From: a virus | Virus record (IMG/VR): IMGVR_UViG_3300010885_017929 | Coordinates: 1 to 33,293 of that record | Reading direction: 5' to 3' (one strand) | Length of the DNA stretch: 33,293 bases | Part shown: in pieces, positions 1 through 33,293 of the stretch | Numbering within the stretch: position 1 is the first letter of the stretch | Layout of the letters: each line of letters begins with the position of its first letter | Translations under genes and position numbers: made by a program | The notes under the pieces: model-generated | What the model was told of the DNA's origin: nothing | Database searches by the model: none | What the model saw: the letters and a program-made list of their open reading frames with translations, nothing else

Positions 1-96
1 TACTATTTAGGACAATATCAGAAGCTAAAGACCGATAAATTTTTTCGTGAATGTACTTCTAATTTAAAAAACGATTTAAAACGATTAGCACTATGA
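1..96 (+). CDS. 3' end of an unidentified gene
   Basis: An open frame enters from the window edge and ends at TGA 94-96. Its last 31 residues are visible and end in NDLKRLAL. The stop overlaps the next start as ATGA, which indicates translational coupling in one operon. The fragment is lysine-rich and too short to assign to a family. Confidence 0.6.
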   Translation, partial: YYLGQYQKLKTDKFFRECTSNLKNDLKRLAL

Positions 97-407
97 CACA
101 GATAAAATACAAAAGAAAGTTAGCGAGAGAATATAGAGAGCAAATGTACTTAGAGGACAAGAAACACTACGATAAGTTAATTGGTATAATAGTAACTTGG
201 ACACCTTTATTCATAGAATACTTTGAGGAGCTTAATAGTGTTATGCCTGAATTCTTTACCAACGATGTAATTAAGGTTCTAGAACGCAACGCAAATAGTC
301 TGTATTGGAAAAATAGCAACGAAGATAAAGACCAACTGGCACAGGAACACACAGACAATTTAAAAGAGTTTAGAAGTATTGTTGAACAAACATTTAAAGT
401 TAAGTGA
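93..407 (+). CDS. hypothetical protein, 104 aa
   Basis: I do not recognise this protein. It is charged and probably mostly helical, with a very basic start (MTQIKYKRKLAREYREQ), one aromatic/hydrophobic stretch around residues 28-45, and an acidic-basic C-terminal half. There is no signal peptide or catalytic motif. The ATG at 93 overlaps the upstream stop by 4 nt and the following gene begins just after its stop, so it is an internal operon gene ahead of the DNA methyltransferase. This position suggests early expression, but no function can be given. Confidence 0.7.
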   Translation: MTQIKYKRKLAREYREQMYLEDKKHYDKLIGIIVTWTPLFIEYFEELNSVMPEFFTNDVIKVLERNANSLYWKNSNEDKDQLAQEHTDNLKEFRSIVEQTFKVK

Positions 408-408
408 G

Positions 409-627
409 ATGGAACGTGAAATAAGATTTAAGTGTTACCTACAAAGCGAGGGTAACAATCAGCACAGAAAGTTGTACAACTTCTTTAAAACGATTAAAAG
501 TATTAAACAAATAGCCTACGGTGAGCATTTACGGAGCAAAGTGTTAATGAAGCATAACAGACGAGAGTTATTTGGGTATGCTTTGAGTAATTTTAAATCT
601 AAATATGTGAATAATGAATGTGATTAG
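409..627 (+). CDS. hypothetical protein, 72 aa
   Basis: A small, strongly basic protein of unknown function. I chose the ATG at 409, one base after the previous stop, over an upstream TTG at 379 that would overlap the preceding gene by 29 nt. The sequence has many Lys, Arg and His residues (HRKLYNFFKTIKSIK, KHNRRELFGY), as in small nucleic-acid-binding proteins, but no motif confirms this. Its 3' end overlaps the methyltransferase start at 614 by 14 nt. Confidence 0.65.
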   Translation: MEREIRFKCYLQSEGNNQHRKLYNFFKTIKSIKQIAYGEHLRSKVLMKHNRRELFGYALSNFKSKYVNNECD

Positions 628-1729
628 TCTTTTTAACGGCATGAACACAGGTCGACAAGCCCTTGAAAACGTAGGTATTAAAGTAGATAAATACTATTCA
701 AGTGAAATAAAACCCTATGCAATAGAATTAACTCAGTACCATTTTCCTGATACAATACAAGTAGGAGATGTAACTAAATGGAAAGATTGGAATATTGATT
801 GGAAAAGTATTGATTTAATTTTAAGCGGATCACCATGTCAAGATTTATCTGTGGCTGGTAAACGTGCCGGAATTAACGGAAAAAAATCTTCTTTGTTTTT
901 TGTTTTTGTTGAAATATTAGAACACATAAAATCTTTAAATTCAAAAATTTTATTTCTTCAGGAAAATGTTGGAAGTGCAAGTAAGTTAGACGTTGGAATT
1001 ATGAGCAGAGCATTAGGTGTTTACCCGGTACGAATTAATTCAAAACTTGTTACAGCTCAGTTGCGTGATAGATATTATTGGAGCAACATAAGAACAAAAG
1101 AAACTATGTTTGATTTAGTGACTGATATACCACAGCCAAAAGATAGAGGTATAATGTTTAAGGATATAATTACTGATGGTTACGTTGAAAGGGTTAAAGC
1201 ATTAGCATTACTAGAAAGTGAAAGCCTAGTTTGTACAAGTCAAGAAAGTATTAAAAAAAGAGCAGAAAGAGAATTTATAAATATTGTTTATGTTGACACA
1301 GATAAGCACGTTGCCCTAAAAACTTGGAACGGTGATGGTAGTTCGCAAGAATATTTAAAGCACAGAAACGAAACAACTGGAATGTTTACTTTAATCTACG
1401 AAGAAAACAACGAATTAAGATGTAAAACAAATACTTTAAAAGGTTATGATATAGTAACAGAAAATGATTACTTAGATTTAAGTTTTCCAACTTCAACAAC
1501 AAGACGAGGTCGAGTTACTAAAGGTAAAAGTCCTTGTTTAATGGAATCAAATAACAATTTATATTCTTATCAAAATGGAATAGTTAGAACAGTTAATAAA
1601 ATTGAGATGTGTAGGTTACAAGGATTCCCCGATAATTATTGCGATATACTTACAACAGCAAAATCAGGAAGTTTATTAGGTGATGGTTGGACTTTACCTG
1701 TAATCGAATGGATATTTTCATTTATATAA
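614..1729 (+). CDS. orphan DNA (cytosine-5) methyltransferase, Dcm-like
   Basis: The protein transfers a methyl group from S-adenosylmethionine to cytosine C5 in DNA. The motifs are in standard order. An FNGMNTGRQAL SAM-binding start is near residue 6. SPCQDLS carries the catalytic Cys75 of the PCQ motif. ENV is at 117-119 and QLRDR at 149-153. After a target-recognition region of about 170 residues, the C-terminal motifs CRLQGFP and GDGWTLPVIEW close the fold. At 371 aa the length is normal for the family. No restriction endonuclease lies nearby, so it more likely protects phage DNA from host restriction, or has a regulatory role, than forms a restriction-modification pair. The specificity cannot be read from the sequence. 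The gene is followed by a promoter-like box and a terminator. Confidence 0.92.
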   Translation: MNVISLFNGMNTGRQALENVGIKVDKYYSSEIKPYAIELTQYHFPDTIQVGDVTKWKDWNIDWKSIDLILSGSPCQDLSVAGKRAGINGKKSSLFFVFVEILEHIKSLNSKILFLQENVGSASKLDVGIMSRALGVYPVRINSKLVTAQLRDRYYWSNIRTKETMFDLVTDIPQPKDRGIMFKDIITDGYVERVKALALLESESLVCTSQESIKKRAEREFINIVYVDTDKHVALKTWNGDGSSQEYLKHRNETTGMFTLIYEENNELRCKTNTLKGYDIVTENDYLDLSFPTSTTRRGRVTKGKSPCLMESNNNLYSYQNGIVRTVNKIEMCRLQGFPDNYCDILTTAKSGSLLGDGWTLPVIEWIFSFI

Positions 1730-1730
1730 C

Positions 1731-1738
1731 TATCTTTG
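1731..1738 (+). promoter_or_regulatory. Bacteroidota -7 element TATCTTTG
   Basis: TATCTTTG is an exact match to TAnnTTTG and lies directly after the methyltransferase stop. No TTG lies at the ideal 19-nt spacing upstream, so support is moderate. It precedes a compact two-hairpin region ending in a terminator, with no ORF between. Confidence 0.4.
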
Positions 1739-1744
1739 TCTTAA

Positions 1745-1806
1745 CAGTAGTTGATTACGTCAACTCATTATATTTTAACCTCGTTAGTAATAGCGAGGTT
1801 TTTTTT
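1745..1806 (+). ncRNA. candidate small RNA: hairpin plus terminator
   Basis: Downstream of the TATCTTTG box is a perfect 6-bp hairpin (AGTTGA at 1749-1754, TCAACT at 1760-1765). An 11-nt AT-rich linker follows, then the intrinsic terminator at 1777-1806. No coding frame fits. The arrangement resembles a short terminated RNA and is repeated in form at 2005-2103. The start is inferred from the box. It could instead be just the 3' UTR of the methyltransferase gene. Confidence 0.3.
1777..1806 (+). terminator. intrinsic terminator after the methyltransferase gene
   Basis: AACCTCG (1777-1783) pairs with CGAGGTT (1794-1800) across a 10-nt loop and is followed by TTTTTT. It ends transcription of the 1-1729 operon and of any short RNA from the 1731 box. 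Confidence 0.85.
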
Positions 1807-1817
1807 ATCTTTACAAA

Positions 1818-2003
1818 ATGAAATACCTTTTAATTTTATTGCTCTCTAGTTGCTCTTATTCCATCCATGAATCCAATATGATCACCCAACGTAAAACGAT
1901 GCTGAAATACGATAAGCAAAGTAGGAAAACTCAGCAGAAAATTAGAAGTGGTAGGGAGAATAAAAAAAAGTTTGTGAAAAGAACGAAGAATAAATATATT
2001 TAG
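1818..2003 (+). CDS. small lipoprotein, 61 aa
   Basis: The N terminus MKYLLILLLSSCSYS is a lipoprotein signal peptide with a lipobox ending LSSC, so Cys12 would be lipidated and the mature peptide anchored to a membrane. The mature part is about 50 residues, very basic and helical (RKTQQKIRSGRENKKKFVKRTKNK). Phage lipoproteins of this size include outer-membrane spanins and superinfection-exclusion proteins. The gene is not in the lysis cluster, which makes exclusion as likely as lysis. It lies alone between two terminator hairpins, with TATCTTTA, a near match to the -7 element, at 1806-1813. Confidence 0.65.
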   Translation: MKYLLILLLSSCSYSIHESNMITQRKTMLKYDKQSRKTQQKIRSGRENKKKFVKRTKNKYI

Positions 2004-2004
2004 T

Positions 2005-2012
2005 TATATTTG
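2005..2012 (+). promoter_or_regulatory. Bacteroidota -7 element TATATTTG
   Basis: TATATTTG matches TAnnTTTG exactly and lies just after the lipoprotein stop, about 90 nt before the helicase start. The nearest upstream TTG is spaced too far for a classical -33 box. It would start a structured leader that runs into the helicase gene. Confidence 0.45.
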
Positions 2013-2017
2013 TACTC

Positions 2018-2103
2018 GTTGAGTCGAAGCAACTAAAGAAATTATTTAAAAAAACCTCGTATTGAAGAGACTTCGACCTCGGATATACGAGGATTTTTAT
2101 TTT
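2018..2103 (+). promoter_or_regulatory. structured leader or attenuator before the helicase gene
   Basis: GTTG/CAAC (2018-2021, 2030-2033) forms a small hairpin whose loop contains GTCGAAG. CCTCGTAT (2055-2062) pairs with ATACGAGG (2085-2092) and is followed by ATTTTTATTTT directly ahead of the start codon, as in a terminator. Inside that second hairpin, CTTCGAC (2071-2077) is exactly complementary to the first loop, so a loop-loop or pseudoknot contact is possible. The element could be an attenuator controlling the helicase operon, or a terminated small RNA. Both readings are inference from base pairing. Confidence 0.45.
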
Positions 2104-3759
2104 ATGGTTAAACCTTTTAAGTATCAAGAAGAAGCAATAAACGAAATTCTTGATAAGTTCCAATCAAAACAAAGAGTACTATATCAATTAAGCACTGGAG
2201 GCGGAAAAACATTTGTATTTTGTTTTTTAACAAAGAAATTTGTTGAATTTACAAATCAAAAAGTATTAATACTTTGTCATAGGCAAGAATTAATAGATCA
2301 GACAATTAAATCTATGACTAGAATAGGTTTAACTTGCGAGGAGTTAACATCTAAAACAAAAAACAAATTAAATCATTTGTCTAATTGTTATGTCGCAATG
2401 GTTGAAACAACATATAATGTTTTAAAATTAAATCCTTATTTCTTAAAAGATGTAGGTTTAATAATTGCGGACGAATGTCATACTTTAGTTTTTGATAAAG
2501 TATTTCAATTTTTTCCATTCTCAAATATTTTAGGATGCACCGCTACTCCAGTTGTATTAAAAAAAGTAACGTATTTTAAATGTAAAATTTGTGGAACTAA
2601 TCATAATGAAAATAAAACGTGTTGTAATTTTGAAACAATGGAAAGAACTAAACCTTATCCACTTTCAAATATTTATGAAGATATTGTAGTTGGTCCAAAG
2701 ATTACAGATTTAATTGAAATGGATCGTTTAGTAAAAGAAATTTCTTTTGTTAAAAAATATGCTAAATTAGATAATCTTAAAACTGATAATTCAGGAGAAT
2801 ATACAAATGAATCTTTAGATAAAGCATATGGTACTGATGAAAGTTTATTTAATGTAGTTAAAAACTATGAAGAACTTTGTATTGGTAAAAAAACAATTAT
2901 TTTTAATAATTCAACAACTACTAATAAATTAGTTTATGAGAAATTTTTACAAGCTGGTTATAATGTTAGAATGTATGACTCAATTAACACTAAAGGCGAA
3001 TGCAGAAACGAACTTGTAAATTGGTTTAAAAATGAACGTGATGCAATACTTTGTAATGTATCAATATTTACAACTGGTTTTGATGTTACTGATGTTGAAG
3101 CAATTATTTTAAATAGGGCTACAACTTCACTTTCTTTATTTTTACAAATGGTTGGTAGGGGTGTTCGTGTAACTGATGTAATTTATAAAGACAATTGTAT
3201 TTTAATTGATGGTGGCGAAAACATAGATAGGTTTCAAGAATTTAGCGATCCAAGTAGAGATTGGAAAAAAATATTTTTTGAAGGAATAGGAAAAGATAAA
3301 CCAAAAAAAGAAGATGCAGAAGATGTTTTGTTTTGTGATAATTGTGGCGATTTAATTAAAAAATCAGATATTGAATGTCCTCACTGTGGTTTTATTAAAG
3401 AACAAAAAACAAAAATTAAAACTATTTCAGATGAAGTTTTAGTTCCTATTATTAAACTACCACCACCAAACGGAAAGAAAATTGTTAAATATACAATTTC
3501 ACAAGGAAAAGATAGTAACTTTGCAATCCGTATTTTAATAAAACAAATTATAGAGTTATTTCAATTTTATGGAGTTACAAGAGATTTATATTATAAAACT
3601 AAAACAAATGGAAAATTATATGAGAAAGTAAAAGAGTTAGTAGATAGTTGTTATTTTGATATAATTTTTAATAAAGAAATACAATCAAACAATAACAGAA
3701 CAAAAAGTTACATAGAAAATAAAGTGTTAAATCAATTAGAGTCGAAGTATGAAATTTAG
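2104..3759 (+). CDS. SF2 DEAD/DEAH-type helicase, RadD-like
   Basis: An ATP-driven DNA helicase or translocase. The motifs are Walker A STGGGKT (residues 30-36), DECH (123-126), TATP (146-149) and, late in the second RecA domain, QMVGRGVR with its arginine finger. Two cysteine clusters are likely zinc sites: one after TATP (Cys160, Cys163, Cys173, Cys174) and a C-x2-C...C-x2-C ribbon (CDNCG...CPHCG) after the helicase core. A zinc-binding SF2 helicase of about 550 aa resembles RadD/YejH repair helicases and phage replisome helicases. I chose ATG 2104 rather than the in-frame TTG at 2062, because the latter lies inside the leader hairpin. The 3' end overlaps the primase gene by 11 nt. Confidence 0.88.
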   Translation: MVKPFKYQEEAINEILDKFQSKQRVLYQLSTGGGKTFVFCFLTKKFVEFTNQKVLILCHRQELIDQTIKSMTRIGLTCEELTSKTKNKLNHLSNCYVAMVETTYNVLKLNPYFLKDVGLIIADECHTLVFDKVFQFFPFSNILGCTATPVVLKKVTYFKCKICGTNHNENKTCCNFETMERTKPYPLSNIYEDIVVGPKITDLIEMDRLVKEISFVKKYAKLDNLKTDNSGEYTNESLDKAYGTDESLFNVVKNYEELCIGKKTIIFNNSTTTNKLVYEKFLQAGYNVRMYDSINTKGECRNELVNWFKNERDAILCNVSIFTTGFDVTDVEAIILNRATTSLSLFLQMVGRGVRVTDVIYKDNCILIDGGENIDRFQEFSDPSRDWKKIFFEGIGKDKPKKEDAEDVLFCDNCGDLIKKSDIECPHCGFIKEQKTKIKTISDEVLVPIIKLPPPNGKKIVKYTISQGKDSNFAIRILIKQIIELFQFYGVTRDLYYKTKTNGKLYEKVKELVDSCYFDIIFNKEIQSNNNRTKSYIENKVLNQLESKYEI

Positions 3760-5950
3760 TTACTACAAAGATGTTTTCACTAAAGAAAACTCAGAATTAT
3801 CAATCGAAAATTATATTGGGTTTATAACTCATGGAGCAAATCAAGATCTTGTTTTAAATGCAAGAGCTGAAAGACAAAAGGGAAATTTAGAAGAGTATAA
3901 AAAACTTAAATCTAAATCGAGTGCAATAACTGGAAGTTGTGTATTTCATTCAGGAAAAGATAAAATAGCTACAAACATAAAAGAGCTAAACGGTTTAATT
4001 GTAATTGATATTGATGAAGAAATAAGCGAACAACAATACCATAATATTAAAAATGATAAATACACTTTTATTATTCATCGTTCATTTAGTGGTTTTGGAT
4101 GGTGTGTATTCGTAAAGATTAACTCAGATAAATTTGAAGATTCATTTAATGGTTTGTCAGAATACTATTTTAATACTTTTGATGTTACAATAGATCAAAG
4201 TTGTAAAAATCAAAACAGATTGAGATATATTTCTTTTGATCCTGATTTATTTCAAAATTTAAAATCAAATAAATTTATTGCTAAAAACACAAAGAAATTT
4301 ATAGAGCCAAAAAATATAAATTTTGTTTATGTTGAAGATGACTTTCAAAATATTTTACAACAAATAAAAGATAGATCAATTGATTTATGCAATGAAGATT
4401 ATGTAAAATATGTTCGTATTGGAATGTCTTTAGCATCTAAGTTTGGTTTACACGGTGCTGAGTACTTTCATTTTATTTGTTCATACGGTGGAAAGTATAA
4501 TGAAAAAAGAGCCGAAAAAGATTATCAAGGTTTTTGTAGAAATCAATCCAAAATTTCAATAGGTACTTTTTACTTCTATTGTAAAGAACATGGTATATTT
4601 ATTTATTCAGAACGTACTAAAAAAATAATTGATAGAGTATCAATAGCAAAAGTACAAGGTACTCCAATATTAGATTCAATCGTTTCTAATTTAAAAACTG
4701 CGAATGAAATAGAAGCTACTGAAAATGATAAAAAACTTATTCAGGAATTAATTAATTCAAAAATAGATTTTTCAAAAGAAGCTAATTCTAATTTAACAGA
4801 AATTGAACAAATAGAAAAATTCATTATAGATAACTTCAATCCTAAAATTGATGTAATTACAAATATTACTTATATTTTAGATAACGTACATTTAACAGAT
4901 ACTGAAATAAACGATATTTATTTAAGTGCTAAAAAGAATTTAGAATTTAATATATCAAAAGACGATATTCGTTCTGTAATAAATTCAAATCGTATTACTA
5001 AGATAAATATACTTAAAGAGTTTTTAAATGAAAATAAAGGTACTGAAACTGGCTTTATAGAAGAGTATGCTAATTGTGTTTATCCTCAAAATGAATTTAA
5101 TTTATGGGCTTTTAAAAAATGGATAGTTGGAGCTTTACACAATTGGACCGCTCAAAAAGAAGAAAAATTAGTTTGTCCTTTAACTTTAGTTTTAACTGGT
5201 CAACAACATGGAACTGGAAAAACTTCTTTCCTTCGTAATATAATGCCTAACGAGTTAGATAAATATTTAGTTGAGGGTAAAATTAACGGAGCTGACAAAG
5301 ACAGTACATACACTTTATGTAATTCTTTAATGGTTTTAGATGATGAATTCGGGGGTAAGGCTTTTAAAGATGTTAAAGAATATAAATCTATTTCAGATAT
5401 TAATATCGTTACACAAAGAAGACCATACGAAAGAGAATCAAAAACATTTAAAAGACGTGCGATTCTTTGTGGTACAACAAACGAAATAGACATTTTAAAG
5501 GATGTTACAGGTAATCGTAGAATATTGCCTATAAACGTCGAAAAAATAGATTATGATAGAATGTTACTAATAGATAAGAAAAAGTTAATCATAGAAGCCT
5601 ATAATCTATTAAACGATGGTTTTGATTGGATAATAAGAAAGGAAGAAGATATTGAATATCTAAAATTAAATTCTGAATCAAATGAAAATGTTTATCCAAT
5701 TGAAGAAATATTTTTTAATCATTTCAAATTTGAAGCCGAAGGAAATTATACTTTTGAAAGAATTTTAAATCAAGGTGAGATTTTAGAACACTTAAATCAA
5801 GTCTCAATTATGAAACCAACTAAGTATGATCTAAAAGAAATTTTTACTAAAAATAAAATAACCTATCAAGCTTATAGAATAATGGGAAATATTAAAAAAG
5901 GTGTTAAGTTGTTCTGTCATAATGGATTAGATAAAGAAATGCCCTTTTAA
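3749..5950 (+). CDS. replicative primase-helicase (BT4734/PriCT-2/VirE type)
   Basis: The 733-aa protein looks like the main replication enzyme. The N-terminal 170 residues match the BT4734/VirE-N primase-related domain of Bacteroidota (GLIVIDIDEE, HRSFSGFGWCVFV, CKNQNRLRYIS). A PriCT-2-like segment follows at about 200-285 (YVKYVRIGMSLASKFG to GTFYFYCKEHG). The C-terminal half is a VirE/D5-like P-loop helicase with Walker A GQQHGTGKTS near 484-493, Walker B LMVLDDEFGG near 528, a CGTTNE sensor, and TGNRRILPI. It would prime and unwind DNA at the origin. The candidate iteron region follows directly, as origins often lie beside their replication gene. Confidence 0.88.
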   Translation: MKFSYYKDVFTKENSELSIENYIGFITHGANQDLVLNARAERQKGNLEEYKKLKSKSSAITGSCVFHSGKDKIATNIKELNGLIVIDIDEEISEQQYHNIKNDKYTFIIHRSFSGFGWCVFVKINSDKFEDSFNGLSEYYFNTFDVTIDQSCKNQNRLRYISFDPDLFQNLKSNKFIAKNTKKFIEPKNINFVYVEDDFQNILQQIKDRSIDLCNEDYVKYVRIGMSLASKFGLHGAEYFHFICSYGGKYNEKRAEKDYQGFCRNQSKISIGTFYFYCKEHGIFIYSERTKKIIDRVSIAKVQGTPILDSIVSNLKTANEIEATENDKKLIQELINSKIDFSKEANSNLTEIEQIEKFIIDNFNPKIDVITNITYILDNVHLTDTEINDIYLSAKKNLEFNISKDDIRSVINSNRITKINILKEFLNENKGTETGFIEEYANCVYPQNEFNLWAFKKWIVGALHNWTAQKEEKLVCPLTLVLTGQQHGTGKTSFLRNIMPNELDKYLVEGKINGADKDSTYTLCNSLMVLDDEFGGKAFKDVKEYKSISDINIVTQRRPYERESKTFKRRAILCGTTNEIDILKDVTGNRRILPINVEKIDYDRMLLIDKKKLIIEAYNLLNDGFDWIIRKEEDIEYLKLNSESNENVYPIEEIFFNHFKFEAEGNYTFERILNQGEILEHLNQVSIMKPTKYDLKEIFTKNKITYQAYRIMGNIKKGVKLFCHNGLDKEMPF

Positions 5951-5951
5951 G

Positions 5952-6151
5952 TTGTAACTTTTGTAACCTTTTGTAACTTTCAAAAGGTTACACTTAAAAA
6001 GTTATAAATCAATAAGTTAAACTACTTGTAACCTTGTAACTTAAAAAATTATATTTATTAATAGGTAAGAATAAAATAAATTATTGATTAAAATAAAAAA
6101 GTATAAATATTCTAAAAGAATTAATTTAAAAAAAAAGGTTACAAGTTACAA
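5952..6151 (+). repeat. iteron-like repeats TTGTAACYT; candidate origin
   Basis: This gene-free gap holds eight copies of TTGTAAC(C/T)T. Direct copies start at 5952, 5961, 5971, 6026 and 6034. Inverted copies lie at 5984-5992, 6135-6143 and 6143-6151. Spacing of 8-10 bp puts neighbouring copies on one DNA face. Between 6043 and 6134 the sequence is nearly pure A/T, suited to melting. Repeats flanking an AT-rich core next to the primase-helicase gene are what a theta-type origin looks like. It could also be a cluster of regulator sites controlling the nuclease gene. Confidence 0.55.
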
Positions 6152-6153
6152 TT

Positions 6154-6510
6154 ATGAAAATAACAACAGAAAATAAAATACAACAAGAAATTTATTTGTA
6201 CTTCAAATTAAATTATTGTTTACCAAAACACGAAAATAGATGTATGATATTTTCAGTACCGAATGATTCAAGTAATGCAGTAGAACAACAAAGAAAAGTT
6301 AATACTGGTTTATTAGCTGGTGTAAGTGATTTAATTATGTTTATTGGTACTGATGTTTACTTTATCGAGATTAAAACATCTACGGGAAGACAAAGCGATA
6401 AACAAAAAGATTTTGAAAGTAGAGTTAATATTTTAGGACATAAATATTTTTTAGTTAGATCACTTGATGAATTCAAAAAAATAGTTATATTTGCTCACAC
6501 AAAAATTTAA
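6154..6510 (+). CDS. VRR-NUC domain nuclease
   Basis: A stand-alone 118-aa VRR-NUC protein of the PD-(D/E)xK nuclease superfamily. The core is visible: an N-terminal helix with Glu and Gln (ENKIQQEIYLYFK), then GVSDLI carrying the catalytic Asp, the strand YFIEIKT giving the E-x-K pair, and GRQSDKQKDF with the conserved Gln. Phage VRR-NUC proteins of this size are thought to act as structure-specific nucleases in replication or recombination. The gene starts right after the repeat region and is followed 5 nt later by a DUF3127 gene. Confidence 0.88.
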   Translation: MKITTENKIQQEIYLYFKLNYCLPKHENRCMIFSVPNDSSNAVEQQRKVNTGLLAGVSDLIMFIGTDVYFIEIKTSTGRQSDKQKDFESRVNILGHKYFLVRSLDEFKKIVIFAHTKI

Positions 6511-6515
6511 AAGTT

Positions 6516-6791
6516 ATGAAAATTACAGGATCATTGAAAGTAAAAAAAGATACTCAGGTAGTATCAGAAATTTTCTCAAAACGAGAATTTGTAATAACAG
6601 TTGTAGATGGTGCATTCTCGAATGACATCTTAATTCAGTTGACGAAAGATAAAGTAACATTGATTAACGATATTAATATTGGGGACTTGTTGGAAGTTGA
6701 GGTGAATTTAGCTGGCAAATGTTGGGTGAATGCTGAAGGAGTTGAGAAGTACTTTAACTCGCTAAATTGTTGGAAAATAAGTAAAATATGA
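6516..6791 (+). CDS. DUF3127 OB-fold protein, possible ssDNA-binding protein
   Basis: The 91-residue sequence has the pattern of the Bacteroidota DUF3127 family: MKITGSLKVKKDTQVVSEIF, a strand with KREFVITV, ILIQLTKDKV, GDLLEVEVNLAGKCW and KYFNSLNCWKI. The family is predicted to have an OB fold like that of single-stranded DNA-binding proteins. No other SSB candidate is seen in the window, so it may play that part in replication. The stop overlaps the start of the next small ORF as ATGA. Confidence 0.82.
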   Translation: MKITGSLKVKKDTQVVSEIFSKREFVITVVDGAFSNDILIQLTKDKVTLINDINIGDLLEVEVNLAGKCWVNAEGVEKYFNSLNCWKISKI

Positions 6792-6919
6792 CAGAACAAG
6801 AACAGTTACTAAAGTTCTTTATGTGGTTTAGAGAAAACGGAGAGAAATACGTTTGTCATCCGATTGAACACATGATTCAAATTTACTTAAATGAAAAGAC
6901 TAAAGGAAACAACTGCTAA
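6788..6919 (+). CDS. hypothetical protein, 43 aa
   Basis: A short ORF from ATG 6788, coupled as ATGA to the preceding stop. It encodes an aromatic-rich peptide (LLKFFMWFRENGEKYVCHPIEHMIQIYL). No family is recognised. The reason to call it is the overlap at both ends: it runs into the next ORF at 6891 in the dense packing typical of phage accessory genes. Confidence 0.5.
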   Translation: MTEQEQLLKFFMWFRENGEKYVCHPIEHMIQIYLNEKTKGNNC

Positions 6920-7061
6920 AACTATCCTAGAACAAATTGATAGTTTTGTTGAAAGGTATAAACTAGATGAGAAAGCAAAACAAGAATTGATTAAAATGAG
7001 TAAAAATTCTTATTGTTTAGGTAGTAGTGATTTATTTAAGATAATGGAAAAATCGTATTAA
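6891..7061 (+). CDS. hypothetical protein, 56 aa
   Basis: A short ORF overlapping the previous one by 29 nt and ending 1 nt before the next ATG. The peptide is mostly charged and helical (KTILEQIDSFVERYKLDEKAKQELIKM) and has no recognised domain. Codon use (AAA, GAA, TTA/CTA, ATT) is like that of neighbouring genes, which supports real coding. Confidence 0.5.
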   Translation: MKRLKETTAKTILEQIDSFVERYKLDEKAKQELIKMSKNSYCLGSSDLFKIMEKSY

Positions 7062-7062
7062 T

Positions 7063-7245
7063 ATGCAAAATATAATAGCTACATCAAAAACAACTGAGTT
7101 GATTATTCAAGTTACCTACCAAGACAACCATATTATTAAAGGGTTTGTTTTAGTGGGCGACCAATTTAATAAAGTAGGTAAAATTGATTATTGGTCCACA
7201 AGTTCATTTAATATATCTAAAACTAAAATAAACTATGTTAAATGA
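7063..7245 (+). CDS. hypothetical protein, 60 aa
   Basis: A small, probably beta-rich protein (TELIIQVTYQDNHIIKGFVLVGDQFNKVGKIDYW) of unknown function. The alternating hydrophobic pattern suggests a small barrel or sheet. Its 3' end overlaps the next gene by 11 nt. Confidence 0.6.
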   Translation: MQNIIATSKTTELIIQVTYQDNHIIKGFVLVGDQFNKVGKIDYWSTSSFNISKTKINYVK

Positions 7246-7576
7246 TTTAGACATATTAGAACAACAATTAAAATACAACTTTTACAAAAGTATTGAAGAC
7301 TTACAAAATAAACGAGTTCAAAGATGTAAATTTAAAGTTGGTCAAATAGTCGAAGTAACTTGGGAAAGTCGAGATTATGGAACTGAAAAAGCAATAGGTT
7401 ATATTTATTATATTGCAGCTAGAAAAGATGGTTATTTAGGTTATACTTATCATTTCAAAAAGATAAAAAAAAGAGATGGTGAAATGTCAGAACATGGAAT
7501 TGATATACCTAAATATTCAAAAATAATAAAATTAAAAAACTATGTTAATCCAGCCGATATTAGATTTGCCCAATAG
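7235..7576 (+). CDS. hypothetical protein, 113 aa, SH3-like core
   Basis: An unknown protein. A helical N-terminal segment (about 1-30) precedes a beta-rich core that starts KFKVGQIVEVTW and continues AIGYIYYIAARKDGYLGYTYHF. The F-K-V-G-Q-x-V-E-V turn is common in small SH3-like or Tudor-like barrels, so a binding role is possible but unproven. It overlaps both neighbours. Confidence 0.6.
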   Translation: MLNDLDILEQQLKYNFYKSIEDLQNKRVQRCKFKVGQIVEVTWESRDYGTEKAIGYIYYIAARKDGYLGYTYHFKKIKKRDGEMSEHGIDIPKYSKIIKLKNYVNPADIRFAQ

Positions 7577-7724
7577 AAAGAACATAGTAACTAAGCATGG
7601 TACATTATCAGACCTTCATAAAGTTGCAAGAGAATGGTATAGGTCTGAAAAGGATAGTGTGTTTATGAGAGAATTTGTCATCTACATAGTGAACAATTAT
7701 AGTAACTTCAAAACTAAGAAATGA
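7542..7724 (+). CDS. hypothetical protein, 60 aa
   Basis: A small basic protein beginning inside the 3' end of the previous gene in another frame. It contains LHKVAREWYRSEKDSVFMREFVIYIVNNY, which looks helical. No family is recognised. The ATGA-type junction with the next ORF (ATG at 7721, TGA at 7722-7724) supports translation. Confidence 0.5.
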   Translation: MLIQPILDLPNRKNIVTKHGTLSDLHKVAREWYRSEKDSVFMREFVIYIVNNYSNFKTKK

Positions 7725-7819
7725 CAGTTGAGCTATTCCAATGGATAGAATTAATTGTATACCATGATATTAGATGTAAAAATTATGATTATATTTATGA
7801 GTTGATATGTTACAATTAG
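7721..7819 (+). CDS. hypothetical micro-ORF, 32 aa
   Basis: ATG 7721 overlaps the preceding stop by 4 nt, and the ORF ends 13 nt inside the next gene. The peptide MTVELFQWIELIVYHDIRCK is hydrophobic and aromatic. It is very short, and the overlaps are the only support. Confidence 0.35.
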   Translation: MTVELFQWIELIVYHDIRCKNYDYIYELICYN

Positions 7820-8010
7820 AATTAAAAGTAAAGAAGCATATACCTGATGCAGTGTTTGTTGATGGTAAATTAGTTTCACCATTACCTACAATTAAAGTAG
7901 GTTATAAAGTTGTGACCTATAATGACTATGTTGAACTGGCTTTTATAAGATACGACTTTAAGACCGTTATTGAAGCAATGAAAAATAAGAAAATAATATT
8001 AGTACTATGA
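7807..8010 (+). CDS. hypothetical protein, 67 aa
   Basis: An unknown small protein, probably alpha/beta, with strands LQLELKVKK and TIKVGYKVVTYNDYVELAFIRY and a C-terminal helix. It overlaps the next gene by 4 nt (ATGA). It belongs to the chain of small early-type genes between the replication and packaging modules. Confidence 0.55.
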   Translation: MLQLELKVKKHIPDAVFVDGKLVSPLPTIKVGYKVVTYNDYVELAFIRYDFKTVIEAMKNKKIILVL

Positions 8011-8189
8011 GACAAGGAGATATAGTGGAATTTAACCACACAATAATTATAGACGATTTGTATAAAGCTAAACTTAAAACAAACGTTAGAAGTAAAGGAG
8101 AAGTGAAACATTTTGACGATCACAATGTTCTTATTAAATCAAAACAATTCGGACTTATTTATAAATCAAAATCAGATTTGGTTAATTAA
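8007..8189 (+). CDS. hypothetical protein, 60 aa, small beta-barrel-like
   Basis: It begins MRQGDIVEFNHTIIID, resembling the first strands of an SH3-like barrel, and continues with alternating hydrophobic residues (VKHFDDHNVLIKSKQFGLIYK). No family is assigned. It is the last member of the overlapping small-gene chain before the terminase small subunit. Confidence 0.55.
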   Translation: MRQGDIVEFNHTIIIDDLYKAKLKTNVRSKGEVKHFDDHNVLIKSKQFGLIYKSKSDLVN

Positions 8190-8215
8190 TATTTTGAAAT
8201 TCAAGTTTTTTCAAG

Positions 8216-8497
8216 ATGGAAAAAGTAAAAGGAAAACACGGAGGTGCTAGACCAAACACTGGAAGATTAAAGCAAGATGAGTTATTTAAACTTATCGAAA
8301 CAATGGATGCAATAGCTATTCCTCAAGAAGTGTTTTTAAAACTCAATGATAAAGTTCAAGCGGGTGATTTTAAAGCTATTGAACTATGGTTAAAGTATCG
8401 TTTAGGTATGCCGAAACAAATGGTTGATATTACAACCAACGGAGAAAACATAAACACTACTACAATTAAGTGGGGAGATAATGAAATAAGTATTTAA
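8216..8497 (+). CDS. terminase small subunit-like DNA-binding protein
   Basis: The N terminus GKHGGARPNTGRLKQDEL is the basic GGARPGAGRPK-type arm found on many phage small terminase subunits, which recognise the packaging site and recruit the large subunit. A helical region follows (LFKLIETMDAIAIPQEVFLKLNDKV), then an AIELWLKYRLGMP segment typical of these proteins, and a polar tail. At 93 aa it is short. Its stop overlaps the terminase large subunit start at 8497, and that position is the strongest support. Confidence 0.72.
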   Translation: MEKVKGKHGGARPNTGRLKQDELFKLIETMDAIAIPQEVFLKLNDKVQAGDFKAIELWLKYRLGMPKQMVDITTNGENINTTTIKWGDNEISI

Positions 8498-9873
8498 TGG
8501 AATTAACACCAAAACAATCGGAAGCGATGGCGTTGCTACAGAGTGAGAAGTATAACTTCATCCTCTATGGCGGTGCCATTCGATGACGGGGGGGGAAATC
8601 TGTTTGGGGTTTATCCGCCCTTTTAATTATGTGTCAAGTGTTCCCTAACTCTAGGTGGTGTGTTATTAGGGAGAATAGCGAAAAATTAAGAACCACAACT
8701 GTTCCGTCTTTTAAGAAATTAGAGCCATCAGGAGCTTTAAGACAGTCACCTTATGAATATCATCATCCAAATGGTAGTGTTATTCTATTTAAATCAGAAA
8801 ATTACGCCCAAGATAAAGACATTGATTGGATGAAAGGTTTAGAGGTTAACGGTTTTCTTTTTGAGGAAATAAATGAATGTCAAGAGCAAACATTTTATAA
8901 AGCTTTTGAACGTGCTGGATCATGGATCATTAACGATGCTAAAATACAACCGAAACCAATTATATTAGCAACTTGTAATCCTACGTTTGGATGGGTAAAA
9001 AGATTAATTTATGATTGTTGGAAATCGGATACACTTCCAGAAACTTGGGCTTATATTCCTGCTAAAATAACCGACAATCCACATTTACCACAAAGCTATA
9101 TTGACAATCTAAACAATTTACCAAGATTTGAATATGAAGTGTTTGTAATGGGTAATTGGGATATACAACTAAAAACAGGAGGGGAATTTTACAAAGATTT
9201 TGAAATAAATAAACACGTTAGGTCAGTATCTTATAACCCTGCATTACCGTTGCATATTTCATGGGATGACAACGTTAATCCTTATCTACCATGTGGTATA
9301 TTTCAAATTGTAGGCAAAGAATTAATAATGATTGATGAAATTGCGGGAGTTACTCCAAACAATACCGTAAAAGGTGTATGTAATGAGATTTTAAAACGTT
9401 ATCAAGGACATCAAAGCGGAATGTTTGTTTATGGTGATTCAACTGCTAATAAGCAAGATACTAAACTAGAAAATGGTTATAATTTTTACCGTTTAATAAT
9501 GGATAATTTATCTATTTACAAACCGACAAACAGAGTAACAAAATCCAATCCATCTGTTGTTATGCGTGGTAATTTCATTAATTCTGTTTTTCAAAGAAAT
9601 GTTGAGGGATTGACTTTCAAAATAGGTGAAAACTGTAAAACAACAATCAACGATTTAATAATGTTGAAAGAAGCGAGTGATGGAACAAAACACAAAGAAA
9701 TGGCAACCGACCCCAAAACAGGTACACGTTTTCAAAAAGTAGGACATTTCAGCGATTTATTTGATTACATTGTTTGTTCTGCATTTGGTAATGAATTTCA
9801 ATCCTATTTGAGAGGTTCACAAAATATTGGTATTCGAGTAGGTAAAGCGTCACCATCTAAACACGGATATTAA
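8497..9873 (+). CDS. terminase large subunit, interrupted by an in-frame TGA in Walker A
   Basis: This is the packaging ATPase-nuclease. From ATG 8497 the frame reads YNFILYGGAIR, then TGA at 8584-8586, then RGGKSVWGLSALLIMC in the same frame. Without two codons the motif would be GGAIRGGKS, a proper G-x4-GKS. Downstream are Walker B FLFEEIN, the coupling motif CNPTFGW, and a RuvC-like nuclease with acidic residues in SWDDN, YGDSTA and FSDLFDY. A full frame of 458 codons is a usual TerL length. Restart at ATG 8629 would lose the P-loop, so that product should not package DNA. The lesion could be a real mutation, recoding, or a sequencing error beside a run of eight G. Confidence 0.85.
8581..8594 (+). 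other. in-frame TGA and 6-nt excess in the TerL P-loop
   Basis: The bases CGATGACGG lead into a run of eight G. Removing either TGACGG (8584-8589) or CGATGA (8581-8586) restores GGAIRGGKS in frame. The surrounding 150 nt are also richer in G+C than the rest of the gene. Confidence 0.7.
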
Positions 9874-9874
9874 T

Positions 9875-9896
9875 TTTACTACTAAACAATAGTAAA
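9875..9896 (+). promoter_or_regulatory. candidate operator (TTTACTACTAAA)
   Basis: TTTACTA (9875-9881) and TAGTAAA (9890-9896) form an inverted repeat in the gap between the terminase gene and the next gene. The 13-mer TTTTACTACTAAA starting at 9874 recurs exactly at 18286-18298, upstream of the ribbon-helix-helix-like gene. Binding is inference. Confidence 0.35.
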
Positions 9897-9926
9897 CAAA
9901 TCTAATATACTTAATTTCGTATTGTT

Positions 9927-10898
9927 ATGGCATATTTAAGACTTCAAGATTATTATCAATTGAGGATTCAGAAAACTCAATTAGACCAAATAATACAAAA
10001 TAATGATGTTGTAAGGGTTTCGAGTGAATTGGAATCTTTAGCGGAAATGGTATCTTTTTTAACTCAAAAATACGACGTAGAGGATGAGTTTAGAGATATA
10101 AAATCTTATGCTTACGGTCAAACATACAACGCAAACGATTTAATTGAATTAGACGCTCCGTTATACGTTGCGACAAATACATATACGCTACATTCCAAAA
10201 CATTATACAATTCAAACGTTTATGTTTGTACAACTGCAATAACAACACCTGAAGCGTTTAATTCAGCTCATTGGAAATTGGTAGGTTCGCAATATGATTT
10301 ATTCAATGTTGTTTCACCTTATACTAGATATTCATTTAAAACTACTTATGTAGTTGGTGACTTTGTTGTTTATAAAAACAAACTATACAAGTGTTTAGTA
10401 AGCAATATAAACATTATGCCTACAGATGCTAATTTAGGTTTTAAATATTGGAGTCTTGGAGTTAATTATTCGGTTACTGGTGTAGAACCTTACAATGTTG
10501 TTTCAGACTTTTCATCGTGGAATAATTCAACTACTTATTCAGTAGGTAGTTTAGTTTCTTACAATGGAATAGTTTATTACTGTAATGGATCAAATATCAA
10601 TCATTCACCGCTAGGAAATATTACTTATTGGTTACCTGTAACGTGGAAACATTCAGATAATAGGTCTATTCAATTGGTAGCTTTTTTAATTGATATGGTA
10701 ATCTATAAAATCAATATGAGAATAGCACCTAATAATATTCCACAACTTCGCAAAGACAATTATAATTATGCGAAAGAATGGTTAATCGAAGCAGGAGGCC
10801 AAAATAACGCTATTACGGCAAACATTCCATTATTACAACCAAAACAAGGTGGGCGTATTCGTCACGGTGGAAATACTAAAAACATTAATACATACTAA
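9927..10898 (+). CDS. gp36/DUF1320-like head-tail protein with inserted carbohydrate-binding-like modules
   Basis: The N-terminal 60 residues (MAYLRLQDYYQ...) and the C-terminal 80 (IDMVIYKINMRIAPNNIPQLRKDNY, then AKEWLIEAGG) look like the two halves of a Mu gp36/DUF1320-type connector. Between them, at about residues 65-245, are three copies of a module with the pattern tY-x2-G-d-x-V-x-y-x3-lY-x-C then W. It resembles CBM5/12 chitin-binding domains (TTYSVGSLVSYNGIVYYC is the clearest). The modules may display binding surfaces on the virion. The gp36 assignment is tentative and the repeat pattern is clear. The gene lies between TerL and portal. Confidence 0.6.
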   Translation: MAYLRLQDYYQLRIQKTQLDQIIQNNDVVRVSSELESLAEMVSFLTQKYDVEDEFRDIKSYAYGQTYNANDLIELDAPLYVATNTYTLHSKTLYNSNVYVCTTAITTPEAFNSAHWKLVGSQYDLFNVVSPYTRYSFKTTYVVGDFVVYKNKLYKCLVSNINIMPTDANLGFKYWSLGVNYSVTGVEPYNVVSDFSSWNNSTTYSVGSLVSYNGIVYYCNGSNINHSPLGNITYWLPVTWKHSDNRSIQLVAFLIDMVIYKINMRIAPNNIPQLRKDNYNYAKEWLIEAGGQNNAITANIPLLQPKQGGRIRHGGNTKNINTY

Positions 10899-12217
10899 TG
10901 AAGTCACCAAAAATATTAACTAAGAATTATTGGTTTCCAACGATAAATCCGTTGACAGATGCGGGTCAAGGTGTAAATCGTGAAACAAATCCACAACACG
11001 TTAGTAGATACATTGCGAGGGTTCAATTAGCTCGTATTCGTCAAGACGTTAAGAGTTGGAGAGATGCGATTAATGAAGCTGAATTAGCATACTATCCCCA
11101 CAGGGTGCAAATGCAAAGATTGTTTAATGATACCAGTTTAAACGGTCACGTTTTCGCTTGTATGGAAAAAAGAAAGTCATTAACTAAACAAAAACGTTTT
11201 GAAATAGTAAACGAAAAAGGAATAGTGGATGAATTTTGGACTGAAAAATTAAATAAAAAATGGTTACATACCGTAATAAACTATTCATTAGATGCTTTGT
11301 TTTATGGTTATAATTTAGTTAACTATTCAGAGATTGAAAACGATGAGTTAAAGGGTATTGAGGTAATAAAAAGACATAATATTTCACCTGACAGATTACA
11401 AGTTGTTTCTTATGTTTATTCATTGAGTGGTATTCAATTTGAAACAGATGAACAATTTAAAAACTGGGTTTTTTACATTTCTACATCCTCCGAAACGGGT
11501 ATTTCCAATTGTGGTTATGGTTTGCTTTATCGTTGTGGAATTTATGAAATATTTTTACGAAATTTATTAGGATATAACGGGGACTTTGTAGAATTATTTT
11601 CACAACCTTTTAGAGTTGGTAAAACACAAAAAACAAATGATGATGATAGGTCGGAGTTTGAGAGTGCTATTCGTGATATGGGTTCTAGTGGTTACGCTAT
11701 TATTGATCCAAATGATGAGATTGATTTTATTGAAGCGAAAAATTCGGGTAACGGGTTTATGGGATATGAAAACCTTGAAAAACGTTGTGAAGCTAAAATT
11801 TCAAAAATAATCTTAGGACATGCAGACGCTATCGATTCAACTACTGGAAAATTAGGTTCAAATGATGAGGTTAAAGAAGCCTTAGAAACAATTGAAAAAA
11901 ACGATGGTAATTTCATTATGAATGTTATCAATGATGAGGTATTACCAAAATTAAGAAATCAAGGTATTGCAATTCCTGACAATTTACGTTTTACATTCTG
12001 TAACGATAAAGAAAAATTTGAAGAAGAAGAAAAAGCGAATAAGCGAAACAACGAAGTAATAACAAACGTTAAAACTTTATTCGATGCGGGTTACAAAGTT
12101 GACGCTTCACAAATTGAGGAATTAACAGGATTGAAAATTACTGAAATCGAACCAAGCGAAAAAGGATTGCCACAAGACGTACAAAATAAATTGAAAGACC
12201 TATACAATGGTATTTGA
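10898..12217 (+). CDS. portal protein, Mu gp29/DUF935-like
   Basis: The protein forms the ring at the capsid vertex through which DNA enters and to which the tail attaches. The 439-aa sequence follows the DUF935 pattern: an N-terminal FPTINPLTDAG region, HVFACMEKRKSLTKQKRFEI, SLDALFYGYNLVNY, KRHNISPDR and NLLGYNGDFVELFSQPFRVG. A later stretch includes SKIILGHADAIDSTTGKLGSNDEVKEA. Length and position between the connector-like gene and the MuF gene agree. It overlaps the MuF start by 11 nt, as in Mu-type head operons. Confidence 0.87.
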   Translation: MKSPKILTKNYWFPTINPLTDAGQGVNRETNPQHVSRYIARVQLARIRQDVKSWRDAINEAELAYYPHRVQMQRLFNDTSLNGHVFACMEKRKSLTKQKRFEIVNEKGIVDEFWTEKLNKKWLHTVINYSLDALFYGYNLVNYSEIENDELKGIEVIKRHNISPDRLQVVSYVYSLSGIQFETDEQFKNWVFYISTSSETGISNCGYGLLYRCGIYEIFLRNLLGYNGDFVELFSQPFRVGKTQKTNDDDRSEFESAIRDMGSSGYAIIDPNDEIDFIEAKNSGNGFMGYENLEKRCEAKISKIILGHADAIDSTTGKLGSNDEVKEALETIEKNDGNFIMNVINDEVLPKLRNQGIAIPDNLRFTFCNDKEKFEEEEKANKRNNEVITNVKTLFDAGYKVDASQIEELTGLKITEIEPSEKGLPQDVQNKLKDLYNGI

Positions 12218-13994
12218 TGACTACGACAAAGAACGTTTATTTGAAATGATTTATGCGGGTTTAGTTACTGCAAAGAAACTGCCTAAACAATTGTTTCAAT
12301 TAACATTTAAAGAGTTATTAAAAGGAATGGAAACGGCTATTAATTACGATGTCGTAGATAAAAAACTAGTAGCTGATTTAACACAAAACTTATATTTATT
12401 TAGTGGTGCAAAAACAGAAGTTCAAGTACTCGACATGGTTGGCTCAATGGTTAAGGATGGAAAATTACTACCTTATAACGAATTTAAAAAGATAGCTGAC
12501 GAGAAATTTACAGAATACAATAAAAACTATTTAAGAACTGAATACGACACAGCAGTAGGACAGTCCCAAATGGTTAGCGACTGGAGTGATATACATAAGG
12601 ATAAAAAACTATTTCCATATCTTAAATACGATGCTATTTTAGACAGTAAAACAAGTGATATTTGTAAACACTTTGACGGTGTAACATTGCCTGTAGATGA
12701 TAAATTCTGGTCTCAATATTCACCCTTGAATCATTTTAACTGTTTCACTCCTGATACTCCTATACTTACACCAAATGGATGGGTAAATATAGAAGACATC
12801 AAAAAAGGTGATTTAGTTATTGGTGGAAGTGGTAAAACTCAAAATGTTTTGGGAGTTCACATTAAAAGTATTTATGAAGAAATTTTGAATATTAGAATCA
12901 AAAACAATTCCATTTCTACGACCAAAAAACATCGTTTCTTGTCCATTAATGGGTGGAAGAAAGCTGAAAGTTTCAATGTTGGTGATATAATTGTACAAAA
13001 CATCGAAACAACCTTTTTTAATAAAGCTATTTGTACAATAAATAACTTTTACGTTGTTTTGAGTTATTTGTGTATGCCTATCATAAGAAAGTGGAAAACG
13101 AGAACTATTAACACATTCAATTGCTATATTAATACTTGGAATAAAAATATCAACAAATCTATTATTGACAAGTTCGTTTCCAATACAAGTCAAACCTTTA
13201 TCAATAAAATAATCAAAAAGTTTTTGTTCGTTATTAGTAAGTTTTTTATGATATTGTCCATACCTTTTTGGATTGTTATTATATGTTTCAATAGTCTTTT
13301 TATTCGCTTTTTCTCTAATTTTAATATTGAACATCGGGTTAAATTCTTTCATTCTTTTAAAAGCATCAGGTCTTTTTTTGCCTTTCATTGGATGAGGAAT
13401 TGTTTTAAGAGTTTTAATAAGTCTTTCTCCAGTTTTAACTTTTCTAATATTGTTATTAATCCATTGAGTTTTTATAGCTTCGCTACCAACACGACAAACA
13501 AACCCCTCATTTTTAAACCAAGTTCGTATGGTAGTGGCGTTAACGCCCCATCGAACCCCGATAGTTCTAAAAGTCATCATTCTGTCGAAGTAGAGAGTTT
13601 GGAGGGATTCACGAAAGGACAACCCCTCGATAGATTCAATTCTTTGTTTAGTTTCTTTTTTCATAGTTTTTTTAATCGTAAATTTGTTTTAATAAAAAAT
13701 ATTAGTAAAAATAATTATTCAGGACAAATATACAACTTATCAGTGAATAATGACGAAAGTTACATTACAAATGTAGGTGTTGTTCATAACTGCAGATGTG
13801 AGATAATTAAATTAAGTGAATACGATGAATTTGATATTACTAAAGAAAAAAATGTTAAATTAGCAGAAAAGAAAGGCGGTGACAATATGAATGATATATT
13901 TAAAATGAACCCTTACAATGATAGGGTAATATTTTCAGAAAAACATCCATATTTTGAACAAGCTAAAAACTATAAAAAACAATTTGTAAAATGA
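12207..13994 (+). CDS. MuF-type head morphogenesis protein containing an intein
   Basis: The extein is a Mu gpF-like minor head protein that acts with the portal in capsid assembly. Residues 1-178 hold the conserved core (YLRTEYDTAVGQSQM, DAILDSKTSDICKHFDG, FWSQYSPLNHFN), and residues 529-595 resume with CRCEIIKL. The motif HFNCRCE is split by an intein of 350 residues (179-528). Splicing would give 245 aa, a normal small MuF size. The intein has Cys1, a block A-like start (CFTPDTPILTPNGW), TTKKHRF with the TxxH of block B, and the ending NVGVVHN before Cys+1. Its middle is the complement of an antisense endonuclease gene. The ORF is open throughout. Confidence 0.9.
   Translation: MVFDDYDKERLFEMIYAGLVTAKKLPKQLFQLTFKELLKGMETAINYDVVDKKLVADLTQNLYLFSGAKTEVQVLDMVGSMVKDGKLLPYNEFKKIADEKFTEYNKNYLRTEYDTAVGQSQMVSDWSDIHKDKKLFPYLKYDAILDSKTSDICKHFDGVTLPVDDKFWSQYSPLNHFNCFTPDTPILTPNGWVNIEDIKKGDLVIGGSGKTQNVLGVHIKSIYEEILNIRIKNNSISTTKKHRFLSINGWKKAESFNVGDIIVQNIETTFFNKAICTINNFYVVLSYLCMPIIRKWKTRTINTFNCYINTWNKNINKSIIDKFVSNTSQTFINKIIKKFLFVISKFFMILSIPFWIVIICFNSLFIRFFSNFNIEHRVKFFHSFKSIRSFFAFHWMRNCFKSFNKSFSSFNFSNIVINPLSFYSFATNTTNKPLIFKPSSYGSGVNAPSNPDSSKSHHSVEVESLEGFTKGQPLDRFNSLFSFFFHSFFNRKFVLIKNISKNNYSGQIYNLSVNNDESYITNVGVVHNCRCEIIKLSEYDEFDITKEKNVKLAEKKGGDNMNDIFKMNPYNDRVIFSEKHPYFEQAKNYKKQFVK
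12741..13790 (+). mobile_element. intein with antisense homing endonuclease gene
   Basis: The element spans Cys1 (12741-12743) to the terminal Asn (13788-13790) and is followed by Cys+1. The N-terminal Hint half lies at about 12741-13010 and the C-terminal half (NYSGQIYNLSVNNDESYIT to VVHN) at about 13690-13790. All class 1 splicing residues are present: Cys1, block B Thr and His, penultimate His, Asn and Cys+1. Instead of an in-frame endonuclease domain, the middle carries a gene on the other strand (12813-13664). The sense frame has no stop over this stretch, so one long precursor could be made and spliced. Confidence 0.9.
12813..13664 (-). CDS. homing endonuclease, PD-(D/E)xK/Vsr-like, antisense inside the intein
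   Basis: The 283-aa protein would cut intein-less MuF alleles and so spread the intein. An N-terminal helix-turn-helix (TFRTIGVRWGVNATTIRTWF, about 32-51) and a NUMOD3-like segment (HPMKGKKRPDAFKRMKEFNP, about 92-111) are typical DNA-binding parts of homing enzymes. The nuclease part is FVDIFIPSINIAIECVN followed by SYDRH, a PD-(D/E)xK pattern like the Vsr-related EDxHD family. The usual ExK lysine is not evident. Residues 231-283 lie antisense to the Hint coding region. All 13 Leu and 14 Ser codons avoid TTA, CTA and TCA. The family assignment is from motifs only. Confidence 0.85.
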   Translation of the reverse strand: MKKETKQRIESIEGLSFRESLQTLYFDRMMTFRTIGVRWGVNATTIRTWFKNEGFVCRVGSEAIKTQWINNNIRKVKTGERLIKTLKTIPHPMKGKKRPDAFKRMKEFNPMFNIKIREKANKKTIETYNNNPKRYGQYHKKLTNNEQKLFDYFIDKGLTCIGNELVNNRFVDIFIPSINIAIECVNSSRFPLSYDRHTQITQNNVKVIYCTNSFIKKGCFDVLYNYITNIETFSFLPPINGQETMFFGRRNGIVFDSNIQNFFINTFNVNSQNILSFTTSTNN

Positions 13995-14458
13995 AACAAC
14001 CATTAATTAGTAATAAATTCGTATTTGAATTAGAGCAAAGAATACAAGGAGAATTATCAGCAGAATCTATGTATAGACAATTGTCAGCGTCTATGCAAAA
14101 TTTAGGCTACTTTGGAGCTTCTAAGTTTTTTTTAAAAGAAGCGGACCAGGAAGTTAAACACTATCAAAAAATTGTTGATTTTTGCAATGATTTAGGGGTA
14201 CTTCCTGAAATATCAAATACATTGACAGATTTAAAAGTTGATAGTTTAGAATTAGCTTTAAAAACGGCGTACGATGCTGAATTAAATCTATTAAATGAAT
14301 ACAAAAAACTATCTAATTTATCAATGGAAGAACCTACACTATTTTATTTTAGTTTAGAATTTGTAAAAGAACAAGTTAAAAGCGTTGGTGAATATGGAGA
14401 TTTATTAGCACGTTTGGAACTTACAAAAGAACCTATTTTATTAGATAAAGAATTATGA
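13991..14458 (+). CDS. ferritin
   Basis: The 155-aa sequence aligns by eye along its whole length with bacterial ferritins such as FtnA. Shared segments are GELSAESMYRQLSA (Glu21, Tyr28), ADQEVKHYQKIVDF (ExxH, Glu54 and His57), AYDAELNLLNEYKKL (Glu97), FVKEQVKS (Glu127, Gln128) and the terminal LDKEL. These correspond to the diiron ferroxidase ligands; one further acidic ligand (FtnA Glu130) is replaced by Ser131. Ferritins form 24-mer shells that oxidise and store iron. The gene sits between the MuF and gpG-like genes with a 4-nt overlap on each side, so it is made with virion proteins. Whether it is packaged, structural or acts in the infected cell is not known. Confidence 0.85.
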   Translation: MKQPLISNKFVFELEQRIQGELSAESMYRQLSASMQNLGYFGASKFFLKEADQEVKHYQKIVDFCNDLGVLPEISNTLTDLKVDSLELALKTAYDAELNLLNEYKKLSNLSMEEPTLFYFSLEFVKEQVKSVGEYGDLLARLELTKEPILLDKEL

Positions 14459-14760
14459 GTACAAATAAATTAGCTCCCTCAGATTGGGAACATTCAGGAA
14501 ATACGGTTATGGATATGATAGCAAATGCGGTTAGCCACTTTCGTAAATGTAGAAAACCTTTAAAATCTATTGCTTTACACGGATTTCTTTATCATAAATT
14601 TGAAAACTTCATTTCTAAAAAAATGAATAACGAAGATGAATTTGAAACAGCAAGAGAATCAGGATTTAAATTTGATAGCGTGGATATTATACCAGCTGGA
14701 ATGATGCAAAGCAGTAACCTACATTTTACATTTTGGGAACGAGAAGAAAATGAAAAATAA
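14455..14760 (+). CDS. hypothetical protein, 101 aa
   Basis: An unknown protein in the head-tail joining cluster, coupled to the ferritin gene by ATGA and overlapping the next gene by 11 nt. Visible features are a helical N-terminal half (TVMDMIANAVSHFRKCRKPLKSIALHGFLYHKFENFI) and a short C-terminal strand region (DSVDIIPAGMMQSSNLHFTFW). Its position between MuF and the gpG-like protein suggests a virion accessory or connector role. It might also act with the ferritin, but nothing in the sequence shows that. Confidence 0.65.
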   Translation: MSTNKLAPSDWEHSGNTVMDMIANAVSHFRKCRKPLKSIALHGFLYHKFENFISKKMNNEDEFETARESGFKFDSVDIIPAGMMQSSNLHFTFWEREENEK

Positions 14761-15175
14761 GTTTGATTTTAGTGAGGTAATGAATAAATTTGAACATCTT
14801 AAAAGAGATATTCCTAATGTCCTTGCTAATCAAAGTGTAAATTATTTTAAAAGATCATTCCAAAAACAAGGTTGGGAAAATAATAGATGGAAAACTTCAA
14901 AGCGTGTTTTAAATGGTGGCGGTTCAACATTGGTTAAATCAGGTGCTTTAAGACGTTCTATAAAAGTTCGATTAGCTTCATTTAGGAAAATATCCATAAC
15001 TTCCAATTTACCATATTCAAAAATACATAATGAAGGATTTAATGGAACTCAAAAAGTTAAAGGATTCACTCGAAAAATGAAAATGCCTAAACGTCAATTT
15101 ATGGGAGTGTCTCAAAAATTAACGGAAATGCACAGAAAAACAATGATGTCAATGATTAATAAATGCTTTAAATGA
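14750..15175 (+). CDS. virion morphogenesis protein, Mu gpG/P2 gpS-like
   Basis: The protein matches the phage virion morphogenesis (tail completion) family. It has SFQKQGWENNRWKTSKRVLNGG, then the diagnostic LVKSGALRRSIKVR, a YSKIHNEGF segment, and KMPKRQFMGVS near the end, all in family order. Its 141 aa and high pI are typical. Members act at the head-tail interface or in tail completion. It overlaps the genes on either side. Confidence 0.85.
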   Translation: MKNKFDFSEVMNKFEHLKRDIPNVLANQSVNYFKRSFQKQGWENNRWKTSKRVLNGGGSTLVKSGALRRSIKVRLASFRKISITSNLPYSKIHNEGFNGTQKVKGFTRKMKMPKRQFMGVSQKLTEMHRKTMMSMINKCFK

Positions 15176-15669
15176 ATACTACATTTTTTACAGAAATACA
15201 AACACAATTAAATACGGTATTACCTAATTTATACATACGTTTGTTTAATAGTCAATTTGATACAATTGAAGAAGGTGAGAATTATGCTTTTCCTTTTCCT
15301 TGTTGCTTCATTGAATTTGTAAATGATGAACACATTAAAATGTTAGGTAATGGAGTTCAATTATACGATCCTTTAATTGTTCGTTTACACATTGGAAGTT
15401 TAGAATACGATTCAATGGACGGTAATTTAGACCAAAATTTAAATATATTATCATTAAAAGACACAATTTATACTACTATACAAAAATGGAAGTCAACAAA
15501 GAGTAGTATTTTTATACGTACAAATGAAATAATGCACACACAACACGACCAAGTAAGTGTATTTATTCAAGACTACAAAACAACATTAGTAGATGATTCA
15601 ATGCGTGAACCAGTCGGAGGAATTACAGTTAACACAATTGCAACGTTAGACGATACAGTAACTTATTAA
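15172..15669 (+). CDS. hypothetical virion protein, possible tail terminator
   Basis: A 165-aa protein I cannot place in a family. It begins with a helix (FFTEIQTQLNTVLPNLYIRLFN) and continues with strands including PFPCCFIEFVND and LIVRLHIGSLE, an alpha/beta layout seen in tail terminator or Mu gp37-like joining proteins. Position after the gpG-like gene and before the baseplate J-like gene supports a tail-end joining role, by inference only. ATGA-type overlap with the upstream stop. Confidence 0.6.
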   Translation: MNTTFFTEIQTQLNTVLPNLYIRLFNSQFDTIEEGENYAFPFPCCFIEFVNDEHIKMLGNGVQLYDPLIVRLHIGSLEYDSMDGNLDQNLNILSLKDTIYTTIQKWKSTKSSIFIRTNEIMHTQHDQVSVFIQDYKTTLVDDSMREPVGGITVNTIATLDDTVTY

Positions 15670-15673
15670 AGAT

Positions 15674-16519
15674 ATGGCAAGAAGTACGGCACAGATTAAA
15701 AGTCAAATGATTGACGCTAAAAACCAAGAAACAGATTTACAAGGTTTAACGTCTACAAGTCAAACGGCAGTATGGAATTTAATATTATTTATTTGTGCGG
15801 GTGCAATTAATATAATGGAGCAATTACAAGACTTATTCAAGTCGGATATTGAAACTCAAATAAGTAACGCAATACCAAATACACCTCAATGGTTACAACA
15901 ACAAGCGTTTAAATTCCAATATGACGCAAATAACCCACAAGTGTTACAATTGGTTGATTTAATTCCAACCTATCCAATAGTAAACACTAACTTACAGATT
16001 TTAACTCGTTGTTCTGTTTCAAATGGAAACAATAAAGAAGTTAATATTCGAGTAGCTAAACAAGAACCACCGGTTAAATTGGTTACTGCAGAACGTACTG
16101 CGTTAGTTTCTTATTTTGGAGTTATTGGAAATGCGGGAATTACTTACAATGTTATTTCTATTGAACCGGATTTAATCGAAATTGATGCAGATGTTTATTA
16201 TGATGCACAGTATAGTGCGGTTGTACAAAGTGCGGTAAAAACTGCTTTATACACTTATTTATCAACTATTGACTTTAACGGTTATGTTTATGTAGCTAAA
16301 ATAGAAGATACTATACAAGCTATTTCAGGAGTTAAAGACGTTAAGATTAATAACATTTACGTACGTGCAAGTTATGAAAGTTATGCAAACAAACATACTA
16401 TTTACAGTTTATCTACAGGAACAAATGCAAGATACTATCAACCATATGCAGGTTATATTGTAGAAGAAACAACAACTTCACATACTTTTACTGACACTAT
16501 TAATTATTTCGCTCAATAA
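15674..16519 (+). CDS. baseplate protein J-like
   Basis: The C-terminal half has the baseplate J (Mu gp47/P2 gpJ) pattern. IEIDADVYYDAQYSAVVQSA leads into a helix, then TIDFNGYVYVAKIEDTIQAI and SGVKDVKI, a family hallmark. The N-terminal half (SQMIDAKNQETDLQGLTSTS, AVWNLILFICAGAINIMEQL) is the helical part common in Bacteroidota versions. Gp47-like proteins form the baseplate wedges around the hub and carry the fibres. The stop overlaps the next start by 1 nt. The gene lies before the capsid genes, away from the other baseplate genes. Confidence 0.8.
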   Translation: MARSTAQIKSQMIDAKNQETDLQGLTSTSQTAVWNLILFICAGAINIMEQLQDLFKSDIETQISNAIPNTPQWLQQQAFKFQYDANNPQVLQLVDLIPTYPIVNTNLQILTRCSVSNGNNKEVNIRVAKQEPPVKLVTAERTALVSYFGVIGNAGITYNVISIEPDLIEIDADVYYDAQYSAVVQSAVKTALYTYLSTIDFNGYVYVAKIEDTIQAISGVKDVKINNIYVRASYESYANKHTIYSLSTGTNARYYQPYAGYIVEETTTSHTFTDTINYFAQ

Positions 16520-17223
16520 TGAATAAATATTTAATTTCATTTTATGACTTTTGGGCGAATTTACTTCCACCAAATAAAAGACTTGCAAAGTTTATTGCGT
16601 TTGGTAAGTCTATAATGTCACAAATACAATGGAATCATACCAATCTATTTGTAAAATATTATAAAGGCGATACGGTTGCTTATTGGTATAGTACAGTTGT
16701 TTATACGAAAGGAACGTACATAAAAGGATTAGACAAAGCAATATACTATTGTATAAAAACGGCAAGTGCAGGAACAACTGTATATGATACTAATTATTGG
16801 TTGTTAATTAATAGTTCATTTATAGGTTCAGAAACTAGATTGAAATTTACTTCTCAAAAGTCTGTTTTTGAATATGCTTTAAATACATGGTTTGATCAAA
16901 CTTTCATTAACCCCCCAAAACAACCAACATTAAATAGTGCTTCTAACAATGTTATTTATATAACTACAAATTCAATAGATATTAATATTTTTTTGGTTGG
17001 TTCTTCGGTTGTTGATACTTCTAATATTTCAGCTACTGGATTTGATTCTAGTTATTATGTAGGATTAGCACCGAGCAGTTACATAAATAATGATTTTACA
17101 ATATATTATGCTTCGTCAATTGTTCCGAGTTATTTAACATCAATACAATTTGAGCAACAAATAAAGGCTTTTGCGGACAAAATTAATTTAGCAGGTTTAA
17201 GATACAATATAACAAGTTACTAA
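16519..17223 (+). CDS. baseplate/tail protein, gpI-like position, with a CBM5/12-like module
   Basis: The gene directly follows the J-like gene, where P2-type phages encode the tail protein I that links wedge and fibre. The start MNKYLISFYDFWANLLPPNKRL is helical. At about residues 60-95 is a module with the pattern of those in the 9927-10898 product (KGTYIKGLDKAIYYCIKTAS, then NYWLLI). The C-terminal half is beta-rich and may be an adaptor for the fibre encoded next. Family assignment is weak and context is the main support. Confidence 0.6.
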   Translation: MNKYLISFYDFWANLLPPNKRLAKFIAFGKSIMSQIQWNHTNLFVKYYKGDTVAYWYSTVVYTKGTYIKGLDKAIYYCIKTASAGTTVYDTNYWLLINSSFIGSETRLKFTSQKSVFEYALNTWFDQTFINPPKQPTLNSASNNVIYITTNSIDINIFLVGSSVVDTSNISATGFDSSYYVGLAPSSYINNDFTIYYASSIVPSYLTSIQFEQQIKAFADKINLAGLRYNITSY

Positions 17224-17224
17224 A

Positions 17225-18061
17225 ATGAAACACGTTTTATCAAATAATATTACAAGTACGGCCAAACAACCGATTGTAAAGGAAACATTAGCACATTACG
17301 ACAATCAATTAACTGAGGTTGTTAATGCTTTGTGCAGAGGTCAACACAATAACGGTCCATTTATCGTTTATGGTTGTGAATGGACTTATTCAGGTGGTGT
17401 ATTTTCAGTAAATGCAGGAGCTATATTTTCAAGTGGTGAATTATACTTAGTAGATGCTTATTCCGCAACTATATCAATGCCTAGTCGCTTTTACGGTTCA
17501 ATAGTTACTTCTTATGAATCAATTGACCCTATATTATTTACGGACGGTAATAGTTATAACGTACACCAAACGAAAAGAATAGTTTGGAATAATACAAGTG
17601 GTTCATACGATTTATTAACGATTCATAGAAGAACTGACGGATGGTTAACTAAAACTATCACAGATGCAATGTTAACAGTTAATACTGGTTCTATTACTGT
17701 TGCAAGTGCTACAAAAAAAGAATTTACTTATAAATATGATTTTTTTACAAATACACTAATAGTTAATTACAATATTGTAAGTGCTGACGCTTCGGCAAGC
17801 TCATTTGCTAATTTATACATTGATATTTCTTCGCTTATACCTTCAACGTTAAGTTCAAATGATATGCAATCTATTGGGTATTATAATAATTCTTACAATA
17901 CAAGTTCAGCAGGTTCAGGATTGACTAAACGCTCATCTACTTATGTAAGTTATTCGGGTGGTTCTGGAGTATTGACAATAACTCCCGCAGTATATTTAAA
18001 TTTTGATGCAGATGGATCAAATAATTTAACTTTTCAAGGTCAAATTGAAATTAATATCTAA
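17225..18061 (+). CDS. tail fibre or receptor-binding protein
   Basis: A 278-aa protein rich in Ser, Thr, Asn, Gly and Tyr. An N-terminal region (TAKQPIVKETLAHYDNQLTEVVNAL) probably attaches it, and a beta-rich distal part contains GVFSVNAGAIFSSGELY and NLYIDISSLIPSTLSSN. This composition is typical of phage fibres. It follows the J-like and gpI-like genes, as a fibre gene does in P2-type phages. No enzymatic motif is seen. It is the last + strand gene before the antisense ribbon-helix-helix-like gene, and its stop overlaps that gene's end. Confidence 0.65.
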   Translation: MKHVLSNNITSTAKQPIVKETLAHYDNQLTEVVNALCRGQHNNGPFIVYGCEWTYSGGVFSVNAGAIFSSGELYLVDAYSATISMPSRFYGSIVTSYESIDPILFTDGNSYNVHQTKRIVWNNTSGSYDLLTIHRRTDGWLTKTITDAMLTVNTGSITVASATKKEFTYKYDFFTNTLIVNYNIVSADASASSFANLYIDISSLIPSTLSSNDMQSIGYYNNSYNTSSAGSGLTKRSSTYVSYSGGSGVLTITPAVYLNFDADGSNNLTFQGQIEINI

Positions 18062-18276
18062 AAGAATTTAGGGGATTTTCGACATTCTTCGGACATCCCC
18101 TCATAAATATCTAGTAATTGACCTTTTTCAAAATCTTTCATATTAGCGAATATTTGCCGAATTGCATTTTGCAACACTTCGCTTTTTGATCGTCTATTAA
18201 CGTGACAGTAAGCCGTCAATAATTTATTATCGTACTGTCTTAAATAAGTGTGAATTTGTGCTTTTTTAATACTCAT
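18058..18276 (-). CDS. ribbon-helix-helix-like DNA-binding protein, 72 aa
   Basis: This is one of only two genes on the minus strand. The pattern is that of Arc/CopG-type repressors: an N-terminal strand (IKKAQIHTYLRQYD), a first helix, and RSKSEVLQNAIRQIFANM as the conserved second helix. Dimers of such proteins insert a beta ribbon into the major groove at short repeats. The upstream region on its own strand has TATATTTG (18318-18311) and three TACTAC repeats, suggesting self-regulation. It lies between the fibre and protease genes and could regulate late or early expression. It could also be a moron. Confidence 0.68.
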   Translation of the reverse strand: MSIKKAQIHTYLRQYDNKLLTAYCHVNRRSKSEVLQNAIRQIFANMKDFEKGQLLDIYEGMSEECRKSPKFF

Positions 18277-18286
18277 AAAATTGTTT

Positions 18287-18322
18287 TTTACTACTAAATA
18301 CTACTTACTACAAATATAGTAA
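18287..18322 (-). promoter_or_regulatory. promoter and candidate operator of the ribbon-helix-helix-like gene
   Basis: On the minus strand TATATTTG (18318-18311) matches TAnnTTTG. Around it, on the + strand, TACTAC occurs at 18289, 18299 and 18306, and TAGTAA at 18317. The 13-mer TTTTACTACTAAA (18286-18298) is repeated near 9874. ACTAAATACTA (18293-18303) is repeated at 31706-31716. Operator function is inferred. Confidence 0.45.
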
Positions 18323-18346
18323 TTTTTTATAAACTAATTTAGTTAT

Positions 18347-19438
18347 ATGATATTAAAGTACACAATTGATGCAAGCGTAGACGAACCGATAATGCTAATC
18401 GATAAGCATATTGGAATGGATGCGGAAGACGGACAAGGAATTGACGGTTCTGATTTTGCTCGTGAATTACTTTATTTAGATTCATTAGAAAAAAAATCAA
18501 TTCAAATTCGTATTAATTCAGTTGGTGGTTCAGTTATGGACGGTATGACTATTTACAATGCAATTCTTAAAACAAATGCGAAAGTAGATACTTATAACGT
18601 TGGTATTTGTGCAAGTATAGCAGGTGTTATATTTCAGGCAGGACGAAAAAGAATAATGGCGGATTATTCATTATTAATGATGCACAATCCACAAGGAGGA
18701 GATAAGAAAGTGCTTAAAGTAATGAAAGAATCTTTAGTCACTATGTTAACTCGCAAATCTAATAAAACAGAAATTGAAATTTCAAAATTAATGGATGCGA
18801 CAACCTGGATGACTGCAACGGAATGTTTGACAAATGGTTTAGCCGATGAAATAGAGGAATCACATAAACTAAATAAACAAAGAATTAAATCAGAGGATGT
18901 TAAGAACGCTTATAAAGAAGCAACACTTATATTAAATAGTTTTAATCAAAAATCAAAGCAAATGTTAAAAGTAACAAACAAACTAGGTTTGGAAGAAACA
19001 GCTACGGAAGAAATGATTTTGGCTTCAATCGAGTTAATCGAAAATAAATCAATGAATGATTTAGAAGATGCTAAAAAAATGTTGGAAGAAGCTGAAAATT
19101 CAGTAACAAATCTTAAAAAACAAGTTGCAGAATTAGAAGATGCTAAAAACGCATTGGAAGAAGAAGCAGAGAACAAAAAACAAGAAGACTGCAAAAACAA
19201 AGCGGTTGACTTCGTTACTAATCTTGTAAAATTGGGTAAAATCTCAAACAAAGAAGAAGTAATAGAAAAATGGACATCTTTAGCAATTACCGATTTAGGT
19301 ACTGCAGAAATTATGTCAGAAGGTTTAACAGTTAATAAGTCTAACAAGACTATTACAGTTGAACAAGAAAATGAAGCGTCATTAGAGAATGCAACTGCAA
19401 ATGCTATGGCTGAAATCGCAAACAAATTAAATTTATAA
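18347..19438 (+). CDS. head maturation protease (ClpP-like) fused to a scaffold domain
   Basis: Residues 1-170 form a ClpP-type serine protease of the phage prohead class: IQIRINSVGGSVMDGMTIYN, then VGICASIAGVIFQAG with nucleophile Ser90, LLMMHNPQG with His113, and WMTATECLTNGLADEI with the acidic region near Asp150. From about 210 to 290 a charged coiled coil (LEDAKKMLEEAENSVTNLKK) makes up a scaffold. Such fusions guide capsid assembly and then process the prohead. The gene precedes the major capsid gene, as expected. Its start follows the gap upstream of the antisense regulator, so a late promoter may lie there (TAATTTAG is a near match). Confidence 0.87.
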   Translation: MILKYTIDASVDEPIMLIDKHIGMDAEDGQGIDGSDFARELLYLDSLEKKSIQIRINSVGGSVMDGMTIYNAILKTNAKVDTYNVGICASIAGVIFQAGRKRIMADYSLLMMHNPQGGDKKVLKVMKESLVTMLTRKSNKTEIEISKLMDATTWMTATECLTNGLADEIEESHKLNKQRIKSEDVKNAYKEATLILNSFNQKSKQMLKVTNKLGLEETATEEMILASIELIENKSMNDLEDAKKMLEEAENSVTNLKKQVAELEDAKNALEEEAENKKQEDCKNKAVDFVTNLVKLGKISNKEEVIEKWTSLAITDLGTAEIMSEGLTVNKSNKTITVEQENEASLENATANAMAEIANKLNL

Positions 19439-19442
19439 TAAA

Positions 19443-20435
19443 ATGGCAGAAGGATTAAATATTCAAGATACCACTTACTCAGGTTCAGTAGCGTCATATA
19501 TGATGACACGTGCCGTAGTTGGTGCAGATACTATCGAAAAAGGTGGTATAATGGTTCAGGATGGAATTAGAAAGAAATTCAACATTCCAAGAGTTGAGAT
19601 TTCAGGTTTTATGCAAAAACGTCAAGCAACACCAGTTTCAAAAGGAAACGTAAATGTTGACGGTAAAATCATTGAGCCAAAAGACTTAATGTTATACGTT
19701 GAGTTAAATCCAAGAGATTTTGAAGCTCACTACTACGCAGAAAAACAGTCTCCAAAATTGTTAACTAGAGAATTACCTCAAACTGCTGAAGCATTTATTA
19801 TGATGCAACAAATGAAGCGTTTGAATGAGTTTTTTGAAAACGCAATTCACCGTTCTAGAATTGACTTTGACCCAAATGGAAGTGCAGTTGATCCAACTTC
19901 AAAAGGTGAGGTTGCAGGTGCGGTTGATTACCAATATTTCGATGGTTTAATCAAAAAAGCATTAGATGACGTTAACACTATTCAAGTACCTACTCCAGTT
20001 GCTTTAACAACTGCAAACATTAGAGATAAATGGACTTTAGCATTAAATTTAGTTCCACCTGCTTTATTGTTTAAATATGGTAAAGGTGGTTTGAAATTCT
20101 TAGTTTCTTATGCAGACAAATTGAAATATGAAGAAGCTTTAAGAACTGACGCTTACAAAAATATCGATTCTACTGAATCAGCTATTGAGCGGTACAGAGG
20201 ATATGACATTGTAAGTTGTGCGGGTATTCCTGAGAATACTTTCTACTTATGTATTGCACGTCCTGACAATCAATCTAATCTTTGGCTAGGTATCAATAGT
20301 ACTGAGGATAACCAATTACAATTATCTAGATTACAAAATAACTCTGAGTTATTCTTTATCAAAGGATTGTTTAAAATGGACACTCAAATTGGTTTTGCTG
20401 ATCAATTAGTAATGTACACAACATTAACGGCTTAA
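19443..20435 (+). CDS. major capsid protein
   Basis: The gene directly follows the protease-scaffold gene. The 330-aa product has the composition and layout of phage major capsid proteins: an N-terminal arm (SGSVASYMMTRAVVGADTIEKGGIMV), ISGFMQKRQATPV, VELNPRDFEAHY, and a long central helix region with MMQQMKRLNEFFENAIHRS. I do not recognise a named subfamily, so the call relies on order, length and general pattern. A terminator-like hairpin follows the stop. Confidence 0.8.
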   Translation: MAEGLNIQDTTYSGSVASYMMTRAVVGADTIEKGGIMVQDGIRKKFNIPRVEISGFMQKRQATPVSKGNVNVDGKIIEPKDLMLYVELNPRDFEAHYYAEKQSPKLLTRELPQTAEAFIMMQQMKRLNEFFENAIHRSRIDFDPNGSAVDPTSKGEVAGAVDYQYFDGLIKKALDDVNTIQVPTPVALTTANIRDKWTLALNLVPPALLFKYGKGGLKFLVSYADKLKYEEALRTDAYKNIDSTESAIERYRGYDIVSCAGIPENTFYLCIARPDNQSNLWLGINSTEDNQLQLSRLQNNSELFFIKGLFKMDTQIGFADQLVMYTTLTA

Positions 20436-20445
20436 TATTAACATT

Positions 20446-20470
20446 AGGGAGTTGAGATATACTCCCTTTT
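20446..20470 (+). terminator. terminator-like hairpin after the capsid gene
   Basis: AGGGAGT (20446-20452) pairs with ACTCCCT (20461-20467) across an 8-nt loop, followed by TTTT. The short T run suggests partial termination, which would raise capsid mRNA relative to downstream genes. Confidence 0.6.
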
Positions 20471-20487
20471 AAAATTTATAAAAAAAA

Positions 20488-20844
20488 ATGGCAAGATTTG
20501 GAATAACAAAAAACGAGGATAACACAGGACGTGTTGTTACTTACGACATTAAAGAACCAGTTTACGCTGCGACTTTATCAATCAACGCAAACGCTTCTAA
20601 AACATTTGTTACTGTAGGGGCTTTGACTGGAGCTTTAACATTGAATTCAGTTGTAGCAAACGCACAAAAATATGATGAACTTTTTATTTCATTCACAGCG
20701 TCTGGAGCAAACAGAATTGTAACTTTTGGAACTAATTTCGCAAGTGCAGGAACATTAACGGTTGTTTCGGCTAAATTTGGGTCGGCACACTTCGTATATA
20801 ACGGTAATGCATGGGTTGAATTTGGAAGAGCTTTAACGGCTTAA
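20488..20844 (+). CDS. head decoration-like protein, 118 aa
   Basis: A small beta-rich protein with many Ala, Thr, Val and Gly residues: YAATLSINANASKTFVTVGALTGALTLNSV, then FISFTASGANRIVTFGTNF and HFVYNGNAWVEFG. The same barrel-like pattern appears at the C terminus of the fibre protein at 28394-29224 (TIAFGTNY, WDVLG). Its position after the capsid gene suggests a decoration or capsid-stabilising protein. The shared fold suggests a general virion display module. Confidence 0.6.
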   Translation: MARFGITKNEDNTGRVVTYDIKEPVYAATLSINANASKTFVTVGALTGALTLNSVVANAQKYDELFISFTASGANRIVTFGTNFASAGTLTVVSAKFGSAHFVYNGNAWVEFGRALTA

Positions 20845-20848
20845 TCTA

Positions 20849-21022
20849 ATGGATGAGTTAAAACAAGCGTTAGTTAATGAACTAATACACGTTGAAACAA
20901 TCTTTTTTGATTCAGTTGGTAATTGGTTCATTAACAAAACAAAAGACGCATTAGAATCAAAATCAAGAGATGAGATTTTAGAAACTAAAAAAGTAAAAAC
21001 TTTAAAACCTACTGCTGAATAA
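20849..21022 (+). CDS. hypothetical protein, 57 aa
   Basis: A short ORF from ATG 20849, 4 nt after the decoration-like gene. The product is acidic at first (MDELKQALVNELIHVET), has an aromatic segment (IFFDSVGNWFINKTKD), and ends in a charged helix with KKVKTLKPTAE. No family is recognised. Its last codons form the left arm of the following terminator. Placement between the capsid and sheath genes suggests a small head-tail joining or regulatory protein. Confidence 0.6.
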   Translation: MDELKQALVNELIHVETIFFDSVGNWFINKTKDALESKSRDEILETKKVKTLKPTAE

Positions 21023-21039
21023 TCAGTAGGTTTTTTTTT
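21006..21039 (+). terminator. intrinsic terminator before the tail sheath gene
   Basis: AACCTACTG (21006-21014) pairs with CAGTAGGTT (21024-21032), and the T run continues to 21039. It separates the head and tail parts of the late region. Confidence 0.85.
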
Positions 21040-21053
21040 AAAACAAATAACAA

Positions 21054-22568
21054 ATGAGTTTACCAGACATTACGTTTAATTACGGAAAAGGAGGACTAGG
21101 ACGAGCATTAGCGGGGAATGATTATATTTCTTCATTAATGTTTGTTAACTCGTCTCTACCTTCGGGTTTTAGTTCTACGAACAGAATCCAAAAAATATTC
21201 TCGGTGGCTGATGCGGTGACGTTAGGAATAGATAATCTTTATTCAGATGAAACAAAAGCTACGGCAACATATACAGTAACTAACAAAGGTACAGCGGGAG
21301 ACGTTGTAACAGTTAATTACACAGATTATAAAGGTACGGTTATTCAGTTAGCTCAATACACTTTAGCTACTGCTGACATTACAAGTACAACAACTTCGGC
21401 TTTAGCTTTGTCAAATGCTGTTAATTTAGGAACTAATACGCACGGATTTAGTGCTAGCCCTTCAAGTGCAATTGTAACAATTACGACTAAAGTAGGAGAA
21501 GGAATTTACCCAAATAGTGGAACTCCTTATGCAATAGCTGTTACAGGTACATGTGCAGTAACAATAGCTCAAGCGGTTGTTACGGGTGTAGCTTCTAAAA
21601 GAGCGATTGAATATTACCATGTTAGCGAATTCTTTAGATTACAACCTCAAGGAGTTCTTTACGTTGCATATTACGCTACTTATGATGCTAATAACATTAC
21701 TTTAGTAAGAGACTTTGCAAACGGTGAAATTCGCCAATTTGGTGTATTAAATGATTTAACTACTGCTTTTGCTACAAGTCAAGTTACAGCTATACAATCA
21801 GTAGCTACAGCTTCACAAACAGCTCACAAGCCTTTTAGTGTTCTTTATGCTCCTGAGATTAGTGCTACATCTTCATTGAGTTCATTAACTGACTTAACAG
21901 GATTAGCTTCTAAAAATGTTTCTGTTGTAATTTCACAAGATGGAGCAGGACAAGGATATAGACTTTACAAAACAACGGGTAAATCAATTTCGGATTTAGG
22001 TGCTAAATTAGGGGCGGTTGCTTTTGCTAGTGTTTCGGATAGTATTGCATGGGTTGGTAAATTTAATATGTCAAACGGTACGGAATTAGATACTATCAAT
22101 TTTTCAAACGGTGTATTATATTCAACTGTATCAGATGCTTTATTAACTACTTTAAATAACTACGGTTACTTATTTTTAAGAAAATTAGTAGGTATTACAG
22201 GAAGTTATAACACACCGCCAACAACTTCGACTCTACCTAGTTCGGACTATCATTTCATACATTCAAATAGAACAATTGATAAAGCAACTAGAGGAGTAAG
22301 AGCTGATTTATTACCTGATTTGTCTAGCCCAATCATTTTAAATAGTGATGGAACAATGACAGATTCAACAGTAGCATACCTTGAAAGTAAAGCGGGATTA
22401 AGTTTGTCACAAATGGTAAGAGATACAGAGTTGAGTAATTTCTCTGTTACAATTAACCCTTCACAAAATGTACTTTCAACAAATACATTGACTGTAGCGG
22501 TTAAATTGTTACCAGTAGGAGTAGCAGATTTCATAGTAGTTAACATAGGATTCACAACTAATTTATAA
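21054..22568 (+). CDS. tail sheath protein
   Basis: The 504-aa protein matches contractile sheath proteins in size, position before the tube gene, and features. It starts MSLPDITFNYGKGGLGRA, has an inserted Ig-like beta domain at about 60-180 (TYTVTNKGTAGDVVTVNY, VTITTKVGEG), then FASVSDSIAWVGKFNM and YLFLRKLVGITGSYN, and a C-terminal sheath region around HSNRTIDKATRGVRADLLPDL. The sheath contracts around the tube to drive DNA injection, which makes this a myovirus. Confidence 0.87.
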   Translation: MSLPDITFNYGKGGLGRALAGNDYISSLMFVNSSLPSGFSSTNRIQKIFSVADAVTLGIDNLYSDETKATATYTVTNKGTAGDVVTVNYTDYKGTVIQLAQYTLATADITSTTTSALALSNAVNLGTNTHGFSASPSSAIVTITTKVGEGIYPNSGTPYAIAVTGTCAVTIAQAVVTGVASKRAIEYYHVSEFFRLQPQGVLYVAYYATYDANNITLVRDFANGEIRQFGVLNDLTTAFATSQVTAIQSVATASQTAHKPFSVLYAPEISATSSLSSLTDLTGLASKNVSVVISQDGAGQGYRLYKTTGKSISDLGAKLGAVAFASVSDSIAWVGKFNMSNGTELDTINFSNGVLYSTVSDALLTTLNNYGYLFLRKLVGITGSYNTPPTTSTLPSSDYHFIHSNRTIDKATRGVRADLLPDLSSPIILNSDGTMTDSTVAYLESKAGLSLSQMVRDTELSNFSVTINPSQNVLSTNTLTVAVKLLPVGVADFIVVNIGFTTNL

Positions 22569-22574
22569 TAAGAA

Positions 22575-22991
22575 ATGGCAGTTCCATTAATAAATGGTGT
22601 AGCGTATGGATGGGGTAACGTGCAAGTTATCCTATTCGGAACGCCACTTACTACGATAACAAAAATCGAGTACAACCATAAACAAAATAAAGAAAACATC
22701 TACGGTGCAGGTTATGAACCAGTAGCACGTGGGTATGGTAGAGTTGAGTATTCAGGTTCAATTGAAATGAAAACGGATGAATGGAAACGAATCATTTCGG
22801 CATCTCCAAACCGTAACCCATTAGACATTGCCCCGTTTGATATTCAAGTAGTAATGGGTGGTCACGGAACAACTCCAACAACTGATAAGTTGAAAATGGT
22901 TGAGTTTTTAGAGAACCCTTTATCTACATCAGAGGGTGACACTTCAATTACTGTAACTATTCCAATTATTATTGGTACAATTACAAGATAA
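22575..22991 (+). CDS. tail tube protein
   Basis: A 138-aa beta-rich protein directly after the sheath gene, the standard position and size for the inner tube. Characteristic parts are VQVILFGTPLTTITKIEYNH, YGRVEYSGSIEMKTDEWKRI, FDIQVVMGG and SITVTIPIIIGT. Tube subunits stack as hexamers to make the rigid channel inside the sheath. Confidence 0.82.
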   Translation: MAVPLINGVAYGWGNVQVILFGTPLTTITKIEYNHKQNKENIYGAGYEPVARGYGRVEYSGSIEMKTDEWKRIISASPNRNPLDIAPFDIQVVMGGHGTTPTTDKLKMVEFLENPLSTSEGDTSITVTIPIIIGTITR

Positions 22992-23026
22992 TTTTCTTAT
23001 ATTTACACTCATAAAAATAAAACGTT

Positions 23027-23380
23027 ATGAGTGTAAATTTAGATCAAGTAGAACAAGAAGCGAACGAAAAAGCAATTCAGCTAACTGAGAGATTGGGAGA
23101 ACCTATTCACGCTCACGTTATCAATGCAGGTGAACAAGGATTTGTGACCGGATTCTTTAAACAACCTAACAGAATGCTTAAAATGTATGCTTTGGATATG
23201 TCCACAACTTCATTAAGTCAAGCAAACGACACAATTTTAAAATCTTGTTTGTTAATTGATGAATCAGATAAGCGAATTTTAGAAGATAAACCTGAAAATG
23301 ACGCTATCTATTTAACTTTCAATATGTATGCTTCTACTTTGGTAGAGTTGTATAATTTGAATATTCAAAAAAAAAGTTAA
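23027..23380 (+). CDS. tail assembly chaperone, short form (gpG analogue)
   Basis: The gene lies between the tube and tape measure genes, the position of lambda gpG/gpGT and of the myovirus equivalents. The 117-aa product is alpha/beta, with HAHVINAGEQGFVTGFF and AIYLTFNMYASTLVELY. It ends in IQKKS at nine A residues (23367-23375). A -1 slip there opens a 57-codon extension. Chaperones of this type coat the tape measure protein during tail assembly. A near-promoter TATATTTA lies about 25 nt upstream. Confidence 0.82.
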   Translation: MSVNLDQVEQEANEKAIQLTERLGEPIHAHVINAGEQGFVTGFFKQPNRMLKMYALDMSTTSLSQANDTILKSCLLIDESDKRILEDKPENDAIYLTFNMYASTLVELYNLNIQKKS

Positions 23381-23547
23381 AATATAAAATTGATGAAAAT
23401 AGTAGCGAAGAAAGACAAATAAGTTCTTTACTTCGCTATTTTTTTAATATAGATCCTGACACTTTAACTGATGATGAATTTTGGAAGTTAGAGGGTGAAT
23501 TAATGTTCGCATTAGTAAAAGATGGTAAACTAGAAAGGAAAAAATAA
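23027..23547 (+). CDS. tail assembly chaperone, -1 frameshift long form (gpGT analogue)
   Basis: A -1 shift at A_AAA_AAA (23368-23374) gives a product of 116 + 57 = 173 aa. The extension from AAG 23374 to TAA 23545-23547 reads through SSEERQISSLLRYFFN and DDEFWKLEGELMFALV. This is a typical tail-chaperone T domain that would otherwise have no start codon. Its stop overlaps the tape measure ATG at 23547. Conservation of gene order and the A9 run make the frameshift convincing. Confidence 0.82.
23367..23376 (+). other. slippery sequence for programmed -1 frameshift
   Basis: Nine A then G, read in frame zero as CAA AAA AAA AGT with the stop one codon later. Both tRNAs can re-pair on AAA after slipping one base back. 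Confidence 0.8.
23403..23445 (+). terminator. terminator-like hairpin inside the chaperone extension
   Basis: TAGCGAAG (23403-23410) pairs with CTTCGCTA (23431-23438). The stem extends inward with AAAGA/TCTTT past one bulged A, giving about 13 bp and a 9-nt loop. Seven T follow (23439-23445). It has every mark of an intrinsic terminator yet lies in coding sequence, 22 nt after the zero-frame stop. Confidence 0.7.
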
Positions 23548-25145
23548 TGGCAGAAAATAAAGTTGAATACATCATAAGTCTTAAAGATTTATTTTCTAGT
23601 GGAATAAAAAAGGCTAAAGGTGAAACGGATGAATTAAACAATTCAGTAAACAATACTTCTAATAGTTTGGGTGGACTTGCTAAAATGGCGGTTGGTGCAT
23701 TTGCAACTATTGGAATAGCTAGTTTTGTAAAATCTGTTGTTGAGGTAGGATCTAGTTTCGAATCTGCTGAAATGGGTTTAAAAACTTTTTTAGGAACTTC
23801 TGAATTAGCTCATTCTGCTTATTTAGGTATTCAAGAAGATGCACAAAAAACACCATTCGATTTTCAATCATTATTACAAGCTAATAGAGCGTTAATTTCT
23901 TCGGGTGAAAGTGCAGAACAAGCAAGGGGGAATATTTTAAATTTAGCCAATGCTATAGCATCTACAGGCGGAGGAAGTGATGAATTGTCTAGAATGTCGG
24001 TAAACTTACAACAAATTAAAAATGTTGGAAAGGCTTCCGCAATGGATATTAAACAGTTTGCTTTTGCAGGAATTAATATTTATGGACTTTTAGCAGATGC
24101 AACAGGTAAAAATGTTAGTCAAGTTAAAGATATGGAAGTATCTTACGACTTACTTACTTATGCTTTACAAAAAGCTGGACAAGAAGGTGGGATATATTAT
24201 AAAGGTCTTGAAAATGCAATGAATACAACGCAAGGTAAATTATCGAATTTAAAAGATATGTTTGATGTATTTAAAAACAAGATATTTATTGAGATGAAAC
24301 CACTTATATCGATTGCAATAAATGGTCTTACTGCTATGATGGGAGCATTTGGAGGTATGATGCACCATTTAAAAACGTTTAGCTCTTTAGGTAAAGAATT
24401 TATGTACAACCTTAGAGAATTTGCAGGAGTTGTATTTGAAGCTATTAAACCAATTGGAAAAGCATTTGGTGGTTTAATTATTGCAGTTGTGCAAGGTATA
24501 AGCAATGTTATGTGGGCGTTTAAACAAATGGGAACAACCGGAAAAGTCATTATAGGTTTGACAGTTGCTATATTAGCGTTAAATTACGCTATGAATATGA
24601 ACCCAGCAGTTAGATTGGTAACTGGAATATTTGCCGTAATTGGTGCGGTTGGTATAGCTTGGAAGAAGTTTTCTATGTTTAGAGGTGTAGTTGTTGGATT
24701 GTGGGAAGTTGTTAAAGGTTTAGCAAAATCTTTTTGGGATTTAATAGCCGGATTTCACACAATGGATTTCGGAAGAATGAAAAAGGGGTTCGATTCTCTT
24801 TTTGATGTTGGAAAAAACTTTGATAAAGGTTATAATAAAGGTGTTGCAATGGTGAAGCAACCTAAAAAAGAAAAGAAAACGTTATCAGAAGTTACAAAAG
24901 AAAAAGAAGAAAAGAAAACTACTAATCTACTAACTAAACCAACTAATACAGAAACAAAAAGCGAAGTTTCAAAGGTACAACAAAAACAAGCTACACAAAT
25001 ACATATTAATATTGGAAAATTAGTAGAAACACAAAATATAAAAATTGAAAACGCAACAAAAGATTTCGCTGAAAAGTTACACAATGCCGTTTCAGAAGTA
25101 CTTTTAAATGTTATAAATGACGCTAACCGTATAGCTACTCAATAG
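23547..25145 (+). CDS. tape measure protein
   Basis: The 532-aa protein sets tail length and is probably ejected with the DNA. The N-terminal 230 residues match tape measure proteins: LGGLAKMAVGAFATIGIASF, GSSFESAEMGLKTFLGT, TPFDFQSLLQANRALISSG, and KQFAFAGINIYGLLA. Two or three hydrophobic segments lie at about 300-375 (LIIAVVQGISNVMWAF, VIIGLTVAILALNYAM, LVTGIFAVIGAVGIAW). The lysine/threonine-rich tail at 430-475 looks disordered. By the usual rule of about 1.5 angstroms per residue the tail would be short, roughly 80 nm. Confidence 0.88.
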   Translation: MAENKVEYIISLKDLFSSGIKKAKGETDELNNSVNNTSNSLGGLAKMAVGAFATIGIASFVKSVVEVGSSFESAEMGLKTFLGTSELAHSAYLGIQEDAQKTPFDFQSLLQANRALISSGESAEQARGNILNLANAIASTGGGSDELSRMSVNLQQIKNVGKASAMDIKQFAFAGINIYGLLADATGKNVSQVKDMEVSYDLLTYALQKAGQEGGIYYKGLENAMNTTQGKLSNLKDMFDVFKNKIFIEMKPLISIAINGLTAMMGAFGGMMHHLKTFSSLGKEFMYNLREFAGVVFEAIKPIGKAFGGLIIAVVQGISNVMWAFKQMGTTGKVIIGLTVAILALNYAMNMNPAVRLVTGIFAVIGAVGIAWKKFSMFRGVVVGLWEVVKGLAKSFWDLIAGFHTMDFGRMKKGFDSLFDVGKNFDKGYNKGVAMVKQPKKEKKTLSEVTKEKEEKKTTNLLTKPTNTETKSEVSKVQQKQATQIHINIGKLVETQNIKIENATKDFAEKLHNAVSEVLLNVINDANRIATQ

Positions 25146-25147
25146 AT

Positions 25148-25792
25148 ATGAAATTTATAATTCCAAATACAGAAATTCAAGCTCACAATCAATCAACGAT
25201 TATAGCTAAAACTATACTTCCAAGTATTGCAAAGGGTGTAGCTTTAAAGGTATTACAACCTTTAAGAAAACCCGCTTACGATACAGATAAGCCGTATTCA
25301 GATACAATGCCAACACAAAGCGAAAAAGACGCTATGTTATACGGTTCTTATTTGGGTACAAATGTGATGTCTGACTTAAATCTAAAAGATAAAGAGAGCG
25401 ATTTTAGTTTAGTTATTGATACGGCAATATTTAACGTTACTCAAAATAAACATATTATTACAACGGCAGTTCAAGGACGTAACGGAACGGTAAAAGAATA
25501 TATTTCATTAGGTGATTATAAGATTAGTATTAAAGGAGTTTTAAGTGGTGCTAATGGTGTTTATCCAAAAGATACTAAAACGATTAACAACGCAACAGTT
25601 AAGGACTTACTAGAAATGTGTAAGATAAACAAAGCGTTAACGGTTAATAGTTGGTATTTAACACAATTTAATATTTTCGATATTGTTATAACCGAATTTA
25701 ATTTAGGGCAAATTGAGGGTGAATACTCCGTACAACATTTTGAAATACAAGCGTTATCTGATGAACCATTTGAAATAAATATTACAAAATAA
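25148..25792 (+). CDS. tail/baseplate protein, DUF6046-like
   Basis: The 214-aa protein has the layout of a family found after the tape measure gene in Bacteroidota phages, which I recall as DUF6046. The recognisable core is LVIDTAIFNVTQNKHIITTAVQGRNGTVKEYISLGDY, followed by ISIKGVLSG, DLLEMCKINKALTVNSWYL and FDIVITEFNLGQIEGEYSVQ. By position it corresponds to the LysM-type or gp53/gpN hub-linking proteins that join tube and hub. The family name is from memory. A 1-nt overlap joins it to the hub gene. Confidence 0.65.
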   Translation: MKFIIPNTEIQAHNQSTIIAKTILPSIAKGVALKVLQPLRKPAYDTDKPYSDTMPTQSEKDAMLYGSYLGTNVMSDLNLKDKESDFSLVIDTAIFNVTQNKHIITTAVQGRNGTVKEYISLGDYKISIKGVLSGANGVYPKDTKTINNATVKDLLEMCKINKALTVNSWYLTQFNIFDIVITEFNLGQIEGEYSVQHFEIQALSDEPFEINITK

Positions 25793-27000
25793 TGTTAAAT
25801 TTAGTTTCTAAAATAACGATTAAACAAAACGGTATTCCAACTTATCCAAATCGGTCGGATGTTGTAATATTTGATTTTGTAAATAATTTAGATATTTCAT
25901 CAACTTGGCAAAATTTAAGCGATACTGGTTCGATTATATTTCCTAAAAATTTAACTTTTAAAGACCAATTCGGAAACGTTTCAAGTTGGGCAAAACAAAA
26001 CATTGCAACCAATAACGGAAATTTACCGCCTTTAATTGTTAGGGGTGATTCTATTAAGATTGAAATAGGTTACGAATACGAAAAAACAAAAGGTAATTTT
26101 GTGACTGAAATTAACAAGGTATTCAATGGTTTTATAACTTCTGTAAATAATAGAATACCTTTAGAGTTTAGTTTTGAGGATAATATGTGGGCGTTAAAAC
26201 AGATACAAGCTCCTAACATGACTTTTAAACAAAGTGAGTGGACTTTAGAAAGTATGATTAAATATCTTATTAAAGATACTAAATACACTTTAAAAGATAT
26301 GATAAACGGTTCACCAATTTCGACAAAGTTCGGTGATTTTACAACTCAAAACGAAACAATAGCTCAGGTATTAGATAGATTGCAAAAAGATTTTAGATTT
26401 GAAGCTAACTTTAGAGGTAATGAATTAAGATGTGGTTTTATTGTTTATTACCCTGAAAATCGAAAAGAACACAACTTTAAATTTCAGCATAATATTATAT
26501 CGGACGATTTAATTTATAAACGTAAAGACGATGTTTTAATAGGTGTAGAAGTTCATACGCACCAATTAATACCATTAGCGAAAACTAACAAGGACGGTAC
26601 AACAAAATTTAAAACTGAAAAGTTTAATTATTTTGGTTATTATTATAAAGGTGATTTAAAAATAGTTCAAATAGATCAAAAACCAAAAGCATTTGAAGGA
26701 GAAATTAGAACTATAAATATGATGAAAATGCCTATCGATGAGGTTAAAAATTATATTTCAAAACAATTAAATAGACTAACTTACGAGGGATGGAGGGGTT
26801 CATTTGTTACTTTTGGATTACCACAAGTTAATCACGGTGACATAGTTCAATTGATTGATGATATAATACCCGAAAGAAACGGTCGTTATATGGTTAAATC
26901 TGTAGAAACATCATTTGGAGTTAATGGATTTCGTCAAACTATTGGAATTGACATAAAGGTAGATGATTATTCACAAGAAGAACTTAACGCAGGTTTATGA
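25792..27000 (+). CDS. baseplate hub protein, P2 gpD/T4 gp27-like
   Basis: The 402-aa protein lies after the tape measure region and before the spike gene, the hub position. The first 130 residues contain VVIFDFVNNLDISSTWQNLSDTGSIIFPK and an IKIEIGYEY...FNGFITSVN strand pair typical of hub barrel domains. The middle carries TIAQVLDRLQKDFRFEANFRG. The C-terminal part ends GDIVQLIDDIIPERNGRYMVKSVETSF, common in gpD-like hubs. Three copies would cap the tube and hold the spike. ATGA overlap with the spike gene. Confidence 0.8.
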   Translation: MLNLVSKITIKQNGIPTYPNRSDVVIFDFVNNLDISSTWQNLSDTGSIIFPKNLTFKDQFGNVSSWAKQNIATNNGNLPPLIVRGDSIKIEIGYEYEKTKGNFVTEINKVFNGFITSVNNRIPLEFSFEDNMWALKQIQAPNMTFKQSEWTLESMIKYLIKDTKYTLKDMINGSPISTKFGDFTTQNETIAQVLDRLQKDFRFEANFRGNELRCGFIVYYPENRKEHNFKFQHNIISDDLIYKRKDDVLIGVEVHTHQLIPLAKTNKDGTTKFKTEKFNYFGYYYKGDLKIVQIDQKPKAFEGEIRTINMMKMPIDEVKNYISKQLNRLTYEGWRGSFVTFGLPQVNHGDIVQLIDDIIPERNGRYMVKSVETSFGVNGFRQTIGIDIKVDDYSQEELNAGL

Positions 27001-27563
27001 GTGCAGAATTAAGGCAAATAAAAGAAGGTATTCAAAGACTTGCTAATACGTTTGGTAAAGACTATGTTTCAACTGTTGATTGTAATGTAACGGCAATCAA
27101 CGAAGCTAATCGAACGTGTACAGTTGAACCGATAACTACAAGTTTAGCTACCGGATTTAATGAAGTAGCTTTGACTGCAGATCCAAATGATGGATTTATT
27201 TGTTATCCTGAAATTGATAGTACAGTAAGAGTAGCAGTCACTAATAAAGGAGATAAATATGTTTTACAATTTAGCGATTTATCAAAGGTTCGTATTACAG
27301 TTGGAAATAGTGAAATAGTTATTCAAGATACTTCAATAATGTTTAATGATGGAACATTGGGAGGGTTAGTAAAATTAAACGATTTGACAACTAAATTAAA
27401 CAACCTAGAGAACAAAGTTAATGCTATCATTACTACATTTAACGCACATACACACGTTGCTAGTTCTTTTGGTACTCCAACAACACCACCACCATCTTTA
27501 ATAGTTGGGACATTAACACCCACACAAACAACCGATATAGAAAATACTAAAATAAAACAATAA
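26997..27563 (+). CDS. baseplate spike, gpV/Mu gp45-like
   Basis: The 188-aa protein resembles membrane-piercing spikes. Residues 25-100 form an OB-like domain (TVDCNVTAINEANRTCTVEPI, GFICYPEIDSTVRVAVTNKGDKYVLQ). A beta-prism-like stretch follows (RITVGNSEIVIQDTSIMFNDG), then a coiled coil (TTKLNNLENKVNAIITTF). HTH at 151-153 is the H-x-H pair that in P2 gpV and Mu gp45 binds an iron ion at the tip. Here it is followed by about 35 more residues. The spike pierces the outer membrane on contraction. Confidence 0.82.
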   Translation: MSAELRQIKEGIQRLANTFGKDYVSTVDCNVTAINEANRTCTVEPITTSLATGFNEVALTADPNDGFICYPEIDSTVRVAVTNKGDKYVLQFSDLSKVRITVGNSEIVIQDTSIMFNDGTLGGLVKLNDLTTKLNNLENKVNAIITTFNAHTHVASSFGTPTTPPPSLIVGTLTPTQTTDIENTKIKQ

Positions 27564-27865
27564 TGGTAGCACAGGACTTAATACAAGATAACGGAGATTT
27601 ATTGATTCAAAATGGTGACTTTGTTATAGGTTTATCGGATGAGCAACACGTCGCTGATATTATTTATTCTTCGCCTAATTGGTGGAAGGAATTTCCCCAA
27701 GTTGGAGTTAATATTCAAATGTATTTAAGTGGTTCGGGAATTGGTGATGAATTAAATAGGAATTTAAAACTACAATTAATTGCGGACGGCTACACAGTTG
27801 GAAAAGCTAGTATTACCCAGTTGAATGAAGAATTAATTTTGGACACAGATGCTAAAAGAATATAA
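27563..27865 (+). CDS. baseplate wedge protein, Mu gp46/T4 gp25-like
   Basis: The 100-aa product matches the small wedge proteins encoded after the spike gene: DLIQDNGDLLIQNGDFVIGLSDEQHVADIIYSSPNWWKEFP, then VGVNIQMYLSGSG. The pattern of a short strand pair, DEQHV and GWWKEFP-like residues is common in gp46-type proteins of Bacteroidota phages. It would sit at the centre of the wedge with the J-like protein encoded 11 kb upstream. It overlaps the next gene by 17 nt. Confidence 0.78.
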   Translation: MVAQDLIQDNGDLLIQNGDFVIGLSDEQHVADIIYSSPNWWKEFPQVGVNIQMYLSGSGIGDELNRNLKLQLIADGYTVGKASITQLNEELILDTDAKRI

Positions 27866-28397
27866 AGTCTTAAACGGTGAAACGATTCAAGATGTTACTG
27901 TAAAATTATACGGAAGTATTGATTATCAATTCTTATTAATTTCTCAAAACAATATTTCAATTTCAACCGATATAACGGATTTAATTCTGAAATATGATGA
28001 TAGTATAATAACAACTATTCCGAACAATATACAAGCTAATAACGCTATATCAACAACACAAAATAGTGTTTTAGGTGTTGAGGGACAAAGTATATTTGAC
28101 GTTGCTATACAGACACAAGGAACAATGGACAATGTTATAGAATTAATGGACAGTAACAATATTAGTTTTATACAATTAAATTCTGTAAAATCAAAAGTTA
28201 TTATTTACTACGAAAATAAAATTAAGAATCGTTTAATTTATAATTTTATGCAGAATTTAGGAACGTCCGCAGGTTCTACAATTACACAAAATGTAGGTGG
28301 TGGAAGTTTTAATGGTAGTTTTAACGGTAGTTTTGATAGAACTAGAGGAAAATTGATAAAAAGTTTTAATAGATCATTTAGTAAAAGTTTCAAATGA
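27849..28397 (+). CDS. LysM-like tail protein X analogue with Ser-Phe repeat tail
   Basis: Two LysM-type units are visible: YKVLNGETIQDVTVKLYGSIDYQFLLISQNN (about 5-35) and VEGQSIFDVAIQTQGTMDNVIELMDSNN (about 76-104). Tail protein X family members have this fold and link hub and baseplate. The C-terminal 30 residues are unusual: SFNGSFNGSFD, a basic spacer, then SFNRSFSKSFK, a phenylalanine every third or fourth residue. The stretch could be an attachment peptide for the following fibre protein. ATGA overlap with the fibre gene. Confidence 0.72.
   Translation: MLKEYKVLNGETIQDVTVKLYGSIDYQFLLISQNNISISTDITDLILKYDDSIITTIPNNIQANNAISTTQNSVLGVEGQSIFDVAIQTQGTMDNVIELMDSNNISFIQLNSVKSKVIIYYENKIKNRLIYNFMQNLGTSAGSTITQNVGGGSFNGSFNGSFDRTRGKLIKSFNRSFSKSFK
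28305..28340 (+). repeat. 12-bp tandem repeat, three copies
   Basis: AGTTTTAATGGT, AGTTTTAACGGT and AGTTTTGATAGA follow one another and encode SFNG, SFNG and SFDR. Similar but spaced AGTTT units continue to the stop. Tandem units of this size can change in number by slippage. Confidence 0.75.
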
Positions 28398-29224
28398 GTA
28401 ATCAAAATAAGGTAACGCTTCAAAGCGACATAAATACTAAGATATACGAAAATACAACTCAGGATATAACCGGAGCAAATTTAAACGAAGTATTAACAAG
28501 TTTGAATGATTCAAAAGTTTCTAAACTAGATGACATTGATACTGATTCAAGTTTTACGGCTAACTCTGACTTACTTGTTCCATCACAAAAAGCGGTTAAA
28601 ACGGCAATAGGCGGTTATCAATTAACATCAGGCAAAGATGCTTCTAGCGGTTATGTTGGTATTTCAAGTGGTAATGTTATAACTTTGCCTTTAGGTAGAG
28701 GTTTTGTATCAAACAACGTAACACCTAATCAAATTGCTTATTTTGATAATAGTGGTAATTTACTAACTTTATCGGTTGCTACTTACCCAAGTATAACAGA
28801 GTTAGCTTATGTTAAGGGTGTAACAAGTGCAATTCAAACGCAAATAAATGCTAAGGTAACGGGGTCAGGAACTTCAAGCGGAACGAATACGGGAGACCAA
28901 ACTTTCCTAAATGCAAGAGTTCAAACAGTAACAAGTTCAGCAACAGTAACGCCAACATCTACAAACGATATAGTTATAATTACTGCTCAAGCGGTTGGTT
29001 TAACTTTAGCTAATCCAACGGGTACATTCACAGAGGGTCAAGCGTTAATGATACGAATTAAAGACAGCGCAACGGCTCAAACTATTGCATTCGGCACTAA
29101 TTACAGAGCGATTGGAGTTACTTTACCAACTACAACTGTAATTTCTAAAACGATGTACTTAGGGATTATCTACAATGCGACAGATGGCAAATGGGATGTA
29201 CTAGGAACACCACAACAAGCATAA
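28394..29224 (+). CDS. tail fibre protein
   Basis: A 276-aa protein with the N-terminal pattern of fibre proteins. A short repeat region (TLQSDINTKIYENTTQDITGANLNEVLTSLNDSKV) is followed by SSFTANSDLLVPSQKAVKTAI, frequent in Bacteroidota fibres. GSGTSSGTNTGDQTFLNAR then leads into a C-terminal beta domain (SATVTPTSTNDIVIITAQAV, TIAFGTNYRA) like the decoration-type protein at 20488-20844. It probably connects the baseplate to the next, more variable fibre protein. Confidence 0.75.
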   Translation: MSNQNKVTLQSDINTKIYENTTQDITGANLNEVLTSLNDSKVSKLDDIDTDSSFTANSDLLVPSQKAVKTAIGGYQLTSGKDASSGYVGISSGNVITLPLGRGFVSNNVTPNQIAYFDNSGNLLTLSVATYPSITELAYVKGVTSAIQTQINAKVTGSGTSSGTNTGDQTFLNARVQTVTSSATVTPTSTNDIVIITAQAVGLTLANPTGTFTEGQALMIRIKDSATAQTIAFGTNYRAIGVTLPTTTVISKTMYLGIIYNATDGKWDVLGTPQQA

Positions 29225-29225
29225 T

Positions 29226-30008
29226 ATGTACTACGGATTAATAAATAGTATGAATAGGGCGGTTGTATCTAGTTATACTGCTAGGACACAAGCCTTAATT
29301 ACTGCAACGGGGCTATCAAATACAACTAAAATAAATGCTATAAATTCGTTTGATTTAGAAATTCAATCTATTGAAAGTAAATTAACAAATAAAGCATTGT
29401 ATTTATTATTTTTAGAAAATTCAACGTGGAATGCTCGTAATTTTTTAGGTACTTCAACTTTTGATTTAACATTTAGTGGAGGACTTACCCATACTGCAAG
29501 TGGTGTATTACCAAATGGAATTAACGGTTTTGCCAATACAAATTTTAAAAATGCAACTCATTTAAGTTCAGGGACTAATTACACTTTGTTTTTTCAGTCA
29601 ATGAATGATTCAAATATAGGGGTTGATATAGGTAGTTTCAGCACAGGCACATTAGTAGTTTTAGATATTGAAGCAAGATATGGAGGTTCTATATATGCAG
29701 GGCAAAATTCAAATGGTTATTTAACTGCTTCAAATTCAGATGGTTCTGGAATTTATATAAATACAAGGATTTCTAACTCAGATACTAGGCTGTATAAAGA
29801 TAATATTTTAAAAGCTTCATCATCATCAAATATAGGCACTACATCAAACATAGATAATTATTTATTTGCCCGTAACGAAACTGGTTATGCTTCTTTTTAT
29901 GGTTCTAAAAAAGCCTTAACTGCTGGTATAATTGACGGCTTAACAGTTGGCGAAATAGCAATATTAAACACCGCTTTATCTAATTTAAAAACAAATTTAG
30001 GGGTATGA
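29226..30008 (+). CDS. distal tail fibre protein, LamG-like
   Basis: The first 60 residues are helical (ALITATGLSNTTKINAINSFD, IQSIESKLTNKALYLLFLEN). The remainder is beta-rich and resembles a concanavalin-like jelly roll (LSSGTNYTLFFQSMNDSNIGVDIG, ARYGGSIYAGQ, SDTRLYKDNILKASSS, FYGSKKALTAG and a closing helix). Such domains bind sugars or receptors. Its place after the first fibre gene makes it a candidate host-recognition protein. The domain call is by pattern only. Confidence 0.65.
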   Translation: MYYGLINSMNRAVVSSYTARTQALITATGLSNTTKINAINSFDLEIQSIESKLTNKALYLLFLENSTWNARNFLGTSTFDLTFSGGLTHTASGVLPNGINGFANTNFKNATHLSSGTNYTLFFQSMNDSNIGVDIGSFSTGTLVVLDIEARYGGSIYAGQNSNGYLTASNSDGSGIYINTRISNSDTRLYKDNILKASSSSNIGTTSNIDNYLFARNETGYASFYGSKKALTAGIIDGLTVGEIAILNTALSNLKTNLGV

Positions 30009-30205
30009 TAGCAATATTAACAACAGAACAAAAAGATAGTTTAATAGGTCAAACATACGATGGAGAGTGTTATTTCAATCCAATCCAAGATTTAAATGAT
30101 AATTGGGTAATTTCAGAACAAGAGATTGCACAATCTAGTCTACAATGGTTAAAAGATTTACCATTAAGTGAATACCAACCTAAGCCACAAACACCGCTAT
30201 TTTAA
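30005..30205 (+). CDS. small fibre-associated protein, 66 aa
   Basis: A short protein of the form TTEQKDSLIGQTYDGECYFNPIQDLNDNWVISEQEI, with a C-terminal WLKDLPLSEYQPKP. The pattern recurs downstream of fibre genes in Bacteroidota phages and may be a fibre assembly factor or fibre tip. It is ATGA-coupled to the fibre gene and overlaps the following membrane protein start by 1 nt. Confidence 0.6.
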   Translation: MIAILTTEQKDSLIGQTYDGECYFNPIQDLNDNWVISEQEIAQSSLQWLKDLPLSEYQPKPQTPLF

Positions 30206-30867
30206 TGTTCGACTTTCTAACACATATAAATTTACCTCCTTATTTACTATTTATAGTAATAGTTTTAGGTATATTAACATACTATTTTCACAAAGATATA
30301 AGTAAGTTGATTAACCGAAAAGAAGTTGAGGAAGATATAAAGGACTTAAAATCGCACGATATATTCAACACTTTGGAAAGGGTAAAGCAAGATGTATCTC
30401 ACATGAAGTTCTACTCGCATGGGAAATATGATGCGGTTAAATCTAAGATGTGTACAGATTTCGCTAAGTTCAAATGTAATGTTTGTTGCGATAAATTTGT
30501 TGAATTTTTGGATAACGATTTTAGTAAAATTAATTCAGATGAATTAAAGCAGTTAGTACTTTCTGAAATGTATGGAATGCACACTGAATATATTAAGCAA
30601 ATACGAGCTTATTGGTTAGATAAAGGAATAAGCAATGAAGATGTTGACTATGTAATTGAATTGTTTGAGAAATTTAGATATGATGTTGTTGTATCGTTTC
30701 AAAATAGAATAAACGGTATCTTTTCTTCTTCATACCATAAAAATAACTTTGAAAAAATATTAGCTTGTTATGAGATGTATTCGATGGGAATTGATTTGTT
30801 ACCTAAAGATATGTTGACTACATTTGAAGCATTAAATGGAAAATTTGCAAAAATAAATTATAATTGA
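30205..30867 (+). CDS. membrane-anchored hypothetical protein, 220 aa
   Basis: Residues 12-28 (PYLLFIVIVLGILTYYF) form one transmembrane segment, followed by KDISKLINRKEVEEDIKDLK and a largely helical, cytoplasm-like or periplasmic domain with several cysteines (KFKCNVCCDKF). It starts the lysis cluster, before the holin-like gene and lysozyme. A single N-terminal anchor and helical domain would fit an inner-membrane lysis or spanin-related protein, but no family motif is seen. Confidence 0.65.
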   Translation: MFDFLTHINLPPYLLFIVIVLGILTYYFHKDISKLINRKEVEEDIKDLKSHDIFNTLERVKQDVSHMKFYSHGKYDAVKSKMCTDFAKFKCNVCCDKFVEFLDNDFSKINSDELKQLVLSEMYGMHTEYIKQIRAYWLDKGISNEDVDYVIELFEKFRYDVVVSFQNRINGIFSSSYHKNNFEKILACYEMYSMGIDLLPKDMLTTFEALNGKFAKINYN

Positions 30868-30868
30868 T

Positions 30869-31075
30869 ATGAGAATTTTAGACAAAATTAAAGCAGAAAG
30901 TACAACAGACAACAGATTTAAAGGACAGTTTAAAACTATCTTAGTTTCGATGTTGGGAGTTATAACCGCAAGTGGGATATTAGATACTAAGCCCGTAGTT
31001 AAGACTATTGTAGATGTAACACTAGGTATTTTAACACGTGATGTTATTAACCACGCAACAACGTACAACAAGTGA
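30869..31075 (+). CDS. holin-like small membrane protein, 68 aa
   Basis: A basic N terminus (MRILDKIKAESTTDNRFKG) is followed by two hydrophobic segments, TILVSMLGVITASGI and VVKTIVDVTLGILT, separated by a short DTKP turn. The size and topology are those of class II holins. It lies just before the lysozyme gene. Hydrophobicity is modest, so it could also be a membrane-associated accessory. It overlaps a possible micro membrane gene (GTGA at 31072-31075). Confidence 0.6.
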   Translation: MRILDKIKAESTTDNRFKGQFKTILVSMLGVITASGILDTKPVVKTIVDVTLGILTRDVINHATTYNK

Positions 31076-31152
31076 TCTCGGCAAGTGCTATATTATTAGC
31101 AATAGTAGTAATATTAATAATTGAACAAAATGAAAACATCAGAAAACGGTAA
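31072..31152 (+). CDS. possible micro membrane protein, 26 aa, GTG start
   Basis: From GTG 31072, overlapping the holin-like stop by 4 nt, the frame encodes ISASAILLAIVVILIIEQNE and a basic end (NIRKR). That is one transmembrane helix with positive charges after it. It overlaps the lysozyme start at 31130. It may be a pinholin, antiholin or inner spanin-like fragment, or only a coupling ORF that brings ribosomes to the lysozyme start. Confidence 0.45.
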   Translation: MISASAILLAIVVILIIEQNENIRKR

Positions 31153-31567
31153 GCAATTAATTAAGTCCTTTGAAGGTTGCAAATTAACTGCATATAAATG
31201 TAGTGCTGGAGTTAATACAATTGGCTTCGGGAACACCTATTACACCAACGGTAATAAAATAAAGTTAGGAGATAAGATAACGCAAGAAGAAGCAAATAAA
31301 TTGTTTTTAGATTTATTACCTAAATACGAAAAGACTGTCTTAGATGCGGTTAAAGTACCATTAACACAAAATCAATTTGATGCTTTGGTTTCGTTCTGTT
31401 GGAACTGCGGAAGTTCAAATACTTTGTTTTCTATGATTAATGAAAAGTTTAGTGAAATGAATATTGTAGGCTTTTGGACGAGCCATTATATTATGGGAGG
31501 TGGTAAAGTATTAAACGGACTTGTACGAAGAAGAAATGCGGAAGCTACGTTATTTGTAAAGAAATAA
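31130..31567 (+). CDS. endolysin, GH24 (T4/P1-type) lysozyme
   Basis: The 145-aa enzyme hydrolyses peptidoglycan at lysis. The catalytic spacing E-x8-C-x5-T is present as Glu15, Cys24 and Thr30 (FEGCKLTAYKCSAGVNTIGFG). Cys replaces the Asp of T4 lysozyme, as in the P1-type endolysins. Further family features are NQFDALVSFCWNCG and LNGLVRRRNAEATLF. I chose ATG 31130 instead of the in-frame TTG at 31121. There is no signal peptide, so release depends on a holin. Confidence 0.92.
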   Translation: MKTSENGKQLIKSFEGCKLTAYKCSAGVNTIGFGNTYYTNGNKIKLGDKITQEEANKLFLDLLPKYEKTVLDAVKVPLTQNQFDALVSFCWNCGSSNTLFSMINEKFSEMNIVGFWTSHYIMGGGKVLNGLVRRRNAEATLFVKK

Positions 31568-31610
31568 TTAGTACCTTCGTTTTTCATAATTTTTAGGTTA
31601 GGTTAATTTA

Positions 31611-31641
31611 GCGAGTGGTTTTATACTACTCGCTTTTTTTT
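31611..31641 (+). terminator. intrinsic terminator of the late operon
   Basis: GCGAGT (31611-31616) pairs with ACTCGC (31628-31633), followed by eight T. It closes the structural-lysis operon after the lysozyme gene. The preceding 40 nt hold no recognised element. Confidence 0.87.
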
Positions 31642-31664
31642 GTGAAAATAAATAATAAAAGGTA

Positions 31665-31694
31665 TTGTTTATTCGAATAAGTTTAGTAGATTTG
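31665..31694 (+). promoter_or_regulatory. strong Bacteroidota promoter (TTG-N19-TAGATTTG)
   Basis: TTG at 31665-31667 and TAGATTTG at 31687-31694 are separated by 19 nt, the consensus for primary-sigma promoters of this phylum. It follows a terminator and drives the ERF operon beginning at 31723. Confidence 0.8.
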
Positions 31695-31716
31695 TAGTAT
31701 TAATAACTAAATACTA
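31682..31716 (+). promoter_or_regulatory. candidate operator over the ERF-operon promoter
   Basis: TTTAGTAG (31682-31689) overlaps the -7 element and is the reverse complement of CTACTAAA found at 9879 and 18291. ACTAAATACTA (31706-31716) also occurs at 18293. TAGTATT and AATACTA form an inverted repeat just after the promoter. A bound repressor here would block transcription. Confidence 0.4.
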
Positions 31717-31722
31717 AAAATT

Positions 31723-31938
31723 ATGGAAACAACAATCGAGTACAGAGATGTACAATTAAGATGCGAGTTTGAAATTTACCCAATTTCAGAGGAAACAGAA
31801 CACGAGCCAGAATCAGGCGGTCAAATGTATGACTTGTTTATTTACGTTCAAGAAACAGAAGTATCAGACTTGTTTAACGAGAATCAAATCATTGACATTA
31901 AAGAAAGAATTTACGAATCAATTGAAAACGAATTATGA
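31723..31938 (+). CDS. hypothetical acidic protein, 71 aa
   Basis: The first gene after the strong promoter, so probably among the earliest and most expressed. It is very acidic (EFEIYPISEETEHEPESGGQ, then ESIENEL) with alternating strand-like parts (YDLFIYVQETEV). Small acidic early proteins are often inhibitors of host or defence enzymes or DNA mimics, but no such identity is shown here. ATGA coupling to the ERF gene. Confidence 0.65.
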   Translation: METTIEYRDVQLRCEFEIYPISEETEHEPESGGQMYDLFIYVQETEVSDLFNENQIIDIKERIYESIENEL

Positions 31939-32447
31939 AAATTTACGCAAAAATACACGAAGCAAAGAAAGAAATAGGTATCGTTAAAAAAACGAAAACC
32001 AACCCCCATTTCAAAAATACTTATGCCGATTTAAACGCATTAATAGAAGCGGTTGAGCCTATACTACTAGAGAAAGGTTTAATCTTGTTACAACCGATTA
32101 AAGACGGTAAAGTATTCACGCAAATAATTGATGTTGAAAACGGTGAAATGATTGAGAGTTTTATTGAATTAACTCCAAATTTAACAAGTCAGGCTCTCGG
32201 TAGTCAAATTACCTATTATCGACGTTACCAAATTTCAAGTATTTTACTTTTAATGGCGGACGATGATGATGGGCAATTGGCTAGTAAACCACAACCTAAA
32301 CAACTACCAATTTGCTCTGAACTTTTATTTGATAAAGCGGTTGCAAGATATGAAGGGCTAGAGTTAGATGTATTTGATAAGTTAATTAAAGCTTATACAT
32401 TAACCGCTAAGCAAATTTTAGAAATTAACGAAATAACTAATAAATAG
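31935..32447 (+). CDS. ERF-family single-strand annealing protein
   Basis: A recombinase of the ERF superfamily that anneals complementary single strands in phage recombination or genome circularisation. The typical core is visible: AKIHEAKKEIGIVKKTKTNPHFKNTYADLNALIEAVEPIL at the start, QIIDVENGEMIESFIEL, and the hallmark ALGSQITYYRRYQISSILLL followed by ADDDDG. The C-terminal third is a polar tail (QPKQLPICSELLF and a helical end). Length 170 aa is short but complete for the core. Confidence 0.9.
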   Translation: MKIYAKIHEAKKEIGIVKKTKTNPHFKNTYADLNALIEAVEPILLEKGLILLQPIKDGKVFTQIIDVENGEMIESFIELTPNLTSQALGSQITYYRRYQISSILLLMADDDDGQLASKPQPKQLPICSELLFDKAVARYEGLELDVFDKLIKAYTLTAKQILEINEITNK

Positions 32448-32452
32448 AAATT

Positions 32453-32665
32453 ATGACGGCAATAGAATTTTTAGTTGAAGAAATAATTAAACTTACTGGG
32501 GTAAATATAAGAATTGACGAGCCAATTATTGAACAAGCTTTAGAAATGGAAAAGCAACAGATTATAGATGCACACGGAGATAAATTAAAAATTCACTCAG
32601 GTACTACAAGTTTTGAATATTGGTTTACTGGAGAAGATTATTATAAAAAAAAATTTAACAAATAG
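32453..32665 (+). CDS. hypothetical protein, 70 aa
   Basis: An unknown small protein in the ERF operon. It has two helical parts (AIEFLVEEIIKLTG, IIEQALEMEKQQIIDAHGDKL) and an aromatic end (FEYWFTGEDYYKKKF). The start is preceded by AAATAGAAATTATG, identical to the linker before the next gene. No motif suggests a function. Confidence 0.65.
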   Translation: MTAIEFLVEEIIKLTGVNIRIDEPIIEQALEMEKQQIIDAHGDKLKIHSGTTSFEYWFTGEDYYKKKFNK

Positions 32666-32670
32666 AAATT

Positions 32671-33111
32671 ATGGAAAATTTACAAAGACAGTCAGTAATA
32701 GAGGTTACACCAACAATGCTACAAGATTACTTCGGAATATTAATTGAAGCGGTTAGGAATGGAGAACTTAACCCATTAGAATTGTACGGAAAAGCGAAAG
32801 AGATTGAAGACTTAGCTCAGAAAGTTAAAATTGAGGTGCAAAGTTTAGCAATAGAAGAAGCCGAAAAACGTACAGAAAAAACTTTTAACTTTGGTAATTT
32901 TAAAGTAACTAAAGTAGAGGGTAGACGAATGATTGACTATTCTAACATTGAGGAATATCAAATTGCTAAAGCTAATTTAAAAGAGATTGAGTACAAATAT
33001 AAACAAGTTGCATTAAGTAGTTTGACTAGTTTAGATGAAAGCACTGGAGAAATTCTTAAACGTCCAATTATAACGTTTAGCAAAAATTCAATCTCAATTA
33101 AGAATGTATAA
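32671..33111 (+). CDS. hypothetical protein, 146 aa, early recombination operon
   Basis: An unknown protein, mostly helical, with a coiled-coil-like segment (ELYGKAKEIEDLAQKVKIEVQSLAIEEAEKRTEK), a short sheet (FNFGNFKVTKVEGRRMIDY), and a polar C terminus. Proteins of this form often accompany phage single-strand annealing proteins, possibly as partners or nuclease regulators. No catalytic motif is visible. Confidence 0.6.
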   Translation: MENLQRQSVIEVTPTMLQDYFGILIEAVRNGELNPLELYGKAKEIEDLAQKVKIEVQSLAIEEAEKRTEKTFNFGNFKVTKVEGRRMIDYSNIEEYQIAKANLKEIEYKYKQVALSSLTSLDESTGEILKRPIITFSKNSISIKNV

Positions 33112-33293
33112 AATATTAATCATGCCTTGTATCGGAGTAGTGTTAATATTGCTACTCCGATCACACAAACAAAAAGAAACAATACCAGTATTTAATTATG
33201 AAGAAAGAGAAGAAATATGCAACGGAGATAGCTCCAACTACCTACGAGAAAGCTGGGAGACCCAAAATCATAAACGCAAAGATTGTAAAGGCA
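33104..33293 (+). CDS. partial small membrane protein (tentative)
   Basis: From ATG 33104, overlapping the previous stop by 8 nt, the frame is open to the window edge. It begins MYKILIMPCIGVVLILLLRSH, one transmembrane or signal segment, then a charged part. A perfect 10-bp inverted repeat lies in its first 60 nt. A competing frame begins at 33198, and only one is likely to be fully real. Confidence 0.4.
   Translation, partial: MYKILIMPCIGVVLILLLRSHKQKETIPVFNYEEREEICNGDSSNYLRESWETQNHKRKDCKG
33131..33161. repeat. 10-bp perfect inverted repeat
   Basis: ATCGGAGTAG (33131-33140) and CTACTCCGAT (33152-33161) are separated by 11 nt. There is no T run on either side, so it is not a simple terminator. 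It could be an operator or an mRNA hairpin. Confidence 0.6.
33198..33293 (+). CDS. partial ORF, N terminus of an unidentified protein (tentative)
   Basis: ATG 33198 opens a frame to the window end that encodes a basic start (MKKEKKYATEIAPTTYEKAG) and then RPKIINAKIVKA. It overlaps the 33104 frame. The composition is like that of soluble phage DNA-binding proteins, but only 32 residues are visible. Confidence 0.4.
   Translation, partial: MKKEKKYATEIAPTTYEKAGRPKIINAKIVKA

What the first reader, a model, noticed from the sequence alone, without database searches (positions are those of the whole stretch)
12741..13790. Intein whose homing endonuclease gene is on the opposite strand, codon-aligned with an unbroken sense frame
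Seen directly: a complete class 1 Hint domain (Cys1, TxxH, HN, Cys+1) splits a MuF protein, and the middle carries a 283-codon gene on the minus strand. Codons of the two strands are in register (13662-13664 is one codon on both). Sense stops therefore correspond to TTA, CTA and TCA in the endonuclease gene. None of its 13 Leu or 14 Ser codons is one of these, although TTA dominates neighbouring genes such as the ferritin. The sense frame is thus open over about 850 nt of AT-rich DNA. The inference is selection to keep the precursor translatable and spliceable while an independent antisense gene encodes the nuclease. Inteins normally carry the nuclease in frame, so I regard this arrangement as rare or undescribed.
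Basis: partly seen in the sequence, partly recalled or inferred. Interest (0 to 1): 0.96.

Follow-up and report, generated by a model that had tools for sequence, protein, structure and literature searches.

The report
Intein with nuclease gene written backwards
A self-splicing insert (intein) in a phage head protein carries its mobility nuclease on the opposite DNA strand, codon over codon, and at least seven related loci from divergent phages and bacterial genomes keep the forward frame free of stop codons, so one stretch of DNA serves two readings; this arrangement appears undescribed.

Summary
ORF 12207-13994(+) is a MuF head protein (595 aa) split by a 350-residue class 1 intein (12741-13790). 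The intein contains a 283-codon antisense gene (12813-13664) whose codons lie in register with the sense frame. Homology searches found the same arrangement in six further loci (L032, L096, L098, L103, L124, L125): nuclease 24-52% identical where measured, core GC 30-57%. In all seven the sense frame is open through the whole antisense gene, with 0 sense stops against 6.6-11 expected in each of the six AT-rich loci. One relative (L104), whose sense frame is broken, uses 15 of the 'forbidden' codons, so the protein itself does not avoid them. Between sisters L103 and L125, core differences pile up at the antisense wobble position (51/11/15, P=6e-9), so the core is selected as the antisense protein and merely kept open in sense. 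The nuclease models as a Vsr/I-Bth0305I (EDxHD) fold. Empty sites and mini-inteins occur at the same MuF position. Splicing, homing and antisense expression remain untested.

The parts
12207..13994 (+). MuF head protein precursor containing the intein (595 aa)
   Evidence: Open frame; PF04233 Phage_Mu_F 1.2e-10, PF14890 Intein_splicing 4.5e-11
12207..12740 (+). N-extein (MuF residues 1-178)
   Evidence: Aligned with empty-site MuF proteins
12741..13790 (+). Intein, 350 codons, from Cys1 to the C-terminal HN
   Evidence: Motifs and junction reconstitution
12741..13019 (+). N-terminal Hint segment (Cys1, block B TxxH)
   Evidence: Alignments A2 and A7; PF13403
13020..13664 (-). Antisense-only core of the nuclease gene; the sense reading is an open, apparently unconstrained linker of about 215 codons
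   Evidence: Substitutions in the homologous core concentrate at the antisense wobble position
12813..13664 (-). Antisense homing-endonuclease-like gene, 283 codons
   Evidence: Homologues at the same place in six further loci plus L104; PHROG 3339 'homing endonuclease' 1.3e-5
13485..13664 (-). N-terminal helical (HTH-like) region of the nuclease, residues 1-60
   Evidence: AF2 pLDDT about 88; weak Pfam HTH_23 in two of six members
12969..13247 (-). Vsr/EDxHD-type nuclease domain, residues 140-232
   Evidence: VIA-align Z 10.6 to I-Bth0305I (3r3p), 10.2-10.6 to Vsr, 11.3 to NGO0050; MTES_1575 4e-4 in one member
12813..13019 (-). C-terminal tail of the nuclease gene lying opposite the N-terminal Hint segment
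   Evidence: Unstructured in the model (pLDDT mostly below 50); in the L103/L125 pair sense positions 1 and 3 change about equally (7 and 9), position 2 once
13665..13790 (+). C-terminal Hint segment ending VVHN, then Cys+1
   Evidence: Alignment A8
13791..13994 (+). C-extein beginning CRCE, plus stop codon
   Evidence: Aligned with empty-site MuF proteins
13725..13732 (-). TATATTTG, a Bacteroidota -7-like box 68 nt upstream of the antisense ATG (candidate only)
   Evidence: Pattern scan; expected by chance in 15% of such stretches in this AT-rich phage

Best explanation
This is a mobile class 1 intein in a phage MuF head protein whose homing endonuclease of the Vsr/EDxHD fold is encoded on the opposite strand, codon over codon. 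The sense strand is translated right through as Hint-N, an open linker of about 215 residues with no function of its own, and Hint-C; the Hint halves then splice the MuF protein. The antisense gene is expressed separately as the nuclease, which cuts intein-less MuF alleles at the conserved PLNHFN/CRC codons so that the intein is copied in. Selection removes every sense stop from the antisense gene, which is possible because in this register stops correspond only to TTA, CTA and TCA, all replaceable by synonyms. Shown: gene arrangement, homology, stop avoidance in seven loci, purifying selection on the antisense protein, empty and mini-intein alleles at the same site, predicted nuclease fold. 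Inferred: splicing, antisense expression, cleavage and homing.
For: Seven loci share the arrangement (window, L032, L096, L098, L103, L124, L125), L128 partly. Zero sense stops in all seven; expected 10.8, 6.6, 8.6, 6.7, 11.0, 1.8 and 10.9 in that order; combined P about 1e-20 over six lineages, leaving out L125 as sister of L103. L104, with its sense frame broken, has 15 such codons. L103 against L125: core differences at sense positions 1/2/3 = 51/11/15, while the Hint segments not overlapped show ordinary position-3 bias (P 6e-9). Hint catalytic residues kept in all seven. Nearly all of 80 MuF loci are empty; three carry inteins at the same site, two of them 130-133 aa mini-inteins without nuclease. 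The intein is more alike than its host protein (window-L032 55% against 46%; window-L096 56% against 36%), while the closest MuF relative, L015 (69%), has a different intein (37%), as expected of a mobile element. Fold match to I-Bth0305I and Vsr. No self-splicing RNA in Rfam.
Against: No experiment. In the window itself no complete promoter was found for the antisense gene; TTG-N20-TAnnTTTG is present in L032, L096, L103 and L124 but not in the window, L098 or L125. L103, L125 and L104 carry Asn where the aligned likely catalytic Asp172 stands, so some members may no longer cut. The seven loci descend from one arrangement, so the register is one event, not seven. The codon background assumes that the nuclease gene would otherwise follow its phage's usage.
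Confidence: 0.85

Rival explanations
1. The open antisense frame is a chance or compositional shadow of an ordinary in-frame intein domain; no antisense gene exists.
For: Codon-aligned antisense frames are the ones most often open by chance in general (general knowledge).
Against: The antisense protein has homologues down to 24-28% identity and a nuclease fold. Core substitutions fall on the antisense wobble position. Other genes of the window reach at most 66 open codons. A homologous nuclease persists in L104 where the sense frame is broken.
Confidence: 0.02
2. The sense frame is open only by descent or chance; the intein does not splice and the MuF gene is dead or works as two pieces.
For: L104 shows that the arrangement can exist with about 15 sense stops between separate N- and C-half ORFs.
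Against: Zero stops in seven loci where 6.6-11 are expected in each of six of them; at this divergence drift would have filled them, as in L104. Hint catalytic residues and the C-extein are intact in the seven loci.
Confidence: 0.07
3. A fractured-gene (split, trans-splicing) intein with a nuclease gene between its halves is the ancestral state, and the continuous forms are secondary.
For: Split phage inteins with free-standing Vsr-type nucleases are known (Dassa et al. 2009, from memory; paper not held). L104 (antisense nuclease) and L097 (same-strand related nuclease, C-half restarting in another frame) have that layout. S16 and PM2 phages show a helicase/ORF/helicase layout with overlapping ends.
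Against: Continuous forms predominate here (7 continuous, 1 split among antisense loci), and codon alignment without stops would have to be assembled afterwards. The direction of change was not tested with a tree.
Confidence: 0.2
4. The antisense gene is a resident passenger with another role, such as a repressor made by the lysogen or antisense RNA that silences MuF, rather than an active homing endonuclease.
For: It has an N-terminal HTH-like region; in L103, L125 and L104 the likely catalytic Asp is Asn although L103/L125 still show purifying selection on the protein.
Against: In the window, L032, L096, L098 and L124 the motif D-I/V-F/Y-x-P...I-E-C is intact; location in an intein, patchy distribution and mobility pattern fit homing.
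Confidence: 0.1

Closest known systems
Class 1 inteins with in-frame homing endonuclease (LAGLIDADG or HNH)
   Same: Hint halves with Cys1, TxxH, HN, Cys+1, inserted at an invariant motif of the host protein, with empty and mini-intein alleles elsewhere
   Different: The endonuclease is not part of the intein protein but a separate antisense gene; sense residues between the Hint halves are only an open linker
Fractured genes: split phage inteins with a free-standing Vsr/EDxHD-type homing endonuclease gene between the halves (Dassa et al. 2009, doi 10.1093/nar/gkp095; recalled, not read)
   Same: Same kind of nuclease fold and phage setting; a separate nuclease gene lies between the Hint halves
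   Different: Here the precursor stays one continuous ORF and the nuclease is codon-aligned antisense; L104 is the split equivalent
ShiLan element: hidden out-of-frame HNH endonuclease inside a phage methylase (PMC11855218)
   Same: A homing nuclease gene overlaps an uninterrupted host reading frame in another register
   Different: Same strand, HNH type, and no splicing domain found; here opposite strand, EDxHD type, inside a Hint intein
I-Bth0305I and Vsr endonucleases
   Same: Fold of nuclease residues 140-232 (Z 10.2-10.6)
   Different: About 10% identity; different N-terminal region; genomic placement as above

Membership tests
Class 1 intein | Nucleophilic Cys/Ser at position 1 | tested here: met
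   Cys1 at 12741 in the window and in all compared loci
Class 1 intein | Block B TxxH | tested here: met
   TTKKHRF; T and H invariant
Class 1 intein | C-terminal HN followed by Cys/Ser/Thr +1 | tested here: met
   VVHN|C in the window; HN|C in the relatives
Class 1 intein | Removal restores the host protein | tested here: met
   Gap-free alignment across the junction with five empty MuF proteins
Class 1 intein | Protein splicing occurs | not testable with these tools
   Needs expression
Intein with in-frame homing endonuclease | Nuclease translated as part of the intein | tested here: not met
   The nuclease is on the minus strand; core substitution pattern follows the antisense frame
Fractured gene / split intein | Host gene split into separate ORFs with the nuclease gene between | tested here: not met
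   Continuous 595-codon ORF in the window; met only in relative L104
Vsr/EDxHD-type homing endonuclease | Vsr-like PD-(D/E)XK fold | tested here: met
   Top structural matches NGO0050, I-Bth0305I, Vsr; modest model (pLDDT 67)
Vsr/EDxHD-type homing endonuclease | Catalytic acidic residues and His kept | tested here: inconclusive
   E146, D172, E183, H197 are plausible equivalents; N replaces D172 in L103, L125 and L104
Vsr/EDxHD-type homing endonuclease | Cuts the element-free allele | not testable with these tools
   Needs a cleavage assay
ShiLan-type hidden nuclease | Same-strand alternate frame, no splicing domain | tested here: not met
   Antisense, with Hint domains

The most novel reading that the evidence does not exclude
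Inteins can carry their homing nuclease in whichever of the two 'free' registers allows any protein to be written without stopping the host frame: antisense codon-aligned, as here, or same-strand offset by two, as in helicase intein L126. This separates expression of the nuclease, in some loci from an embedded antisense promoter, from expression of the spliced host gene, and gives a route to split inteins when the sense frame is finally lost (L104).
Probability: 0.45. Interest if true: 0.87.

Novelty: new variant of a known kind. Interest (0 to 1): 0.78.

Why it matters
Textbook inteins carry the nuclease as a domain of the spliced-out protein. Here one stretch of DNA is under two duties on opposite strands: a protein-coding gene, and an open frame that must be translated and cut out. 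With seven homologous loci and one broken one it is a clean natural test of overlapping-gene constraint: the broken relative refills with exactly the codons that the others avoid. It also suggests a rule for where a gene can hide inside another. Only two of five alternative registers allow any amino-acid sequence without host-frame stops, and both inteins with hidden nucleases seen here use one of those two. It offers a path between continuous and split inteins, and means that frame-by-frame annotation will call such inteins nuclease-free.

Tried and rejected
Single-protein scan of viral contigs with the nuclease: no match. tblastn in phage records: only a weak HCTV-5 HNH-protein match and, at loose E, doubtful fragments in Vibrio helicases. 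The MuF N-terminal single-sequence scan returned one spurious locus, L002. Single-sequence AlphaFold of the nuclease failed (pLDDT 32). No PDB sequence match. The Hint alignment A2 of distant phages was too diverse to scan with. A group I intron was considered and rejected: no Rfam match, and the splice junction is exact at the protein level. Generic sigma-70 promoter scan no better than shuffles. Whole-genome search of 296 plus 395 genomes around the L104 host (family, phylum) found only cellular DUF559-like nuclease domains beyond L104 itself, so the element is rare in sequenced genomes. Phage inteins annotated with an overlapping 'hypothetical protein' (S16, PM2, Campylobacter phages) proved to have same-strand neighbours with short overlaps, not antisense genes.

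Full report
CHECK OF THE OBSERVATION. The sense ORF 12207-13994 and the antisense ORF 12813-13664 exist as described and are codon-aligned. The sense ORF matches Phage_Mu_F, Hint_2 and Intein_splicing above curated cut-offs. The intein is 12741-13790 (350 aa), with Cys1, TxxH, HN and Cys+1. Taking it out leaves 245 residues that align straight through ...PLNHFN|CRC... with intein-less MuF proteins of Winogradskyella, Flavobacterium and Elizabethkingia phages. The antisense gene has 13 Leu and 14 Ser codons and none is TTA, CTA or TCA; under the phage's own codon usage this has a chance of about 1e-11. No other gene of the window has more than 66 consecutive codons free of them.

RELATIVES. A MuF alignment found 420 relatives in IMG/VR, of which the best 80 were fetched. 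Nearly all have an empty site; three carry an intein at exactly this position. L015 and L057 have mini-inteins of 130 and 133 residues; L032 has a 350-residue intein with a homologous antisense gene, 52-53% identical. A nuclease alignment then found L096 and L098 (viral contigs) and L103 and L104 (bacterial genomes: Ignavibacteriota MAG and Flavobacteriaceae Ap0902). A Hint alignment found L124, L125 and part of another, L128. In the window, L032, L096, L098, L103, L124 and L125 the sense frame is open from end to end (595-1041 codons) opposite an antisense nuclease, always in the same register. L124 is GC-rich (core 57% GC), so low GC is not the cause.

SELECTION. In the core between the Hint blocks (213-228 codons) the seven nuclease genes hold 10-19 Leu and 9-14 Ser codons each and not one codon that would stop the sense frame. 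Expected from neighbouring genes: 10.8, 6.6, 8.6, 11.0, 6.7, 1.8 and 10.9 for win, L032, L096, L103, L098, L124 and L125. Combined P is about 1e-20 for six lineages, treating them as independent since the split. L104 is the natural control: its antisense nuclease is intact but the sense frame is interrupted, and there it uses 12 TTA, 1 CTA and 2 TCA. Which strand carries the protein is settled by the sister pair L103/L125. In the core, differences at sense codon positions 1/2/3 are 51/11/15, that is, at the antisense third position; in Hint parts without overlap they follow ordinary sense third-position bias; in the overlap with Hint-N positions 1 and 3 change about equally (7 and 9) and position 2 once. 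So the core is an antisense gene kept open in sense, and the Hint segments are sense genes.

WHY THIS REGISTER. Enumerating all dipeptides, only two of the five alternative registers have no dipeptide that forces a host-frame stop: antisense codon-aligned, and same-strand offset 2. The window's nuclease would force at least 5, 10 or 2 sense stops in the other three registers. The one other hidden nuclease met here, a Vsr-like ORF inside a helicase intein on L126, lies in the same-strand offset-2 register; it uses C and never T at 18 codons where T would make a sense stop (P 1.4e-4).

WHAT THE NUCLEASE IS. AlphaFold with six homologues gave pLDDT 67: residues 1-60 a helical HTH-like region, 140-232 a nuclease domain, and a C-terminal tail opposite Hint-N without structure. 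Structural matches are NGO0050 (Z 11.3), the catalytic domain of homing endonuclease I-Bth0305I (10.6) and Vsr (10.2-10.6). Pfam gives MTES_1575 (4e-4) and DUF559 in single members, and PHROG 3339 'homing endonuclease' in four of six. The motif around Asp172 is intact in the window, L032, L096, L098 and L124; L103, L125 and L104 have Asn there.

MOBILITY. The intein travels: window and L032 share 55% in Hint but 46% in MuF; window and L096 56% against 36%; while the closest MuF relative, L015 (69%), carries a different intein (37%). The target would be the conserved CRC motif codons, as usual for inteins (inference).

EXPRESSION. A Bacteroidota-type promoter pattern TTG-N20-TAnnTTTG (consensus from general knowledge) lies 59 nt upstream of the antisense ATG in L096, L103 and L124 and 79 nt in L032. 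Background is 0.4-2.3% of 130-nt stretches in these loci, 0.4% in GC-rich L124. It is absent from the window, L098 and L125 (the window has only a -7-like box), and part of the pattern overlaps conserved Hint codons, so this is suggestive only. L098 has an AAAGGAG Shine-Dalgarno sequence before the antisense ATG.

COMPARISON AND NOVELTY. The nearest published analogue that could be read is the ShiLan element: an out-of-frame, same-strand HNH gene in a phage methylase, without splicing domains (PMC11855218). Fractured genes with split inteins and Vsr-type nucleases (Dassa et al. 2009) are the nearest system in parts, but that paper was not held. Eight full-text searches found no intein with an antisense nuclease. 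I judge it a new variant of a known kind: the intein and the nuclease each belong to known families, and the joint arrangement is what is new.

Noticed in passing
L126:4001-4831 (+), hidden ORF 4143-4838 (+, other frame): Helicase intein of 277 aa with an uninterrupted sense frame and a Vsr-like nuclease ORF hidden on the same strand in the offset-2 register; codons ending in T are absent (0 T, 18 C) where T would create a sense stop.
   Followed up: partly
L104:3116-5524: Flavobacteriaceae prophage MuF intein in two ORFs with the antisense nuclease between them and about 15 sense stops: a candidate natural split (trans-splicing) intein, or decay.
   Followed up: partly
L097:3665-4885: MuF-type intein with a related nuclease fused in frame to the N-half, stop at 4672, C-half restarting in another frame at an overlapping ATG: a same-strand split version.
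   Followed up: partly
L103, L125, L104 nuclease, column of window residue D172: The likely catalytic Asp is Asn, yet the L103/L125 pair still shows purifying selection on the antisense protein.
   Followed up: no
window 13991-14458: Ferritin-like protein gene (PF00210, 2.4e-16) directly downstream of MuF in the head operon of a contractile-tailed phage; L015 lacks it at that place.
   Followed up: no
window 9927-10898: Protein with two carbohydrate-binding CBM_5_12 stretches encoded just upstream of the portal gene; weak tail-fibre PHROG matches.
   Followed up: no
L128:4001-4511: Another antisense-nuclease MuF intein with a frame break in the Hint N segment (contig-end fragment; may be a sequencing error).
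   Followed up: no
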